Source: Anaerolineae bacterium
Lineage (GTDB): Bacteria; Chloroflexota; Anaerolineae; Anaerolineales; Villigracilaceae
DNA: 64,000 bases
Direction of reading: 5' to 3'
NCBI GenBank assembly: GCA_018645405.1
Contig: JABGOQ010000092.1
Coordinates: 1 to 64,000, forward strand
Shown here: positions 1-64,000 of the stretch, one piece after another
Layout of the letters: every line of letters starts with the position of its first letter
How positions within the stretch are numbered: the stretch's first letter is position 1
Notes under the pieces: model-generated
Told to the model about the DNA's origin: nothing
The model's input: only the letters and a program-made list of their open reading frames with translations
Databases searched by the model: none
Position numbers and translations under genes: made by a program

Positions 1-141
1 TGTTTTAATTATGGTTTTGTAATTGAGATGGACACACAGATATATAGCGTAGAAACGAATGATGTGGCTATTACTCCAGATTTTTATCTGTTTTTGGATG
101 AGTTAATTGCCATTTTACAAAAGGCAAAAACAGAATGGTGA
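1..141 (+). CDS. 3' end of an unidentified protein (5'-truncated by window edge)
   Basis: Frame 1 is open from the first base to a TGA at 139-141 and encodes 46 residues rich in hydrophobic and acidic positions, ending ILQKAKTEW. The composition is protein-like (alternating hydrophobics, a likely C-terminal amphipathic helix FLDELIAIL). No start lies inside the window, so the gene begins upstream. It sits 28 nt before the start of the metalloprotease on the same strand. I do not recognise the family from so short a tail. The reading could be chance, but the frame is open throughout and ends at a natural intergenic gap. Confidence 0.5.
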   Translation, partial: CFNYGFVIEMDTQIYSVETNDVAITPDFYLFLDELIAILQKAKTEW

Positions 142-169
142 GCCACTAAACCTGTGGGAGGGTTTTAGT

Positions 170-3100
170 ATGACCATAAAATTAAACAAGATCGTATCTG
201 CTGTATTAGTTGCGATTATGATCAGCATAACTTTTTTTCAGACAGGGGTTGCGTTGGAGAACCCTCGGTTACCTCAGGAAAAAAGAGAGCCAGAGCGTGG
301 CTACAACCCTGAGACAGGTAGATTAGCCTTTATTGGCGGAGAAACGCCAATTGCTGTGCAAGGCGTATCAGGAATACGAGCGATGTCCTCTGAAAATCGT
401 GCCATGGAAATGGCGAGGGTTTATGCCCCTGAATTTGGGTTGCAAAATCCTTCTCAGGAGCTGCAATTGACCAGCAGGCGTGCGGCCGGGAGCGATCGGT
501 CCGTTGTACGTTATCAGCAGACCTATCAAGGAATTCCTGTTTTAGCTGGTGAATTGATCGTCAATATGAGCGATAACGGGTACCTGCTTTCGATGAGTGG
601 AGAGGTCTCGCCTGAATTATCTCTGGATATAATTCCATCCATTTCTGCCGTGGAAGCTAGCCAAGCAGCGTTAGGGGCGATTGCCAAGTATTACCAGATG
701 GAATCATCTTCCTTGACTGCGACTGAACCGGAACTCTGGATCTTTGACGAATCCCTGCTGAAGAGCAGCATGCGCTCACCGGAGCTGGTCTGGCGCATGG
801 ATGTGAGCGCTGCCGACGTTGGTCAACCTATCCGTGAGATGGTACTGATCAATGCTCGCGCAGGTGGTATCAGTCTGCATTTCAATCAGGTGGATACATT
901 TTGGAGTGGTTCAGAGAATAAAAATGAACAACAGCAAACAAGTGCTACCTGGTACGTTTCAACAAGCGGGAATGATGCGAATGATTGTCTGTCGCCGGCA
1001 ACAGCATGCGCAACTATCAATGCTGCAATCACCAAAGCCGCGGATGAAGATCTAGTATTTGTTGCGGAAGGTACATATGGGCCAAAAATAAGTGTACTTA
1101 AATCGCTTACTTTTAGAGGAGGGTGGGATAACACTTTCTCAACGCAGATTGGGCTGTCAACGCTTGATGGCAACGGATTAACAAATGGTTCCGTACTTTA
1201 TATTGGGGGGGGGAGAAAAGCAATAATTGAGCGCTTTAAGATTCAGAACGGTGGAAATGGAGGGGTATCTTTTTCCGGTTCAGTCGAAATACGTCAAAGT
1301 GTAATCACAGGGAACCATACTTATCCTTCCACACCCGGAGGCGGCATAAGCTTTTCGGGGAATCTTCTCCTTGTGAATAGCACCGTAAGCGGAAATACAG
1401 CAGGAGGCGGAGGCGGCATTTACTCGAGCTCAACTAGTTCATCACTAACCATATTGAACTCAATCATCACAAATAATTTAGCAGAATATGATGGAGGTGG
1501 TATTAGTGTTGTGAGCAGTGCATCTACAACTATTGCAAACAGTATCATTGCTGGAAATACTGCCAATCGTTCTTATGCAGATTGTTGGGGAAACGATAAT
1601 ATAACATCCCTGGGTAATAACATCATTGGGGATTCAACGGGTTGTGATTTCACACCTCAAAGCGGTGACCTGATAGATGTCGATCCCATGCTTGGAGCGC
1701 TCCTAGATGATGGTCACCATCCGCTTCATCCGGACAGTCCGGCGATAGACGCAGGGAATTTAGCTGCTCCCGGCTCCGGGGGTGCTGCCTGCGAAGCCGT
1801 GGATCAATTTGGGAGGACGAGGCCAATCGATGGTGATGGTGACACAATTGCCATTTGCGATATTGGCTCGTATGAAGCAGATCCCCCCGCCCCTCCTGTA
1901 GTGACGAGCGTCGAAGTATTCAGTGGCTCACCTCAATCCACTGTTGTATCTTCAGATTTTAACAATCATCTGGTGGCAGTTGTGAAAGATCAATATGGGG
2001 TTCCAGTTACGGGGATAGATGTCACGTTTACTGCACCTATAAGTGGTGCCAGTGGAATATTCTCCGACACATCTTCACACCAAACTATGGTTACATCTGA
2101 TGGAAATGGCATGGCAACTGCTCCGGTTTATACTGCAAATACAGTTGGAGGAAGTTATATTGTTGAAGCTATTGCTGCTGAAGCGACAATAGCTGCGGAT
2201 TTCCAGATGAGAAACTATCTCCCCTGGCGTGTTTCAACAACCGGTGACGATGCAAATGATTGCCAGACGAATTCAACCCCGTGTGCCACTATTAATGGCG
2301 CAATTGGGAAAGCCTTTTCTGGTGACATAATACTAGTTGAACAAGGGAGATATACAAGTGCAACTGATCCGGTAGTGACAATTTCAAAAGAGCTTACAAT
2401 CTTGGGAGGCTGGGATAGCAACTTTGATACACAAATAGGTTTCGCTACCATTGATGGTGAAAATATACGCCGCGGTGTGAGGAATTTGGCAACAAGCACA
2501 TTAGATCATTTTATCGTTGAAAATGGTTTTTCTGCAGATGGGGATGGAGGAGGGATTTATGGTGGAAATCTAAGCCTAAGCAATTCTATTGTCCGAAATA
2601 ATGCTGCTGAAGATGGAGGCGGTATCTCTGGTGGCAGTTTTCATATTAAAAATAGCACAATAAGTGGGAACACGGCTACAGTTGGACATGGAGGGGGGAT
2701 TTATTCAAGAAATACCTTAATTTTGGAAAATAGCACAATTGCAAATAATATTGCTGCTCATAGTGGTGGTGGAATTCATTTTGAGGATGGTAGTGTAAGC
2801 GATTCTACTATTGTATATAATACTGCAGGATTTGGGGGAGGTATCTATTTTTATGGTTCTACAAATGTTACGAAAACAATTAAGAATGTGATTCTAGCGC
2901 GAAATACGGGATGGCAAAGCAATGGCGGCTCTGATTGCCATGGGAAAATTGATGCAGCTGAAAATTACATTATTGGAAATGCTTTTAGATGTGATATTTA
3001 TAATGGTTCGGGGAATCTCTTTTATGGTGATCCTCTAATTTACCCAATTGCGGTTGGAGCACCATCATATTATCCTCTTCTGTCAAATAGTCGCGCAATT

Positions 3101-5710
3101 GATGCTGTCAACCCAAGCACGTGCACATCTACCGATCAGCGCGGCATAAGTCGTCCGCAGGGAAGTGCATGCGATATTGGCGCATTTGAATACGCTGGAA
3201 CGGGAACCACTCCAGATCAACAATATATTTATCAAGGTTCTCCGCAAAATATATATCTTGACTCGATAACTTCTACTAATTTTGCAGTTGTGGTACTTGA
3301 TAATGACAGCAATGCCGTTCCAGGCATCAACGTAACTTTTACAGCTCCGGTTGCCGCTCCGAGTGGGATTTTTAACGATAGTGGCACGAATATTACTATG
3401 GCTATAACGGACGAAAATGGCATTGCAACAGCAAGTGATTTTAATGCAGATACAACACTGGGTTCTTATATCATCCAGGCAAGTGCCGATGGCCTCACGC
3501 CTGCTCTCTCATTCAATGTGGCAAACACTACCGCAGAAATAGTCACATATACAATGAACCATAACGGGGATGTGAACAATCTCCCCGGTCAGTTCCTTTG
3601 CAATGAAACTCAACCAGATTGTACTAGCGGGACAAACCCAGACGCTGACTTGGTCCACAAGTATGCATTTGACACTTATTTCTACTATCTAAACCAGCAT
3701 AATCATCACAGTGTCGACGATGCTAATATGAGAATTGTATCGAGTGTTCAATTCGGCACTAATTATCAGAATGCCTTCTGGAACGGTTCACAAATGGTTT
3801 ACGGCGACAATATGGTTGCGGATGATGTCGCCGCTCATGAGATAACTCATGGCGTGACACAATATGAATCCGGTTTATTGTATCTATACCAATCTGGCGC
3901 CATCAACGAGTCATTCTCGGATCTATGGGGTGAATTCGTAGATCAAACCAATGGAGCAGGCAATGATGCGAGCGGAGTCAAATGGTTGATGGGAGAAGAT
4001 CTGTCAATCGGCGCTATTCGAGATATGAGCAATCCCCCTGCCTTTGGTCATCCAGACAAGATTTCAAGTTCGAATTTTCATACAGGGATGGGTGATAATG
4101 GAGGCGTACATATAAACAGTGGTGTAAACAATAAAGCTGTATATTTGATGACAGATGGTGATAGCTTCAATGGGAAAACCATCACAGGTATAGGTCTCGA
4201 TAAAACGGCTGCAATTTATTACGAAGTTCAAACTAATTTATTGGGCGCAGGTGCAAATTATACAGATCTCTATTATGCCCTCAACCAAGCCTGCCAAAGT
4301 TTGGTTGGAGGCGCTGAGGGGATTACAACAGGAGATTGTATTCAAGTGAAGAATGCAACTATAGCTGTTGAGATGAACATAAAACCAGCACAGGCTTATA
4401 CACCAATTCCAGATGCATGCCCAGCTGGCTTGGTCGATGTGTCACTCTTTTTTGACAACTTGGAAAGCGGAAGTAGTAATTGGGTTGGCGGTTCTCTAAC
4501 TGGTAGTAATAATTGGGGATTCGCGTCTCCAGGTATCGCCAGTCCTGAAAATTCTTTGTTTGGTCCAAATCTCTCCAGTATTAATGATAGCTATGCATCT
4601 ATGGCAGCAGATGTGAGTTTACCAGCAGGCTCAAATTACAGACTATATTACAAACACCTCTTTGATTTGGAAGGGTACTATGACGCAAATGGTAATTTGG
4701 TAGCGGGCTATGATGGAGGTGTGCTTGAGTACAGTACCACACAGGGCTCAAACTGGAACGATGCCCGCTCACTTCTTAGTGATGGCCAGGATTACACAAC
4801 TACCCTGGACTCTAATTACGGGAATCCTTTAGGAGGAAGAGCAGCCTTTTCTGGTACCAGTCATGGCATGGTAGGCTCTCTTTATGATCTTTCCAGTTTC
4901 GCTGGGCAAAGCATTCGCTTTCGCTGGCGCATCGGCAGCGATAATCAGAGCAATTTTACAGGCTGGTTTGTAGATGATATCAAGATCTACGAATGTATTC
5001 TTGTGCCAAATGTTTCCAGTATTACCCGCGCCGATGCTAATCCCACCAATGCAGCTAGCGTGGACTTCATAGTTATCTTTTCTGAAGCCGTGACTGGTGT
5101 GGATACATCCACCCCCTTCAATGACTTCACACTTACAACTACTGGTGTTAGCGGCGCATCAATCTCATCTGTAGTTGATACCGGCGACCAGACCACTTAT
5201 ACCGTGACAGTCGATACCGGCACAGGTTCAGGCACACTCCGGTTAGATGTCTCAGACAATGACAGTATTATAGGTGGTAGTAGCAACCCCTTAGGAGGCA
5301 TAGGCAGTGGTAATGGTGATTTTGATAGCGGGGAAACTTACAATATTTCTCCTATAAACGATAATTTCAATTCTGCTATAGATGTAACCACACTCAGCTA
5401 TCAGGATGCGATGAGCACAGTAGGCGCAACATCTGACCTCACCGACCCTGAACTCCCTGCCGAATGTAATATAGAAGGAAGTGGTCAGGCAACTGTTTGG
5501 TATAAATACGACCTAGTAAGCGATGATGCGATCTCAGTTGATACTTTAGGCACAGATTACGACACTTTCATCGCCATCTGGGAGGGAACTGATATTAACA
5601 ATTTAATATTTGTAGCCTGTAATGACGATGCGGGTAGCACAAAGCAATCAGCTGTTGCCATTCGAGTAACGGGTGGAAAAACCTACTATATTGAGATTGG
5701 ACAACCTTAA
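170..5710 (+). CDS. Secreted M4 (thermolysin-family) metalloprotease with beta-helix and Ig-like insertions
   Basis: 1846 residues from the ATG at 170, chosen over the ATG at 107 because GGGAGG (156-161) precedes it and a signal peptide follows directly. Order: signal peptide (~1-30); FTP/PepSY-like propeptide (~55-255); right-handed beta-helix (~260-567, GG and NS-rich rungs); Ig-like/Big domain (~572-680); second beta-helix (~685-1008); second Ig-like domain (~1015-1118); M4 catalytic domain (~1122-1405) with HEITH at 1223-1227, the downstream Glu in GAINESFSD, and the M4 signature GGVHINSGVNNKA; a MAM/jelly-roll-like region (~1423-1610); an Ig-like domain; and a PPC-like end. In known M4 enzymes the two His and the Glu bind zinc, and the propeptide chaperones folding. 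The beta-helix/Ig pair is duplicated and lies between propeptide and catalytic domain, which is unusual. The last PPC strand stops abruptly (TYYIEIGQP). Probable role: extracellular proteolysis with adhesive domains (inference). Confidence 0.9.
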   Translation: MTIKLNKIVSAVLVAIMISITFFQTGVALENPRLPQEKREPERGYNPETGRLAFIGGETPIAVQGVSGIRAMSSENRAMEMARVYAPEFGLQNPSQELQLTSRRAAGSDRSVVRYQQTYQGIPVLAGELIVNMSDNGYLLSMSGEVSPELSLDIIPSISAVEASQAALGAIAKYYQMESSSLTATEPELWIFDESLLKSSMRSPELVWRMDVSAADVGQPIREMVLINARAGGISLHFNQVDTFWSGSENKNEQQQTSATWYVSTSGNDANDCLSPATACATINAAITKAADEDLVFVAEGTYGPKISVLKSLTFRGGWDNTFSTQIGLSTLDGNGLTNGSVLYIGGGRKAIIERFKIQNGGNGGVSFSGSVEIRQSVITGNHTYPSTPGGGISFSGNLLLVNSTVSGNTAGGGGGIYSSSTSSSLTILNSIITNNLAEYDGGGISVVSSASTTIANSIIAGNTANRSYADCWGNDNITSLGNNIIGDSTGCDFTPQSGDLIDVDPMLGALLDDGHHPLHPDSPAIDAGNLAAPGSGGAACEAVDQFGRTRPIDGDGDTIAICDIGSYEADPPAPPVVTSVEVFSGSPQSTVVSSDFNNHLVAVVKDQYGVPVTGIDVTFTAPISGASGIFSDTSSHQTMVTSDGNGMATAPVYTANTVGGSYIVEAIAAEATIAADFQMRNYLPWRVSTTGDDANDCQTNSTPCATINGAIGKAFSGDIILVEQGRYTSATDPVVTISKELTILGGWDSNFDTQIGFATIDGENIRRGVRNLATSTLDHFIVENGFSADGDGGGIYGGNLSLSNSIVRNNAAEDGGGISGGSFHIKNSTISGNTATVGHGGGIYSRNTLILENSTIANNIAAHSGGGIHFEDGSVSDSTIVYNTAGFGGGIYFYGSTNVTKTIKNVILARNTGWQSNGGSDCHGKIDAAENYIIGNAFRCDIYNGSGNLFYGDPLIYPIAVGAPSYYPLLSNSRAIDAVNPSTCTSTDQRGISRPQGSACDIGAFEYAGTGTTPDQQYIYQGSPQNIYLDSITSTNFAVVVLDNDSNAVPGINVTFTAPVAAPSGIFNDSGTNITMAITDENGIATASDFNADTTLGSYIIQASADGLTPALSFNVANTTAEIVTYTMNHNGDVNNLPGQFLCNETQPDCTSGTNPDADLVHKYAFDTYFYYLNQHNHHSVDDANMRIVSSVQFGTNYQNAFWNGSQMVYGDNMVADDVAAHEITHGVTQYESGLLYLYQSGAINESFSDLWGEFVDQTNGAGNDASGVKWLMGEDLSIGAIRDMSNPPAFGHPDKISSSNFHTGMGDNGGVHINSGVNNKAVYLMTDGDSFNGKTITGIGLDKTAAIYYEVQTNLLGAGANYTDLYYALNQACQSLVGGAEGITTGDCIQVKNATIAVEMNIKPAQAYTPIPDACPAGLVDVSLFFDNLESGSSNWVGGSLTGSNNWGFASPGIASPENSLFGPNLSSINDSYASMAADVSLPAGSNYRLYYKHLFDLEGYYDANGNLVAGYDGGVLEYSTTQGSNWNDARSLLSDGQDYTTTLDSNYGNPLGGRAAFSGTSHGMVGSLYDLSSFAGQSIRFRWRIGSDNQSNFTGWFVDDIKIYECILVPNVSSITRADANPTNAASVDFIVIFSEAVTGVDTSTPFNDFTLTTTGVSGASISSVVDTGDQTTYTVTVDTGTGSGTLRLDVSDNDSIIGGSSNPLGGIGSGNGDFDSGETYNISPINDNFNSAIDVTTLSYQDAMSTVGATSDLTDPELPAECNIEGSGQATVWYKYDLVSDDAISVDTLGTDYDTFIAIWEGTDINNLIFVACNDDAGSTKQSAVAIRVTGGKTYYIEIGQP

Positions 5711-5723
5711 TTTTCCTAAATAA

Positions 5724-5756
5724 AAAACGGGCGACTGCATCGCAGTCGCCCGTTTT
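5724..5756. terminator. Bidirectional intrinsic terminator between metalloprotease and rnj
   Basis: A perfect 15-bp stem (AAAACGGGCGACTGC with its complement) closes a 3-nt loop. A-tract on the left and T-tract on the right let it work on both strands. It lies between two convergent genes. Confidence 0.92.
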
Positions 5757-5774
5757 GATTCTAAATCACTAAAG

Positions 5775-7412
5775 CTAAACTTTACTCAATGTCACAAAGA
5801 CCATTGTCTTTCGCTTCGTCTCGTTATATAAGAAAGAACGGATTGCATTCATAATCGTCTTGCGATCATCCAGCCCACCGTCGATCATATCGATCACTTT
5901 TTTCTGGACAATGGGGACCAACTCTTCCGCCTCTTCTGGGGAGACAAAACCGCGTGTGATAATCTCAGGGTCATGCATCAGCTTGCTTGTGAACTTATCA
6001 ATATTCAAATCAATCAAGAATATGCCGCCTTGAGAAAGGCGTTCACGTTCGCGCATGATCTTATGGTCTATATCGCCAATACTGTGGCCATCCACAAAAA
6101 CATAGCCGCCAGGGATACGTTCTCCTAGTGAGACTTTACCATCAGAGAGTTCCATTACCTGCCCATTTTCGGCTATGGTGATATTTTCGGCAGGAATACC
6201 CATCTCTTCTGCCATTAGGGCATGACGCTTGAGCATATGTAGTTCGCCGTGCATCGGGATAAAGTTTTTCGGGCGCACCAAGTTGAGCAAGAGTTTCATT
6301 TCTTCCTGACTGGCATGTCCTGAAACATGAATGGGGAGCAGCGTATCGTCAATCACAGTTGCGCCACGGCGCAGGAGGCTATTAAGTGTCTTATTAACTG
6401 ATTCTTCATTGCCCGGAATGGGATGCGATGAAAGCACGATCGTATCGTCATTTTTTAAGCCAAAATGTCTATTGGTTCCTGTTGCCAAACGTCCCATAAT
6501 AGAAGAGGGTTCGCCCTGAGAGCCAGTCCCCATTAGAACGACATCTTTTCCTTTCATCCCAAGAGCTTGATCGAGACTGACCATAGTATTCGTAGGAATA
6601 TCAAGATAACCCATTTTGATTGCTAATTTTGAGTTATCGACCATGCTCATCCCCACAAAGGCGATTTTACGTCCGTGTTTGACTGCTGCATCTGCAACCT
6701 GTTGCATGCGTGAAATTTGCGATGCAAAGGACGCCACGATGATCCGGGCAGGTGCATTCTCGAAAACGGTATCCAGCGCGGGGCCAATCACCATCTCGGA
6801 GGGTGTCCAGCCCGGGCGAGTCGCATTTGTTGAATCGGCGAGAAGCAAGTCCACCCCACGTTGGGAGAACTCGGCTAACTTCGCGTAGTCAGTAGGCCAT
6901 CCATCCACAGGCGTATGGTCAAATTTATAGTCGCTCACATGAACGACCAATCCTGCCGGAGTGGTAATCCCCAATCCTACGCTATCAGGAATGGAATGGC
7001 AGACATGGAAAAGCTCCACATCAAAGGGCCCAATCTTGACCGTATCGCCGGCTTGGACAACTTGAAAATCTCCCTGTCCAGCCATTTTATTTCGTTTCAT
7101 CTTGACTTCAGCCAAGCCCATCGTTAGGGGAGTTCCATATACAGGAACAGAAACTCTCTGCAAAACATGCGAGATTGCCCCAATATGATCTTCGTGCCCG
7201 TGTGTGATCACAATCCCGCGAACGAGATGCTCCTTGCCACTCAGGTATTCATTGAAATCAGGGATAATATAATCTACCCCTAACATATCATTTTCTGGGA
7301 ACATAATGCCCGCATCTACAATGAGAATATTCTCACCGTATTCGTACGCCATCATATTTTTGCCCACTTCCCCTAGTCCACCCAGGGGGATAATTCTTAG
7401 TTTTTTACTCAT
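5775..7412 (-). CDS. rnj: Ribonuclease J (metallo-beta-lactamase/beta-CASP RNase)
   Basis: 545 residues, the usual length for RNase J. The metallo-beta-lactamase motif HGHEDH is at residues 71-76; later motifs include ADSTNA, SSHPIPGNE, VSGHAS and the FIPMHGE beta-CASP segment, followed by a C-terminal domain. The family combines endonuclease with 5'-3' exonuclease activity and is central to mRNA decay and rRNA maturation in organisms with RNase J. Start ATG at 7412 follows AGAGGAAAA. Transcription comes from a strong consensus promoter near 7608-7636, giving a leader of roughly 190 nt with two terminator-like hairpins, so feedback or attenuation control is plausible. Convergent with the metalloprotease. 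Confidence 0.95.
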   Translation of the reverse strand: MSKKLRIIPLGGLGEVGKNMMAYEYGENILIVDAGIMFPENDMLGVDYIIPDFNEYLSGKEHLVRGIVITHGHEDHIGAISHVLQRVSVPVYGTPLTMGLAEVKMKRNKMAGQGDFQVVQAGDTVKIGPFDVELFHVCHSIPDSVGLGITTPAGLVVHVSDYKFDHTPVDGWPTDYAKLAEFSQRGVDLLLADSTNATRPGWTPSEMVIGPALDTVFENAPARIIVASFASQISRMQQVADAAVKHGRKIAFVGMSMVDNSKLAIKMGYLDIPTNTMVSLDQALGMKGKDVVLMGTGSQGEPSSIMGRLATGTNRHFGLKNDDTIVLSSHPIPGNEESVNKTLNSLLRRGATVIDDTLLPIHVSGHASQEEMKLLLNLVRPKNFIPMHGELHMLKRHALMAEEMGIPAENITIAENGQVMELSDGKVSLGERIPGGYVFVDGHSIGDIDHKIMRERERLSQGGIFLIDLNIDKFTSKLMHDPEIITRGFVSPEEAEELVPIVQKKVIDMIDGGLDDRKTIMNAIRSFLYNETKRKTMVFVTLSKV

Positions 7413-7600
7413 TTTTCCTCTTTAAATAGTTGAATAACCGCCATTGGCGGATTGAAGTTAAATATATAAAAAGAACCCACGGAATCTTTCTACCGAGGGT
7501 TTCTTACAGACTTTCATTTGTCTTCGCAAAAAACTGCCTTATGGCAGCAAAAGTTATATCCATAGTAAGCATCCATCTTTTGGATGCGGCCATATCTAAC
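7413..7600 (-). promoter_or_regulatory. Structured 5' leader of rnj with two terminator-like hairpins
   Basis: Read on the minus strand, the leader contains a hairpin (7569-7587), then CTGCC/GGCAG with a T6 tract (7528-7547), then AACCC.CGG/CCG.GGGTT followed by a T-rich run (7467-7501), and a small CCGCCA/TGGCGG stem (about 7439-7450). Two successive hairpin plus U-tract elements before the start codon resemble tandem attenuators or an RNase-sensitive leader. The part from 7637 to 7743 holds no gene that I can see. Confidence 0.5.
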
Positions 7601-7607
7601 GCTGAGC

Positions 7608-7636
7608 AGTATAGCAGGGAGGGCTGAATTTGTCAA
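7608..7636 (-). promoter_or_regulatory. Sigma-70-type promoter for rnj
   Basis: On the minus strand TTGACA (7631-7636) and TATACT (7608-7613) are separated by exactly 17 bp, near the bacterial consensus. Transcription would start near 7601 and run into rnj. Confidence 0.8.
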
Positions 7637-7743
7637 AAGAAATTTCTGATGCGAGATTTATCTTGTCCTTTCTTTTAAGTGGATGAAAAACCGCATCGGA
7701 CTTGATTTGGGCTTGCTTTCGTTTAAAAAGCGTTCTTTGCCGT

Positions 7744-9189
7744 TTACGGAAAATTCTGCTCCAACCACACCATCGGGTTAACCTGCACCTGATTGACCCA
7801 TACCTCCCAATGCAGATGTGCACCCGTCACACGCCCTGTAGCCCCAACCAAACCGATCACCTCGCCAGCTTCAACGGTATCGCCAACTTGGACAAAACTC
7901 TCGGATTGGTGCCAATATCCGCTAAAAATGCCCCAGCCGTGATCGATAATTGTCGCATTGCCGCGCACGATCGTGTCTCCAGCAAAGACGACCACGCCAT
8001 TCGCCGTTGCATCTATTTGGAGACCAGTGCCGCCACAAAAATCTAACCCGCTGTGAAAACCATAGTAGGTGATGCTCTTATCGCTGGCGCGATATTCACG
8101 CCGACTCCCATAGCGGGATGTAAAGCAATCTTCGTAAACGGAGGGGTTTTGGAAAACACTTGCCCATAAGCGTTCAGGGTTGATTTTTGAGATTGTCGCG
8201 ATCAGCTCGTCTTGTTCATCTTGCGTAATGGTGGGGTCGAGAGTTTCAGGCGGTACAACTAAAATGGGATCATTAGGATAGCCACCAGAAACGATGAGTA
8301 CCATCTGCTCATACGATTCAACTCTTCCATCTGGGAAAGTTGCTTCCAATCTGAGCGGATACGCGCCTGGTTCTGTCATTGCATGAACACCTTGTAGCGC
8401 AACAAAATTATTCTCACCATCAGGAAAAAAATTTAAGGCATATTCTTTATCTGAAACTAGTAAGCCACTCAAGGCTACATCTTCTGTAACGGAGATTCTA
8501 ATTGTGGCAGTGCTTCCTTGTGCTAGAGGTAATTTTTCTACACTGGCTGATAAAAATACAGACGGCAACCCATTTGCATTGACCGTCTCATCTTCACCAG
8601 CGGGGGCATATAAAATCTCACTGGGTAAAGTAGCAGATGTGCTGCTCAGGCTATTAATTTCTGCCAATGTCCAAATATCACTATTTTGACGTATTGCTTC
8701 TTCTAATAGGGTTTCTCCAGCATTAAGAGAAATTCGTGCTGAGAGTGGAGGTGTTTCTTTATCTATGGGAACGATCAATCCGACTCCTGCATAAAGTTCT
8801 GTCGGGCTGACTAATCTATTCAATTTACGCAGGACGCTTTGTGGGGCTTGTGTGCGGCGTTGCAAGGAACGTAGATTATCTCCATAAGGAACAGTTTCTG
8901 TACGCAGTACGCCGTTCACATCTTCTAACCCGGGGATGATGACTTCTTGCCCTACGACGAGATTGCCATCTTCAAGACCGTTTGCTGCCATTAATGCATC
9001 AAGGTCTACGTTGAAGCGTGAGGCAATATCCCAAAGCGTGTCACCAGATTGGACAATATAGGTTGGTCCTTCATCAGATTCTTGTGCTCTTACAGAAGTT
9101 GTTGCAAAGAGGAGCGCAGTTGCTACCAAGATAAGGAAAAAGCTTTTAGATATCTTCAAATTTGACCTTATTTCCAATTTCGAACTCAT
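7744..9189 (-). CDS. Secreted LysM and M23 (LytM-type) peptidoglycan peptidase-like protein
   Basis: 481 residues. A signal peptide (~14-36, ending VRAQ) is followed by a canonical LysM (~43-87, VQSGDTLWDIASRFN), two weaker LysM-like segments (~95-200), a middle beta-rich region, and a C-terminal M23 domain (~365-480) with HSGLD and HLHWE zinc-ligand motifs. M23 enzymes cut peptidoglycan cross-bridges; LysM binds glycan. The conserved His/Asp ligands look intact, so catalysis is possible. The ATG at 9189 overlaps DUF192 by 44 nt without a good ribosome site. An in-frame TTG at 9159, preceded by AAGG, would cut the overlap to 14 nt and is a credible alternative. Expressed with the DUF192 gene upstream. 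Confidence 0.88.
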   Translation of the reverse strand: MSSKLEIRSNLKISKSFFLILVATALLFATTSVRAQESDEGPTYIVQSGDTLWDIASRFNVDLDALMAANGLEDGNLVVGQEVIIPGLEDVNGVLRTETVPYGDNLRSLQRRTQAPQSVLRKLNRLVSPTELYAGVGLIVPIDKETPPLSARISLNAGETLLEEAIRQNSDIWTLAEINSLSSTSATLPSEILYAPAGEDETVNANGLPSVFLSASVEKLPLAQGSTATIRISVTEDVALSGLLVSDKEYALNFFPDGENNFVALQGVHAMTEPGAYPLRLEATFPDGRVESYEQMVLIVSGGYPNDPILVVPPETLDPTITQDEQDELIATISKINPERLWASVFQNPSVYEDCFTSRYGSRREYRASDKSITYYGFHSGLDFCGGTGLQIDATANGVVVFAGDTIVRGNATIIDHGWGIFSGYWHQSESFVQVGDTVEAGEVIGLVGATGRVTGAHLHWEVWVNQVQVNPMVWLEQNFP

Positions 9190-9523
9190 CCAAGCGATCA
9201 GGATGGATTTCTAAAATATATTGAGCTTCTTCTTTAGGTGCGTAAGCTAAATGCCAGCTTTCTGCTAAAACTTTATCGACAACCTGCATGGTTGAATTGA
9301 TCCAGATGACAGCAAGATCAAAGCTAACGCCAAGCATATGGATAGAAGTATCGAGGCGAGAATCCTGTTTGTAGACCAGTAGCAAGCCTTCAGTTGGAGA
9401 GAGAGGCGGGCGAAAAGTTAATCCCCGTAAACGACAAAGAAAAGAGTCGCAGTATTTGATCTGTAGAGGCGTTTGGGAGGAGATATCCAAATTATGGATG
9501 TGAATGGTTCGAGACATAGGCAT
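9146..9523 (-). CDS. DUF192 family protein
   Basis: 125 residues matching the small DUF192 fold: CRLRGLTFRPPLSPTEGLLL near the N-terminus, then a Ser/His-rich central segment (DTSIHMLGVSFDLAVIWIN) and the terminal AQYILEIHP pattern. The family is widespread and of unknown biochemical role, often exported or near envelope genes. Its 3' end overlaps the LysM-M23 gene, so the two are probably co-translated. The ATG directly abuts the U-tract of the preceding terminator and has no Shine-Dalgarno. The Met at codon 3 is another possible start. Confidence 0.8.
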   Translation of the reverse strand: MPMSRTIHIHNLDISSQTPLQIKYCDSFLCRLRGLTFRPPLSPTEGLLLVYKQDSRLDTSIHMLGVSFDLAVIWINSTMQVVDKVLAESWHLAYAPKEEAQYILEIHPDRLDEFEIGNKVKFEDI

Positions 9524-9549
9524 AAAAAAAGGGCGACTTTAGCCGCCCT
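9524..9549 (-). terminator. Intrinsic terminator after the response regulator
   Basis: On the minus strand AGGGCG/CGCCCT pairs around an 8-nt loop and is followed by a T7 tract. The tract runs straight into the DUF192 start codon. Confidence 0.75.
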
Positions 9550-9568
9550 GCCGATTAATTTTGACGGT

Positions 9569-9964
9569 TTAGGAAGATGTTGATTCTAAGCCCAACACCT
9601 TTTGAACGCTCTCTAGGAGGGCTTGAGGGCTAAAAGGTTTGGAGATATAGTCATCCACTTTTGCAATATGGAGACCAAGCACTTTATCAATATTTTGGGC
9701 TTTTGCGGTGACAATAATAACAGGGATATGGCTGGTTTTTTCATCCGCTTTAATTTGCTGGTATACTTCCCAACCGTCTATATCAGGCATCATTAAATCG
9801 AGTAAAATCAAGTCTGGCAGGTTTTTGCGGACTTTTTCTAACCCTTCTCTTCCGCCATCGGCACCTTGCACATTAAAGCCATGTCGATTGAGAATCAGAC
9901 GAATCAAATCAATCATTTCTGGTTCGTCTTCAATGCAAAGAATGTTTTTTATGTTATCGGTCAT
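9569..9964 (-). CDS. Single-domain CheY-like response regulator
   Basis: 131 residues, a stand-alone receiver domain. The acidic pair ED (residues ~11-12), phosphoacceptor Asp in LLDLMMPDIDGW (~55), Thr in VIIVTAK (~86) and Lys in YISKPFSP (~108) are all present. No output domain follows, so it should signal by phosphorylation-dependent protein contact. No histidine kinase is adjacent. Divergent from exonuclease III with a 56-nt gap, and closed by a terminator at 9524-9549. Confidence 0.92.
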   Translation of the reverse strand: MTDNIKNILCIEDEPEMIDLIRLILNRHGFNVQGADGGREGLEKVRKNLPDLILLDLMMPDIDGWEVYQQIKADEKTSHIPVIIVTAKAQNIDKVLGLHIAKVDDYISKPFSPQALLESVQKVLGLESTSS

Positions 9965-10020
9965 AATATCAGTTCCATATATAATGTAGCTAAGTTTACC
10001 ATAGAAGGAAGTAGCAAAAT

Positions 10021-10782
10021 ATGAAAATAATTACTTGGAATGTAAATGGATTAAGAGCTGCTTTGAGAAAGGGCGTGCTCCCATGGATTATAGAAGAATC
10101 TGCTGATGTGATGTGTTTACAGGAAACGCGTGTTCTACCCGAACAACTAACCGAAGAACAGCGAGATATTCCTGGGTACGAAGTGTTTTGGAATCCTGCT
10201 GAGAAAAAAGGCTATAGTGGTACATCTACGTGGACAAAAGAAACACCGCGTGAAGTGCAGTTGGGATTGGGTGATGCGCGTTTTGACGTGGAAGGACGCG
10301 TGATTCGAACGCGTCATCCTGATTTTTATTTGTATAATATTTATTTCCCAAACGGGCAACGTGGACATGAGCGTGTGGATTATAAACTTGAGTTTTATGA
10401 AAACCTGCTGGAGACTTGTAACGCCCTTCACGCAGCGGGTGAGTCTGTCATCATTACGGGCGATTTTAATACCGCGCATAATGAAATTGATTTGAAGAAT
10501 CATAAAACAAATCATAAAACTTCAGGATTTTTGCCAGAAGAGCGGGCGATGATTGATCGTTATATGGAAAATGGTTTTGTAGACCCTTTCAGGCATCTAT
10601 ATCCTGAGAAGGAACAATATTCATGGTGGTCTTTCCGTGGTGGTGCTCGCTCTCGTAATGTGGGCTGGAGAATTGACTATTTCCTGGTTTCTGAAAACTT
10701 ATTACCCCGTGTGAAAGATGTCATTATCCATGATGATGTGCTTGGCTCAGATCATTGCCCGACTGAATTACAAATCGCGTAA
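10021..10782 (+). CDS. xth: Exodeoxyribonuclease III (AP endonuclease, ExoA/Xth type)
   Basis: 253 residues of the endonuclease/exonuclease/phosphatase fold: TWNVNGLRA at the N-terminus, LQETR (metal-binding Glu), ITGDFNTAHNEIDL (catalytic Asp/Asn), WRIDYFLVS and the terminal GSDHCP (catalytic His). In base excision repair it incises DNA at abasic sites and trims 3' blocks. Start ATG follows GAAGGAAG. Length is normal. It is preceded by a divergent regulator and followed by ftsH after a 155-nt gap, so it is probably monocistronic. Confidence 0.95.
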   Translation: MKIITWNVNGLRAALRKGVLPWIIEESADVMCLQETRVLPEQLTEEQRDIPGYEVFWNPAEKKGYSGTSTWTKETPREVQLGLGDARFDVEGRVIRTRHPDFYLYNIYFPNGQRGHERVDYKLEFYENLLETCNALHAAGESVIITGDFNTAHNEIDLKNHKTNHKTSGFLPEERAMIDRYMENGFVDPFRHLYPEKEQYSWWSFRGGARSRNVGWRIDYFLVSENLLPRVKDVIIHDDVLGSDHCPTELQIA

Positions 10783-10937
10783 TTTTTTCTGTCTTTAGGG
10801 CATCTAAATTGCGCAACTAGAACGCTTTTTGATAAACCAATTCCCTGATTACTTTTCTTAGAAAAGTATATGAATTTTTATAAAGAGATTTTTTAAAGGT
10901 AGAGATTGGTATAATTCCCTTCGTATAGGAGGATTCT

Positions 10938-12806
10938 GTGGAATCTAAACGAAATCAATCATATCTGGTTTACACCTTGCTTTTCATTGCAATTATTGCA
11001 ATGGTCTATAGAAGTGTGAGCCAAGATGCAAGTGTAAGTGAACCGCTTACCATTAGCGAAGTCGCTAGCGACGTAGAAGCGCATAAAGTCAATCGTATTT
11101 TTGTTGAGGCTGACGATAAACTCGTCGTCATCTATGGAACTGGCGAAGATGAAATCGAACGCATTGCTTATAAAGAGCCCTCTGGTGCTTTTGTTGAGCA
11201 ATTACTTAATTTTGGCGTTTCCGCTGAAGCTTTATCTTCTCAGAATATTAAAATTGAAGCGCGTCCGGTTAGTGCGTGGTCGAAGATTATTGCCAATATA
11301 TTTATCATTTTGCCTGTCATTATTATGATAGGTATTTTTTGGTTTATCTTCAGACAGGCACAAGGTAGCAATAATCAGGCAATGTCTTTTGGGAAATCTC
11401 GCGCGCGTATGTTTACGGGCGAGAATCCTACAGTCACCTTTGAAGATGTCGCTGGTGCAGATGAGTCAAAAGAAGAGCTGGGAGAAATTGTCGAGTTTTT
11501 GCAAGAGCCAGAAAAATTCATTCAGCTTGGCGCGCGTATCCCCAAGGGCGTTCTCTTGGTTGGCGCACCTGGGACAGGTAAAACCCTCCTCGCAAAGGCA
11601 GTTTCAGGCGAAGCGGGAGTTCCCTTCTTTTCTATTTCTGGTTCTGAATTTGTTGAAATGTTTGTTGGCGTTGGTGCAAGTCGTGTTCGCGACCTTTTCG
11701 ATCAGGCAAAGAAACACGCACCCTGCATCATTTTTGTGGATGAAATTGATGCGGTCGGTCGTCAGCGTGGAGCAGGATTGGGCGGTTCGCATGATGAGCG
11801 CGAGCAAACGCTCAATCAGATGCTTGTTGAAATGGATGGTTTCGACACTGAGACCAACGTGATCATGATCGCTGCAACCAACCGACCGGACATCCTTGAT
11901 CCTGCCTTGCTACGCCCTGGACGCTTTGATCGCCGCGTGATGATGGATCGCCCCGATATGAAAGGGCGCGAAGCCATTCTTGCTGTGCACGTCAAAGGTA
12001 AACCCCTTGACCCCGATGTAGATTTAAGCTCCCTCGCCCGCGGCACTCCTGGGTTTGTAGGTGCAGACCTTGAAAACTTGATTAACGAAGGCGCACTTTT
12101 AGCTGCTCGACGTGGCAAAAAGTCGATCACTCAAGCAGAGTTGGAAGAGGCAATTGAACGCGTTGTAATGGGACCTGAACGTAAATCACGTCTGATTTCT
12201 GAAGAAGAAAAACGCATCATTGCCTATCACGAAGCCGGGCATGCTGTAGTTGGTAATGCGATTGCCGAAGCAGATCCTGTCCAAAAAGTGACCATTATTG
12301 GGCGTGGACAAGCCGGTGGCGTGACATGGTTCCGACCAGACGAAGACCGTATGTTGCAATCACGTAAAAAGATGATGGCAACCCTGGCTTATGCTCTCGG
12401 TGGACGTGTTGCCGAAGAAGAAGTTTTTGATGATATTACTTCTGGTGCATCCAGCGATATTTCGCAAGTTACGCAAATAGCGCGTAGCATGGTCACGCAA
12501 CTTGGTATGAGCGATGAACTTGGTTTGATGACTTACGGCAAGAAAGAAGAGTTGGTCTTCTTGGGACGCGAAATTTCAGAGCAGCGTGATTATTCTGAAG
12601 CAATTGCCATCAAAATTGATGCTGAAGTCCGTAAACTTGTGGATACAGCCTATAAAACTGCAAAGAAAATCTTGAAGAAATACCGCAAAGAATTAGATGC
12701 CGTTGCAGAAGCCTTGATAGAAAATGAAAATATCAGCCGCGAAGAATTTGAAGAGATCTTCCCTCCACCCTACGATAAGAAAAGCGGTACCCCGCAAATA
12801 GCCTAA
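10938..12806 (+). CDS. ftsH: ATP-dependent zinc metalloprotease FtsH
   Basis: 622 residues with standard FtsH order: TM1 (~7-25), a small extracytoplasmic domain, TM2 (~115-137), AAA+ ATPase with Walker A GAPGTGKT (~209), Walker B FVDEIDA, the SRH region RPGRFDRR, and the M41 protease motif HEAGH with His at about residue 431. FtsH degrades misfolded or regulatory membrane and cytosolic proteins. The start is a GTG at 10938 behind a strong AGGAGG. A TATAAT at 10910-10915 suggests transcription starts close to 10922, with a weak -35. A strong terminator at 12839-12873 ends the unit. Confidence 0.97.
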
Positions 12807-12838
12807 AGGCTCAGTAATTGGTACTTAGTCGATTAAAT

Positions 12839-12873
12839 AAAAAGGAGGCTTTCATCTCGAAAGCCTCCTTTTT
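12839..12873. terminator. Bidirectional terminator between ftsH and the acyl-CoA ligase gene
   Basis: A perfect 15-bp stem (AAAAAGGAGGCTTTC and its complement) closes a 5-nt loop, with A and T tracts on either side, between convergent genes. Confidence 0.92.
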
Positions 12874-12915
12874 GATTCTACTGAACACTGATTTTCTGAT
12901 TACTGTTTTACTGAT

Positions 12916-14613
12916 CTAATCTTCACTTGCTTTATGCTGTCTTACCAATTCACGTCTCAAAATCTTGCCGACAGTTGTTTTCGGCAACTCATCACGGAAT
13001 TCAACATGTGAAGGAACTTTATATTTCGCCAATTTCTCTTTGGCAAAATCCCTGATCTCATCCACTGTCAGTGTTTCGCCTTCTTTGACAACAACCCAAG
13101 CCTTAACGGTTTCGCCACGATAAGGATCAGGGATGCCGGCTACGCCAACTTCCAAGACTTTAGGATGATCCGAAATCGCCTCTTCTACTTCACGAGGCCA
13201 AACCTGGAAGCCACCGGGTTTGATCAACTCTTTCTTGCGGTCAACGATGTAGAAATAACCATCTTCATCTATGCGAGCGATGTCACCAGTATAGAGCCAG
13301 GTCTCGCCATTCCATTCACGCAAAGAGTTGGCTGTCTCAGTGGGCATATTATGATAACCATGCATCACTTGGGGACCTTTGACAATAATTTCGCCAATTT
13401 CGCCCATTGCCATTTCTGTTTCTCCATCATCAAGATCGATAATTCTGCAATCTACGTCAGGGAGTGGCATACCAATCGAGCCAGTTTTATTCACGCCGCC
13501 CATCGGGTTGCAATGAGTTGCGGTTGGGGCTTCAGAGAGACCATAACCTTCAAAAACTTTTCCACCAGTCAAATCTTCAAATTTATCTTTTGTTTCTCGC
13601 ATCAATGCAGCAGAGCCAGAGATACAAGCCTTGATCGAAGATAAATCATATTTTCCTGAGAGAACATCTGGGTGATTGTTAATTGCATTATAGAGTGTTG
13701 GCACAGCGGGGAAAATCGAAGCGCGATATTTGCTGATATTATCCAAAACATCCTTCAAATCGCGTGGATTCGGCACCATTACAAGTGTAGAGCCAGTTGA
13801 TAAGCCAAAATTCATCCCGGCAACCATGCCATAAACATGGAAAAGCGGGATAGCCATTAGGACAACTTCGCCATCTGGATTTAAATTCGTCATCCAATTT
13901 GAAATTTGCAAAGAGTTGGCAACGATATTACGGTGTAATGCAACAGCGGCTTTCGGCACACCCGTTGTCCCACCGCTATATTGGAAAAGACAAGAATCAT
14001 CGGGACCAATATCCAATTTGGGGCGGTCAGAAGGCTGATATTTGGCAAGCAAATCTTTCATCCAAAGATCGCTTTCGGGCAATCCACCTTCAATGCGGTG
14101 TCCACCTTTTTTCTCAACTGCCAACGTAAACAGAACGCGTGTTAGTGCGGGGAGCGTCTCTTTCAGATTGGTCACAATCACAGTTTTTATCTTTGTATCG
14201 GGCTGCGCTTCCTTTACTGTCTTATAAAAATTACTCATTGCTAGCATTACTTCGATGCCAGCATCATTTGCCTGGTGTGCAATCTCAGTGGCAGTATAAA
14301 GCGGGTTTGAAGCCACCACAACGCCACCTGCTTTGAGCACAGCATAATATGCCATTACAAATTGGGGCGTATTGGGCATAAAAATACCCACGCGGTCACC
14401 TTTTTTCACGCCCAGATCGGCTAAGGCACCCGCAAGGGTATCTGAAAGATCATTCATTTCCTGATAGGAAATTGTCGCACCTTTGAAAATCGTACAGGCT
14501 TTATCGGGATGTTTTGCCGCACCCTCCTCCAAAAAATGGAATAAAGGTTTTTGCGGGTAATCAATATGCTTTGGCACACCCTCATCGTAATTCTTGATCC
14601 ACAGTTGTTCCAT
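12916..14613 (-). CDS. fadD: Long-chain fatty-acid--CoA ligase (AMP-forming)
   Basis: 565 residues of the ANL superfamily. The AMP-binding P-loop is YSGGTTGVPKAA, followed by GYGLSEAPTATHCN, LYTGDIARIDEDGYFYIVDRKKELIKPGG and the C-terminal catalytic Lys in TTVGKILRRELV. It activates a fatty acid to acyl-adenylate and then acyl-CoA. Chain-length preference cannot be read from sequence, and the symbol is by family similarity. The ATG follows an AAGGAGGAG. It stands alone: convergent with ftsH and 65 nt downstream of miaA, which reads in the same direction. Confidence 0.88.
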   Translation of the reverse strand: MEQLWIKNYDEGVPKHIDYPQKPLFHFLEEGAAKHPDKACTIFKGATISYQEMNDLSDTLAGALADLGVKKGDRVGIFMPNTPQFVMAYYAVLKAGGVVVASNPLYTATEIAHQANDAGIEVMLAMSNFYKTVKEAQPDTKIKTVIVTNLKETLPALTRVLFTLAVEKKGGHRIEGGLPESDLWMKDLLAKYQPSDRPKLDIGPDDSCLFQYSGGTTGVPKAAVALHRNIVANSLQISNWMTNLNPDGEVVLMAIPLFHVYGMVAGMNFGLSTGSTLVMVPNPRDLKDVLDNISKYRASIFPAVPTLYNAINNHPDVLSGKYDLSSIKACISGSAALMRETKDKFEDLTGGKVFEGYGLSEAPTATHCNPMGGVNKTGSIGMPLPDVDCRIIDLDDGETEMAMGEIGEIIVKGPQVMHGYHNMPTETANSLREWNGETWLYTGDIARIDEDGYFYIVDRKKELIKPGGFQVWPREVEEAISDHPKVLEVGVAGIPDPYRGETVKAWVVVKEGETLTVDEIRDFAKEKLAKYKVPSHVEFRDELPKTTVGKILRRELVRQHKASED

Positions 14614-14678
14614 CTGAAAACTCCTCCTTCTAAGGCGAATTAATTAGGGAAATAGTCATACTATTATACTGGATAAAT

Positions 14679-15635
14679 TTAGCCCAACCAGCTAGAAATT
14701 TCTTTTTCTACTTGGATAAAAATATTCGCTTCGCGCGCGTCAAACCACTTGATGCGCCTGTCATCATCTTTGAACCAATTGGCCTGCTTCCGTACGAATT
14801 TTCGCGTGACCCGTTTCATCAACATTTTTGCCTCATCGAGAGACATCTCCCCATTTAAAACCGCCACACATTCCTTATATCCCAAAGCAGACATACTTGG
14901 CAAATCAGGCGCATACCCCGCATCAAGCAGATTCTGCACTTCATCTAATAGCCCTGCCTCAAACATCTTCTCAATGCGTAAATCTACGCGTTCATATAAC
15001 TCTGGGCGTGGACGATTAAGTCCAATCGTCAACAAATTATAGATAGACTCGCCACGCTTCTTTCTCTGGTTAGAGAATTTCTTTCCCATTGTCAAAATCA
15101 CTTCCAAAGCACGGATAACGCGCCGCACATTCCGATAATCAATCTTTTCAGCGGCAACAGAGTCAAGCAGAGCAAGTTTAGCGTGTAGCCACTCTTTGCC
15201 TCTTTCTTCTTCTAATTTTTCTAAAACATTTCTCAAACCCGAATCTGGTTTCACAACGGGCGGACTCCACCCCTCGGTGACCGCTTGAAAATATTGCCCT
15301 GTCCCGCCAACGAGAAAAGGTAATTTTCCGCGAGCAGAAATATCACTAATAATCCTTTCCGCCTCTCGTTGAAACTTGACCAGCGACCAAACTTCATCAG
15401 GGGCTGCTACATCTATTAGATGATGAGGCACTCGCGCCATCTCCTCAGCAGAGGGCTTCGCCGTACCTATATTCATCCCGCGATAAAATAGCCGCGAATC
15501 AGATGAGATAATCTCACCGTTAAATCGCTCAGCAAGCTGCAAAGACAACTCTGTCTTCCCGACCGCAGTAGGGCCGATTATGGCGATGAGGGGGAGTTTC
15601 AACTTATCAACTTTCAACTTTAAACCTTCCAACAT
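14679..15635 (-). CDS. miaA: tRNA dimethylallyltransferase MiaA
   Basis: 318 residues. P-loop IGPTAVGKTELS is at residues ~20-31, with DSRLFYRGMNIGTAKP, GGTGQYFQAVTEGW, and the C-terminal GYKECVAVL and RQANWFK motifs all present. MiaA isopentenylates A37 of tRNAs reading U-starting codons. MtaB, encoded later in this window, acts on t6A37 and is not the direct partner. The first ~13 residues (Leu/Lys-rich) are encoded by a dispersed repeat (TTGAAAGTTGAA type), and there is no ribosome site, so the native start is uncertain. The gene follows yraN by 12 nt and is probably co-transcribed with it. Confidence 0.95.
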   Translation of the reverse strand: MLEGLKLKVDKLKLPLIAIIGPTAVGKTELSLQLAERFNGEIISSDSRLFYRGMNIGTAKPSAEEMARVPHHLIDVAAPDEVWSLVKFQREAERIISDISARGKLPFLVGGTGQYFQAVTEGWSPPVVKPDSGLRNVLEKLEEERGKEWLHAKLALLDSVAAEKIDYRNVRRVIRALEVILTMGKKFSNQRKKRGESIYNLLTIGLNRPRPELYERVDLRIEKMFEAGLLDEVQNLLDAGYAPDLPSMSALGYKECVAVLNGEMSLDEAKMLMKRVTRKFVRKQANWFKDDDRRIKWFDAREANIFIQVEKEISSWLG

Positions 15636-15647
15636 TGAACTAGCAAC

Positions 15648-16004
15648 TCAAATAATATCTTCAAAATGTGTAATTCTAGGCTCTTCACTATTTGGCTTCC
15701 CCTCCACCGAAACTGCATCAATCTGCCAGTGGATAATTTCATGTTCTTCGGCATAATGCTCTGCCGAATTAAACATATTTAATTGTTTTTGGCGTGTAAT
15801 GGCCATTTCAGGGGGACCATAAAATGATGATGTTCGTGTTTTTACTTCAACGAAAATTATTACCTCGTGATATTGTAGAATAATATCAATCTCCCCATGA
15901 GGGGTGCGGACGTTAGCGTCTATAAATTTATAGCCTTTTTTTTGCAAATATACCGAAGCAATTTCCTCGCCCCAGCGTCCAATTTTTTGATTATGATTTA
16001 CCAT
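15648..16004 (-). CDS. YraN family protein (UPF0102)
   Basis: 118 residues with the restriction-endonuclease-like pattern of UPF0102: GRWGEEIASVYLQKKGYK, then TPHGEIDIILQY and IIFVEVKTR. The Asp, Glu-x-Lys arrangement is that of a PD-(D/E)xK nuclease core. Biological role is not settled for the family. ATG at 16004 follows AGGA. It is the first gene of a two-gene unit with miaA and is divergent from the sulfur-carrier gene. Confidence 0.88.
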   Translation of the reverse strand: MVNHNQKIGRWGEEIASVYLQKKGYKFIDANVRTPHGEIDIILQYHEVIIFVEVKTRTSSFYGPPEMAITRQKQLNMFNSAEHYAEEHEIIHWQIDAVSVEGKPNSEEPRITHFEDII

Positions 16005-16021
16005 GCTTAAATCCTACCATA

Positions 16022-16076
16022 AGATACCGAGTATTTTTCGCGAAGCATCCCCTTAGGGGCAAAACACTCGGTATCT
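16022..16076. repeat. Long inverted repeat between divergent yraN and the sulfur-carrier gene
   Basis: AGATACCGAGT (16022-16032) and its perfect complement (16066-16076) flank a 33-nt centre that itself contains CCCC/GGGG. It lies exactly between two divergent starts, so it could be a shared operator or a member of the dispersed palindrome set. Confidence 0.6.
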
Positions 16077-16103
16077 GCTTGGCTAAGTGGTAAAATCACC
16101 GCT

Positions 16104-16304
16104 ATGAAAAAAACAAGTACAATTATCCTTCGCGATAAAAAATACGAAGTCAAAGCAGGCTCTACTCTTCGGGTTGCACTTAGGCGTTTAGAAATTCTCC
16201 CTGAATCTGTTATTTGTGTAAGGGATGGAGAGCTTATCACTGAAGATAATATCCTCCAAGAAGGCGAAACTATCAAACTCGTTTCAGTCATCTCCGGCGG
16301 ATAA
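16104..16304 (+). CDS. Ubiquitin-like sulfur carrier protein (MoaD/ThiS/TtuB type)
   Basis: 66 residues with a beta-grasp pattern (TIILRDKKYEVKAGSTLRVAL, then ITEDNILQEGETIKLVSVISGG) and the diagnostic C-terminal Gly-Gly. Such carriers are adenylated and thiocarboxylated at the terminal glycine and donate sulfur. The next gene is a TtuA/Ncs6-type tRNA thiolase, so a TtuB-like role in tRNA 2-thiolation is the best inference. No ThiG or MoaE lies nearby. There is no Shine-Dalgarno; TAAAAT sits 7 nt before the ATG, suggesting a leaderless transcript. Confidence 0.85.
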   Translation: MKKTSTIILRDKKYEVKAGSTLRVALRRLEILPESVICVRDGELITEDNILQEGETIKLVSVISGG

Positions 16305-16312
16305 TCAGCGAC

Positions 16313-16354
16313 CATCCGACCAAAAGACTACCAGACCACGAGACCAAAAGACCA
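16313..16354 (+). repeat. GACCA/AGACCA short tandem-like repeat
   Basis: The spacer between the sulfur carrier and the thiolase gene is a run of imperfect GACCAnnAGACC units ending just before the ATG at 16357. It replaces any recognisable ribosome site. Confidence 0.6.
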
Positions 16355-16356
16355 AT

Positions 16357-17283
16357 ATGAAATGTAAAAAATGCGGCGGTAAAGCCGTTATCAATATGCG
16401 TCAGCATAATATGGGACTTTGCAAAGATGATTTTTTGCAATGGCTCCCTGAACAAACGCAGAAACATATCGAAAAGCAAAAGATGTTCACCTTCGACGAG
16501 AAGATTTTAGTTGCTGTTTCTGGCGGTAAAGATTCTCTTGCCCTTTGGGATATGCTCAATATTCTTGGTTATCAAGCGGATGGATTATATATTGCGCTCG
16601 GCATTGATGAGGGGATTAGCTACTCATCTGAATCTCAACGATTGACAGAAGAATTCGCAAGCGCACGTGACTTGAACTTGCATGTCGTGAATATGACATC
16701 CGATTACGGGATAGATCTCCCCACCCTCGCCAAAGAAACCAAGCGTGGACGCGATAAGCCCTGCTCTTCTTGTGGTCTCGTTAAACGCCATGAGATGAAT
16801 CGCATTGCCCGTGATTTTGGCTACGATGTTCTCGCCACTGGGCACAATCTCGACGACGAAGCCGCGACTCTTTTCTCGAATACTCTTCAGTGGAATGGTG
16901 ATTATCTAATTCGCCAACATCCTGTTTTGGCTGAGAGAGATGGTTTAGCGCGCAAAGTAAAGCCATTATTCCGTTTTTATGAACGTGAGATGGCGGCGTA
17001 TACCCTTTTGCGAGGCATCGAATATATTTATGAGGAATGTCCTTTTGCAGAAGGATCAACATCGACGCAATATAAAGAGTTGCTCAATCAGTTAGAGCAT
17101 GAGCATCCTGGGGCAAAGATACATTTTTTTACCAAATTTCTCTCCGCTAAAAAGAAGGGACTTTTCGCCGAGCCAACCACTGAGATTGTGCCAGAATTAC
17201 ATATTTGCCCTAGTTGTGGGCAACCGACATCTGCGCTTAAACTCTGTACGTTTTGCCGAATGATGGAGAAGTCGAGTAGTTAG
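16357..17283 (+). CDS. TtuA/Ncs6-type tRNA 2-thiolation ATPase
   Basis: 308 residues from the ATG at 16357. An upstream in-frame start at 16225 lies inside the previous gene and repeat and is rejected. N-terminal zinc finger CKKC...GLC (~2-22), PP-loop AVSGGKDSLALWD (~49-61), the catalytic and cluster-binding cysteines in KPCSSCGLVKRH and EECPFAEGST, and a C-terminal zinc finger CPSCGQP...LCTFCRM match the TtuA/Ncs6 group rather than TtcA without fingers. The family adenylates the target uridine and inserts sulfur, in Thermus at T54 of tRNA. The adjacent Gly-Gly carrier supports a TtuB-TtuA system. A terminator follows directly. Confidence 0.88.
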   Translation: MKCKKCGGKAVINMRQHNMGLCKDDFLQWLPEQTQKHIEKQKMFTFDEKILVAVSGGKDSLALWDMLNILGYQADGLYIALGIDEGISYSSESQRLTEEFASARDLNLHVVNMTSDYGIDLPTLAKETKRGRDKPCSSCGLVKRHEMNRIARDFGYDVLATGHNLDDEAATLFSNTLQWNGDYLIRQHPVLAERDGLARKVKPLFRFYEREMAAYTLLRGIEYIYEECPFAEGSTSTQYKELLNQLEHEHPGAKIHFFTKFLSAKKKGLFAEPTTEIVPELHICPSCGQPTSALKLCTFCRMMEKSSS

Positions 17284-17296
17284 TTATTAGAAATGC

Positions 17297-17333
17297 AAAA
17301 AAGCATCTAAGAGATTTTAGATGCTTTTTTTTT
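17297..17333 (+). terminator. Intrinsic terminator after the tRNA thiolase gene
   Basis: A 14-bp perfect stem (AAAAAAGCATCTAA and complement), 6-nt loop, then a T9 tract. Confidence 0.9.
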
Positions 17334-17334
17334 A

Positions 17335-17362
17335 TTGACTTTGCCGCAGAAATTACTATACT
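17335..17362 (+). promoter_or_regulatory. Sigma-70-type promoter for the PilZ gene
   Basis: TTGACT (17335-17340) and TATACT (17357-17362) with a 16-bp spacer lie 32 nt before the ATG, directly after the preceding terminator. Confidence 0.65.
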
Positions 17363-17393
17363 AGAATAATAGTCAAATTTTAGGAGGCATTAA

Positions 17394-17975
17394 ATGAACT
17401 CAACACTGATTGCTCAATTTGTTCCCCTTTTTCAAACACTTTGTTGGATATTGTTAATTGTTATTTTGATTTTTTCTGTACGCAAACAACTGATGATGTT
17501 GCTCGAAAAAATCTGTAGTGCAGATGAGGTAGAAATGTCATTGGGGGCGTTAACTGTTCAGGCAAAAACGATGCGTGAACTCCATCGCTCCATTGGAACG
17601 GGGTTTCCTGACCAGAAAATTAACAAAGAAGAAATTGAGGGGTTAATTGATATTAAGTTAAAGGGGATCCAATCTGCAATGGAGCAGACGATATCTAAGG
17701 GCGATGGGCGTTACGATAATCGCTTTCATGTGAATGATGAGATTCGTATCTCCTGCTCAGATGGCAAGACAATTCACGGTACAACCATTGATGTTAGCGA
17801 GGCGGGGATTGGTTTTAAGAGTGATGAAAGATTGCGTTTTGGGGAAGTTATAACGATATTACCAAATGACCCGCAATCGAAAAATGACGATCTCATTCGG
17901 GATGCGGTTAAGATAGTCAGGATTGAAGAAGCAAAAGGTAGCTATTATTATGGAGCAACAGTAGCAAATTATTAG
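17394..17975 (+). CDS. Membrane-anchored PilZ-domain protein
   Basis: 193 residues. One transmembrane helix (~10-30) is followed by a short helical linker and a PilZ domain (~100-193). The c-di-GMP signature is present as RYDNR (~104-108) and, about 30 residues on, DVSEAGIGF. PilZ proteins bind cyclic di-GMP and alter partners such as motility or polysaccharide machinery. No diguanylate cyclase is nearby. Good ribosome site TAGGAGG before the ATG, and its own promoter. The 3' side holds a dispersed repeat and then the glnA terminator. Confidence 0.85.
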   Translation: MNSTLIAQFVPLFQTLCWILLIVILIFSVRKQLMMLLEKICSADEVEMSLGALTVQAKTMRELHRSIGTGFPDQKINKEEIEGLIDIKLKGIQSAMEQTISKGDGRYDNRFHVNDEIRISCSDGKTIHGTTIDVSEAGIGFKSDERLRFGEVITILPNDPQSKNDDLIRDAVKIVRIEEAKGSYYYGATVANY

Positions 17976-17999
17976 CGAATTATTCTCTTAGCTTCCATG

Positions 18000-18091
18000 A
18001 GTGTATAGTGTAATCACCAAGCTTCTCGCCGAGAAGATGCTATTTTGTGGCAACCAAGCCTAAATCACGTTCGCAACGTGGCACTACATCC
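18000..18091. repeat. Dispersed repeat, family D copy 2
   Basis: Shares CAAGCCTAAATCACGT and a GCACTnCATCC end with copies at about 48400-48505 and, more diverged, 55704-55777. The outer ends are weakly complementary, as in REP/MITE-like elements. Confidence 0.55.
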
Positions 18092-18092
18092 G

Positions 18093-18136
18093 AAAAATAA
18101 AGCCTTCAAAGATTCTAAAAATCTTTGAAGGCTTTA
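18093..18136 (-). terminator. Terminator after glnA
   Basis: A 16-bp perfect stem (TAAAGCCTTCAAAGAT and complement) with a 7-nt loop. On the minus strand it is followed by TTTTT. It also closes the convergent PilZ unit. Confidence 0.85.
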
Positions 18137-18165
18137 TGCTAAAAACTAAATACTGAATACTAGCC

Positions 18166-19503
18166 CTACGCTGTTTCTAAATATCGCTCTACTTCCCAAT
18201 CAGAAACGTTCAGGCGGTGCTCGTCAACTTCGGCCCATTTAGCGCGGGCGAAAGCCTCATAAGCGGGTTTGCCCAAAGCGTCTTTGATGACGTCGTTATT
18301 TTCTAGCTCACGCATGGCTTCGGCGAGAGAGCCGGGCAGAGATTCGATGCCTTTTTCATCACGTTCTTTTTGGGTGAGATGATAGATATTCACATTATTC
18401 ATCGCGGGGGTAATTTCTAGCTCGTTATCAATGCCGTCTAGGGCGGCACCGAGCATGGCGGCCAAAGCCAAATATGGATTCGATGAAGGATCAGGGAAGC
18501 GCAATTCGGCGCGTACGGCTTTATCGCGTCCTTCAATATGGCGCGGAATACGAATAAGCGCAGAGCGGTTGGTTTGCGCCCAACCGATATAAACGGGGGC
18601 TTCGTAGCCGGGCACCAAACGCTTATAAGAGTTGATGGTCGGGGCTACTACGGCCGTTAGAGCACGGGCGTGTTTCAATTGTCCCGCCATAAAACTGTAG
18701 GCTAGTTTTGAGAGTTTGAATTCGTCGCTATTATCAAAGAAGAGATTTTCGCCATTTTCATCAAAAAGAGATTGGTGGCAGTGCATTCCTGAGCCATTTT
18801 CGCCATAAATTGGCTTGGGCATGAAAGAAGCGATCAATCCATTTTGGGCAGCAATTGCCTTCACGGTATATTTCAGGGTCAAGATATTATCGGCAATCCG
18901 TAAGGCGTCTCCATAGCGGAAATCAATTTCGTGTTGTCCTAACGCTACTTCGTGATGCCCAACTTCAATATCCAAGCCCATTTCATCGAGAGCTTCCATT
19001 AGCTCGGTGCGCACGCGTACGGCTTCATCGTTGGCAGAAAAATCGAAATAGCCGCCTACATCATGGGGCACGGGGTGAACACCTTCTCCGTTACCACGTT
19101 TGAAAAGGAAGAACTCAGGTTCTGCACCGATATTCAATGTCCAGCCGCGCTCGGCAATTTTTGCCAACATGCGCTTGAGTGTGCCGCGCGGGTCGCCTTC
19201 AAAAGGTGTGCCGTCGGGCATATGTACGTCACAGAAAACGCGTGCGCGACGGCGTTCTTCGGGTGACCAGGGCAAAACAGCGTAGGTGTCTTTATCTACA
19301 ATTAGGCGCATATCACTTTCTTGGATGCGCGCAAATCCGGCTACCGACGAGCCATCAAACCAAACGCCATCTTCAGCGGCATCGGGAAAGTTTCGTACAG
19401 GCATATCTACCGATTTCACTGTGCCAGCGACATCGGTAAATTGTAGAGAAATAAATTTGACATTATCTTTTTCAATACGTTCGAGTAATTCTTTTGTATC
19501 CAT
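18166..19503 (-). CDS. glnA: Type I glutamine synthetase
   Basis: 445 residues, the length of the short GSI-alpha group. Motifs: DGSSVAGFARIQESDM, GAEPEFFLF (catalytic Glu), GSGMHCHQSLF, TINSYKRLVPGYEAP and NPYLALAAMLGA. It forms glutamine from glutamate, ammonia and ATP. The C-terminus lacks an obvious adenylylation loop of the E. coli type, which suggests control by feedback rather than adenylylation (inference). The ATG follows TAGGAGAAA. Monocistronic, with its own terminator. No GlnR or PII gene lies nearby. Confidence 0.96.
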   Translation of the reverse strand: MDTKELLERIEKDNVKFISLQFTDVAGTVKSVDMPVRNFPDAAEDGVWFDGSSVAGFARIQESDMRLIVDKDTYAVLPWSPEERRRARVFCDVHMPDGTPFEGDPRGTLKRMLAKIAERGWTLNIGAEPEFFLFKRGNGEGVHPVPHDVGGYFDFSANDEAVRVRTELMEALDEMGLDIEVGHHEVALGQHEIDFRYGDALRIADNILTLKYTVKAIAAQNGLIASFMPKPIYGENGSGMHCHQSLFDENGENLFFDNSDEFKLSKLAYSFMAGQLKHARALTAVVAPTINSYKRLVPGYEAPVYIGWAQTNRSALIRIPRHIEGRDKAVRAELRFPDPSSNPYLALAAMLGAALDGIDNELEITPAMNNVNIYHLTQKERDEKGIESLPGSLAEAMRELENNDVIKDALGKPAYEAFARAKWAEVDEHRLNVSDWEVERYLETA

Positions 19504-19575
19504 TTTCTTTTCTCCTAAATTAGTTAGATTGATATTTCAAAAGCGTGCGTTGGTTGACACGCAAATAATGGTAAA

Positions 19576-20535
19576 TTAATTGGATGGGACGACTTTGTCC
19601 GCTTCGCGCGTGGGTTTTGACTTGCTCTGCTTCGAGATTCTTTTTCCGGTCGTGATCAGGATCACTGCCCCAAGAATAACTGTCGCAGCAATAATTGTTC
19701 TTCCGTTTAGCGTTTCATGAGCAAAGACTGCGCCCAGAAAAAGTGCAACAATGGGATTCACGAAAGCGTAAGTTGAAACCAAAGAAATTGGCGCATTTTT
19801 CAGCAAGTAGGCGTAAGATACAAATCCGCCTAAGGAGCCAACAACAGCGAGGTAGATCAAGCCAATCCAGGACTTATTTGCAACCGCGCTGAGCTCGAAT
19901 CCCGCCCACTCGCTACGCAAGAGGCTAACAATGAACATGCCGATTCCGCCAATCAACATCTCTGCGCTGGTCGCCATCAATGATGATGAAGGTAAATCTG
20001 CGCTTTTGCTATAAACAGATCCCAACGACCAAATGAGCGCGCCAATCGGTAGTGCGATTAATCCCAGCGGGTGTAGAGCACCAATTTCACTACTCAATTC
20101 GCCAGGCCCAATCATGAGCGCAACGCCGCTAAAACCGAGTACTAGCCCAAGAATTGTTCTGGGTTTTGGTTTCTCTCCGCCAGGCCGAAAAGATTCGATG
20201 AGTACCATCCAAATCGGGACAGTGCTGATCAGCAATGCCGCGACGCTAGAAGGGACAAACTGCTCCGACCATGAGACCAATCCATACCCGCCAACAAGGA
20301 GAAGCAAACCGATGATGCCGGCGTCCCGCCATTGCCTGCGCGTGGGATTCGCGTCGCCTTTGGAGAGTCGCCAAGTGTAGAGTACTACGCCTGCGCTGAT
20401 GAAGCGCATTGCGCCTGCAATAAAAGGGGGAATTGTCTCCACCGTATAGAGAATGGCGAGGTAGGTTGACCCCCAAATGATATAGACAGCGATGAGGGCG
20501 ATCCAGATGCGAGTGTTTTTGTTTAATGTTGCCAT
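19576..20535 (-). CDS. EamA/DMT-family transporter
   Basis: 319 residues from the ATG at 20535. This start is one base after the stop of the upstream gene and has AGGAG 7-11 nt before it; longer in-frame starts inside that gene are rejected. About ten transmembrane helices form two EamA repeats, with typical YIIWGSTYLAI and GAVFAHETLNGR segments. The family exports metabolites or amino acids, and the substrate cannot be read from sequence. It is translationally coupled to the AraC-MGMT gene. Confidence 0.88.
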   Translation of the reverse strand: MATLNKNTRIWIALIAVYIIWGSTYLAILYTVETIPPFIAGAMRFISAGVVLYTWRLSKGDANPTRRQWRDAGIIGLLLLVGGYGLVSWSEQFVPSSVAALLISTVPIWMVLIESFRPGGEKPKPRTILGLVLGFSGVALMIGPGELSSEIGALHPLGLIALPIGALIWSLGSVYSKSADLPSSSLMATSAEMLIGGIGMFIVSLLRSEWAGFELSAVANKSWIGLIYLAVVGSLGGFVSYAYLLKNAPISLVSTYAFVNPIVALFLGAVFAHETLNGRTIIAATVILGAVILITTGKRISKQSKSKPTREADKVVPSN

Positions 20536-20536
20536 G

Positions 20537-21376
20537 CTATGCTCCTGCTTGTGCCATCTCATAACCAAGGATGGCTTTCTTGCGTGCATTACCAAAGGCG
20601 TATTTGCCAAATTCTCCTGTTGCGCGGATAACGCGATGGCAGGGGATTAAAAAGGGTACAGGGTTTTTGCCAACAGCACTCCCGACTGCGCGGGTGGCTT
20701 TTGGAGAGTCTATTGCTGTGGCGATGTCGTTGTAGGCAACCAAGTCTCCGGTGGGGATTCGCAGTAAAGCCTCCCAGACTTGAATCTGAAAGTTGGTGCC
20801 TCGCAAGTGGAGGGTCAGGGGTGTTTCGCTCTTTTTCGGAGAGAAGATTTTCTCGATGAGAATCTGTGTGTGAGCAGAATCCTGTATGAGAACGGCATCT
20901 TCCAAATCTGATTTTAAAGAATGTAGAGCATCTTTTGCATCAAAGGATAGTTTGCAAATGCCGCGCTCCGTGGTGGCGATGAACGCCTGCCCAAAAGGGG
21001 TGGGGTGAGTGCCATAGCGGATTTTCAGACCCGCGCCTTTGCGTTTGAGATCGCCGGGCGTGAGGGCTTCGGTATGGACGAGAAGGTCGTGTAGCCGCCC
21101 TGTGCTGGAAAGCCCGGTTTCATAGGCGGCATCAAATAGGTTGCTTTTGGCGAGAATACGCTTGGCATTTTCTTTGGTTAGAAATTGCAAAAAACGCTTG
21201 GGGCTGATACCAACCCAGCGCGTAAAAAGTCGCTGGAAATGATATTCGCTTAAGTTGACGCTTTCGGCAATTTCTTTGAGCGTAGGCTGGTTTCGCTGAT
21301 TCTCTTCGAGGTAATGAATAGCTTTCTCAATGAGAGTGTAATCATCTGCGCTTTCTTGTAGATTTAGTTTTTTCAT
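20537..21376 (-). CDS. AraC-type regulator fused to O6-methylguanine-DNA methyltransferase (Ada-like, lacking the N-terminal Ada domain)
   Basis: 279 residues: AraC HTH (~12-110; NLSEYHFQRLFTRWVGISPKRFLQ) and MGMT (~118-275) with the alkyl-acceptor motif PCHRV, Cys246. The Ada N-terminal zinc domain that senses methylphosphotriesters is absent, so how the HTH is controlled is unclear. The repair reaction transfers the O6-alkyl group to Cys246 irreversibly. Starts with ATG behind AAGGAG. Coupled to an EamA exporter, an odd pairing. Confidence 0.9.
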   Translation of the reverse strand: MKKLNLQESADDYTLIEKAIHYLEENQRNQPTLKEIAESVNLSEYHFQRLFTRWVGISPKRFLQFLTKENAKRILAKSNLFDAAYETGLSSTGRLHDLLVHTEALTPGDLKRKGAGLKIRYGTHPTPFGQAFIATTERGICKLSFDAKDALHSLKSDLEDAVLIQDSAHTQILIEKIFSPKKSETPLTLHLRGTNFQIQVWEALLRIPTGDLVAYNDIATAIDSPKATRAVGSAVGKNPVPFLIPCHRVIRATGEFGKYAFGNARKKAILGYEMAQAGA

Positions 21377-21459
21377 GACTTCTCCTTGGGGAAATATGTT
21401 TTCTCCAAGTATAGGTTTTTAGGCTAGAAATGCGACCCGTTTCTTGCTTGACTTTAGAG

Positions 21460-21555
21460 AGACCCGAAAGGTTTTATAAGAAAGAATTTTTATGAGATAA
21501 CTTTGAGAGCATAGTTTCTGGTTTAATTATGGTGCAATTAAAACCTTTCGGGTCT
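21460..21555. repeat. 16-bp inverted repeat with ~64-nt spacer upstream of the ada-like gene
   Basis: AGACCCGAAAGGTTTT (21460-21475) is exactly complementary to 21540-21555. The spacer is AT-rich and has no reading frame of note. It could form a long stem-loop or be a paired operator. Confidence 0.6.
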
Positions 21556-21571
21556 TCATAAAAAAACAAAA

Positions 21572-21597
21572 AAGGTATGCCTATATAGGCATACCTT
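21572..21597. terminator. Perfect 26-bp palindrome, terminator-like
   Basis: AAGGTATGCC and its complement flank TATATA, with flanking A and T residues. It lies between the inverted repeat and the candidate RNA. It could end a transcript from either side. Confidence 0.5.
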
Positions 21598-21605
21598 AAA
21601 TTAAC

Positions 21606-22110
21606 AGTGTTCGTTAAAAAAAGCAGCCCTTCCAATAGATAAACAGGTATAAAAATCCTGTACCACTGTATTTTCCTTGTGACGCACGTTACCGCACGTT
21701 TTTCAGAAAAGACTTTCTTTGGAAGGGAGAAGGGAGTTTGTGATCAAACTCCAAAGGCATCCGCTGATCTATCCGATTTTCAGACCTCACCCCTACCCTC
21801 TCCTGGAAGGAAAGGGAAAGTCCTTAGCGCGTCCCTCGCGGGACGGAACCTTCACCTCGTAATCCAGATATTCTGGATCCAGCCGCTGGTTCTCCGTTAT
21901 TCAATTGTTAAACCCGATAAAGGGTAACCCCGCCAATGCCGTGTGTTGCTATGTTTTGAACCTGCTTTCACAGGATGTCTCTAACGGAGAGCTTCCGCCT
22001 TGGCTCTAGCCTATCGCGTAATCTCTACGAAATTGAGACCTTTTATTAATTGTTGGTACAAAACTTTGAGGCAACATCACCTGCCTAGCAGGGTTAAACC
22101 CAATATACCA
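21606..22110 (-). ncRNA. Candidate long structured non-coding RNA, class not recognised
   Basis: A 500-nt stretch with no credible protein gene, with many local stems on the minus strand: ATCCAGA/TCTGGAT (~21862-21878), GGAGTTTG/CAAACTCC (~21733-21752), CGTCCC/GGGACG (~21829-21844), CCTGTnnnnACAGG-like arms, and a long-range CCCTTCCA/TGGAAGGG pair. It ends at a T7 tract (21615-21621). TATATT lies near 22100. I looked for RNase P, tmRNA, 6S, SRP and T-box hallmarks and did not find them. A CCTCACCCCTACCCTCTCC repeat piece (21785-21803) is embedded. Strand is inferred from the T-tract and the flanking genes. Confidence 0.4.
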
Positions 22111-22146
22111 TAAACTTATTTGCTTGGGTAGGGAATTATTAAAGAT

Positions 22147-22177
22147 TGTATGGGCGGGTCTCAGACCCGCCCATACA
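22147..22177 (-). terminator. Hairpin terminator after asnS
   Basis: A 14-bp perfect GC-rich stem (TGTATGGGCGGGTC and complement) with a 3-nt loop, 9 nt past the asnS stop. The T-tract is poor (ATCTTTAAT), so it may be partial. Confidence 0.65.
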
Positions 22178-22185
22178 CATATAAA

Positions 22186-23526
22186 TTAGGGATAAACCCG
22201 CTTGATCGTCCTCGGGAAGGGTATCGTTTCACGGATATGATCTGTACCGCAAATCCAAGCTACAGTGCGCTCGATGCCCATCCCAAAACCGGAGTGAGGG
22301 ACAGAGCCGAATTTACGTAATTCAAGATACCATTTGAAAGACTCTTCGGGCAATCCGTGCTCATGAAGACGTTGCAGAAGTAAATCGGGATCAGACATAC
22401 GCTCGGAGCCGCCGATAATTTCTCCATAGCCTTCTGGGGCGAGCAAGTCTACGCTTTTGCAGGCTTCGGGTCTGCCGGGCATTGGTTCCATATAAAAGGC
22501 TTTGACTTGGGTCGGATAGCCGTAAACGAAAACGGGTTTCTCGAATTGTTGAGTTAGCACTGTTTCGTGTCTTGCGCCAAAATCCATGCCCCATTCGATT
22601 TCCAGGAATTCCTTTTCTTCGGGGTCTTCTGTTTCGGCTTGGATTTCTTTAATCATCTCTACCGCTTTATCATAAGAAATGCGCGGGAAAGAGCCTTCTA
22701 CTTTTTCTAGGGCAGAAATATCGCGTCCTAGAGATTCTAATTCGGGACGATTTTCTTTAAGCACGCGCTGAACGATATGCGAGACGAATTGTTCTTCGAC
22801 TTCCATTAATTCATCTAAATCACAAAAGGCGATTTCAGGTTCTACCATCCAAAATTCCGTTAAATGTCGGCGGGTTTTGGATTTTTCGGCGCGGAAGGTG
22901 GGACCAAAGCAATAAACTTTGCCGAAAGCAAAGATATTGGCTTCGTTATAGAGTTGGCCTGTTTGAGCAAGATAGGCTTTGCCTTCATCGAAGTATTCGG
23001 TTTCAAAGAGAGTCGTTGTTCCCTCGGCGGCGGCGGGAGTCAAAATCGGCGTATCCATCAGGGTGAAGCCATTATTGTCCAGCCATTCGCGGACGGCAGA
23101 GATGATGGTGGCGCGGATACGTAAAATTGCCCACTGACTCTGCATTCGTATCCAGAAATGTCTATTATCGAGAGCGAAATCTGCACCGTGTTCTTTGAGT
23201 GCCATCGGGTAATCGAGCGCAGCGGATTGCACCACGTTTAATGCCGAGACTCCCAGCTCAAATCCACCGGGCAAGCCCGGGGCACGGTCGTCTTTTCGTA
23301 TTGTCCCTGTAATAATTACGGATGATTCTTGCGGGATATGGCTAATCGTCTCGAAGGTTTCCTCATCCAAATCGCCCTTAAAAGCCACGCATTGGGCAAA
23401 TCCTGAACCATCTCGGATGAGCAAAAAGGCGAGCTTTCCCTTTCCTGTTCGTTTGTGAACCCAGCCCCGCAGGGTGACTTCTTCGCCCTCATGTTCGGCG
23501 ATATCGTGTATGCGAATGATATTCAT
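22186..23526 (-). CDS. asnS: Asparaginyl-tRNA synthetase
   Basis: 446 residues, class IIb. OB-fold anticodon domain (~15-100; [20 protein letters not shown]), motif 2 [21 protein letters not shown] region, and motif 3 [15 protein letters not shown] near the C-terminus. The loop composition fits AsnRS rather than AspRS. It charges tRNA-Asn directly. It follows aspS by 54 nt with a GGTG(T)GCAG/CTGCACC hairpin in the gap, and its ATG has a GAGGAAAA site. It shares the aspS promoter and attenuator in my reading. Confidence 0.94.
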
Positions 23527-23580
23527 TTTTCCTCATTTTGTGTAGAGGTGCAGCATCCTGCACACCTACGACGACAAAAA

Positions 23581-25344
23581 TTATTTTACTTTAATATGCA
23601 GTTCGTTCAACTGTTTCTCTTCCGCCAGTGAGGGGGCATTGCCCATCACATCGCGGGCATTTTGGTTTTTCGGGAAGGCAATCACCTCACGGATATTGGG
23701 CGCATCGGCGAGGAGCATAACCAGCCGATCCATGCCGATTGCGATACCGCCGTGCGGGGGTGCGCCGTAGGTGAAGGCTTCGAGCATGTGGCCAAATCGC
23801 TCTTGCGCCACTTCGGGGTCAAGCCCAATTAGCGCAAAAACTTGTTCTTGTAACTCGCCATCGTGAATTCTAATCGAACCGCCGCCAATCTCATAATTGT
23901 TCAGCACAATATCATATTGTTGCCCACGCACCTTGCCCGTTTCCTTTCCGAGCATCGTGATGTCTTCGGGCATGGGGGATGTGAAAAGGTGATGGCTGGG
24001 ATCCCAGCGTTTTTCGTCTTCGTTCCAAAATACAAATGGGAAGTCGATCACCCAGCAGAATCCGAGTGTGTTGGGATTGCGGAGATTTAGCAAATCGCCG
24101 AGGTGGACGCGCAATTTGCCGAGCGATTCGAACGTGACCTCAGCTTGGTCGGCGACAAATAGCAGCAGATCGCCCTCAGAGGCTTCCATCTTCGAGAGAA
24201 TCGCGTCTTTAGCATCTTCCGTTAAGAACTTCGCAAAGGATGAGCGCATTTGTCCATCGCTAGTAAGAGCAATATAAGCCAGCCCTTTTGCGCCACCATT
24301 TTCTTTGACAAACTTGGTGAGTGCGTCAATTTTTTTGCGTGAATAATCGCCTAGGCCTGTTGCATTGATGCCGCGAATTGTTCCACCAGATTTGAGCGTG
24401 CCTTCAAAAACGCCAAAGCCGCACCCTTCGGCTAAATCGGTGATATCTACCAATTCTAAACCAAAACGAATGTCGGGATTATCTTTCCCGAAGCGTTCCA
24501 TTGCCTCATTATAAGTGATACGGGGCCAAGGCGATTGCAGCACTTTCTTTTCAGGTACAACTTTGGCGACCATTTTTGTAAACATCTTCTCGGCGAGTGC
24601 CATGACATCATCGCGCTCAACGAAAGACATTTCAAGGTCGAGTTGGGTAAATTCGGGCTGGCGGTCGCCGCGTTGGTCTTCATCGCGGAAACAGCGCGCA
24701 ATTTGGAAGTATCGCTCTACGCCTGCCACCATGAGCATCTGCTTCAATTGCTGAGGTGATTGTGGCAAAGCATAAAAATGCCCGGGATGAACACGTGAAG
24801 GTACGAGATAATCTCGCGCGCCTTCAGGCGTGGTTTTGAAGAGAATGGGCGTCTCAATATCAAGGAAACTTTGAGCATCCAGATAATTGCGAATAAATTT
24901 GACGGTATTATGACGTAACTCAAGATTTTTTCGCATCGAATCGCGACGCAAATCCAGGTAGCGATATTTCAAGCGGAGGTGCTCGTCTACTTCTTCATCT
25001 TTATTGATAAGAATAGGCAACATCTTTGATTTATTCAAAACTTTGACACTTTTTACCGCAATTTCGATCGCACCTGTATCTAAGTCAGGATTTTCTGCTC
25101 CTTCAATGCGTGGGCGAACTTCACCAGTCACTTGTATGACCCATTCAGAACGCGCTTCCTTGAGCGGAGCGAGCTCTTTATTGACTTCTGGGTTGCCAAC
25201 AACCTGCACGATGCCGAATCTATCGCGTAAATCTATGAAAGTCACACCGCCGTGATTTCTAAAATTATGTACCCAGCCAGCAAGGGTAACAGTCTCCCCG
25301 ACATGGGATGCGCGCAATTCTCCGCAAGTATGCGTTTTGTACAT
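23581..25344 (-). CDS. aspS: Aspartyl-tRNA synthetase, bacterial type
   Basis: 587 residues from the ATG at 25344, which follows CGGAGG. A longer in-frame reading to 25446 would run into the attenuator hairpin and is rejected. OB-fold (~10-105; [21 protein letters not shown]), motif 2 [16 protein letters not shown], the bacterial GAD insertion (~290-420) and motif 3 [13 protein letters not shown] are all present. It charges tRNA-Asp. With AsnRS encoded next, it is likely the discriminating type, though residues deciding this were not assessed. The leader carries an Asn/Asp-coding peptide and an intrinsic terminator (25445-25597). Confidence 0.96.
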
Positions 25345-25444
25345 GAGTTCCTCCGATACTTTTGTCCACGAAGTCACACGAAGTTGGACGAAGGTTTCTA
25401 ACCTTTGCAACCCTTGCGACCTTTGTAGTCTTTGCAACATTTGC

Positions 25445-25481
25445 AAAAAAAAACGCCCTTAGCTTTTTCAGCTTTGGGCGA
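25445..25481 (-). terminator. Leader terminator (attenuator) upstream of aspS-asnS
   Basis: On the minus strand CGCCC-AA-AGCT pairs with AGCT-AA-GGGCG (25454-25480) around a 5-nt loop and is followed by T9 (25445-25453). It lies 101 nt before the aspS ATG and 39 nt after the leader-peptide stop. TCGCCC at its 5' edge (25476-25481) is complementary to GGGCGA at the end of the leader peptide (25523-25528), giving a possible antiterminator. Confidence 0.85.
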
Positions 25482-25519
25482 AGAGTGTTCCGAAAATGAA
25501 TTCGTTACTGGGGCAAGTT

Positions 25520-25597
25520 CTATCGCCCGTCCCATCGCCTGATGGTCGAATTATCATTATCGTCATTATTATTGGGGGTGATTGTGTAAATCAACAT
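25520..25597 (-). CDS. Leader peptide with eight consecutive Asn/Asp codons
   Basis: ATG at 25595-25597 opens 25 codons ending in TAG at 25520-25522. Codons 9-16 (25550-25573) read AAT AAT AAT GAC GAT AAT GAT AAT, that is NNNDDNDN, and another GAC follows at codon 23. The next genes are aspartyl- and asparaginyl-tRNA synthetase, so the peptide matches the enzymes' own amino acids. A CCATC/GAUGG hairpin overlaps codons 18-22, and the terminator follows. This is the layout of ribosome-mediated attenuation: stalling on uncharged tRNA-Asn or tRNA-Asp would favour an alternative fold and read-through. There is no Shine-Dalgarno; TATAAT lies 7 nt before the ATG, implying a leaderless mRNA. The mechanism is inference; the codons and hairpin are seen directly. 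Confidence 0.82.
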   Translation of the reverse strand: MLIYTITPNNNDDNDNSTIRRWDGR

Positions 25598-25604
25598 GGG
25601 CGGT

Positions 25605-25610
25605 ATTATA
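25605..25610 (-). promoter_or_regulatory. Extended -10 promoter for the aspS-asnS leader
   Basis: TGCTATAAT on the minus strand is an extended -10 element. The -35 region (TTCTAT at about 25628) is poor and lies in a dispersed palindrome. Transcription should start within a base or two of the leader-peptide ATG. Confidence 0.6.
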
Positions 25611-25626
25611 GCACAACTATAAAAAG

Positions 25627-25732
25627 AATAGAACACGGATTTTACGATTTAGCGGATTCGCGCTGATTTTAAAAACTTTTTTTCGCTTTTGTCCGCGCAA
25701 ATCTGTCAAATCTGCTAAATCGGTGTTCTATT
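25627..25732. repeat. Dispersed palindromic repeat, family A copy 1
   Basis: AATAGAACAC (25627-25636) and its complement (25723-25732) bound an imperfect palindrome made of CGGATTT-type units. Related copies are at 49754-49815, 51567-51671 and, shorter, 63282-63320. Confidence 0.75.
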
Positions 25733-25737
25733 TGGGT

Positions 25738-26547
25738 TTAGACTCTTTCCACCGGCATAATCAAGCAATTCGGACCACCCATCCCTTTGGCAAATTCTTC
25801 CAAATCTAGCACGTGGACTTTCATGCCGTGCTCTCGAAGTTTTTTGATAACGATTTTGTTAGATGCGTTGACGAGCACATTATTATCGCCGAGACAAATC
25901 ATATTTGCGGTAGTGTCGCCGCCGCACTCAATTTCTACTCTTTTGAAGCCTGCGACCATTTCTTCTGAAACGTAATTCGGACATTAGAGTAGGGTATCGG
26001 GGGCGATGGTGAGGAGAACTTTATCAAGGTGAAGGATATTGTCGGGGAGGGGGATGATGCGCATTTCGTAGCCTATCGGCTCTAAAATAGCAGAGAGTTG
26101 GCGAATTCCTTCGGGGTTGGTGCGGATGGATTGCCCAACGAATGCTACGTCTCCAGCGAGGACGACATCGCCGCCGTCTACTGTGCCAGGCGAGGAGATG
26201 TATCCAGCGCGTGGCAAGCCTAAATTTGAGAGCGTTTCGCTCATCCAATCGCCCTCATCAAGTCTGGATTCGATTCCCAAGCGTAGATGAATGAATCCCT
26301 CTGGGGTCATCACGGCAGTATCCCGTGTGAAAACAGAATTGGGATGCCCATCCAGTTCGGGGACGTCAATCACTTCACTGCCGAAATCTTCCAACGCAGA
26401 TTTGAGTGAATTATGTTGTGCAATGGCAATATTTGGATTTCCCAAGTCGCCAAGATTGTGGGTTGGGTCATTTTTGCCAAGCGCGTATTCTTTGCGTGGT
26501 GTGCAGACGATGACGCGTGTGAGACGATTTCCTTCGTTTTTGAGCAT
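25738..26547 (-). pseudogene. Dimethylarginine dimethylaminohydrolase/arginine deiminase-like gene with an in-frame TAA
   Basis: From the ATG at 26547 (preceded by AAGGAG) the frame is coding for 187 residues, hits TAA at 25984-25986, and continues in the same frame for another 81 residues to 25738. The two parts together make one amidinotransferase-fold protein: FTRD and GGD motifs, HLDKVL with the catalytic His in part one, and the nucleophile Cys in GGPNCLIMP in part two. Loss of part two would remove the catalytic Cys. CPNYVSEE follows the stop directly, so one substitution (for example from a Tyr codon) explains it. Either a recent pseudogene, read-through, or an assembly error. The upstream in-frame extension to 26601 is not needed. 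Confidence 0.85.
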
Positions 26548-26673
26548 GGTTGGTTCTCCTTGGTGAATATTGCCTCTGCGAGAAGCGTATTCTTGCGACA
26601 TGGTGGTCTCCCGGGCTATCTGGGAGATTGCTTCTCTAGCGAGATGCTATGCGATCGGCGAGAAAGCTACCTC

Positions 26674-27429
26674 TCAAAGGCAGATGTATTGGTTTAAAAA
26701 AAGCCAACCCTTAACCTTCTTTTCCCAATCTGGAATCCACTTTACAAAATCTTCTCGCTGGGGCGCATTCGACATCCAAGATGTGTCTGGTTCACGAATA
26801 TCGAAACATTCTCGCACCGTCATCAAACGCGGCACAGAAACCGATTGTGGTTTCCCCCGCCCACTCGTCCAACGAATTTTGCGCGTTTCCGCCACATTTT
26901 CTGCCAACGCCAAAGTTTGTTCCACATCTCCGCGCAGGTAGGTTAAAACGGCATCATACTCGCCATCTTTCCACAACTTTGGGGCCATGCCGCCATTCAT
27001 ATCGTGCAAAATCTCCCCACTTTTCAAGGGCAATTCTTTCACCTTGCCCGCGATCCCCGCGCCTTTTAGGGCTTTGTCTAAACCTAAAAACCAGCCTTTT
27101 GTAAAAGTAACCAAGAGCATCAGGTCAACGTGGTTTAATGCCAACTTGCCACATTCTTCAAACATGCCGCTTTCTTCTGCCAAAAGTCTGAAATCAAATC
27201 CGCATCCGTTCCACGTTACAAAGGAATAGCCCGCCTCAGCGTATGCCATCAAATCGCGCACCATTTGTTGATTTTCTTCTTTCGAGAGATTCGGCACAGC
27301 TTGCCAAAACTTGACTTCATCATGGGCGACTGCCGCGCAACTAATACCGAGCGGGGAATGTTCAAATAGATTCCCTGAGAATTCAGGCAAGATTTTTGAA
27401 ATTTCGATATCGAATGAGATGAGTTTCAT
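26674..27429 (-). CDS. Predicted 3'-5' exonuclease, RNase H-like (DnaQ/DEDD-type) fold
   Basis: 251 residues. ISFDIEI near the N-terminus supplies the first DxE pair, FVTWNGCGFDFRLL matches Exo II, and LRGDVEQTLALAE fits an Exo III Asp. The family acts on 3' ends of nucleic acid. It differs from polymerase-linked DnaQ in length and has no partner gene. The ATG at 27429 follows AAAGGATT. About 73 nt of stem-rich sequence separates it from the amidinotransferase gene. Substrate unknown. Confidence 0.65.
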   Translation of the reverse strand: MKLISFDIEISKILPEFSGNLFEHSPLGISCAAVAHDEVKFWQAVPNLSKEENQQMVRDLMAYAEAGYSFVTWNGCGFDFRLLAEESGMFEECGKLALNHVDLMLLVTFTKGWFLGLDKALKGAGIAGKVKELPLKSGEILHDMNGGMAPKLWKDGEYDAVLTYLRGDVEQTLALAENVAETRKIRWTSGRGKPQSVSVPRLMTVRECFDIREPDTSWMSNAPQREDFVKWIPDWEKKVKGWLFLNQYICL

Positions 27430-27501
27430 TTGTAAATCCTTTTTGGGATGGAATAAGTGTAGCGCACGTGATTTTGGCTTGTTTCCCTTTGTAAATATCC
27501 T

Positions 27502-27882
27502 CTACCCTTCAACCTCTGCGATGCACTCGATCTCAACCAACGCATCAAGTGGGTTCTGTCGAATTGCAATCGTTGAGCGGGCAGGGCGATGCTCACCAAA
27601 GGCTTTGGCATAAACGCCGTTCATCCCTTGAAAATCATCCATAGATTTAAGAAAAACTGTCGTTTTGACGATGTTTTGAAGAGAAAGCCCTAAACCTTCG
27701 AGAATAATGTTTAAATTTTCTAAAACACGCTCTGTTTGCTCTTCAATTGTTGTACCGACTAACTTCATTGTTTCAGGGTCGAGGGGAGTCTGCCCAGAAC
27801 AGAAGATTAAATTTCCGCTTTGGGTAGCGTGGGCGTAAGGGCCGATCGCTTCTGGTGCGCCGTTGATAATGTGAACTTTCAT
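27502..27882 (-). CDS. RidA family reactive-intermediate deaminase
   Basis: 126 residues of the YjgF/YER057c/UK114 fold: GPYAHATQSGNLIFCSGQ, NIILEGLGLSLQNIVKTTVFL and the active-site Arg in HRPARSTIA, with the terminal Glu in LVEIECIA. RidA hydrolyses enamine/imine intermediates released by PLP enzymes such as threonine dehydratase. The ATG follows AAGGAGAAA. Monocistronic, between a predicted exonuclease and a dispersed palindrome. Confidence 0.93.
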   Translation of the reverse strand: MKVHIINGAPEAIGPYAHATQSGNLIFCSGQTPLDPETMKLVGTTIEEQTERVLENLNIILEGLGLSLQNIVKTTVFLKSMDDFQGMNGVYAKAFGEHRPARSTIAIRQNPLDALVEIECIAEVEG

Positions 27883-27963
27883 GATTTCTCCTTGTGGGTA
27901 TCAGCCCCTCTACTTTGTTGGGGAAGAGTGGAATAAGTAGTTTCTCAAAGTGTTGGTGGTATG

Positions 27964-28013
27964 CATATTGCGTAAAATGTATTTCGTAATGATTTTACGC
28001 AATACGTTTTACG
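27964..28013. repeat. Dispersed palindrome, family G copy 1
   Basis: ATTGCGTAAAAT and its complement flank TTCGTAATG-type centre. A close copy lies at 29965-30013, on the other side of the aldo/keto reductase and rnc genes. Confidence 0.75.
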
Positions 28014-28078
28014 AGAAAAATTTCTCAAATCTGCTTGCTTTGAAAAACGTTTAGATCTCGAGTTTGAGCAATTACGAA

Positions 28079-29005
28079 TTACTCCTTTATAAAAACTTCG
28101 CTGGCTTCGTCTAATGCCTCGACTTGGTCTTCGGTTAACTTCCAGCCGAGTGCGCCGGCATTGGCTTCAGCTTGTTTGGCATTCTTTGCGCCGGGGATGG
28201 GCATTGTGCCCTTGCAGATGAGCCAGTTGAGAGCAATTTGGGCATTTGACTTACCGCCCTGATCTTGCCCTATTTGGGTCATGAGATTAAGCAAGGGTGG
28301 GAGTTTGGGCAAAATCTTCGAGAAGCGTCTTCCGCGCATCCCTGGTGGGGGCGAAACGACTGTGTATTTGCCGGTCAGCAAGCCCATTGCCAAGGGCGAA
28401 TACGCAATCAGTCGAATGTCGAGTTCTTTGCATCGGGCGAGTAATCCGCTTTTTTCGGCACGACGATCCAAGAGATGATATTCCACTTGGTTAGAAGCCA
28501 AAGGAATATCGTGCCGCGCGAGGGCAGAGTAGGCTTGGAGCATCTGGCTTTCGGAATAATTGGAAACACCGACCGTGCGTGTAAGACCTTCAGTGACCGC
28601 CAGAGCGAGTTCATTCATCCACGTTTCGATTGAGATGGGGGGAATGGGCCAATGAATTTGATAGAGATCAACGGCTTCCACATCGAGGCGTTCGAGGCTG
28701 TGACGTAGAGAGCGCAAGAGTGCTTGTTTGCGAAGTCGCCATGGGTAAGGCATAAATTTTGTGGCAAGAAGCACGGGGTCTTCTGTATTTTTGAGAAATT
28801 TGCCAATCAGTCTTTCTGAGCGTCCACGCCCGTAGACTTCGGCGGTATCAACGAGGTGCACGCCTTTCTCCAGTGAGATGTCGAATGCACCGCGTACGTC
28901 TTCGTCTGTGTAGCTGCCCCCGTAATTCCAGATAACGCGATCTCCCCAAGCCCAAGCCCCTACCCCCATTTCTGTTGCGTGCAAGAAGCGTGTAGAAGTT
29001 TCCAT
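28079..29005 (-). CDS. Aldo/keto reductase
   Basis: 308 residues of the AKR TIM-barrel fold. The catalytic tetrad is visible: Asp in LVDTAEVYG, Tyr in the same motif, Lys in LLATKFMPYP and His in YQIHWP. NADPH-binding IPGAK is near the C-terminus. Substrate unknown. The closest paralogue in the window is 58726-59709, but sequence similarity is only family-level. ATG preceded by GGAGGGAT. Monocistronic. Confidence 0.9.
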   Translation of the reverse strand: METSTRFLHATEMGVGAWAWGDRVIWNYGGSYTDEDVRGAFDISLEKGVHLVDTAEVYGRGRSERLIGKFLKNTEDPVLLATKFMPYPWRLRKQALLRSLRHSLERLDVEAVDLYQIHWPIPPISIETWMNELALAVTEGLTRTVGVSNYSESQMLQAYSALARHDIPLASNQVEYHLLDRRAEKSGLLARCKELDIRLIAYSPLAMGLLTGKYTVVSPPPGMRGRRFSKILPKLPPLLNLMTQIGQDQGGKSNAQIALNWLICKGTMPIPGAKNAKQAEANAGALGWKLTEDQVEALDEASEVFIKE

Positions 29006-29181
29006 GATCCCTCCGAAGGATTTAGATTCGCTCCATTTTACTGTTTTTTTTGTTTTTGTGAAGAGGAATGTCGAAAGGTGAAAAATAATATCTGCTCTTA
29101 AATTATCTTACTCTTGCTTGAGGGGTAGTCATAGATTGCAATTCACGATAAAATCGGGGAACTTATTCACTATAGGAACTA

Positions 29182-29243
29182 ATGGACCGCGAGCAACTAA
29201 ATCTTTGGTGGTTGGCGCTCCCTGAGTTCTGGGAGGCTCTATT
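29182..29243 (+). promoter_or_regulatory. rnc leader with Shine-Dalgarno-sequestering hairpin and short upstream ORF start
   Basis: CTCCC (29218-29222) can pair with GGGAG (29231-29235), which is the rnc ribosome site. An ATG at 29182, itself preceded by TAGGAAC, opens a Trp-rich out-of-frame reading that runs through the hairpin and past the rnc start. Its translation could open the site. The rest of 29006-29181 shows no gene. Confidence 0.4.
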
Positions 29244-29954
29244 ATGTCCAAACCTGCTGGGATGGAATCCCCGCTTGAATTGGCAAAGCGTTTGTCTTTG
29301 CCCTTTCTCGACAACCCCTATCAACTCACCCGTGCCTTAACGCATACATCTTATCTTAATGAACATAGCGAAGTTCTAGACGATAATGAACGGCTCGAAT
29401 TTTTAGGCGATGCTGTTTTAGATTTTGTCGTTGGAGCGTGGCTTTTTGAACATTGCCCAGAAATGCGTGAGGGGGAATTAACAAAAGCACGCTCTGCTTT
29501 AGTTCGAACAGAAGCCCTTGCAAAATTTGCTCGTCATCTTGATCTTGGCCGCGCTATGCGGCTTGGTAAAGGTGAAAAACGAACTGGTGGTTCAAAACGA
29601 GATGCCCTTCTCTGTGGAACATTTGAAGCCCTCATCGGCGCGATATACCAAAAAGAAAATCTTGATGCGGTGAAGGAATTCTTCTTTCCCATGCTAGACA
29701 CTTTTGGAGATGAGATTATCAACGGAACGCCTTTGAGTGATAGTAAAAGTACACTTCAAGAATGGACTCAGGCACAGAAGATGGGCATCCCGCGTTATGA
29801 GACTGTCGCTGAACGTGGCCCCGACCATGCCAAGATATTCGACGTTGAGACGCATCTCAACGGGAAAATTTATGGAAAGGGGAGTGGACAAAGCAAAAGA
29901 GTCGCCACCCAACTTGCCGCAAAAGAAACTTTGAAGATACTCGGGGTGGAGTAG
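29244..29954 (+). CDS. rnc: Ribonuclease III
   Basis: 236 residues. The RNase III signature NERLEFLGDAVLDFVVGAWLF (catalytic Glu/Asp) is followed by a C-terminal double-stranded RNA-binding domain (~160-235; GKIYGKGSGQSKRVATQLAAKETL). It cleaves double-stranded RNA in rRNA processing and regulation. The start at 29244 has GGGAGG eight bases upstream, part of a small hairpin, and the family is often autoregulated through leader structure. Upstream of smc, as in many bacteria, with a family-G repeat between. Confidence 0.95.
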   Translation: MSKPAGMESPLELAKRLSLPFLDNPYQLTRALTHTSYLNEHSEVLDDNERLEFLGDAVLDFVVGAWLFEHCPEMREGELTKARSALVRTEALAKFARHLDLGRAMRLGKGEKRTGGSKRDALLCGTFEALIGAIYQKENLDAVKEFFFPMLDTFGDEIINGTPLSDSKSTLQEWTQAQKMGIPRYETVAERGPDHAKIFDVETHLNGKIYGKGSGQSKRVATQLAAKETLKILGVE

Positions 29955-29964
29955 TATTCAGGAG

Positions 29965-30013
29965 CGTATTGCGTAAAACGTATTCCGTAATCATTTTACA
30001 CAATACGTTTTGG
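29965..30013. repeat. Dispersed palindrome, family G copy 2
   Basis: CGTATTGCGTAAAA and near-complement TTTTACACAATACG bound the unit. It matches 27964-28013 through TATTnCGTAATnATTTTAC. It sits between rnc and smc and is followed by a TTCAACCTGCAACTTTAAAC repeat piece. Confidence 0.75.
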
Positions 30014-30074
30014 AAGAAGAATTTTCACCTTGACCAAAACTTTTCAACCTGCAACTTTAAACTAAACAAAACCT

Positions 30075-33000
30075 ATGCCCTTAAGACTAAAAGCACTCGA
30101 CTTACAAGGATACAAAACCTTCGCCGCGAAAACAGATTTTGAATTCGCCGAAGGAATTACCGCTATCGTTGGGCCCAACGGCTCAGGAAAATCAAATATC
30201 GCCGATGCTCTGCGTTGGGTTTTGGGAGAACAATCCCATAGCCTGATGCGCGCCAAAAAGACCGAAGATATGATTTTTTCTGGCTCTGAACAACGCGCCC
30301 GCGCCGGGATGGCAAGCGCAACGATCACCTTTGATAATGCCGACAATTGGCTTCCCGTTGATTTTAGCGAAGTTGCTTTAGAGAGACGTGCCTACAGAGA
30401 TAGCGGAAACGAATATAGACTAAATAGTCAACGCGTCCGTTTGATGGATGTGAACGAACTCCTTGCTCAATCGGGATTAAGTGAGCGGACTTACACCATT
30501 CTCGGGCAGGGACTTGTAGATGCCTCCCTCGCGCTAAAAGCGGATGATCGTAGACGCCTCTTTGAAGAAGCGGCGGGAATTGGTCTCTACCGCGGTCGGC
30601 GGGATGATGCTTTGCGTCGTCTCGAAAAAACCGAGCGCAATCTCGAACGCGTTTTAGATGTGATGACCGAATTAACCCCCCTTATCCGCAGGTTGGGGCG
30701 GCAGGCAAAAAAGGCGAGCGAATATACACAAGTCCAAGCCGATCTCCAAGTTTTGTTGCGCGATTGGTATGGATATCACTGGAAACGTGCTCAAAAAGAT
30801 TTAAAAGAAGCGCGTACTGCTTTTCGTCAGCAAGATTCTAAATTGCGTGAAACGCATAGTACTCATGAAGAGCAATTTCACGAATTTACTGCTTTCCGAA
30901 AAAGAATTCAGGAATTACGCGCTCAACTTAGCGCGTGGCATCGCGAATCATCCGAATTGCATAATCAGCGTGAGACAAGCAGTCGAGAATTAGCTGTATT
31001 AGATGAACGCCGCCGTTCTTTAGAGACCAGTCAACAGAGCATTTTAGTAGAGAGAGAGCGCAGTCAAGATGAATTGCGTATAGCCAGAGAGCGATTGAGT
31101 ACAGCTGAAAAAGAACGCCTTCGCCTCAAAAATGAAGACGAAGAAGCCCGCACTGAAATCGAAACGGCAGAAAAGGCACTCTTAACTCGCCGCACAGAGC
31201 GAGCAGAAGCTGAAAAAGAATTGCGCGAAGCGCAACAGAAAATCAATCAATTAAGCGGAAAAGGTGCGCAGTTACAAGCACACCTTGATAGCCTTGAAAA
31301 ACGCATCGCGGCGCAACAAGAAAAAATTGCCGCAAATGAAGACGCGGTCAAAAAAGCTGAAGAAAAAGCCGCTCAGGTTGAAAAAGAAGCTGAGCGTGCG
31401 AAGAAAACGCATACCAAAGCAGAAGAGACGCATGAAAAAGCAAAGTCTGCTTTTGCGGCGCAAGAAGAAAAAGTGGCCCAGCTAGAGAAAAATCTTCGAG
31501 ATTTACGCCAGAAAGAATCTCAGCGAGATGCCACAAAAACAAAACTTAAAACTCAACTAGAAGTACTTGAGCAGGCTGAAAAATCTTTTTCAGGCTATGC
31601 AGATGGAGCGCGCTTTCTGCTCGAAGCAGCGCGGAAATCTCAGCTCAAAGAGTCGTGGGGTGCGCTCAGTGCCGCCCTCGATGTGCCTGCCGAAATCGAA
31701 GCCGCGATTGCCGCCGCGTTGGGCGAATATGTTGATGCTATTTTGCTTGAAAGTGGGGGTGATGCCGAAGATGCCCTGCGCCTGCTCGAAAATGGTAAGG
31801 CTGGGCGGGCGGCAATTTTGCCTCTTGCGTGGCTCGCGAACACCAAAGCCCTTAATGCCCCCAAGGATGCAAATTGTCTTGGCATCGCATCGCAGATGCT
31901 TACTGCGCCCGCGGGTTTGCAGAAAGCGGTCGATTTATTGCTCGGGCAAACCATCATCGTCAAAGATCGTGAAACTGCGCGGCGTTTATTGGATGGATTA
32001 GATGGACGCGCGCGTGCCGTTACCTTGCGTGGGGAGGTCTTCCGAGCAGATGGCTTGATTTTAGCTGGGGGGGCGAATCGCGCGGGGACTTTGGGCAGGT
32101 CGCGCCAACGCCGAGAGTTGGGTGCGTCCCTGAGCGGTATTTCTGCACGTTTGGCTGAGTTGGCAAAGGAAATTTCTAGCGTTTCATCCGAGTTGGATAC
32201 TGCGAAACGTGAAGCCACAGCAATGCAGGCGGCGATGCGTGATGCACGCACTAAACTTGAAGAGACGCGCAAAGTTGATCAAAAAATCTCGCTTGAAGCC
32301 GAATCCAGCCGCCGACGGGCAGAATGGCAGACCAACCAACGTGACCAACTTCAGGTCGAGTTCGAACGTGCGGAAACTGATAGAAAAGAATCTGCTCAAG
32401 CGCGTTCAGAAGCCGAAGAACAAGAAAAAAGCCTAAAGACGCGCATCCGCAATTTATCCGAAAAATTAGCCGAGCTTTCTTTAGAAGAACTTCAAAATAA
32501 AACGACTTATTGGCGAACCCGAGTGGCAGTTTCAGAGCGAGCTTTGAGCGACGCAAAGGCGCGATTTGCTGAACGTGAGCAGGCTGTAGCGCGCTTGAAT
32601 GTTGGTAAAGAAAGTTTGGAAAAACGAAAATTAGAAACTGATAATGCCTTGCAAAAACTGGATACACAAAAGGGAAACTCTCGCGAAAATGAGAGCGGAT
32701 TGAATAAAAAATTGACTCTTTTGCAAGATAAAATTGGACCTGCCGAAAAGGAATTATCGGCGGCCGAAGCACAGGAAGAAAAACAGCGCGCAGAGGAAAG
32801 TGACGCGACGCGTTTGATGACGAGCGTTGAGCGTTTGCACGGACAAATGCAATTGGACGTGACCCGTCGAGAAGAGACTCTGGAGCGTTTGCGCCAACAA
32901 ATTGAAGATGATTTTGGTTTGGTGAGTTTTTCTTATGAGGAGGGCGAAACAGGGAATGTGCCTTTGCCTTTTGACGGGATGGTAGAGCAATTATCGGAGA

Positions 33001-33686
33001 TTGAGGAGATTTCACCCGATTTAGAACGGGAAGTGAAACAGCAACGTAACCGTTTGCGCCGCATGGGACCAGTGAACCCCGAAGCACAAAAAGAGTTTGA
33101 GAAAGAAAGCGAACGCCACCAATTTATGGAACAGCAAATTGCCGATTTGAATAAAGCCAAAGCAGATTTACGTGAGGTGATCCGTGAATTGGATGATTTG
33201 ACTGAACAGGCTTTTGTGAAAACTTTCAAGGTTGTGGCGGTGGAATTTACGAAAATTTTTATCCGCTTATTTGGTGGCGGCTCGGCAAAATTGAGTTTAA
33301 CCGATCCCGATAATTTGGTTGAAACTGGTATCGAAATTGAAGCCCGTTTGCCTGGTAGACGTGAGCAGAGTTTGGGTTTGCTCTCTGGTGGTGAACGTAG
33401 TCTGACTGCGATTGCTCTTGTTTTTGCGCTACTGCGCGTTTCCCCAACCCCTGTTTGTGTGATGGACGAAGTGGACGCGATGCTGGATGAAGCTAATGTA
33501 GGACGTTTTAGAGATATGCTGGTTGAGTTGAGCAAGGATGTGCAATTTATCGTGATTACGCATAATCGTAACACCGTCCAAGCCGCAGATGTGATTTATG
33601 GCGTAACGATGGGGCGCGATTCGACCAGTCAGATTATTAGTTTGAAGTTGGATGAAGTAAGCGATGAGATGTTAGGGGTGCGGTAG
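30075..33686 (+). CDS. smc: Chromosome segregation ATPase SMC
   Basis: 1203 residues with complete SMC order: Walker A GPNGSGKSN (33-41), first coiled coil (~165-505), hinge (~510-650), second coiled coil (~660-1010), signature LSGGERSL (~1103) and Walker B VCVMDEVDAMLDEAN (~1127). SMC dimers compact and segregate the chromosome with ScpA and ScpB, which are not in the window. No ribosome site is seen; the preceding sequence is a dispersed repeat. A perfect terminator follows at 33736. Confidence 0.97.
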   Translation: MPLRLKALDLQGYKTFAAKTDFEFAEGITAIVGPNGSGKSNIADALRWVLGEQSHSLMRAKKTEDMIFSGSEQRARAGMASATITFDNADNWLPVDFSEVALERRAYRDSGNEYRLNSQRVRLMDVNELLAQSGLSERTYTILGQGLVDASLALKADDRRRLFEEAAGIGLYRGRRDDALRRLEKTERNLERVLDVMTELTPLIRRLGRQAKKASEYTQVQADLQVLLRDWYGYHWKRAQKDLKEARTAFRQQDSKLRETHSTHEEQFHEFTAFRKRIQELRAQLSAWHRESSELHNQRETSSRELAVLDERRRSLETSQQSILVERERSQDELRIARERLSTAEKERLRLKNEDEEARTEIETAEKALLTRRTERAEAEKELREAQQKINQLSGKGAQLQAHLDSLEKRIAAQQEKIAANEDAVKKAEEKAAQVEKEAERAKKTHTKAEETHEKAKSAFAAQEEKVAQLEKNLRDLRQKESQRDATKTKLKTQLEVLEQAEKSFSGYADGARFLLEAARKSQLKESWGALSAALDVPAEIEAAIAAALGEYVDAILLESGGDAEDALRLLENGKAGRAAILPLAWLANTKALNAPKDANCLGIASQMLTAPAGLQKAVDLLLGQTIIVKDRETARRLLDGLDGRARAVTLRGEVFRADGLILAGGANRAGTLGRSRQRRELGASLSGISARLAELAKEISSVSSELDTAKREATAMQAAMRDARTKLEETRKVDQKISLEAESSRRRAEWQTNQRDQLQVEFERAETDRKESAQARSEAEEQEKSLKTRIRNLSEKLAELSLEELQNKTTYWRTRVAVSERALSDAKARFAEREQAVARLNVGKESLEKRKLETDNALQKLDTQKGNSRENESGLNKKLTLLQDKIGPAEKELSAAEAQEEKQRAEESDATRLMTSVERLHGQMQLDVTRREETLERLRQQIEDDFGLVSFSYEEGETGNVPLPFDGMVEQLSEIEEISPDLEREVKQQRNRLRRMGPVNPEAQKEFEKESERHQFMEQQIADLNKAKADLREVIRELDDLTEQAFVKTFKVVAVEFTKIFIRLFGGGSAKLSLTDPDNLVETGIEIEARLPGRREQSLGLLSGGERSLTAIALVFALLRVSPTPVCVMDEVDAMLDEANVGRFRDMLVELSKDVQFIVITHNRNTVQAADVIYGVTMGRDSTSQIISLKLDEVSDEMLGVR

Positions 33687-33735
33687 CCAGTGTTCAGTTT
33701 TCCGTAATCAATATGACAATATCGACATATTAATA

Positions 33736-33777
33736 AAAAAGCCCCCGTTTTCTTTATGAAGAAAACGGGGGCTTTTT
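33736..33777. terminator. Bidirectional terminator between smc and the foldase gene
   Basis: A perfect 19-bp stem (AAAAAGCCCCCGTTTTCTT and complement) with a 4-nt loop, between convergent genes. Confidence 0.93.
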
Positions 33778-33801
33778 GTTTTACTGATTACTGGATACTA
33801 C

Positions 33802-35109
33802 TTACTGATTCGGTTGTACAGGTGCTTGTTGTCCACCATAAATTTCAGCTAAAACCTGTTGTAGATCAGGGTCTGTGGGGACATTATTTGCCCAAATTTC
33901 AAAGGTTTCGATGGTGTACTCTTCGCGCACTTCTGCCAGCCATTCCTGGAAGGCAAGATCACGCGCACGCTGATAGGTGTTTTCGTCGAGGGGGCGGTTT
34001 TCTCGTCCCAGCAATTGGATAACGTGGAAGCCAAAATCGCTTTCTACAACTTCACTGATTTCACCAAGTTCGAGCGCGAAAGCTGCATTTGCAAAGGGTT
34101 CTACCATCATCTCTTTTGTAAACCAGCCAAGATCACCGGCGTTGAATTCTGCGCTAGGGTCAACAGATGCTTCTGCTGCAACTACGCTGAAATTTTCGCC
34201 TGCGAGGAGACGTTCTCGGACGATGGCGGCAAGAGCTGCATCGTCTAATAAAATATGGCGCGCCCAAATATATTCGCTTTCATGTGGCAGGTCAGCCGTA
34301 ATCTCATCGTAGAGTTTGGCATAATAAAGGCGCGATTCAAAAAGGAAACGGAAATCTTCTTCAGCTAAGCCAAAATCCTCGTAAAGGGGCAAAGTATCTT
34401 TATATGCCTGTTCATAGCCCTCGAGGGTGTAGGGAGTTGCCGTTGGTGCGGGGATGTCTACAGTAGGGATCGCTTCTACCGTTGGCTCTGCTGTTGGTTC
34501 GACCTCTTCTGCTTGAGTTGCGGTTGGGGCGGGGGTAGATGTGGCGGATTCGGTCGGTGTTGGGGTAATGGTAACAAGTTCAAGTTGTTCGGGCGAGAGC
34601 GTCGAATATTCCAAGACAAAGGGTGTTGCTGTTGCAGGTGGAACTGGCGTCCCCTCAGGGAAGTAGTTTAGAAAGGCACGTAGCTCATTTTCAACATCTT
34701 CTTCCGAGACAGTGATTCCGTAATTTGCGGCTTCATACTTATAGATCAATTCGTTGATCATTGTCTCAAGAACATCCTGACCAATTTGCAGCGGTTGGGT
34801 TAAGCGTGTTTCAATCGGTTGAAGCTGTGACCCAACATCCATGCCGTATTGTGCTAATTGGGCATATTGGAGATATTGATTGATCAGATTTTCGCGGTCT
34901 AGACGAACCCGAGCTTCAAATTGGGAGATGGTAATTTTTTCATCATCGACCGTTGCAACCGCCTTCTGTTCTTGGAGAATGGTTTCATTTATATATCCAT
35001 AACCAATTAAAAGAACGATAACGAGAACAACACCTATGGCAATATTGCGGACAAGAGCAGCTTGTTTTTCTTCACGCTCTCTTCGTGCAACAAATTTGTT
35101 TTTTGACAT
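33802..35109 (-). CDS. Membrane-anchored parvulin-type peptidyl-prolyl isomerase (PrsA/SurA-like foldase)
   Basis: 435 residues. A basic N-terminus and one transmembrane helix (~24-42) anchor it outside the membrane. A SurA-N-like chaperone region follows, interrupted by a Pro/Thr-rich linker (~150-215; TPTPTESATSTPAPTATQ type), then a parvulin domain (~275-390) with ARHILL, GDLGWF and FGFHVIQLLG. It should assist folding of exported proteins. The linker is variable in relatives. Good terminator at 35125-35160 separates it from rpsR, so it has its own transcript. Confidence 0.88.
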   Translation of the reverse strand: MSKNKFVARREREEKQAALVRNIAIGVVLVIVLLIGYGYINETILQEQKAVATVDDEKITISQFEARVRLDRENLINQYLQYAQLAQYGMDVGSQLQPIETRLTQPLQIGQDVLETMINELIYKYEAANYGITVSEEDVENELRAFLNYFPEGTPVPPATATPFVLEYSTLSPEQLELVTITPTPTESATSTPAPTATQAEEVEPTAEPTVEAIPTVDIPAPTATPYTLEGYEQAYKDTLPLYEDFGLAEEDFRFLFESRLYYAKLYDEITADLPHESEYIWARHILLDDAALAAIVRERLLAGENFSVVAAEASVDPSAEFNAGDLGWFTKEMMVEPFANAAFALELGEISEVVESDFGFHVIQLLGRENRPLDENTYQRARDLAFQEWLAEVREEYTIETFEIWANNVPTDPDLQQVLAEIYGGQQAPVQPNQ

Positions 35110-35124
35110 AATTTACCTTAAAAA

Positions 35125-35160
35125 AAGAAAAGGGGCATGGGATGAACCATGCCCTTTTTT
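35125..35160 (-). terminator. Terminator of the rpsF-ssb-rpsR operon
   Basis: GGGCATGG/CCATGCCC with a 6-nt loop, flanked by A-rich and T-rich tracts. Confidence 0.85.
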
Positions 35161-35171
35161 GTGATAGTGGT

Positions 35172-35444
35172 TTAGCGGCCCTCTTCCCAATATTTGCCTG
35201 TATAAGGCAATAATGCGATGTGGCGAGAGCGTTTGATTTCTCGGGCAAGTGAGCGCTGATGACGAGCGCAGGTGCCTGTTTGACGACGAGGGCGAATTTT
35301 GCCATCCTCGGTGATTAATCGGCGCAACAAGTCTGTATTCTTATAGTCGAGATCGACATTTTTATCAGTGCAAAACTGACAGACCTTGGGGCGCGAAAAA
35401 AAGCGAGGGCGTCGCTTAAAAGAACTTTTTTTATATGCGGACAT
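35172..35444 (-). CDS. rpsR: 30S ribosomal protein S18 (zinc-binding type)
   Basis: 90 residues from the ATG at 35444, with TTGGAG upstream; a TTG four codons earlier is part of that site. Core motif [21 protein letters not shown] region and [16 protein letters not shown] are typical. The cysteines in VCQFC and TCARHQ are retained, so this is the C+ form that can bind zinc. Third gene of the classic rpsF-ssb-rpsR operon. Confidence 0.97.
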
Positions 35445-35466
35445 TGCTAACTCCAAGTAAATTTAA

Positions 35467-35877
35467 CTAAAACGGAAATTCGTCTTCTTCAATAGCAGGT
35501 GGGGTTTCTTCAGGAGCGTTATCATTGCTTTGGTCTTTGTCTCGTCGGTCGCTGAGCATGGTCATTTCGTTGGCAACCAATTCAACAGTGGTGCGTTGCT
35601 GACCTTCTTTATCTTCCCAGCGTCGGGTTTGAAGTCGTCCTTCAACATAAACCTGCTGTCCTTTGCTAAGAAACTTTTTGCAAATTTCAGCAAGGTTTCC
35701 CCAAGCAACAACTTTGAACCACTCAGTTTCTGAGCGACGTTCGCCGCTGGAGCTATTCCAGGATCGACTGACTGCGACAGAGAAAGTTACCACCGGGCGA
35801 CCAGAGGGAGTATATCTCATCTCTGGATCACGACCAAGATGACCGATGATCATAACTTTGTTCAAACCTCGACTCAT
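35467..35877 (-). CDS. ssb: Single-stranded DNA-binding protein
   Basis: 136 residues: OB-fold (~5-105; NKVMIIGHLGRDPEMRYTPSG, WFKVVAWGNLAEICKKFL, YVEGRLQTRRWED) and a short linker ending in the acidic partner-binding tail EEDEFPF. It coats single-stranded DNA in replication, repair and recombination. Sits between S6 and S18 as in many bacteria; ATG preceded by AAGGAG. Confidence 0.97.
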   Translation of the reverse strand: MSRGLNKVMIIGHLGRDPEMRYTPSGRPVVTFSVAVSRSWNSSSGERRSETEWFKVVAWGNLAEICKKFLSKGQQVYVEGRLQTRRWEDKEGQQRTTVELVANEMTMLSDRRDKDQSNDNAPEETPPAIEEDEFPF

Positions 35878-35911
35878 GAGAAACTCCTTATTCTAAAAAA
35901 ATCCAATAAGC

Positions 35912-36196
35912 TTAGTTGACGAGTACGAACATATAACGCATAACAGGCTCAAGAAGACGCAATTTGCGTTCCATTTCTGTTATTGTAGCGGGGAGCATAC
36001 TGGCATGGATCAAAAAATATTGACCTTCAAGTTGTTTGCGGATCATATAAGCCATCTTACGACGACCCCAATTATCCACTTTCTCAACCTTGCCATCTGA
36101 TTCGGTGATCCAACCTTTGATTTTTTCGAGAGCCTCGTTAAAAGCAGTCTCATCCAAATCAGGATGGAGTATGCAAGTTAATTCATAATTACGCAT
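35912..36196 (-). CDS. rpsF: 30S ribosomal protein S6
   Basis: 94 residues starting MRNYELTCILHPDLDE, with the NWGRRKMAYMIRKQLEGQYFL core. S6 binds S18 in the small subunit. ATG at 36196 follows AAGGAGG. First gene of the operon, behind a ~100-nt leader. Confidence 0.96.
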   Translation of the reverse strand: MRNYELTCILHPDLDETAFNEALEKIKGWITESDGKVEKVDNWGRRKMAYMIRKQLEGQYFLIHASMLPATITEMERKLRLLEPVMRYMFVLVN

Positions 36197-36330
36197 GTGG
36201 GAGGAACCTCCTTTCCCTGGGATTGCCCCCCGTCAACGCCGTCAGCGCGCAAGGAGCGGAAAGAAGCATATCGCACGGGATATACTTTTTAATTGAACGG
36301 GTCGGATTTTAGCATAGAGTGAGCATTTTG
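36197..36330 (-). promoter_or_regulatory. Promoter and leader of the rpsF operon
   Basis: An extended -10, TGCTAAAAT, lies at about 36309-36317 on the minus strand, without a good -35. The leader contains GC-rich segments (GCGCTGACGGCG, GACGGGGGGC) that could fold. S6-S18 leader binding is known in other bacteria; I could not confirm that motif here. Confidence 0.4.
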
Positions 36331-36345
36331 GGAGGGGCAATTTCA

Positions 36346-36390
36346 TAAATCACGAATATCTCGAATTTAACGAATACCACGAATAGTAAA
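36346..36390. repeat. Dispersed repeat, family B copy 1
   Basis: ACGAAT units (ATCACGAATATCTCGAATTT type) between rpsF and the DUF3179 gene. Related copies at about 46818-46862, 49840-49905, 54230-54330 and 55568-55610. Confidence 0.55.
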
Positions 36391-36413
36391 AAAGAGTTTT
36401 AAATGGTGAGTTG

Positions 36414-37580
36414 TTATTTGAGACGAATCAATTCACTTTTTGGATGAAAGAGCTTCCACGAGAACCAATATTCATCAGAAAACGCGACAGGGATTAAGTC
36501 TGCTTTGATTTCACCACTAAGATATTTTCCGCGGATATCCCAAGTAGTTTCTGTTGCTCTGTCGAACAGTGCGTTTTTGTGTGTCAGTGTGATTTCTAAG
36601 TTTTTCTCTTCAAGGCCATTCATAAAAGCATTGATCGTATTTTTGAAGCCGACCAGGAAAATGCCCAACTCTTCGTTATTAACGATACCCTGTGGTAGGA
36701 CTTCTTCCTTAAGATATACCACTTGCGGATTGGCGATTTTGTCAGTGATACCAACCACATGCGTGCGGGCGGGGAAGGATGTGTCGCGTTCTTTGGCTGA
36801 TATCCCTGGCGTTGATTCGGATGCGACGATCTTCTTCCAAATGCCCGGAATGGGGAGCTCAAAATCCTTGAAATCTTTCTCGGTGACCTTGGCCACAGCC
36901 GGCAAAGGGTCGATTTTCTTCACTTCGCTCCATGGCAGGATTTGGAAGGGAAGCATGGTCAGGGTATGCGGATGTAGCTCCCCGATAATGGATTCAAAAG
37001 TCGCCTGCTGGAAGAAAGTCTTCGTTTTGCGGTCAGCCACGATCATATTTGCGCCTTTGAATGAGCCAACAAAGAGTGGCCCGATATCGGTCACATCGAA
37101 GGGGATGATACTGCGACACATGGCGCAATAAGTCAGCGCAACAATGCGCTCGCCAAAGCGGTCGTTGACGATATGATGGTGAACGACATAATCCAAGGGA
37201 TAAGCTTTAGTCACTCCTTCATATTCGATCACGGCTAATTGCATCTCTTCCTCGATGGGTAGGCTTTCGATATCTTCGGCCATTTCAGGGTAGTCCACTG
37301 CGGGGAAGGCGTTCTCTTGATGCATTCGGTACGAGAGCACAACGGCTAAGCCCATAATGATGAGTGGAAGAATGACAAAGGTTGGAAAAGATCCATGCAC
37401 AAGGGTTATATAGATTGTCCATAGCAGTGACATGATGAAGATCGTCCAAACGATGGGCTTGCGAATGAAGTAGTGGTAATAGAGCCATTCCACGGGGAAT
37501 ACTTTAATGAGTGCCATATAAATGGCGGCTGTACCTATTATTAAGGATATTAGAGCCAGTGAATAGAGAATAGGGATCAT
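36414..37580 (-). CDS. DUF3179 domain-containing membrane protein
   Basis: 388 residues. Three N-terminal transmembrane helices (~3-25, 42-60, 68-85) precede a soluble DUF3179 domain (~115-385) with KAYPLDYVVHHHIVNDRFG and VALTYCAMCRSIIPFDV, the family's conserved His and Cys-containing signature. Function of the family is unknown. It lies directly downstream of an MDR oxidoreductase, with 39 nt between. A remnant of a second copy of its N-terminus is at 38638-38748. Confidence 0.85.
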   Translation of the reverse strand: MIPILYSLALISLIIGTAAIYMALIKVFPVEWLYYHYFIRKPIVWTIFIMSLLWTIYITLVHGSFPTFVILPLIIMGLAVVLSYRMHQENAFPAVDYPEMAEDIESLPIEEEMQLAVIEYEGVTKAYPLDYVVHHHIVNDRFGERIVALTYCAMCRSIIPFDVTDIGPLFVGSFKGANMIVADRKTKTFFQQATFESIIGELHPHTLTMLPFQILPWSEVKKIDPLPAVAKVTEKDFKDFELPIPGIWKKIVASESTPGISAKERDTSFPARTHVVGITDKIANPQVVYLKEEVLPQGIVNNEELGIFLVGFKNTINAFMNGLEEKNLEITLTHKNALFDRATETTWDIRGKYLSGEIKADLIPVAFSDEYWFSWKLFHPKSELIRLK

Positions 37581-37619
37581 GTTTTACTCCGATAGGTTGT
37601 AAAATACTAGCACTTTATA

Positions 37620-38627
37620 TCATACCTTAGGCTTATTATTGTCGCCTACAGCGATAACCAGATTCCCCTTCTTTCGCCCTGTTTCAACATATTTATGTGC
37701 TTCGACAATTTCTTCCAGTGGATAGCTTCTATCAATAACCGTTTTTAATTCCCCTGCCTCGATTAGTTTTCTGAGAAAAATCAAGTCTTTGACTGTTCCA
37801 CTGGCTGTCTGCATTATGACTTTTCTTTTGCTTGTCATTTTCACCCATAACCCTCGGATCATCTGTGAAAGTGGATTGGCTAAAAGATAAGTTCCATTTT
37901 TTTTGAGTACTTTATTGCTTTTTGAAAAGGAAATTTTGCCGATTATGTCAAAGATAATATCGTAGACTTGATTGCTTTTGGTGAAATCTTCTTTGGTGTA
38001 ATCAATAACATAATCTGCACCGATCTCGCGCAAGATTTTCAGTTTTTCTCCGCTGTCCACAGCGGTCACTTCAGCCCCAAAATATTTGGCGAGTTGCACG
38101 GCAAAAACACCGATGCTGCCGCCTGCGCCGTTGATTAGAATCTTTTCTCCGCCCTGAATTTCTGCCAATCTCAGAAAATGAAGAGCATCTCTGCCTCCAA
38201 AAGGAACAGTAGCCGCTTCTTCGTAGCTCATATTCGTCGGTTTTATCGCTATACCCCCTTGCATATCTTCAGGTGTTTCTGGCAGGCAGATATATTCAGC
38301 ATTTGTGCCAAAAGCCATGCCCGCAACACCAAAAACCTGATCTCCGACTTTGAAGCCCCTTACATCTTTGCCCATTGTTTCAATTTCTCCAGCCAGCTCA
38401 GTCCCCGGGATAGTATTCTCTTTTGGCTTTCTGAATCCCAACCACAAACGCATGGGTAACGATAAGAAGATGGGGAAATCGAGACTACGTGTCTCGCAAT
38501 CTCCCGCAGTGACCGTTGATGCAATTATTCTTATAAGCACTTCATTCTCTTTGGGCGTAGGTTTTTCTACATCTCCGAGCTGAAGAACGTTTGGTGGTCC
38601 GTATTTTGTCCAGAGTATTGCTTTCAT
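37620..38627 (-). CDS. MDR-family NAD(P)-dependent oxidoreductase (quinone oxidoreductase-like)
   Basis: 335 residues from the ATG at 38627, preceded by AAGGAAT; an in-frame start at 38675 lies within the neighbouring remnant and is rejected. GroES-like N-domain with GTELAGEIETMG, Rossmann fold NGAGGSIGVFAVQLAKYFGAEVTAV and the closing EIVEAHKYVETGRKKGNLV. No catalytic zinc cysteines, so a zinc-free reductase acting on quinones or enones is likely. Substrate unknown. It belongs to a tandem MDR/DUF3179 block. Confidence 0.88.
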   Translation of the reverse strand: MKAILWTKYGPPNVLQLGDVEKPTPKENEVLIRIIASTVTAGDCETRSLDFPIFLSLPMRLWLGFRKPKENTIPGTELAGEIETMGKDVRGFKVGDQVFGVAGMAFGTNAEYICLPETPEDMQGGIAIKPTNMSYEEAATVPFGGRDALHFLRLAEIQGGEKILINGAGGSIGVFAVQLAKYFGAEVTAVDSGEKLKILREIGADYVIDYTKEDFTKSNQVYDIIFDIIGKISFSKSNKVLKKNGTYLLANPLSQMIRGLWVKMTSKRKVIMQTASGTVKDLIFLRKLIEAGELKTVIDRSYPLEEIVEAHKYVETGRKKGNLVIAVGDNNKPKV

Positions 38628-38637
38628 CAGGTATTCC

Positions 38638-38748
38638 TTATATGCATGTGAAATGCTTCGATGGGGAAATGTCAATCAAGGCCATGTAAATGGTGGCCGT
38701 TCCAGTGAGTAGGGAAATAAGTGCCAAGGTGTAGAGAATAACGATCAT
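38638..38748 (-). pseudogene. Remnant of a second DUF3179 gene (N-terminal fragment)
   Basis: From ATG at 38748 the 36-residue reading shares its first ~26 residues with the intact DUF3179 protein: ILYxLALISL, then GTAxIYMALI. DNA identity is also clear (GATCATGTT and TACTCC around the start). After about residue 30 similarity ends and a stop follows. It starts 4 nt from the upstream MDR gene and ends 11 nt before the downstream one. It is best explained as a duplicated MDR-DUF3179 unit whose second half was deleted. Confidence 0.8.
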
Positions 38749-38751
38749 GTT

Positions 38752-39771
38752 CTACTCCATTTCAGGGACAAGTAAGACTTTACCACCTGTCATCTGATTT
38801 TGATATTCTTTCACAGCTTTTTGAGCTTCAAAGAGTGGGTAGCGTTCTCTGACTTCACTTTTGAGATCTGTCGTCAATAACTTTTGCGCGCGCTGCCAGA
38901 GTTGCAGGCTTTGAAGCAGATTCTTTTTGCCCATCCACGATGTCAGCCAGAAACCATCGACGGATTTGCCCTGAAAAATCAGGTCGCCGGGATCCGCCTG
39001 GGCAGCTTTGAAAGAGAGCCCACCATACACGGTCACTTTGCTGTGATGTGGCATAGCGTTCAGTACTTGCAAGGTCAAGGGCCCGGCAACGGCATCAAAA
39101 GCTAAATGAGCTTGATGTTGCCTGCAAGTTTCTTTCAGCTCTTTTGAAAAATTGGTGTCCGTGCTGTTTAGGATGATCTCTGCTCCTATTTTTTTGAGCA
39201 GGTCAGCTTGTGCTTCTCTGCGAACGATGTTGATGATTTGTATTCCATTGTTTTGAAAGATGCGATTGACCATTTGTCCAAGTGCACTTGCTGCTGCGGT
39301 TTGGACAATGATTTTGTTTTTCCCTGCTTTGGCAATGTCCAAAAATGCCATCGCCGTTAATGGATTAACCGCAGACATGGCACCTTCTTCCAGACTCACA
39401 GATGAAGACAAGGGGAACGCCAGCGTCGTACTTGTGACCACGTATTCAGCCCAAACGCCATCACCTTCTCCTTGACTGACACATGCAACGTGCTTCCCCA
39501 TGAGATAGCGCCCCATCATCCCGCTGCCAACAGCGACGATCGTGCCTGAGCCTTCAAAACCCGGCACTGTAGGTGTTTTTTTCTTGAAACCATAAGAGCC
39601 TTCAAGAAAAGCAAGATCAGAAGGGTTGATGGGACTGGCAGCAACTTTTACAAGAACTTGGTTGGGCCCAGGCTTGGGAATAGGTCGATTTTCAACACGC
39701 AGTGCCTCAACGCCTGAATAGGAATCGAGCACAACGGCGTTCATTTCTTCGGGGATTTGTGAGGTTGTCAT
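38752..39771 (-). CDS. Zinc-binding-dehydrogenase-like MDR oxidoreductase
   Basis: 339 residues: N-domain with SPINPSDLAFLEGSYG and VPGFEGSGTIVAVG, Rossmann segment VQTAAASALGQMVNRIF, and the C-terminal LFEAQKAVKEYQNQMTGGKVLLVP typical of quinone/enoyl reductases. Lacks the Cys ligands of zinc alcohol dehydrogenases despite the family name. It is a paralogue of the next MDR gene only at family level. Reads into the DUF3179 remnant. Substrate unknown. Confidence 0.87.
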   Translation of the reverse strand: MTTSQIPEEMNAVVLDSYSGVEALRVENRPIPKPGPNQVLVKVAASPINPSDLAFLEGSYGFKKKTPTVPGFEGSGTIVAVGSGMMGRYLMGKHVACVSQGEGDGVWAEYVVTSTTLAFPLSSSVSLEEGAMSAVNPLTAMAFLDIAKAGKNKIIVQTAAASALGQMVNRIFQNNGIQIINIVRREAQADLLKKIGAEIILNSTDTNFSKELKETCRQHQAHLAFDAVAGPLTLQVLNAMPHHSKVTVYGGLSFKAAQADPGDLIFQGKSVDGFWLTSWMGKKNLLQSLQLWQRAQKLLTTDLKSEVRERYPLFEAQKAVKEYQNQMTGGKVLLVPEME

Positions 39772-39804
39772 ATTTTTTCTCCATACGAATAAAAAGAAAC
39801 TGTC

Positions 39805-40791
39805 CTAGATGTATTCTGAAAGCTCAGATATTTTTCTCAAAACAACAGTTTGGTATTTTTTGTCTAATTTGCTTTTTTTGATTAGGTCTTGCCAAAAATT
39901 TTCTGTAACAACGATGTCAGCGTAGGGCAGAGCTATCATTAGATATCGAAGATCAGCCCAATCGTTCTCGTCAATTTTTTTGTCTTGTTGAATATTTCGC
40001 AGCGTAACTAGCATAGACTCAACATTTAGTGATGGTATGTTTTCGAAGAATGCTATGGCTGTTTCATTGCCTTCTATAAGAATATCAGATAACGAATAGC
40101 CATAGATAGCAAGCGCCTTGTCGAAAATTTCTTTTGTATCGGGCCTTGTGAAATAATCAGAAATAAACGTTTTTCTAAATTGTTTTTTGTTCAAGGGTTT
40201 TGTTAGGATTCGCGCATTTTTGTTCAAAAGAGAAAAGTGTTTTATGCCCTGTAAGTACCCATTAATACCCTTTTCAAATTCTTTTTCATCATAGGCGTTT
40301 CCTGTTAGAAAAGAGTACAGATTTTCGGGAGTATGTACTAAAGAAGGCAAATGTTCTTGCAAAAAGTCAATTGGGAAACCAGTAATTGCTGACAATCTAT
40401 CTAGTATTTTTTTGGGATCAATACCAAAAATAAGTGAAATATCACGGACAAAAATTTTGGGTGGTGTCGGAATAGAATGATTAAATAATAATGCGCTAGC
40501 CTTTTGAATTTCAATTGGAGCAATATCATCAACTAATGCCATTCCCCAGCCCTTGGACAGCAAGGTCATGGTTTGTGCTAATTTTTCTTTTCTGTCTTGA
40601 TTTTTGATTTTTAGAGTTTCTACAAAGTGATAAAATGATAAAGGGAGGCGAACAATATCTTTCTCAGTGAGTTTGATAAGTGTTTGAAAAACTTCTTGAT
40701 ATTTTTCCCCATCTGGGTGTTTATGATGTGCGCGTGCTAAATCAATCCAATGATTTTGGTCTAAATAAATATATAAAGGTTTTTTATTCAT
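39805..40791 (-). CDS. PIN-like nuclease domain protein coupled to a UvrD helicase
   Basis: 328 residues, from the ATG at 40791 (a GTG one codon earlier is possible). YLDQNHWIDLAR opens the protein and supplies the first Asp, FYHFVETL the conserved Glu, and ENDWADLRYLM and YADIVVTENFW the later acidic residues, in the order of a PIN domain. The middle is helical and unfamiliar. PIN proteins are metal-dependent RNases or DNases, often toxins or defence effectors. The gene overlaps the helicase stop by 8 nt, so they are translationally coupled. It is far more AT-rich than the helicase, which suggests separate acquisition. No antitoxin-like gene is adjacent. Function is inference. Confidence 0.6.
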   Translation of the reverse strand: MNKKPLYIYLDQNHWIDLARAHHKHPDGEKYQEVFQTLIKLTEKDIVRLPLSFYHFVETLKIKNQDRKEKLAQTMTLLSKGWGMALVDDIAPIEIQKASALLFNHSIPTPPKIFVRDISLIFGIDPKKILDRLSAITGFPIDFLQEHLPSLVHTPENLYSFLTGNAYDEKEFEKGINGYLQGIKHFSLLNKNARILTKPLNKKQFRKTFISDYFTRPDTKEIFDKALAIYGYSLSDILIEGNETAIAFFENIPSLNVESMLVTLRNIQQDKKIDENDWADLRYLMIALPYADIVVTENFWQDLIKKSKLDKKYQTVVLRKISELSEYI

Positions 40792-42991
40792 CACATCTCA
40801 ACGCCGCAACCCCCAACGCCTGCGTCTGCTCGCCTCGCCCCGTATTCCAAGTAATCACCAATTCCTCCTTCGCTCGCGTGATGCCTACATATAATAAGCG
40901 TAAGCGCTCCTTCACATAATCTATGCGGGCCGCAAGGGTGGTTTGCCCCTCGCTGTACCAATCGTATTCGCCTGTCTGGGTGGCGGCATCTAGTTGGGCT
41001 AGGGCTTCGGCTTCTAAATTCAAATTGTCGCGCAAAAACCACTTCTCCGAAATATAACTATCATTCCCCGCCCCCGAAGGAAAAGTATAATTATTCACCG
41101 AAGTCAAATAAACGCGGTCCCACTCCAGCCCCTTCGCCTTGTGCATGGTCGCCACGACCACTTTTCCCTTATGGTTGGATGGGTCAAAACCGCTATCCTC
41201 CGCCGAAAAACCGATAAATTTACGCTGATTTTTCGCAATCACCGCCAACTCGCCCGTCAACTCTGGCAAGCGCCAATCGAGATGGTCATTTTGCGCCTGT
41301 TTTAGCACCAACGCCAATTTATGCGCCAACGCCAAATCTGCGGCTTCGCTAAAAAGATCTTGCGCCAGGGTCAGGATTAATTGATCGATGGGAAGCGTGA
41401 CCGCGTCCAGCCATCTTGTGACTGTTTCTCTGAAAAGCAGAATCTCTTCGATGATTTCCTCCGACTCGTCCGTGTCTAAACTTGAAAGCCATTCATCAGC
41501 GTGGGAGGGGGCGAGGAGCATTTCCGTTTTCCCCGTCTTGCGAATCAGCGCGGTGACGTATTTATACAACTCGGCGTACTCTTCATCTTCCTTCCATTCC
41601 CTGCGCCAAACGCGATAGACTGTTGCCAATTTTCGCGCAGATTGTGGGTCAGAAAGATATTGGATGATATTCCCCAACGCGCCAGCCGTCTGCCGCGTAG
41701 ACTGCGTGGATGTGAGCAACTCGACCACTTCTATCTCTTCTTTTTTGAGTCTATCGGCTAATTCTGCGCCGCCTTTATTATAGGGGGTGAGAATGGCGCA
41801 GGTTTTATCTTCGTTTTCTCCCAACCATTTTTTGACCGATGTAACGATGGCGTTTGTCTCTTGCTCGGGGCTGAATCCTTTGTTGATGAGATGCACCCCA
41901 GCCCAATTCAAGGGCGGATTCGGTTGTGGATCGTTCGGGGCAGTCGGTTTAATGATGGGTGTCCCCAACGCGTCACGGACACTCTCGTTCGGATGCTCAT
42001 CCATCACAAAATTAATCAGTTGATTTGCCAAATCAATAATAGCGGGTTGCGAACGCCCGGATTCGGGGAGTTCCCGCTGATAATCGGCTTCGTGAGTAAT
42101 GAAATCACGCAAAAGTTGCGGATTTGCAGTGGTAAAAGTCTCGAAAATTGCCTGATTAGGGTCGCCGACACGCACCCAGTTTCCACTCGAAAGAAGGCGC
42201 AGAATTTTCTCTTGGGTCTGGCTGGAATCTTGGGCTTCGTCTTCGAGAATATAGGGGAAACGATATTGCAGACGCTCACGGAAATCGGGGTCGCGTTCGA
42301 GGAGATCGAGGGAAAGGCGAATGAGATCGTCAAAATCGACCGCGCCTCTATAGGCGAGGGCGCGCTGATAATCGGTGTAAATGGTGAGACCCATTTCGGC
42401 GAGGGGGAGCGGCGCGGGCTGGTCAGCGAGTTGGGCGTGGAGATGCTCGGGCATAATTCGACGATCTTTTGCAGAGCGGATGAAGGCGTTGGCGAGGCTC
42501 TCCAGCGTGTAGGGGAGCTGTTGTCGGCGCACCCAATCGGCTTTAGATTCGTCCATTTCGGGGTCAAAATATTCATCAAGGGCGTGCGGGTTTGCCGCCA
42601 GCCAAGCATTAACCGCTTCACGGCGAATAAAATCGGCTTCGCGCTGGTCGATGATGCTAAATCGCTCTTCCAGCCCGACCACGCCAGGTTTTTCGCGGAC
42701 AATATCGTGCGCCAGCCCATGCAGCGTGCGGACTCTATAGCCAACGCGTGGCAATAATCCGCGCGCGGTAATGAATTCATTGATTCTATTAGAGAAGTTA
42801 TCCACCGCAGAATTAACGAGCGTCACGATGAGAACTTCTTGCTCTGTGTCTAATACGCCGCGTCCAATAATTTCGGCGGCAAGGGCAGAGAGGGTGAAGG
42901 TTTTGCCTGATCCCGGCACGGCAGAGATTCCCATTGTGCCGTGGGTGTAGGCGAGTATTTTTTCTTGGGAGGGGCGGTAGGTGATGGTCAT
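40784..42991 (-). CDS. UvrD/Rep-type superfamily I DNA helicase
   Basis: 735 residues. Walker A AVPGSGKTFTLSALA (~22-36), motif II DEAQDSSQTQE, motif III GDPNQAIFETF, motif V ATMHKAKGLEWDRVYL and motif VI YVGITRAKEELVITW are all intact, so it should be an active 3'-5' helicase. It lacks the nuclease domain of AddA or RecB. It could act in repair or, with the coupled PIN-like protein, in a nuclease-helicase module. Good composition match to the genome. Upstream 43000-43238 holds a family-C repeat and no gene. Confidence 0.92.
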   Translation of the reverse strand: MTITYRPSQEKILAYTHGTMGISAVPGSGKTFTLSALAAEIIGRGVLDTEQEVLIVTLVNSAVDNFSNRINEFITARGLLPRVGYRVRTLHGLAHDIVREKPGVVGLEERFSIIDQREADFIRREAVNAWLAANPHALDEYFDPEMDESKADWVRRQQLPYTLESLANAFIRSAKDRRIMPEHLHAQLADQPAPLPLAEMGLTIYTDYQRALAYRGAVDFDDLIRLSLDLLERDPDFRERLQYRFPYILEDEAQDSSQTQEKILRLLSSGNWVRVGDPNQAIFETFTTANPQLLRDFITHEADYQRELPESGRSQPAIIDLANQLINFVMDEHPNESVRDALGTPIIKPTAPNDPQPNPPLNWAGVHLINKGFSPEQETNAIVTSVKKWLGENEDKTCAILTPYNKGGAELADRLKKEEIEVVELLTSTQSTRQTAGALGNIIQYLSDPQSARKLATVYRVWRREWKEDEEYAELYKYVTALIRKTGKTEMLLAPSHADEWLSSLDTDESEEIIEEILLFRETVTRWLDAVTLPIDQLILTLAQDLFSEAADLALAHKLALVLKQAQNDHLDWRLPELTGELAVIAKNQRKFIGFSAEDSGFDPSNHKGKVVVATMHKAKGLEWDRVYLTSVNNYTFPSGAGNDSYISEKWFLRDNLNLEAEALAQLDAATQTGEYDWYSEGQTTLAARIDYVKERLRLLYVGITRAKEELVITWNTGRGEQTQALGVAALRCDE

Positions 42992-43029
42992 TTTAGTCTC
43001 TTGGTTTGGTGGTCGATTTGTTTTTTTAA

Positions 43030-43110
43030 TTTAAACACGAAGGGCACGAAGAAGCACAAAGGAAAGCTTTTTGTTTTTTCTTTGAGAATCGCTGTGACCT
43101 TTGTGTTTAT
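43030..43110. repeat. Dispersed palindromic repeat, family C copy 1
   Basis: ACACGAAGGGCACGAAG on the left and TGACCTTTGTGTTTAT on the right form an imperfect palindrome. A related copy is at 44452-44548. Confidence 0.6.
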
Positions 43111-43238
43111 AGCTTTACGCGAGTTTTTATTATTTCGTTCGTGATAAAGTTCTTCTATTCTAACGCATAGGCTTGGCAAAAATCAGTGCTTTCGACTACA
43201 CTCCTATTCTAATCTGAAAATAGGTGAAATTATAGAAA

Positions 43239-44441
43239 ATGCACATTCTCATCATCCATCAAGCCTTTGCCGCTATCAACGAACCGGGTGGCACGCGTCA
43301 TCATGAACTCGCACGTTATCTTGTTCAGCACGGGCATCGCGTCACGATTATTGCCAGCCCCGTCAGCTATATCACGGGAGACGCACCGCCTTCATCAGCG
43401 GGGCAAATCGAAGAAGGCATCACCATCATCCGCAGCTATGTTTATCGCGCGCATCATAAATCTTTTGTGCATCGCGTTTTTGCCTTTCTCTCTTTTATGA
43501 TTTCTTCTTTTGTGGAAGGATTAAAAGTCAAAGATGTGGATTTGATTTGGGGGACGTCTCCGCCAATTTTTCAGGGGATTACAGCTTGGGCATTGGCGCG
43601 TTTAAAACGGATTCCCTTCCTTTTTGAAGTCCGTGACCTGTGGCCTGCTTTCGCTATATCGGTTGGAGTGCTGAAGAACAGCATCCTGATCGGGGCATCT
43701 GAGTGGCTGGAGCGATTCCTTTATCGTGCTGCAGATCGGGTCATGGTCAACAGCCCGGGGTACGTTGACCACGTTCAGGACTTGGGCGCGAAGCGGGTCG
43801 AGCTCGTCCCCAACGGGGCAGATGCCAGGATGTTTGATCCTGCTCGACGAGGGGCATCCTTCCGACAATCCCATCAAATTAAAGATAAATTTGTGGTGCT
43901 ATACGCGGGCGCGCACGGCTTCTCGAACGATCTCGGCGTGGTTTTAGATGCGGCAAAGAAGTTGGAGGGGCGAGCAATTGAAATCGTTTTACTGGGGGAT
44001 GGAAAAGAAAAGGCGAGTTTGCAGACGCAGGCGAAAGAACTGGCTTTGAAAAATGTCACATTTATCTCCTCTGTGCCGAAGTCTGAGATGGCAGATGCGC
44101 TGGCGGCTTCGGATGCCTGCCTTGCGATTTTGAAGCCGATCGAGTGGTATAAGGCGACTTATCCGAATAAGGTTTTCGATTATATGGCGGCGGGGCGGCC
44201 GGTAGTTTTGGCGATTGATGGCGTAGTTCGCAAAGTGGTGGACGCGGCGAAATGCGGTGTTTTTGTTGAGCCGGGTAATGTAGATGCCTTGGTTACGGCG
44301 ATTGTAGAATTAGCGGATGACCCAGCGCGTAGCCAGGAAATGGGCTTGGCAGGACGAGCGTATATTGAAGAGAATTTTGATCGTGCTACGTTAGCAGAGG
44401 AGTTAACGGGGATTTTGGAAGAAATGGTGGATGGGGATTAA
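43239..44441 (+). CDS. Glycosyltransferase family 4 (GT-B fold)
   Basis: 400 residues. N-domain opens MHILIIHQAF with PGGTRHHELARYLVQHGH; the C-domain has VVLYAGAHG, a GDGKEK loop, and the donor-binding EX7E-like stretch around YPNKVFDYMAAGRPVVLA, as in WcaI/WbuB-like transferases. It should add a sugar in surface polysaccharide or lipid-linked glycan synthesis; acceptor and donor are unknown. Bases ~43720-43870 are richer in GC than the rest of the gene. Convergent with a NeuD-type acetyltransferase gene, which fits a polysaccharide or protein-glycan role for both. Confidence 0.88.
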   Translation: MHILIIHQAFAAINEPGGTRHHELARYLVQHGHRVTIIASPVSYITGDAPPSSAGQIEEGITIIRSYVYRAHHKSFVHRVFAFLSFMISSFVEGLKVKDVDLIWGTSPPIFQGITAWALARLKRIPFLFEVRDLWPAFAISVGVLKNSILIGASEWLERFLYRAADRVMVNSPGYVDHVQDLGAKRVELVPNGADARMFDPARRGASFRQSHQIKDKFVVLYAGAHGFSNDLGVVLDAAKKLEGRAIEIVLLGDGKEKASLQTQAKELALKNVTFISSVPKSEMADALAASDACLAILKPIEWYKATYPNKVFDYMAAGRPVVLAIDGVVRKVVDAAKCGVFVEPGNVDALVTAIVELADDPARSQEMGLAGRAYIEENFDRATLAEELTGILEEMVDGD

Positions 44442-44451
44442 TGCGTTGGTG

Positions 44452-44548
44452 CTTTAATCTCTAAGACGCGAAGCGCGCGAAGAAAAAAAACATATTTTAC
44501 GATTTTAAATCTCTAAAAAACTTGGCGTTCTCTGCGTCTTGGCGGTTA
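44452..44548. repeat. Dispersed palindromic repeat, family C copy 2
   Basis: CTCTAAGACGCGAAGCGCGCGAAG and, on the right, TTCTCTGCGTCTTGGCGGTTA form an imperfect palindrome of the AAGACGCGAAG type. Its right end supplies the stop codon of the acetyltransferase gene. Confidence 0.65.
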
Positions 44549-45205
44549 CAAATATCTTTCACCCTTTTTTCTTTTACGAATTTCTTTAGTGGGAATACCA
44601 TAGGCGACAGTGAATGGGGGAATGGCTTTGTTAACAAGCGATGCCGCCCCAACAACGCTATGCTCACCAATTTGGATCCCATGCAAGATAGTCGCACCGA
44701 TGCCGATAGCTGCATGTGTGCCGATTGTGCAATCTCCCCCGACAATGACTCCTGGTGCAAGGCTGGAAAAATCGCCCATGCTGGTGTCGTGGTCAAGTGA
44801 TACATTGGTATTTAGGATGCATCCACGTCCGAGCGCAGAGCCAGTGTTGACAGAAACGCCAGCCATCACGACTGTCCCTTCACCGATTTTCACATCTCTG
44901 GCGATAATTGCCTTTGGATGAAGTGCGCTTAGAATTTTAAGTTTAGAAAAATTCTCTTTTATGCGTGCGGTAACGGTAGCACGCGTAAAGTTATCTCCAA
45001 CAGCAATGACGATGCCTTTAAGAGCGTGTTTTTTAACTAGAGCGGGTAAATCTTTCTCTGACCCTAAAAGTGGATAGCCTAAAACCTCTTGTACTTTATC
45101 GTCTTCTGCCAATACGCCGACAAGATTATTTTTCCCCTCCAATTGCAGGATGTCAACACTAACTTTGGCATGGCCGCCTGCGCCAATGACGATGATATTT
45201 TCCAT
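44546..45205 (-). CDS. NeuD/PglD-type sugar O- or N-acetyltransferase
   Basis: 219 residues from the ATG at 45205, since the AAGGAG ribosome site lies inside the longer in-frame reading to 45226. The N-terminal Rossmann-like segment has NIIVIGAGGHAKV. The left-handed beta-helix (~95-205) has hexapeptide rungs including VKIGEGTVVMAGV, CTIGTHAAIGIGATI and QIGEHSVVGAASLV. The family acetylates nucleotide sugars (PglD) or sialic acid (NeuD). Terminal residues come from a dispersed repeat. Divergent from the next membrane-protein gene. Confidence 0.88.
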   Translation of the reverse strand: MENIIVIGAGGHAKVSVDILQLEGKNNLVGVLAEDDKVQEVLGYPLLGSEKDLPALVKKHALKGIVIAVGDNFTRATVTARIKENFSKLKILSALHPKAIIARDVKIGEGTVVMAGVSVNTGSALGRGCILNTNVSLDHDTSMGDFSSLAPGVIVGGDCTIGTHAAIGIGATILHGIQIGEHSVVGAASLVNKAIPPFTVAYGIPTKEIRKRKKGERYL

Positions 45206-45431
45206 AAGTCTTTGCTCCTTAGGCAAAAGTGTAGCATATTTTGGGAAGTGCGTATTGTGAGCTTACTTCGCCACGCCACCATTTAGCCAAAATTTTCCTT
45301 AGCCAAGCCGCTACAGGGATTTCTAAAGAGATATAAAAAATAATCTTCCTGAGTTTGTCTTATTTGTCTATATTGCGAGTATAATAACTTTGTTCTTTTG
45401 ATTTTGCTTCCCCACATTTATGGAGAATAAT

Positions 45432-46307
45432 ATGTTTGATCTAATGCTTCAAATCATGGGTTTATTGGCTCTATTCGTAGGCCTTTTTCTAGGTTATCGC
45501 CGCTGGATTGCGCCACGAGCTGATAGTTTATCCAGACAAGGGCAAGGGCTTCTACTCTTGCTGATTTTGACGATGGTGGGCGGTTTTATAGGCAGCTTTG
45601 GTTGGTGGGTTGATGATCCCCGAACTTTTTCTTGGGATATACCTCCTTGAGCTGGGCGCATGTTGGCTTCGGCTGCATGGGCTTTTACAGTAGCTGGTTT
45701 GATGGCATTGCAAAAGCCGATCTATGAAAGAGTTCGGCTTTTGTTGTGGATGTTGTTTGTTTATCTTGTGCCATTGGCTGCTGTAATCTTTCTCTTTCAT
45801 TTGGATTATTTTGATTTCCAGGCTCCAATCGTATATACGTTTTTCATCATTGTCATTACGATGATAACGGCAAGCTCCTGGTATTTGTACCGTCAACCCG
45901 AGATTGTAGCCAAAGCTGAAGAAATGCCTTCCAGCGTAATTGTTAAAAGCTGGCTTTCTCTCATTATTTTGGTGATTGGTGCATGGGGAGTCGCCTTATT
46001 TATCACGGATAGCGGTCCGACAAAATTGATCTGGGTCTGGGCAGGCGATTTGCTCTCCAGCCGCTTGATTGGCGCAATGCTTTTAACTATTGCAACGGGA
46101 GCATGGTACAGCAGAAATAATGCTGATACAGCCAGAGTGATGCTGGCGACTTTATTTACCTATGCTGTTGGGATTGCCTTAGCCAGTGCGTGGTTTGTGT
46201 TTTTTGGCAAGCCAGTGGTAACGTCATATTTGATCGTGTTTGGCATTATGGGGATCGTTACGGGACTATTACTGGTTGGGGATAAGGCGCATCTGATTAC
46301 AGAATAG
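45432..46307 (+). pseudogene. Multi-pass membrane protein gene interrupted by an in-frame TGA
   Basis: From ATG 45432 (GGAG at 45422-45425) the frame codes 72 residues with two transmembrane helices, stops at TGA (45648-45650), and continues in the same frame to 46307. The second part has Met 10 nt after the stop and about six more helices. DIPP-stop-AGRMLASAAWAF reads as one continuous segment, so a single substitution (for example from a Leu or Arg codon) is the simplest reason. Alternatives: two coupled proteins by re-initiation, or an assembly error. No family recognised. A TATAAT at 45380-45385 and a terminator at 46329-46352 bound one transcript. Confidence 0.7.
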
Positions 46308-46328
46308 TGGTGAAGAGAAAAATCATTT

Positions 46329-46352
46329 ACCCTGTCTCTGACAGGGTTTTTT
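46329..46352 (+). terminator. Intrinsic terminator after the membrane-protein gene
   Basis: ACCCTGTC/GACAGGGT with a 3-nt loop, then a T-rich tract, 22 nt past the stop. Confidence 0.85.
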
Positions 46353-46404
46353 ATGCAACGAGCAGGTATAATATGCCCATTAAATTTGAATTGGGAGCTG
46401 CCTG

Positions 46405-46713
46405 ATGGCAAAAGCAGAAATTTTCGCAGGAGACTGCGGGTATAACACAGAAGTTGAAGCAACTATGGATGAGAGCGTTTGCAAGCTGAGTATCTCTAGT
46501 GAATGCCCTCATATTATCAAAATGGCTGCGGAGATCCCAGAAGTTGAACCTTATGGAGAAATTTCTTTTAGGCGTGCCATGCCTAAAATCCACGAGGCGG
46601 GACATAAATATTGTACACATGCCTCATGCCCCGTTCCGGTGGGAATTATTAAAGCTGTTGAGGTAGAAGCAGGTTTGGCTCTGCCCACAAATCCGGTGAT
46701 TAAGTTATCCTGA
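46405..46713 (+). CDS. Small cysteine-containing protein of unknown function
   Basis: 102 residues with five cysteines in motifs GDCGY, SVCKL, SECPH, KYCTHASCPVP; the C-terminal half ends in a hydrophobic VGIIKAVEVEAGLALP helix. The spacing of CTHASC suggests metal or cluster binding, but this is not established. Not secreted and no transmembrane helix. GGGAG precedes the ATG, and TATAAT at about 46363 could be its -10. I do not recognise the family with confidence. It resembles small conserved proteins of anaerobes (weak impression). Confidence 0.6.
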   Translation: MAKAEIFAGDCGYNTEVEATMDESVCKLSISSECPHIIKMAAEIPEVEPYGEISFRRAMPKIHEAGHKYCTHASCPVPVGIIKAVEVEAGLALPTNPVIKLS

Positions 46714-46768
46714 TGTAGGAGGATAAGGTTTTTGCTGTAATATCAATCCGTCTTCTTAAAAAACAAGC

Positions 46769-46801
46769 AGCCCTGACAGGTTTTTAAAACCTGTCAGGGC
46801 T
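46769..46801. repeat. Perfect 16-bp-arm palindrome
   Basis: AGCCCTGACAGGTTTT and its complement around one base. No T-tract on either side, so more likely a mobile palindrome than a terminator. CCCTGACAGG/CCTGTCAGGG palindromes of this type recur between bacterial genes. Confidence 0.7.
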
Positions 46802-46817
46802 AGTTCTTAAAAACATT

Positions 46818-46862
46818 AGCGTCATTCGCTAATTCGCGAATATTCGCGTTGAAAAAATGTTA
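46818..46862. repeat. Dispersed repeat, family B copy 2
   Basis: TAGCGTCATTCGCTAATTCGCGAATATTCGCGTTG-type sequence between the small Cys protein and the M20 peptidase gene. Confidence 0.55.
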
Positions 46863-46896
46863 AAACTTCAAACATATGGGGAAAAATATTATTTTT

Positions 46897-48207
46897 CTAT
46901 CCCTCAAACCGCCTCAACACCTCCGAAATTGCATTTGTCCCAAATTCCATCGCTGCAACGGGGACGCGCTCATTCGCGGCGTGGATTGTATTTATGAGTT
47001 CCCCAGGGATTTCTGTTGGTAAATAGCCATAAGTTTGAATGCCGATTCTTGAGAAGAAGCGGCCATCGGTCACGCCACTCAAAAGCATAGGAATTGGCGT
47101 ACCACTTGGGTCCGCTTTTTGCAAAATATCAGCCAGCAGAGGGTAGAGCGTCATATCTGGTGTACCTGCGCCTTTATCGTAATGCGTGACTTCTAACTCA
47201 ACATCATCACCTAATAACGCGCTCAACTCTGCCAGCATATCATCGGGCGTAAATTGGGGCAAAAGGCGACCATCTAAATCTACCGAAATTTCAGCGGGAA
47301 TGACGTTGATTTTATTTCCCCCGCGAATGATATTGGGGCTAACGGTATTATGTAATAGCGGATTAATCAGCAATCCCTTATCTCCCAGTGCATCCAACAC
47401 TCTGTCCGTAAAAGTGGGGTTGAGCAGCATTTTCATCGCTAAATTGGTCGGGAAGGTTAAAGAATTACCAATCGTGGAAAGCATTTGGTCTGAAACGGGC
47501 GTAATATGCACAGGCAAACGCTGATTTTCTAGCAAATTAAGCATTTTGGCTAATTTTGCGGTCGCTCCGCCACGTCTGGGCATAGAGCCATGCCCCGCTT
47601 TACCGCGCACGGTGGCGCGCACACTACAAATCTGCTTTTCCGCGACCATGACCGTATAAAATTTCTCGCCGCCCATTTCCAAACTCACCCCCCCGCCCTC
47701 GCCGATAGCGTATTTTACGCCATCAAACAATTCGGCGTGATTTTCGGTCAAAAAGCGTGCGCCGTGAGAGCCGTCCACTTCTTCGTCTGACACGATGGCT
47801 AAAATGATGTCGCCGGGCGGTTTTTCGCCAGCTTCGTGGGCGCGCAAAAGAGCCGAGACCATCATCGCGATCCCGCCTTTCATATCGAGCGCACCACGCC
47901 CCCAAATCATATCGTCCACAATTTTCCCCTCAAAAGGCGGATGGGTCCATTTTTGCCCCACAGTCGTCACCACGTCCACATGCCCGTAGAGCAAAAGTGG
48001 CGGCGCGTCACCTCGTCCTGGCAAACGCGTGATGAGATTGGGACGGTTTTCATCTTTGGCTAAGATGGTCGTTTTCAACCCCGCATCTTCGATAATTTCT
48101 TTGAGATACATAATAATCGCCTTCTCATTGCCGGGCGGATTAGTTGTATCGAAGCGAATTAGATTTTGGAGCAATTCAACGGGTTTTTGGTAGATGGGGG
48201 TGGTCAT
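46897..48207 (-). CDS. M20 family metallopeptidase (ArgE/DapE/carboxypeptidase-like)
   Basis: 436 residues. YGHVDVV supplies the first metal His/Asp, GRGALDMKGG the bridging Asp, and VSDEEVDG the catalytic Glu pair; GEGGGVS and the dimerisation insertion with KAGHGSMPRRGG follow; DGRFFSRIGIQTYGY near the end. M20 enzymes remove acyl or amino-acid groups from small substrates; which one is not decidable. ATG follows AAGGAAAAC. Upstream lies a 292-nt gap with a palindromic repeat and no gene. Confidence 0.88.
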   Translation of the reverse strand: MTTPIYQKPVELLQNLIRFDTTNPPGNEKAIIMYLKEIIEDAGLKTTILAKDENRPNLITRLPGRGDAPPLLLYGHVDVVTTVGQKWTHPPFEGKIVDDMIWGRGALDMKGGIAMMVSALLRAHEAGEKPPGDIILAIVSDEEVDGSHGARFLTENHAELFDGVKYAIGEGGGVSLEMGGEKFYTVMVAEKQICSVRATVRGKAGHGSMPRRGGATAKLAKMLNLLENQRLPVHITPVSDQMLSTIGNSLTFPTNLAMKMLLNPTFTDRVLDALGDKGLLINPLLHNTVSPNIIRGGNKINVIPAEISVDLDGRLLPQFTPDDMLAELSALLGDDVELEVTHYDKGAGTPDMTLYPLLADILQKADPSGTPIPMLLSGVTDGRFFSRIGIQTYGYLPTEIPGELINTIHAANERVPVAAMEFGTNAISEVLRRFEG

Positions 48208-48505
48208 TTGTTTTCCTTTTTAGTGGGATGTGGAGCCGATATGCACGTGTTTTGGACTTGGTTTCCGATAGTGAGCGGATGTGAGGCGTGAGCTTTTCTT
48301 TAGGCAAGAAGAAGAACTGCATTGCATTTGCAAAATGCGTTGTAGTTCGGGGGTGGACAAGAATACTGATTAACTCGCGACGCAACGCAGCTAAAAGCAG
48401 ATGCAGTGCATCACTATCATTTTGGGCAATAAGATGTTCACGCGGCGACAATGTTGACCAGCGGCACGCAAGCCTAAATCACGTGCGAATCGATGCACTT
48501 CATCC
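48208..48505. repeat. Repeat-filled gap, family D copy 1
   Basis: 48312-48413 contains an imperfect palindrome (CTGCATTGCAT and ATGCAGTGCAT; TGCGTTG and CAACGCA). From 48400 to 48505 it matches the repeat at 18000-18091 through CAAGCCTAAATCACGT and GCACTTCATCC. The right end supplies the TGA stop of the MFS gene. No protein gene or promoter was seen. Confidence 0.55.
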
Positions 48506-49708
48506 AGTAAATTGTGCTCTTTCTTTTTGAAGTCCACGCAGGGCGAAGAAGAGAATCGGAATTAATCCCAAATTGATGAGGGCAATTGCACTGAATACAC
48601 CGGAGTATCCGAGATTGTCTACAAAGCGGGTGGCGAGGGCTTCACCTGCGCCGATGCCGATATTACCAACTGTCATCAGGATGGCAAACATGGAGCCGGC
48701 GATGCGTTTGTCGGTGATGCCCATTGAGAAGGTTGAGTAGACTGTCCAGTGGAAGGCGACTACGATGCCCCAGATTACGCCCACGACAAGAATGGTATTG
48801 ATGCCGGTTGCTTTGCTAAAAATAAAGCCGCCAACCGTGACCATCGAAACGGTGCTGAGTGCCGCATTTCTGATGCCGATTTTGTTAATAAGCCAGCCTA
48901 AAATAAGTGCGCCAATGACCATGCCTAGACCTTTGAACATGCCGTAGCGACCAAGTATGGCGGGGCTGATTTGAAGCTCATCGCTCATATAAAGAGTGAC
49001 GAGACCGTCTATGCCCTGGAAGGTTGTCCATGCTAGGATGATGAAGAAGATATAGAGCAAATAATTGGGACGAATGAGTTGTTTGAAGGCTCCCCAGTTG
49101 AATTTTTCACGTTGGGCGCGTTGATCTGGTTCTTTGACTTGGAAAACCATGATGAGCGGAAATAGAATAATGACACCCATTACTAAGAAAATTGCTGAAA
49201 ATCCCATCCGCTCGGCGATGATGCCAAAAACGAGTGAAAGAATGATGAAGCCTGCCGCTCTACCGCCTGTCATCACGCTTTGAACGCGAGCGTGATCTTC
49301 TGGCTCGGTGATGTCTACCGCGAGGGCATCGGCGGTTGCGTCGAAGAGAGTCATCGCAGATACGGCGATGAGAACGACCGCTGTCATGGCACCAAATTGA
49401 TCGGCAGGGCTAATCCAAAATGCAGAGCCAAAAGCCACCGCAGATAGAATCACGCCGAGTGCCATATAGGGGACTCTGTACCCTTTCCCGAAAAAGTTGA
49501 CGCGGTCGCTGAGAATGCCAAATACCCACTTGAGCATGAAGGGGACGAGGGCTAATCCCGCCAGTGTGGCGATTTTGTCGGCAGGGATGCCTTCTGCGTT
49601 GAGATGGGGTTTGAAGAAGTTGAGTTGGTAGGCTTGGATGACGCCTTGCACAAAATAGAGTGCGCCGAACATATAGAAGAGAAAATTGCGGGATTTGTTA
49701 GTTTGCAT
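48500..49708 (-). CDS. MFS-family transporter
   Basis: 402 residues with about twelve transmembrane helices; loop signature GILSDRVNFFGKGYRVPYM between TM2 and TM3 is typical of the superfamily. ITDKRIAGSMFAI and GIGAGEALATRFVD occur in the C-half. The substrate is unknown; similar proteins are often labelled AmpG-like or PUCC-like, but I see nothing decisive. ATG follows AAAGGAG. Its stop codon lies in a dispersed repeat. Confidence 0.85.
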   Translation of the reverse strand: MQTNKSRNFLFYMFGALYFVQGVIQAYQLNFFKPHLNAEGIPADKIATLAGLALVPFMLKWVFGILSDRVNFFGKGYRVPYMALGVILSAVAFGSAFWISPADQFGAMTAVVLIAVSAMTLFDATADALAVDITEPEDHARVQSVMTGGRAAGFIILSLVFGIIAERMGFSAIFLVMGVIILFPLIMVFQVKEPDQRAQREKFNWGAFKQLIRPNYLLYIFFIILAWTTFQGIDGLVTLYMSDELQISPAILGRYGMFKGLGMVIGALILGWLINKIGIRNAALSTVSMVTVGGFIFSKATGINTILVVGVIWGIVVAFHWTVYSTFSMGITDKRIAGSMFAILMTVGNIGIGAGEALATRFVDNLGYSGVFSAIALINLGLIPILFFALRGLQKERAQFTG

Positions 49709-49753
49709 GGGGAGAGTCTCCTTTGGGGTTTTCTTTAGATGATTGTACCAAAG

Positions 49754-49815
49754 GATGGAACGCAGATTTCACAGATTAGGCAGATTTGCGCGGATTTAAA
49801 AACTTTTGTTTTATA
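49754..49815. repeat. Family A partial repeat
   Basis: GGAACGCAGATTTCACAGATT-type sequence, left half only. It is followed at 49840-49905 by a family-B piece (TTCGCGTCATTCGCAAATTCGC). The stretch 49709-49917 holds no gene. Confidence 0.6.
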
Positions 49816-49917
49816 ATTGGTGTGTTGTTAAAATTTTATGTTTATTTAAAATATTCGCGTCATTCGCAAATTCGCTTTTAGCGTAGCGACATTCGCGTTA
49901 AAAACTTAGGAGAAAAA

Positions 49918-51555
49918 ATGATCAAAACCTACGACACCATCATCATCGGCTCCGGCGCGGGCGGGCTAACCGCCGCTGTAGCCCTCGCCCAAGCTGGGCA
50001 AAAAGTCCTCGTCTGCGAGCAACACGGTAAGCCCGGTGGGTGGACACATTCTTTCACTCTCAACGGATACCGTTTTAGCCCCGGCGTTCACTATATCGGC
50101 GGGATTGAAGAGGGCGGCTCGCTCAATCGTACTTATCGCGGGTTGGGCGTATCGAACCATCTTGAATTTTGCGAACTTAACCCTGAGGGATTCGATCATA
50201 TCGTCATTGGCGATAAGCAATACGATTTCCCCAAAGGCAAAGAAAATCTCAAAGCCAAACTTACCGAATACTTCCCGCACGAAGCGAAGGGCATCGAAGG
50301 CTATATCGAAATGGTCGATAAAATGGTCGTTGGCGTAAACTCTTTGGGCAAAGTCAAAAATGCCAAAACTGCGGTCACGGCGGCGGGAAACTCCATGTCA
50401 CTTTTGCGCTGGGCAACCCGTTCGGGGCAAGATTTAATCGAGCATTTCATCACCGATCCCATTTTGCGCGGCGTTCTCGCGGGGCAATCGGGCGATCACG
50501 GGATGCCGCCTTCGCAGGTGAGCGCATTTGTCCACGCCGGCATCACGCATCATTATTTCAACGGCGGCTTCTATCCGCGCGGCGGCGCATTCGCCATTCC
50601 CCGCGCCTTTCTTCGGGAGTTGAAGCAAGCCGGGGGCGAGATTCGTCTCCGTACTTCTGTAGAAAAGATTCTGATTGAAGATGGGAAGACGATCGGGATT
50701 CGTCTCGCAGATGGGGAAATCATCCATTCAAAAAATGTTGTTTCAAATGCGGATCCGGAAGTCACCTTCGGCAAATTAATTGGTCGGGAATCCCTGAGCC
50801 AAAAGCTCGTTAACAAGCTGGATCGCGTGACGTATTCGACCTCTGCCCTGAGCTTGTTTTTTGCAGTGGACATGGATCTCCGCGCCGCTGGGCTGGATTC
50901 CGGCAACTTCTGGTTCTACGATGACGAGGACGTGGGCGGGGCGTACGAAGATGGTCTGACAGATGCCGTGCTAAAAGCCGAGATGCCCAGCTCGATGTTC
51001 TTGACGGTGACAACGCTCAAAGATCCCTCAAAAATGCACGGCGGACACCACACCTGCGAAGCCTTCACCTTTGTAGATTATGGTGCGTTCGAGCAATGGT
51101 CGAATTCAAGAAAAAGTGACAGGCCCGCTGGCTACGAAGCAGAAAAAGAAGAATTGGCAGAAAAATTATTTAGAAAATTAGAGAAGCATGTGCCGGGGAT
51201 CAGTAAAAATATCGTCTTCTGGAGTTTAGCGACCCCACTGACGAATGAACACTATCTCAATGCGACACGCGGTAACCAATATGGAATCTCGAAAAGCAGG
51301 CGGCAGGTGGGGCCGGGCGCGTTTCCGATTAGGACAGAGATTGACGGGTTATTCTTGTGTGGGGCGAGTACGCTCAGTCATGGCGTTGCCGGTGTGACTG
51401 CCTCAGGCATTGCCGCGGCAAAAAGCATTTTGGGATGCAAAACATCTGATTTATTTACTCAAAATGGCGCAGAAATGAAGATTTATCCCTCTGATGATAT
51501 TTCGGCATGGCCCGAAAATTTACAAGATAGGATTGAGCGAGGCAAAGAGAAATAA
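49918..51555 (+). CDS. CrtI/retinol-saturase-like FAD-dependent oxidoreductase
   Basis: 545 residues. Dinucleotide-binding GSGAGGLTAAVALAQAGQ (~12-29), then VCEQHGKPGGWTHSF, and the terminal FAD motif GLFLCGASTLSHGVAGVTASG. Overall order fits the phytoene desaturase/carotenoid isomerase/retinol 13,14-reductase superfamily. No phytoene synthase or other carotenoid gene is in the window, so the substrate is open. The ATG follows TTAGGAGAAAA. GC is higher in the first two thirds than upstream. Confidence 0.87.
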   Translation: MIKTYDTIIIGSGAGGLTAAVALAQAGQKVLVCEQHGKPGGWTHSFTLNGYRFSPGVHYIGGIEEGGSLNRTYRGLGVSNHLEFCELNPEGFDHIVIGDKQYDFPKGKENLKAKLTEYFPHEAKGIEGYIEMVDKMVVGVNSLGKVKNAKTAVTAAGNSMSLLRWATRSGQDLIEHFITDPILRGVLAGQSGDHGMPPSQVSAFVHAGITHHYFNGGFYPRGGAFAIPRAFLRELKQAGGEIRLRTSVEKILIEDGKTIGIRLADGEIIHSKNVVSNADPEVTFGKLIGRESLSQKLVNKLDRVTYSTSALSLFFAVDMDLRAAGLDSGNFWFYDDEDVGGAYEDGLTDAVLKAEMPSSMFLTVTTLKDPSKMHGGHHTCEAFTFVDYGAFEQWSNSRKSDRPAGYEAEKEELAEKLFRKLEKHVPGISKNIVFWSLATPLTNEHYLNATRGNQYGISKSRRQVGPGAFPIRTEIDGLFLCGASTLSHGVAGVTASGIAAAKSILGCKTSDLFTQNGAEMKIYPSDDISAWPENLQDRIERGKEK

Positions 51556-51566
51556 GCGCAAGAAAT

Positions 51567-51671
51567 AGAACGCGGATTTTACGGATTTAACAGATTTACA
51601 CGGATTTTTAAAAGCTTTTAAATGTTTTTGAAATCTGCGTAGATCTGCCTAATCTGTTGAATCCGCGTTCT
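51567..51671. repeat. Family A repeat, full palindrome
   Basis: AGAACGCGGATT (51567-51578) pairs with AATCCGCGTTCT (51660-51671). Internal CGGATTTAACAGATTTACACGG units recur. Same family as 25627-25732. Confidence 0.8.
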
Positions 51672-51702
51672 GTCTTTTTACCATCGTGATAAAATCTCCC
51701 TC

Positions 51703-52983
51703 ATGAAAATTTTCCTTGATTCCATCGGCTGTAGACTCAATCAAGCCGAAATAGAACGTATTGCCCTTCAATTCCGCGCCGCGGGGCATGAGATAGTCGG
51801 CACCGCTGAAAATGCGGATATAGCAGTCGTCAACACCTGCACCGTGACTCGCAACGCCGCCGCAGATTCGCGCAAGGTTATTCGGCGTGCTACCAATGCA
51901 GGGATAGAAGAAATTATCGCCACAGGTTGCTGGGCAACGATGGAGCCTGAAAAAGCGGCTGAACTTTCACGCCACGTTGTTCATAACGATGAAAAAGAAA
52001 ATTTAGTTGCTAATTATCTTAACCTTAAACCTGAGATCTTCGACCTTGAGCCTCTAGAAAGAATTCCGCTTCCCGGATACCGCGCTCGTACCCGTGCCTT
52101 CATCAAAGTGCAAGATGGCTGTGATAATGAGTGTACTTTCTGCATCACAACTGTTGCGCGTGGGGCAGGGATTTCGCGTCCCCTTGATGAAATCATCACC
52201 GATATTCAATCTGCGGTGGCTGGTGGAGCGAGAGAAGTTGTTTTGACAGGCGTGCATCTTGGGTCGTGGGGACAAAATTTCAGCAACGCTCCTGATTTGA
52301 GCTTGCCACTCTCCAAGTTAATTAAATCCATCCTTGCGCAAACCTCTGTCCCTCGCCTGCGTCTTTCTTCTTTAGAGCCGTGGAATATAGAACCGGACCT
52401 TTTCGAACTCTGGCGCGATCCACGTTTGATGCCTCATCTTCATCTTCCTCTACAATCGGGGAGTGATAGTGTTTTACGCAGAATGAGACGTAATACCACG
52501 CGAGAGGAATTCAGAGCTTTAGTCGCCTCTGCTCGTGCGGTTATGCCCAATGTGGCTATCACCACCGATATTATCGCTGGCTTCCCTGATGAGAGCGAGG
52601 AAGAATTCGCCGAAACCCTGGAATTTGTGCGTGAAATGAATTTTGCAGGTGGGCATATTTTTACTTATTCCCCGCGTGAAGGCACACCTGCCTCTCGAAT
52701 GAAAAAACAATTAGATAAGAAAACCCGCAAGTCGCGCAATGCTAAATTGCGGGAAGTTTTTACAGAAATGGAACTGAATTACCGTAATAAATTTATCGGT
52801 GAAAAAACGGATGTTTTATGGGAATCCAGCAAAGAGTTAGAAAGCGGTGATTTTCAAATGCAGGGATTGACGGGGAATTATCTGCGTGTCCGAGCGACAG
52901 CATCCGAGCCGAGATGGAATCAGGTTGATAAGGTTTCTTTGGTCAAAATAGATGAGGACGTGGTTTTAGGGGAAATTCTTTAG
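51703..52983 (+). CDS. mtaB: tRNA t6A37 methylthiotransferase MtaB
   Basis: 426 residues. N-terminal UPF0004 domain with GCRLNQAE, a CTVT cysteine and CWATMEPE, radical-SAM motif CDNECTFC (~145-152), and a C-terminal TRAM-like domain. It adds a methylthio group to t6A37 using two iron-sulfur clusters. TAAAAT lies 7 nt before the ATG with no ribosome site, suggesting a leaderless transcript. Its TAG stop is the left end of a palindrome. Confidence 0.94.
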   Translation: MKIFLDSIGCRLNQAEIERIALQFRAAGHEIVGTAENADIAVVNTCTVTRNAAADSRKVIRRATNAGIEEIIATGCWATMEPEKAAELSRHVVHNDEKENLVANYLNLKPEIFDLEPLERIPLPGYRARTRAFIKVQDGCDNECTFCITTVARGAGISRPLDEIITDIQSAVAGGAREVVLTGVHLGSWGQNFSNAPDLSLPLSKLIKSILAQTSVPRLRLSSLEPWNIEPDLFELWRDPRLMPHLHLPLQSGSDSVLRRMRRNTTREEFRALVASARAVMPNVAITTDIIAGFPDESEEEFAETLEFVREMNFAGGHIFTYSPREGTPASRMKKQLDKKTRKSRNAKLREVFTEMELNYRNKFIGEKTDVLWESSKELESGDFQMQGLTGNYLRVRATASEPRWNQVDKVSLVKIDEDVVLGEIL

Positions 52984-53050
52984 CCACGGATTACACAGAT
53001 TTCACTAATATAAGAGCAAAAACCCGAGTAAGTCGTGAAATCAGTGGCTA
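52981..53050. repeat. Palindrome overlapping both stop codons of convergent genes
   Basis: TAGCCAC (52981-52987) and GTGGCTA (53044-53050), with GATTTCAC/GTGAAATC inside. The outermost bases form the TAG stop of mtaB on one strand and of the ATP-grasp gene on the other. Confidence 0.75.
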
Positions 53051-54217
53051 AGTTTTTATTAATTCGCTTAAATCTGATTTCAAAATCCTCTCCAGCTCCC
53101 CAAAATTCTCCTCGCGGGTCTCAAGAAATAAAAAGCCAAAAACGGGAAACTCTCTATAATCAATCTTTCGTAACTCGAGCGAATTTTCGAAATTCGCCAA
53201 GAGCGCGTCATAATCAAACTCAGCGATTTCTTCGCCTGCGCAGCCTGTTGAATTATCTAGTACCACCAAGCTGTAGAGTTTTCCCGCTCGTGTAGATAGG
53301 ATTTCATCCCAATCAGGTTTTTTGTTTTCAAAATAATAAACATAAGGATTAAATCCATAAGCAGACGCGGTCATATCTGCTGTTGTGCACCAGCCTCCAA
53401 AACGGAGAGGATTAACTTCGATGGGGACAATCTGACCTGTCTCTGTGCGCCGCACTTCAACGTGGACAGGGAAATTGCTCATCTTTGCCAAACTGCCAAT
53501 TTTTTGAAGCCAATTTGTGAAATCGCCTAAATTTTCTTCAATCACTTCTTTTGATGTGATGTAAATTCTATCGCTGACATCATTCGCTGAAGAAAAGAGA
53601 TGTTTGTAAATCCCTAAAATTATAGGCTTTCCATTCTCATTAAAATAAGCATCAAAAGCAAATTCTTCGCCTTCTATATTTTCTTCAATGATGAAGCTAG
53701 TTGTATCTAAAACTTCAGCGGGATAAAGTTCATCTTTTTGTGCGGTCTCTGCTTTTATCGCCGCTTTTACCTCTTTCCATTCTTCGACGGATGAAACTTT
53801 ATGTACGCCTAAGCTGAAAAACCCCACGTTGGGTTTGATGATGAAGGGGATGGGAATTTTATCGATAACTACATCATCTAATTCAGAGAAAGCGACTTCT
53901 TGAAAATAAAAGTCGGGGAGCATCGGGCGCATCAATTCACGAAACTTTGCCTTATTTTTGAATGTCTCGATTTTGGCAGGCAGATCGGTGAAGGCTAAGT
54001 TATCTGCGATCCAGCCAATTGCATTTTCAGAGTTGGTGTAAATTCGTGTGTCAGCGTTTGCGCGTATCCAGTTTGTCGCGTTTTGTTCAGATAAAAGATT
54101 ATCGGCGGCGCCTAAGCCAAAACCACGGGTGGCTTCGGTATCTACAATGGGGATGTTAAATTTAATACTGGTTTCTTTCAAGAAATTCGAAAGATAGGGT
54201 TTATCTACAAGAATCAT
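53048..54217 (-). CDS. ATP-grasp domain protein
   Basis: 389 residues. A central ATP-grasp domain (~110-310) with PFIIKPNVGFFSLGVHKV (nucleotide-binding Lys), IIEENIEGEEFAFDAYF and the metal-binding VPIEVNPLRFGGWCTTAD. ATP-grasp enzymes ligate carboxylates to amines or thiols. Not recognisable as a purine, biotin or lysine pathway member. ATG at 54217 follows CGGAGAAAAAA. Neighbours give no pathway clue. Confidence 0.8.
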   Translation of the reverse strand: MILVDKPYLSNFLKETSIKFNIPIVDTEATRGFGLGAADNLLSEQNATNWIRANADTRIYTNSENAIGWIADNLAFTDLPAKIETFKNKAKFRELMRPMLPDFYFQEVAFSELDDVVIDKIPIPFIIKPNVGFFSLGVHKVSSVEEWKEVKAAIKAETAQKDELYPAEVLDTTSFIIEENIEGEEFAFDAYFNENGKPIILGIYKHLFSSANDVSDRIYITSKEVIEENLGDFTNWLQKIGSLAKMSNFPVHVEVRRTETGQIVPIEVNPLRFGGWCTTADMTASAYGFNPYVYYFENKKPDWDEILSTRAGKLYSLVVLDNSTGCAGEEIAEFDYDALLANFENSLELRKIDYREFPVFGFLFLETREENFGELERILKSDLSELIKT

Positions 54218-54229
54218 TTTTTCTCCGTT

Positions 54230-54382
54230 TTTTTAACACGAATGACGCGAACAGGCAAATTACGCGAATAAAAGCTTAAAAATATTCGTGCAATTCGCTC
54301 ATTCGTGAAAAGTCACGTTAAATTTTTATACTTACCTTAGTGTGGGGTACTTTCAACTTTCCGCTTTCACCCTTCAACTTGC
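54230..54382. repeat. Family B repeat followed by a family F repeat piece
   Basis: 54230-54330 is an ACGCGAATAA/TTCGTGCAATTCGC-type palindrome. 54346-54382 has ACTTTCAACTTTCCGCTTTCACCCTTCAACTT and overlaps the last codons of the THUMP methyltransferase gene. Confidence 0.6.
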
Positions 54383-55515
54383 TCTGGCTTTTCCCCAAAA
54401 TACTGATAATAGCGCACCTCAAGAGCCCCATTAAATAATTTCCGTGTTTTATTCGGGCGCGCGCGCTTGAAATAATCAGGGAACTTTTTGTCCGCCGTCA
54501 GTACATAGAGTGACCAGCCCAACTTATTTCTGAAAGTTTTATGCAACGAAATATAGATATTGTTCAACTCAGCGTATCCACCCATTTTCACGCCGTAGGG
54601 GAAATTTGAAACCACAATGCCATGTTCTTGGTCGATCCACAACTCTTTTATATCTTTTTGCTCAAATACGATGTCTTTTGCAACGCCCGCCGCCTTTGCA
54701 TTAGATTTGCTGGCATAGATCATTTCTTCGTCAATATCGTAGCCGAAAAGATTTAAATCTTTATCGGATATGATGCTGGAGCGCGCGTGGTCTCTGGCTT
54801 GCTTCCACGCAGTAGACGGAATTCGGTCCCAATCTTCTGATGCGAACGCCCGATTCAGCCCGGGCGCAATATTGCGCCCGATCATCGCCGCTTCGATGAG
54901 TATTGTGCCAGACCCACACATCGGGTCAAGCAATAAGCGCTCATCTCGCCAAAAACTGAGTTGAACAAGTGCCGCCGCCAAAGTCTCTTTCAGTGGTGCT
55001 GGTCCCGCGTGGATTCTATAGCCGCGCCGATTTAGTCCTGTGCCAGAGGTATCGAGAGTCAGTGTAGCTATATCTTTGCGAATTGATACTTTTACGGGGA
55101 ATTCCGCACCATCTTCCTGAAACCAATTTGTGTCATATTCATCACCCAAACGCTCCACGATCGCCTTTTTGACAATAGATTGGCAAGCGGGCACACTTTC
55201 TAAGGTTGAATTTACAGAAACACCATTAACGGTGAATATGCCGTCTTCTTCGATCCACTCTTCCCAGGGGAGGGCGTAAGTGCCTTCGTAGAGCGTATCA
55301 AAATCTTTGGCTTCAAATTCGCCCATTTTGAGCAAAATACGGTCAGCAGAGCGGAGCCATAAATTGAGAGTCGGAATATCTTCTGGCGTGGCTTCAATTT
55401 CAACTTTCCCGTTTGAAACGTGTACATTGTGAAAACCAAGAGCTTGTAACTCGCGTTTAACGACGGCTTCTAGCCCGAAGGAGAGGGTAGCGATGAGAGT
55501 GATTTTATTTTTCAT
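54367..55515 (-). CDS. THUMP-domain class I SAM-dependent RNA methyltransferase
   Basis: 382 residues. N-terminal ferredoxin-like/THUMP region (~1-160; FGLEAVVKRELQALGF) and a Rossmann methyltransferase domain (~165-375) with DPMCGSGTILIEAAMIGRNIAPGLNR, LFGYDIDEEMI and the catalytic NFPYG, a variant of NPPY. This is the RlmL-N/YpsC-like group, whose members methylate N2 of guanosine in 23S rRNA or tRNA. The exact target cannot be assigned. Ends within a repeat. The intergenic 55516-55890 is described separately. Confidence 0.88.
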   Translation of the reverse strand: MKNKITLIATLSFGLEAVVKRELQALGFHNVHVSNGKVEIEATPEDIPTLNLWLRSADRILLKMGEFEAKDFDTLYEGTYALPWEEWIEEDGIFTVNGVSVNSTLESVPACQSIVKKAIVERLGDEYDTNWFQEDGAEFPVKVSIRKDIATLTLDTSGTGLNRRGYRIHAGPAPLKETLAAALVQLSFWRDERLLLDPMCGSGTILIEAAMIGRNIAPGLNRAFASEDWDRIPSTAWKQARDHARSSIISDKDLNLFGYDIDEEMIYASKSNAKAAGVAKDIVFEQKDIKELWIDQEHGIVVSNFPYGVKMGGYAELNNIYISLHKTFRNKLGWSLYVLTADKKFPDYFKRARPNKTRKLFNGALEVRYYQYFGEKPEQVEG

Positions 55516-55567
55516 GAGAGGGTATCTTTTTTGTATTGGGTAAGGGATAAAAAATGTTAATTTCGTT

Positions 55568-55777
55568 TTTTAACACGAATTTTACGAATTGGCGAATAAC
55601 GCGAATTTAAAATGATAAGGGTTTTGTTCATCAAACCTTTATGAGGGTAAAAAACTCGCCGTTAAACATAAGCTAATTATACGTGATTCGTTGTTTTAAC
55701 GGGGGATGAATTGAGATATGACCAAGTTGATTAAGCGGTATCAAGCCCAAAATACGTGCGACGCGGCAAGTCATCCT
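55568..55777. repeat. Intergenic repeats (family B and family D copy 3)
   Basis: 55568-55610 has TTAACACGAATTTTACGAATTGG-type units (family B). 55704-55777 resembles family D through CAAGCCCAAAATACGTGCG and a TCATCC end. Nothing else in 55516-55783 looks like a gene. Confidence 0.45.
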
Positions 55778-55783
55778 TAAAAT

Positions 55784-55853
55784 TTGTCAGACAACTGTCC
55801 TTTTTCCCTATCCATCTTAAATGATTTGGTATATAATCCAAGTTGTCTGACAA
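55784..55853 (+). promoter_or_regulatory. Promoter flanked by two TTGTCnGACAA operators
   Basis: TTGTCAGACAA (55784-55794) and TTGTCTGACAA (55843-55853) are palindromes 59 bp apart, centre to centre. TATAAT (55832-55837) lies between them and the second operator covers the predicted start. The half-site pattern fits the FadR subgroup of GntR-family repressors (family knowledge). The -35 (TATCCA) is poor. No GntR gene is in the window. Confidence 0.75.
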
Positions 55854-55890
55854 CCTTAAACTTTTAACCTTAAACCTTTAGGAGACCCAA

Positions 55891-57357
55891 ATGGCTAAAA
55901 TTGACTTGACCGTGATGAAAGAACGCCGAGACCGTGCTGTGCAACGTGCTCGTGAGAAGAATATCATTTTGCCCACAATGGCACAGATGAAAAACCCTGA
56001 TTTGATCCCCGATAAGATCAAAGAGCAATTAAAAGATGTTGGTTTGTGGGATATTAATCCCCTTAACCTTTTCCGTATTACCTGGAAGAATGAAGCAAAA
56101 GAGAGCGGCGGGCAATTTGGCGATGTGAATTATCTTGAGCTGCCCAAAGAATTGACCGGTGTGGATGCTCGTATCGTTGTTATGGTGGGGAAATGGTTCC
56201 CGACTGGTGCGCATAAAGTTGGTGCAGCATATGGTTGTTTGGTGCCTCGCCTTGTGACCGGGCAATTTGACCCGACCACACAAAAAGCCGTTTGGCCCTC
56301 TACAGGCAATTATTGCCGTGGTGGCGCGTATGATTCAGCGCTACTGGGCTGCGAATCGATTGCGATTTTGCCCGAAGAGATGTCTAAAGAGCGTTTCGAT
56401 TGGTTGGCAGAGGTTGCTGATGAGACGATCAAAACCCCTGGTAGCGAATCGAATGTGAAAGAAATTTTCGATAAATGCTGGGAATTACGCGAATCTGGCG
56501 AAGAATTGATGATCTTTAATCAATTCGACGAATTTGGCAATTATCTCTGGCATTATGAAATCACTGGTCATGCAATGGAAGAAATTTTGCAGAAAGTGAT
56601 GGGACCGAATGATAAATATCGCGGTATGGCTTCTGCAACCGGTTCTGCCGGAACGATTGCCAGCGGCGATTATTTGAAACAGATTTACCCTGATAGCAAA
56701 ATTATAGCCAGCGAAGCTCTCCAATGCCCGACCTTGTTAGAGAATGGCTATGGCGCGCACCGCATTGAAGGTATCGGCGATAAACACGTCCCGTGGATCC
56801 ATAACTCCAAGAATACCGACATGGTTGTGGCAATTGACGATAATGCTGTTGTTAATATCAGCCGCCTTTTCAATGAAAAAGAAGGACAAGCATATCTTAA
56901 GAAACAGGGTGTTTCAAATGAGGTTATTTCTCAACTTGGTTTGCTCGGTTTCTCCGGGATTTCCAACGTCCTTTCTGCTATCAAAGCTGCTAAATACTAT
57001 GAAATGGGCGAGAATGACGTTATGCTGACGGTCTTGACCGATTCAATGGATCTATACCAATCACGCCTTGAAGAAATGCACGAAGAACACGGTGAATACA
57101 CTGAAGCAGATGCTTCTGCTGATTATGCTCGCTGGCTGATCGGGCAAACGACCGATAATCTTGAAGAATTGCGCTATACTGATCGCCGCCGTGTTCACCA
57201 GCTCAAATACTTCACTTGGGTTGAGCAACAAGGTAAAACCTACGAAGAAATTCAGGATCAATGGTACGGTGAAGATTATTTCACTGGCATTCAGGAACAG
57301 GCTGAAGAAATTGATGCGCTGATCGATGAGTTCAATAAGGATGTAGGGCTTCTTTAG
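55891..57357 (+). CDS. PLP-dependent enzyme, fold type II (tryptophan synthase beta/cysteine synthase superfamily)
   Basis: 488 residues, longer than cysteine synthase. PTGAHKVGAA contains the probable PLP lysine; a PSTGNYCRGGAYDSALLG stretch binds the substrate carboxylate and ATGSAGTIASGDYL the PLP phosphate. The C-terminal ~100 residues are acidic and helical. The reaction is not identifiable: beta-replacement, deamination and racemisation are all seen in this fold. TAGGAGACC precedes the ATG. The operator pair implies induction by a small metabolite (inference). A terminator follows. Confidence 0.85.
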   Translation: MAKIDLTVMKERRDRAVQRAREKNIILPTMAQMKNPDLIPDKIKEQLKDVGLWDINPLNLFRITWKNEAKESGGQFGDVNYLELPKELTGVDARIVVMVGKWFPTGAHKVGAAYGCLVPRLVTGQFDPTTQKAVWPSTGNYCRGGAYDSALLGCESIAILPEEMSKERFDWLAEVADETIKTPGSESNVKEIFDKCWELRESGEELMIFNQFDEFGNYLWHYEITGHAMEEILQKVMGPNDKYRGMASATGSAGTIASGDYLKQIYPDSKIIASEALQCPTLLENGYGAHRIEGIGDKHVPWIHNSKNTDMVVAIDDNAVVNISRLFNEKEGQAYLKKQGVSNEVISQLGLLGFSGISNVLSAIKAAKYYEMGENDVMLTVLTDSMDLYQSRLEEMHEEHGEYTEADASADYARWLIGQTTDNLEELRYTDRRRVHQLKYFTWVEQQGKTYEEIQDQWYGEDYFTGIQEQAEEIDALIDEFNKDVGLL

Positions 57358-57382
57358 GAGACCTAAGACTTTAGACTTTAGC

Positions 57383-57416
57383 AAAGACCGAAGATTTTAT
57401 TCTTCGGTCTTTTTTT
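57383..57416. terminator. Terminator after the PLP-enzyme gene
   Basis: AAAGACCGAAGA and its complement (12 bp) with a 6-nt loop and a T-tract. It is followed by about 200 nt to the HTH gene with no gene seen. Confidence 0.92.
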
Positions 57417-57621
57417 TGTATAGATTGGTGGATTAAAAAGACTCCCGATTTTGGGAACCTTGTGTTGACATGAAAAGCGGACCTATTTAGATGTGGGTGG
57501 TGGAGTTTTTTGCGGGGTAGGGACTGGAGCCATTAGCATAGTCAGGACTAGAACCGAAAATTAGTTGTAGATAAGAGAATGAGGTTGAGAATTTGAGAAC
57601 TTCATCTTGATGATGTTCAAG

Positions 57622-57954
57622 CTAATTATTCAATAATTTATTGAGAACCACTTGCATATTTTCGCGGTAGATTTGGATTGCCTTGCGACCTTCATCTGTC
57701 AAGCGGATTAGTGTGCGCGGAACCCGGTCTACAAACTCTTTGGTGATACTTACATAACCTGCTTCTTCCAGCTTGCGAAGATTTGGAGAGAGATTACCGC
57801 GCGTGAGCCCAGTTTGATTGAGTAAAAAGGTGAAGTCTGCACTTTCTACAATTGATAGGTAAGCCAAAATTTTCAAGCGAGTAGGCGCATGGATGGTTGC
57901 GTCAATGTTTTCGATGGGTTGTAAAGGCTCACCATCGGTCTCATTAGGAGCCAT
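57622..57954 (-). CDS. Winged-helix transcriptional regulator
   Basis: 110 residues from the ATG at 57954, which follows AAGGTG; a start at 57972 would overlap the upstream gene more. The HTH segment is PTRLKILAYLSIVESADFTFLLNQTGLTRGNLSPNLRKLEEAGYV and the wing follows, with a C-terminal helix. It resembles the stand-alone winged-helix type of the ArsR/MarR superfamily (HTH_34-like). It overlaps the membrane-protein gene by 11 nt. Such pairs are often a regulator with its membrane partner. It probably binds near AAACTAGTTT at 58570-58579. Confidence 0.85.
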   Translation of the reverse strand: MAPNETDGEPLQPIENIDATIHAPTRLKILAYLSIVESADFTFLLNQTGLTRGNLSPNLRKLEEAGYVSITKEFVDRVPRTLIRLTDEGRKAIQIYRENMQVVLNKLLNN

Positions 57955-58555
57955 AGATATCACCTTCAGCATTTGGATACTTTCTGGTGAAGCGCACCAG
58001 ATGAATAATGCCAGAGATCAGGATTCCGACTCCTAAAAGCAGGATTGGTAGAAATTCACGGGTTTCGAGTATTTGCCCTGTGATAGTCAGGAATAGACTC
58101 AACAGCATATAAGCATAGAACCGCCGTATTCCAGTGATGAGTCCCGACATCATAAAGCTAATTGCGCCGACCAAGCCGTAGAACAGGATTGTATATTCCC
58201 GAATCCACTGCACGAAAGATGGAGGAGATTCGCCAGTCACGAGAAAGAATAATATTCCCAGAACGAAAAAGGATAGCAATCCCATTATCAGAAAAGCGGT
58301 AACCATTCTGCCTTGCCCGCCATGCTCTGAATCGAATTTGACATAGCCAAAGCGTGGAGCCGTGATGCGCTTCTTAAGCGGAACGTAGAGGGTGATGGGG
58401 AGCCAGCCCAGAAAAGTGAATGCTGATTGATCAAAAGCCATCATAGCTGCAAAGGCTATGATCATCCAGCCAATCAGCAGGTCAACCAACCCATCCTGAT
58501 GATAGGACATATAGGTTTTCTTTGCCAAACGTTTAAGATCTTGATTTTGTGACAT
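57944..58555 (-). CDS. Multi-pass membrane protein of unknown function
   Basis: 203 residues with a short cytoplasmic N-terminus (KRLAKKTYMSYHQDGLVDLLIGW) and about six transmembrane helices in three pairs. The Lys/Arg-rich loops suggest a cytoplasmic N-terminus. No known family motif seen. Co-transcribed and translationally coupled with the winged-helix regulator, probably regulating its own expression. ATG at 58555 follows AAGGAAG. The promoter at 58603-58631 is strong. Confidence 0.8.
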   Translation of the reverse strand: MSQNQDLKRLAKKTYMSYHQDGLVDLLIGWMIIAFAAMMAFDQSAFTFLGWLPITLYVPLKKRITAPRFGYVKFDSEHGGQGRMVTAFLIMGLLSFFVLGILFFLVTGESPPSFVQWIREYTILFYGLVGAISFMMSGLITGIRRFYAYMLLSLFLTITGQILETREFLPILLLGVGILISGIIHLVRFTRKYPNAEGDIYGS

Positions 58556-58602
58556 AGCCGCTTCCTTGTAAACTAGTTTAGTTTCTAAATAAGTATAGAA
58601 AT

Positions 58603-58631
58603 ATTATACAGATAACGCATAGTTTGTCAAG
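58603..58631 (-). promoter_or_regulatory. Sigma-70 promoter of the membrane protein/regulator operon
   Basis: On the minus strand TTGACA (58626-58631) and TATAAT (58603-58608) with a 17-bp gap. Downstream is the palindrome AAACTAGTTT (58570-58579) and TTTCTA/TATAGAAA arms (58582-58601), likely operators. The -35 overlaps the stop of an SDR remnant. Confidence 0.82.
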
Positions 58632-58669
58632 GGTTATTTAAAATGTCAAAATTTTCAGAAGATTTTATT

Positions 58670-58724
58670 TGCGACTGCAAATAACTCGCTCCGTTGACGT
58701 CAATGGTCGTCCCCGTCGAGTATA
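58670..58724 (-). pseudogene. Remnant of an SDR C-terminus
   Basis: Immediately after the aldo/keto reductase stop the same frame reads YSTGTTIDVNGASYL, the standard end of a short-chain dehydrogenase, nearly identical to the end of the intact SDR at 59736-60494 (FSTGTIIDVNGASYL). DNA similarity continues into the sequence after the intact gene. No SDR body lies here, so this is a deleted duplicate. Confidence 0.8.
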
Positions 58725-58725
58725 T

Positions 58726-59709
58726 TTACCAATAATGATGTACCAACTCGCGGATGTGGCGATCATAAATAACGCGAACTTGGCTCATTGCTTCCTCAGA
58801 GAGCGGGGGTAAGTCTGATATGGAGAAGTTCTCCTCTGCCTGCGATGGACGCTTTGCGCCAGGGATGGCACAGGTCACTGCATCGAACATTAATATCCAG
58901 CGCAAGGCGAATTGCACCATGCTCATATTAGCAGGGCAAATTGCTTTAAGTTCTTCAACAGCTTCTAGACCAGTTTCATAGTCAACGCCAGAGAAGGTTT
59001 CTCCGCGATCAAAGGCTTCGCCGTGACGGTTGAAGGCACGATGATCATCAGTATCGAAGGTGCTGTCTGCTTTTAATTTACCCGTCAACATGCCAGATGC
59101 CAAGGGCACGCGTGCTAAGATTCCTACCTGCCGCTTTTTTGCTTCTTCAAAGAAAAGCTCAGTAGGACGGTGGCGGAAGATATTGAAGATGATTTGTACA
59201 CTTTGCACGTTGGGGTATTCAATTGCTTTCAGTGCCTCTTCTACTTTTTCAACGCTCACACCGTAATAGTGGAGTTTTCCCGCCTTAACGAGATCATCAA
59301 GCACACCAAAGACCTCGGGCATATAATAGACGTCAGTTGGTGGGCAATGGAGTTGAAGCAAGTCAAGGGCTTCTGTACCCAGATTTTTCAGGCTACGTTC
59401 TACAAAAGCAGTGATATTTTCGCGATTATAGCCCTCTGTCAGATGCGGGTCTAGTCGCCGCCCAGCTTTGGTCGCGATATAGATGCGTTCAGAGTGGTCT
59501 CGACGTAATTGTGCCAATAATCGCTCGCTACGACCATCTCCGTATACATCAGCCGTGTCAAAGAAATTAACACCAAGCTCTACAGCCCGATGTAATGCCG
59601 CTAGCGATTCTTCATCTTTGACAGGACCCCAAGTCCCACCGATTGCCCATGCCCCAAAACTCATCTCTGAAACTTTCCAGCCTGTTCGCCCTAATGCTCT
59701 ATATTTCAT
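58726..59709 (-). CDS. Aldo/keto reductase
   Basis: 327 residues. FGAWAIGGTWG, NFFDTADVYGDGRSE (catalytic Asp and Tyr), YIATKAGRR (Lys) and LQLHCPP (His) give the AKR tetrad; IPGAKRPSQAEEN is the NADPH-binding end. Similar to AKR11/12-type sugar or aldehyde reductases; substrate unknown. Followed directly by an SDR remnant and preceded by an intact SDR, so the AKR-SDR pair was probably duplicated and partly lost. No clear ribosome site beyond AGGAGAAAA. Confidence 0.9.
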   Translation of the reverse strand: MKYRALGRTGWKVSEMSFGAWAIGGTWGPVKDEESLAALHRAVELGVNFFDTADVYGDGRSERLLAQLRRDHSERIYIATKAGRRLDPHLTEGYNRENITAFVERSLKNLGTEALDLLQLHCPPTDVYYMPEVFGVLDDLVKAGKLHYYGVSVEKVEEALKAIEYPNVQSVQIIFNIFRHRPTELFFEEAKKRQVGILARVPLASGMLTGKLKADSTFDTDDHRAFNRHGEAFDRGETFSGVDYETGLEAVEELKAICPANMSMVQFALRWILMFDAVTCAIPGAKRPSQAEENFSISDLPPLSEEAMSQVRVIYDRHIRELVHHYW

Positions 59710-59735
59710 AATTATTTTCTCCTGATAATCTTTAA

Positions 59736-60494
59736 CTACCCTCTCAAATAACTCGCCCCATTCACATCAATGATCGTTCCTGTCGAGAACTTCGATTCTT
59801 CTGCTGCGAGAAAGATAACCGCATACGCAACTTCTTCGGGCTTGGCGACGCGCCCCGTTGTGCTTTGGTTGCGAATGGAATCGCCCATCTCACCTTCAAG
59901 GACGTGGGTGACCATCTCTGTTTCTACGAAGCCGGGGGCAACTACGCCGAGATAAATATTCTCAGGAGCCAATTTCTGAGCCAGCGATTGGGTCATCGCG
60001 TTCAGACCGGCTTTGCTCGCACCATAGGCAGGCATTTCTGGCTCACCCCGAAAGGCACCGCGTGATGAGACGTTTACGATCCGCCCGCCGCCATGTTGAA
60101 GCATATATTGCGTTGCCCAATAGATGACGTTTGCAGGTGCGCGCAAGTTGACCGAGAGAATTCTGTCCCAGCTTTCTTGCCATTCTTCGTAGTCAACTTT
60201 GTCTATGGAGTGGCGTTGCGAAACCCCAGCGTTATTGACGACAATATCTAGCCCACCCAGCGCTTTTACGGTATTCGCGATCATCTTTTCGATGAGTTCA
60301 GGTTTCGAGACATCAGTTTGCACAAGGGTATGTCCCTCGCCATCCAAACCATCCAAAGTCTTCTGCGCTGCTTCAGCATTGTGCACAAAGTTGATCGCTA
60401 CTTTTGCGCCACGTTTTGCGAATGCTTCTGCACAGGCCTTTCCAATTCCGCGTGAGCCACCCGTAATCAACACCCGTTTTCCTGAAAAATTCAT
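59736..60494 (-). CDS. Short-chain dehydrogenase/reductase (FabG-like)
   Basis: 252 residues, classical SDR: cofactor motif TGGSRGIGKA (~11-20), NNAG, catalytic Ser in NVSSRG and YGASK (Tyr/Lys), and the terminal TIIDVNGASYLRG. Reduces a ketone or oxidises an alcohol with NAD(P)H; FabG-like by length and pattern, but not next to fatty-acid genes. ATG preceded by AGGAGG. Upstream of the aldo/keto reductase, same strand. Confidence 0.9.
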   Translation of the reverse strand: MNFSGKRVLITGGSRGIGKACAEAFAKRGAKVAINFVHNAEAAQKTLDGLDGEGHTLVQTDVSKPELIEKMIANTVKALGGLDIVVNNAGVSQRHSIDKVDYEEWQESWDRILSVNLRAPANVIYWATQYMLQHGGGRIVNVSSRGAFRGEPEMPAYGASKAGLNAMTQSLAQKLAPENIYLGVVAPGFVETEMVTHVLEGEMGDSIRNQSTTGRVAKPEEVAYAVIFLAAEESKFSTGTIIDVNGASYLRG

Positions 60495-60571
60495 TCTAGC
60501 CTCCTCTTGCCTAATTTCTGATTGCCAATCACCTAATTCCTAATCCCTATTCTACATGATAAAATCAACTC

Positions 60572-63286
60572 ATGCAGATCATTCTCACCCACGAGCAAGC
60601 CGATTTTGATGCTCTTGCCTCGCTCTTTGCTGCATCTTTGCTCAACGAGCAGGCGGTGCCTGTTTTGCCGCGTCGTCTTAATCGTAATTTGCAGGCTTTT
60701 CTCACGCTTTATGGGCGCGAGTTTCCCTTTGTAGACCCGCGTGATCTCTCTGGCGAAAAAATCGAAACAGCCCTGCTCGTGGATACGCAATCTTTAGTCA
60801 CGCTAAAAGGAATGGGGAAGAAGACGCGCATCCGCGTTTTGGATCATCATCCGCTTAGAGAAAACCTGCCCGACGATTGGCAAATCACCGTTGATGAAAC
60901 AGGCGCGACGGTAACGCTCCTGACCGAAAGTTTGCGTGATGCCAATCAACATCTTTCTGTGCCCCAAGCAACTCTGCTTCTACTCGGCATATATGAAGAT
61001 ACAGGGTCATTATCCTATGTCAGCACCACGCCTCGTGATGTTCGTGCCGCCGCCTGGCTTCTTGAGCAGGGAGCCAGCCTAAATATCGCCGCCGATTTTC
61101 TCAACACGCCCCTCTCTCCCAAACAGCGCGAAATCTATGAGTTACTCAGCGCTAATGCCAAGACTCATGAAATCAATGGACATCAGGTTGTCATCGCCTG
61201 TGGTGACGCACAAGCTTTAGACGAAGAAATTTCTTCCCTTGCCCACAAACTCCGTGACCTTCTTGAACCTGATGCGCTCTTTATCCTCGTCAAAACCAAA
61301 GAAGGGATTCGCCTCGTCGCGCGCTCTTCTTCAGATAATATCCACGTCGGCAAAATCGCCGCAGAATTTGGCGGTGGCGGGCATCCCCGCGCGGCAGCTG
61401 CGCTCATAAAAGAACACCCTCTCCCTTCGGGAGAGGGTTGGGATGAGGGCGGGGACGCAGAAAACGCCCAACATAAGGGAAGCAAGCCAAATGCCACGCG
61501 CGTTCCCTGCGCCCATCTCCTCAAGATTCTCCCAGGCTATATCCAACCATCCATCACAGTCGCTGAGATCATGTCCCGTGGTCCGCAAGTGCTTTCTCTG
61601 GAGACACCAGTAGAAGAAGCCGCTCAATTGATGCAGCGGTTTGGTTATGAGGGCTATCCCGTAGTTGAAGATGGGAAAGTGGTTGGGTTGCTCAATCGAC
61701 GCTCTGTTGATCGGGCAATTTCTCATCATTTGGATATGACAGCCGCCAGCCTAATGGACGCCGGTGAAGTAACCGTTGCACCAAATGATGCGCTCACCAC
61801 ACTTCAAGAACGAATGACTGACAGCGGCTGGGGGCAGATTCCTGTTGTGGACAAAGGCGAAGTGATTGGTATCGTAACGCGCACGGATTTACTCAAAACC
61901 CTTGCGCCAGATACGCCACATGCAGCTGAAACAAATTATGCCGCCTTGCTTGAAAGCGCACTCCCCAAAGTACGCTTGGACTTGATCCGTAAAGTGGCAG
62001 ATGCGGCAGCCGAACAGCGTGTAGCTCTTTACTTGGTCGGTGGCTTTGTCCGCGATCTAATTCTCGAACGTCCCAGCCTGGATTTTGACTTCGTCGTTGA
62101 AGGCGATGCGATTGCTCTTGCATCAAATTTGGTAAAAAAATATGGTGGGCGTATAACCAAGCACGATCGCTTTGGCACTGCAAAATGGTTTCTTGAGGGT
62201 TCAAAATTTAAAGTCGAAAGTTTAAAGATTGAAAGTGACCGCCTCGAATCTTCAACCTTCAACCTTCAATCTTCAGCCTTGCCAACTTTCCTTGATTTTA
62301 TTACCGCCCGCAAAGAATTCTACAAAAGTCCCACAGCCCTTCCCACCGTTTCTCGCGGTAGCATCAAGCTTGATTTGCACCGCCGTGATTTCACCGTCAA
62401 TACGCTTGCTCTGCGCCTTGATAGATCGCATTATGGTGAGCTGCACGATCACTGGGGCGGTTTGGTCGATCTTGAGCGCGGGCTTGTCCGTGTTTTACAT
62501 TCCCTCTCCTTTGTGGATGACCCCACCCGCATCTTGCGCGCCATCCGTTTCGAGCAGCGTTTTAGTTTTACGCTCGGCATTCGCACCAGAGAGTTAATGG
62601 ATGAAGCGCATCGGCTTCTTGCCAAGCTAACGGGGCAACGAATTCGGCACGAATTGGATTTGATACTGGATGAGCCTCACGCAGTGGAGATGTTTACGCG
62701 CCTTATAGAGCTGGATTTGCTCCCCGCCATCTCTCCTGCCCTCAAACGCGACCTTGGGCTTGCTGACCGTTTAAATACCGCCTTCAACACCTCGCAGCCT
62801 CCAGAATTTGGTGAGATCGAAAGAATTGCTCATCTGAGCAAGCGCCGCGCCTTGGGTTATCTGGTTTGGCTGCTACCTCTATCGATAAAGGATTTGCGTA
62901 TCGTTTGCAAAAGATTACATTTTCATGCTTCACTAGAAGATGCCCTCTTCGCAACAAGAAGCCTCTGTGACGATCTCCCATCCCTGTTAGATGCCAAAGC
63001 CAGCGAATGGGCAATGCGCCTCGATGGGATTCCGCCTCTTGCACTTTACGCCGCATCTCTTTGCCCTATTGATAAGATTTTACGTGAGCGTATCGGGCAA
63101 TATATCTCCACGTGGCGGCATATCCAGCCCACTATTGGTGGTGAAGAATTAAAAGAACGTGGCTTATCTCCAAGCCCACGTTATAAAGAAATATTATCCC
63201 AGCTCCGTGCCGCCTGGCTAGATGGGGAAGTGAAGAACGAAAAAGAAGAAATTGCTTTTTTAGAAAACTTGCTTGAAGAAAAATAG
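60572..63286 (+). CDS. DHH phosphoesterase-CBS-tRNA nucleotidyltransferase/poly(A) polymerase fusion protein
   Basis: 904 residues. DHH domain (~1-280): THEQADFDA and DHHPL (91-95), GGGGHPRAAAALI. CBS pair (~335-450). Class II nucleotidyltransferase head (~485-640) with LVGGFVRDLILERPSLDFDFVVEGD and RRDFTVNTLALRL. C-terminal RNA-binding helical region. Related fusions add A or CCA to tRNA 3' ends in some bacteria. Two segments are unlike the family and match dispersed repeats: residues ~282-295 and ~543-572, both in-frame. TAAAAT lies 6-7 nt before the ATG with no ribosome site. Substrate specificity (A, CC or CCA) not determined. Confidence 0.88.
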   Translation: MQIILTHEQADFDALASLFAASLLNEQAVPVLPRRLNRNLQAFLTLYGREFPFVDPRDLSGEKIETALLVDTQSLVTLKGMGKKTRIRVLDHHPLRENLPDDWQITVDETGATVTLLTESLRDANQHLSVPQATLLLLGIYEDTGSLSYVSTTPRDVRAAAWLLEQGASLNIAADFLNTPLSPKQREIYELLSANAKTHEINGHQVVIACGDAQALDEEISSLAHKLRDLLEPDALFILVKTKEGIRLVARSSSDNIHVGKIAAEFGGGGHPRAAAALIKEHPLPSGEGWDEGGDAENAQHKGSKPNATRVPCAHLLKILPGYIQPSITVAEIMSRGPQVLSLETPVEEAAQLMQRFGYEGYPVVEDGKVVGLLNRRSVDRAISHHLDMTAASLMDAGEVTVAPNDALTTLQERMTDSGWGQIPVVDKGEVIGIVTRTDLLKTLAPDTPHAAETNYAALLESALPKVRLDLIRKVADAAAEQRVALYLVGGFVRDLILERPSLDFDFVVEGDAIALASNLVKKYGGRITKHDRFGTAKWFLEGSKFKVESLKIESDRLESSTFNLQSSALPTFLDFITARKEFYKSPTALPTVSRGSIKLDLHRRDFTVNTLALRLDRSHYGELHDHWGGLVDLERGLVRVLHSLSFVDDPTRILRAIRFEQRFSFTLGIRTRELMDEAHRLLAKLTGQRIRHELDLILDEPHAVEMFTRLIELDLLPAISPALKRDLGLADRLNTAFNTSQPPEFGEIERIAHLSKRRALGYLVWLLPLSIKDLRIVCKRLHFHASLEDALFATRSLCDDLPSLLDAKASEWAMRLDGIPPLALYAASLCPIDKILRERIGQYISTWRHIQPTIGGEELKERGLSPSPRYKEILSQLRAAWLDGEVKNEKEEIAFLENLLEEK

Positions 63287-63320
63287 AACGCTAAATCTGT
63301 AAAATCCACGTTCCATCTAT
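63282..63320. repeat. Short family A palindrome
   Basis: ATAGAACG and CGTTCCAT flank AATCTGTAAAATCC. Its left end overlaps the stop of the fusion gene. Confidence 0.55.
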
Positions 63321-63354
63321 TGCCCCTTTGTCACCTTTCTGACCCTTGAATCCC

Positions 63355-64000
63355 ATGACTAACTACAAACGCATTATCATCAAAATAGGCACCAGTGTCC
63401 TCACCAGCGGCAGCCCCCAGCTAGACCGCCCCAAAATGATTAACATCGTCAGCGAATGTGCAGAGTTGCATAAGCAGGGTGTGGAAATCATCGTCGTCAG
63501 TTCAGGCGCGGTTGCAGTTGGTAAGCATCGCCTGGGATTTCCTGAACTCCCGGGCACAATGGCAAGCAAGCAACTTTTTGCCGCTGTGGGGCAAAGCCGA
63601 CTCATGCATGTTTGGGAGCAACTTTTTGAGATTTACGGTCTTCAGGTGGGGCAAATTTTGCTCACCCGCTCTGATATTGAAGGCCGCTCTCGCTATCTCT
63701 ATGCTCGAGAAACCTTAAATGCTTTATTAGCACAGGGCGTTATCCCCATCATCAACGAGAATGATGCCGTTGCCACCGAAGAAATCAAACTTGGCGACAA
63801 CGATAATCTCTCCGCGATGGTTGCGATGTTGGCAGATGCCGATTTGCTCATCATGCTTACCGACCAACCGGGTTTATTCACCTCTGACCCAACCAAAAAC
63901 CCCGATGCAAAATTGATTGAAGAAGTCAATAGTATAGATGAAATTATGGACGTGGAAATTTCCCCCAGCGAAAGTGGTTTAGGCACAGGCGGCATGCTTA
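63355..64000 (+). CDS. proB: Glutamate 5-kinase (3'-truncated by window edge)
   Basis: 215 codons are visible from the ATG at 63355; the frame is open at the window end. IIKIGTSVLT at the N-terminus, VVSSGAVAVGKHRLG, IPIINENDAVATEEIKLGDNDNLSAMVAMLADADLLIMLTDQPGLF and the terminal GLGTGGML are the amino-acid-kinase core; the C-terminal PUA domain, if present, lies outside. It phosphorylates glutamate in proline synthesis. No ribosome site was seen. proA would be expected just downstream but is not in the window. Confidence 0.95.
   Translation, partial: MTNYKRIIIKIGTSVLTSGSPQLDRPKMINIVSECAELHKQGVEIIVVSSGAVAVGKHRLGFPELPGTMASKQLFAAVGQSRLMHVWEQLFEIYGLQVGQILLTRSDIEGRSRYLYARETLNALLAQGVIPIINENDAVATEEIKLGDNDNLSAMVAMLADADLLIMLTDQPGLFTSDPTKNPDAKLIEEVNSIDEIMDVEISPSESGLGTGGML

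Follow-up and report, generated by a model that had tools for sequence, protein, structure and literature searches.

The aspS-asnS locus

The window considered here is the whole 64,000-nt stretch of DNA analyzed, from an Anaerolineae bacterium. On its minus strand, two aminoacyl-tRNA synthetase genes lie in tandem: aspS (23581–25344), encoding a bacterial-type aspartyl-tRNA synthetase (AspRS; 826 bits for NF001750, with a cut-off of 443), and asnS (22186–23526), encoding an asparaginyl-tRNA synthetase (AsnRS; 539 bits for NF003037, with a cut-off of 414). These scores bear out the gene identities proposed in the initial annotation. The intergenic gap between the two genes is 54 bases, and aspS begins at an ATG (25344) with its own Shine-Dalgarno sequence, GGAGG.

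The region 5′ of aspS is compactly organized on the same strand. An extended −10 promoter element, TGCTATAAT (25605–25613), contains the sequence TATAAT (25610–25605). It is followed by an ORF of 25 codons plus a TAG stop codon (25520–25597, with the ATG at 25597). The encoded leader peptide, MLIYTITPNNNDDNDNSTIRRWDGR, is conserved in relatives and includes eight consecutive candidate control codons, Asn-Asn-Asn-Asp-Asp-Asn-Asp-Asn (25550–25573). An intrinsic terminator then separates the leader ORF from the synthetase genes, with a hairpin (25454–25480; −13.8 kcal/mol) of sequence CGCCC-AA-AGCT-GAAAA-AGCT-AA-GGGCG and a T9 tract (25445–25453). The initial annotation had described both the leader ORF and the terminator, and every coordinate was confirmed. 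A simple terminator scan of the window did not call this hairpin, because it has an internal loop.

Several other features flank the locus. A 6S RNA (RF00013, 58 bits; 21923–22097, minus strand) is located directly 3′ of asnS on the same strand. Upstream of the promoter, positions 25630–25735 contain a dispersed short repeat of the AAATCTGCTAAATC / GCGGATTTAGC type; this region has 16 more weak matches elsewhere in the genome, with two pairs of those lying within the same contig. Further upstream is a dimethylargininase-like gene (25740–26601, minus strand) that scores 95.7 bits for NF045660, under the 340-bit cut-off. It has a stop codon at 25984, and the expected end residues, FAKGMGGPNCLIMPVERV, are visible in another frame at ~25740–25790. 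This suggests that the gene carries a frameshift, i.e., that it is either a pseudogene or affected by an assembly error.

Distribution of the leader

We examined the 450 bases 5′ of aspS at 58 loci, drawn from relatives in the same genus, family, and order. At 46 of the 58, the promoter, a short ORF bearing Asn/Asp codons, and a CGCCC...GGGCG terminator are all retained, which is the conservation that the initial annotation had proposed looking for. The remaining relatives (~12 of 58) have no recognizable leader or terminator. Leader peptides in the order are 25–30 amino acids long. In most relatives, TATAAT and the leader are spaced as in the window, and the T tract is interrupted in several (e.g., ATTTTGCTTT).

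A wider search used R1, an RNA model built for the switch. R1 matched 120 of 301 sampled genomes of the window’s order (E ≤ 0.01). The further loci found in this way again have Asn/Asp leaders, and AspS is encoded downstream at 13 of the 14 that were read. Among 346 genomes sampled from the class and 301 from the phylum, all matches at E ≤ 1e-4 fall inside the window’s family, and no such leader was found at AspRS loci of Firmicutes, Dehalococcoidia, and others. Within the window’s own genome, the model found no second copy below an E value of 0.9.

Two further arrangements were observed among relatives. At three loci (L010, L012, and L014), inverted repeats such as CCGCCAAGACGCGGAG...CTTGGCGTCTTGGCGG occupy the stretch from the terminator to the Shine-Dalgarno sequence; the repeats differ in each genome, and mobile palindromic repeats therefore seem to insert just past the attenuator. 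Genome G022 has two copies of aspS located 4 kb apart (L051 and L060), each preceded by a separate Asn/Asp leader and terminator, and gatB lies between them.

The leader codons are under constraint

The concentration of Asn and Asp codons is far above that of shuffled sequence. In the region upstream of aspS in the window, none of 3000 dinucleotide shuffles gave 7 Asn/Asp residues in 10, and the observed number is 8. Among relatives, 28 of 46 leaders hold at least 7 Asn/Asp residues in 10, compared to 0 of 2760 dinucleotide shuffles. Asn/Asp is the top-scoring amino-acid pair among the pairs tested, with Asn making up 19.1% and Asp 8.9% of leader residues.

The bias is specific to one reading frame. 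Across the 46 leaders, the leader frame contains 359 RAY codons (AAY/GAY) versus 35 RAR codons (AAR/GAR); the RAY/RAR counts for the other two frames are 42/37 and 58/66. Neither of these other frames is open, with 55 and 163 stops, respectively. Differences between leaders number 683, 372, and 613 at codon positions 1, 2, and 3, such that position 2 is the least variable; Asn and Asp codons swap at position 1, and T and C at position 3. The RAY bias in a single frame, together with this position pattern, indicates constraint on the codon that is read rather than on the DNA. The ORF’s end behaves differently: this stretch (GTTGGGCGAAGC, encoding “VGRS” and corresponding to arm 2 of the switch described below) is near-invariant at the nucleotide level within the family, as expected of an RNA pairing strand.

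Mutually exclusive RNA structures

The transcript of the leader region is predicted to form the alternative helices expected of an attenuator, as the initial annotation had anticipated. Arm 1 (CCAUC, 25541–25545), identified from covariation within the genus, would pair with arm 2 in an anti-antiterminator hairpin (1:2). Arm 2 (GGCGAUGGG, 25531–25539) is the 5′ strand of the antiterminator, as judged by pairing probability. Arm 3 (CUCUUCGCCC, 25476–25485) is assigned from folding and covariation; it serves both as the 3′ strand of the antiterminator (2:3) and, through its CGCCC sequence, as the 5′ strand of the terminator (3:4). The 2:3 and 3:4 helices are therefore mutually exclusive.

The favored antiterminator in the window’s genus pairs GGCGATGGG (25539–25531) with CTCTTCGCC (25485–25477; CUCUUCGCC in the RNA), with a predicted pairing probability of 0.84–0.99 in the window when a ribosome sits on the Asn/Asp run. 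The initial annotation had instead pointed to pairing between GGGCGA at the end of the ORF (25528–25523) and TCGCCC (25481–25476). This complementarity is real, but GGGCGA is not the preferred antiterminator strand: although it is the choice for a best single helix in the window’s genus, its pairing probability in that role is near zero. GGGCGA pairs mainly with the nearby TTGCCC (UUGCCC in the RNA, 25516–25511), giving a local hairpin, GGGCGA-UAGAAC-UUGCCC (25511–25528), within the antiterminator loop. Relatives point the same way. In G008, GGGCGA is changed to GGGCAA, and in G007 the corresponding strands are GGGUAGC/GCUGCCU; in both cases, the local hairpin is kept but the helix with TCGCCC is not.

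Covariation supports all three helices. The sequences are related, and the shuffle counts given here and below are descriptive rather than probabilities: the 3:4 terminator is 92.2% paired with 13 double-changed cells (0 of 500 shuffles), and the 2:3 antiterminator is 89.6% paired, versus 87.8 ± 0.5 when shuffled, with 9 double-changed cells (0 of 500). Within the family, 2:3 is too conserved for covariation, and the signal comes from the wider order. The score for leaders against their own terminator arm was 22.7, higher than for all 5000 partner permutations (20.55 ± 0.49), with shuffled leaders at 12.4. In the window’s genus, the 1:2 hairpin appears as CCAUC/GAUGG, CCAAC/GUUGG, and CCGAC/GUCGG, and is 100% paired with 5 double-changed cells (1 of 500 shuffles). 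Across the wider family, arm 1 consists of the final Asn/Asp codons (GACGAU/AUCGUU, GACGCC/GGCGUU, and AAUGAC/GUCGUU); here, 1:2 is 89.4% paired, versus 81.6 ± 1.2 when shuffled, with 20 double-changed cells (0 of 500), and slid controls are 17–58% paired. The 1:2 hairpin is not evident in some outlying genera, and the mean folding z-score of the 1:2 region, −0.22, comes from a stretch that cut off arm 1.

We folded leader RNAs of relatives with a ribosome mask, the ribosome being assumed to cover 12 nt beyond the first A-site base. The median probability of 2:3 was 0.97 with the ribosome stalled mid-run and 0 with the ribosome at the stop codon, and the median probability of the terminator at the stop codon was 0.97. 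The 2:3 helix was not predicted for one member of the window’s genus (G001), nor for a few other relatives. In full-length equilibrium folds within the window’s genus, the terminator wins; function would therefore need kinetic, co-transcriptional folding.

The spacing of the elements matches the dimensions of a ribosome. Counted from the first base of the final Asn/Asp codon, arm 2 typically begins at 11–13 nt (at 13 nt in the window, where this codon is Asn), which is where the front of a ribosome would lie with that codon in its A site. Arm 2 typically ends 8–12 nt before the stop codon, and would therefore be covered by a ribosome positioned there. At the other end of the leader, the predicted transcription start site precedes the ATG by only a few bases in the window, and by 0–6 nt in 34 of 46 cases. 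The sensor peptide may therefore be translated from a leaderless transcript, as judged from promoter matches.

The leader is associated with aspS

The initial annotation had linked the attenuator to aspS and asnS jointly. Conservation, covariation, and ribosome geometry all strongly support an Asn/Asp leader and attenuator at this position, but the link to the gene pair needs correcting. In 12 leader-bearing genomes, there is no AsnRS above the protein-family cut-off, and the leader still contains Asn codons. Conversely, no Asn/Asp leader was found at asnS genes detached from aspS. It is therefore aspS that the leader accompanies, and not the gene pair. Detached gatB genes likewise have no Asn/Asp leader that we could find; GatB is present in most genomes.

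The type of AspRS offers a possible reason for the Asn codons. The window’s AspRS has the anticodon-domain residue signature of nondiscriminating enzymes: in an alignment, it has His31 and Gly82, like the solved Asp/Asn-specific chains 4wj3 and 4rmf, and unlike the discriminating 1efw. Both residues are invariant in AspRS of relatives with and without AsnRS. We take His31/Gly82 to be a mark of nondiscriminating AspRS. Such an enzyme makes Asp-tRNA(Asn), which an amidotransferase converts to Asn-tRNA(Asn) (PMC6523644). We infer that the Asn codons fit a putative nondiscriminating AspRS that feeds both tRNAs, such that both codons would report AspRS output.

A codon swap at asnA

The RNA model also finds copies of the attenuator 5′ of asnA, which encodes asparagine synthetase A. 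The attenuator is present at all seven asnA genes found within the family, and the leaders are Asn-only or Asn-dominated (MTIIHIANNNNNNNNNRLNAVGRSLPG, MFDYSFANFNNNNNNNNAVLRGVGRSASNLQT, MKTSATQFACLNNNNNAPMGVGRSVSGWTT, MFISSFANVSNNNNNGPAGTLGEARRI, and MKQMHFANNPNTNNNRPPAVGRSLHR). Four of the seven have no Asp codons, and two keep 2–3. Six asnA leaders together have 44 Asn and 6 Asp codons, compared to 104 and 44 for aspS leaders (Fisher p = 0.014, not corrected for relatedness). In one genome (G335, locus L221), a single contig carries, in order, an Asn leader, asnA, an Asn/Asp leader, and aspS, with the asnA leader lacking Asp. No leader was found at asnA in three genomes outside the family. 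No other evidence here argues as strongly for the codons being the signal as this apparent swap on a shared scaffold.

Proposed mechanism and alternative explanations

By its predicted anatomy, the element has all the sequence-testable features of trp-type attenuators: a short leader ORF with codons for the amino acids of the downstream gene, a terminator between leader and gene, a 2:3 helix exclusive of 3:4 with covariation, a 1:2 hairpin sequestering arm 2, and ribosome spacing suited to freeing or covering arm 2. Direct support comes from sequence, conservation, coding constraint, alternative helices, covariation, geometry, and the matching of codons to target genes; ribosome stalling on uncharged tRNA and the readthrough of the terminator are what we infer. 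Very probably, then, the element is a trp-type, ribosome-mediated transcription attenuator of aspS (here, of aspS-asnS) that is induced by low levels of charged Asn- or Asp-tRNA.

Such an attenuator would work as follows. RNA polymerase transcribes the leader, with a ribosome translating the peptide behind it. When Asn-tRNA and Asp-tRNA are both well charged, the ribosome would clear the run, reach the stop codon, and cover arm 2, leaving arm 3 to pair with arm 4 and terminate transcription. When either tRNA is poorly charged, the ribosome would stall in the run, covering arm 1 and freeing arm 2 to pair with arm 3; the terminator would not form, and the synthetase genes would be transcribed. 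With no translating ribosome, 1:2 would form and transcription would terminate. Asn codons would suit an aspS leader, since a nondiscriminating-type AspRS together with GatCAB would supply Asn-tRNA too. We consider it an even proposition that this is a clade-wide attenuator family reading both tRNA products of one enzyme, with Asp codons reporting Asp-tRNA(Asp), Asn codons reporting the Asn-tRNA made by nondiscriminating AspRS and GatCAB, and a duplicated, Asn-only copy having been recruited to asnA.

The main competing explanation, which we regard as rather unlikely, is that the attenuator senses mainly Asn-tRNA, the Asp codons being tolerated near-synonyms that carry no second signal. There are indeed roughly twice as many Asn as Asp codons, and some leaders have a single Asp codon (nine Asn and one Asp in G044; six and one in G011). 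However, Asp is enriched too, at least one Asp codon is kept in almost every aspS leader, and Asp is lost from asnA leaders, as expected if the Asp codons are informative at aspS.

Explanations that dispense with a leader-peptide attenuator are much harder to reconcile with the data. The ORF might encode a conserved small functional protein, with the terminator being an ordinary one or belonging to an upstream transcript. This is very improbable: the family does share a C-terminal motif, VGRS.AG, but it overlaps arm 2 and is near-invariant in nucleotides, other genera keep the same RNA with other residues, the N-terminal residues vary freely, and the promoter is directly 5′ of the ORF. Even less plausible is a riboswitch that binds tRNA or a metabolite, whether a T-box or another kind, which is how aspS/asnS are usually controlled in Firmicutes. 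Some Firmicutes do regulate aspS or asnS through T-boxes, and there are three T-boxes in Dehalococcoides, where they serve different genes (PMC2494555). Yet the terminated leader transcript of ~155 nt is already filled by the ORF and the switch, and Rfam scans of the leader, at gathering thresholds and permissively to E = 10, gave nothing relevant: there were three low-scoring chance matches, and the T-box model did not recognize the leader. Least credible of all is that the leader is a low-complexity, A/T-rich spacer and the run a DNA repeat. The AAT repeats in the window resemble a microsatellite, but AAT, AAC, GAT, and GAC interchange in one frame only, almost never giving AAA, AAG, GAA, or GAG, a frame-specific RAY bias that contradicts a repeat, and the run is conserved across the order.

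Relationship to known systems

Leaders with codons for two or more amino acids are known: the thr leader contains Thr and Ile codons, and the ilv leader contains Ile, Val, and Leu codons. Leader-peptide attenuation of an aminoacyl-tRNA synthetase gene is known from E. coli pheST. The enterobacterial trp, his, leu, thr, and ilvGMEDA attenuators share with the element described here the runs of regulated amino acids, the exclusive 1:2/2:3/3:4 helices, and the intrinsic terminator; they differ from it in that it has Asn/Asp codons, precedes a synthetase gene, occurs in Chloroflexota, and apparently begins its leader ORF at, or close to, the transcript’s 5′ end. pheST shares attenuation of a synthetase gene by a leader peptide, but involves one amino acid (Phe) and one tRNA, and is unrelated in sequence and lineage.

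Other systems reach similar targets by different means. In Clostridium acetobutylicum, a two-codon T-box is described as controlling an operon for tRNA-dependent transamidation (Saad et al. 2013, in PMC4052509). As summarized there, it too senses two tRNAs (Asn and Glu) with one leader and controls Asn-tRNA supply; it differs in binding tRNA directly to RNA with no leader peptide, and in the pair being Asn/Glu rather than Asn/Asp. The aspS/asnS T-boxes of Firmicutes place the same genes under charging-responsive transcription control, with a different RNA and mechanism (PMC2494555). A 5′-UTR element of Shewanella aspS, listed as a “tRNA synthetase leader,” is also a computationally predicted cis-regulatory RNA candidate with a terminator, but it is from another phylum, and its entry describes no Asn/Asp leader peptide (PMC2659441). 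The initial annotation knew of no described attenuator of this dual type for aspS-asnS. In agreement, our search of Rfam and open-access papers found no Asn/Asp leader-peptide attenuator, nor any such attenuator in Anaerolineae. The proposed mechanism is classical, while the Asn/Asp pair, the gene, and the bacterial group appear undescribed.

The proposed attenuator would extend ribosome-mediated attenuation to Asn and Asp, to this synthetase gene, and to a phylum, Chloroflexota, for which there are hardly any descriptions of amino-acid-dependent control. The naturally swapped codon runs, with Asn and Asp at aspS, Asn only or predominantly at asnA, and the two adjacent in one genome, make the matching of codons to targets directly testable. 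If the attenuator family does read both tRNA products of AspRS, it would be without precedent as a leader-peptide sensor of Asn/Asp and of indirect aminoacylation, with a sensor peptide that has a leaderless start. That Asn codons are retained in genomes lacking AsnRS may offer a way to study how cells keep track of the indirect pathway to Asn-tRNA.
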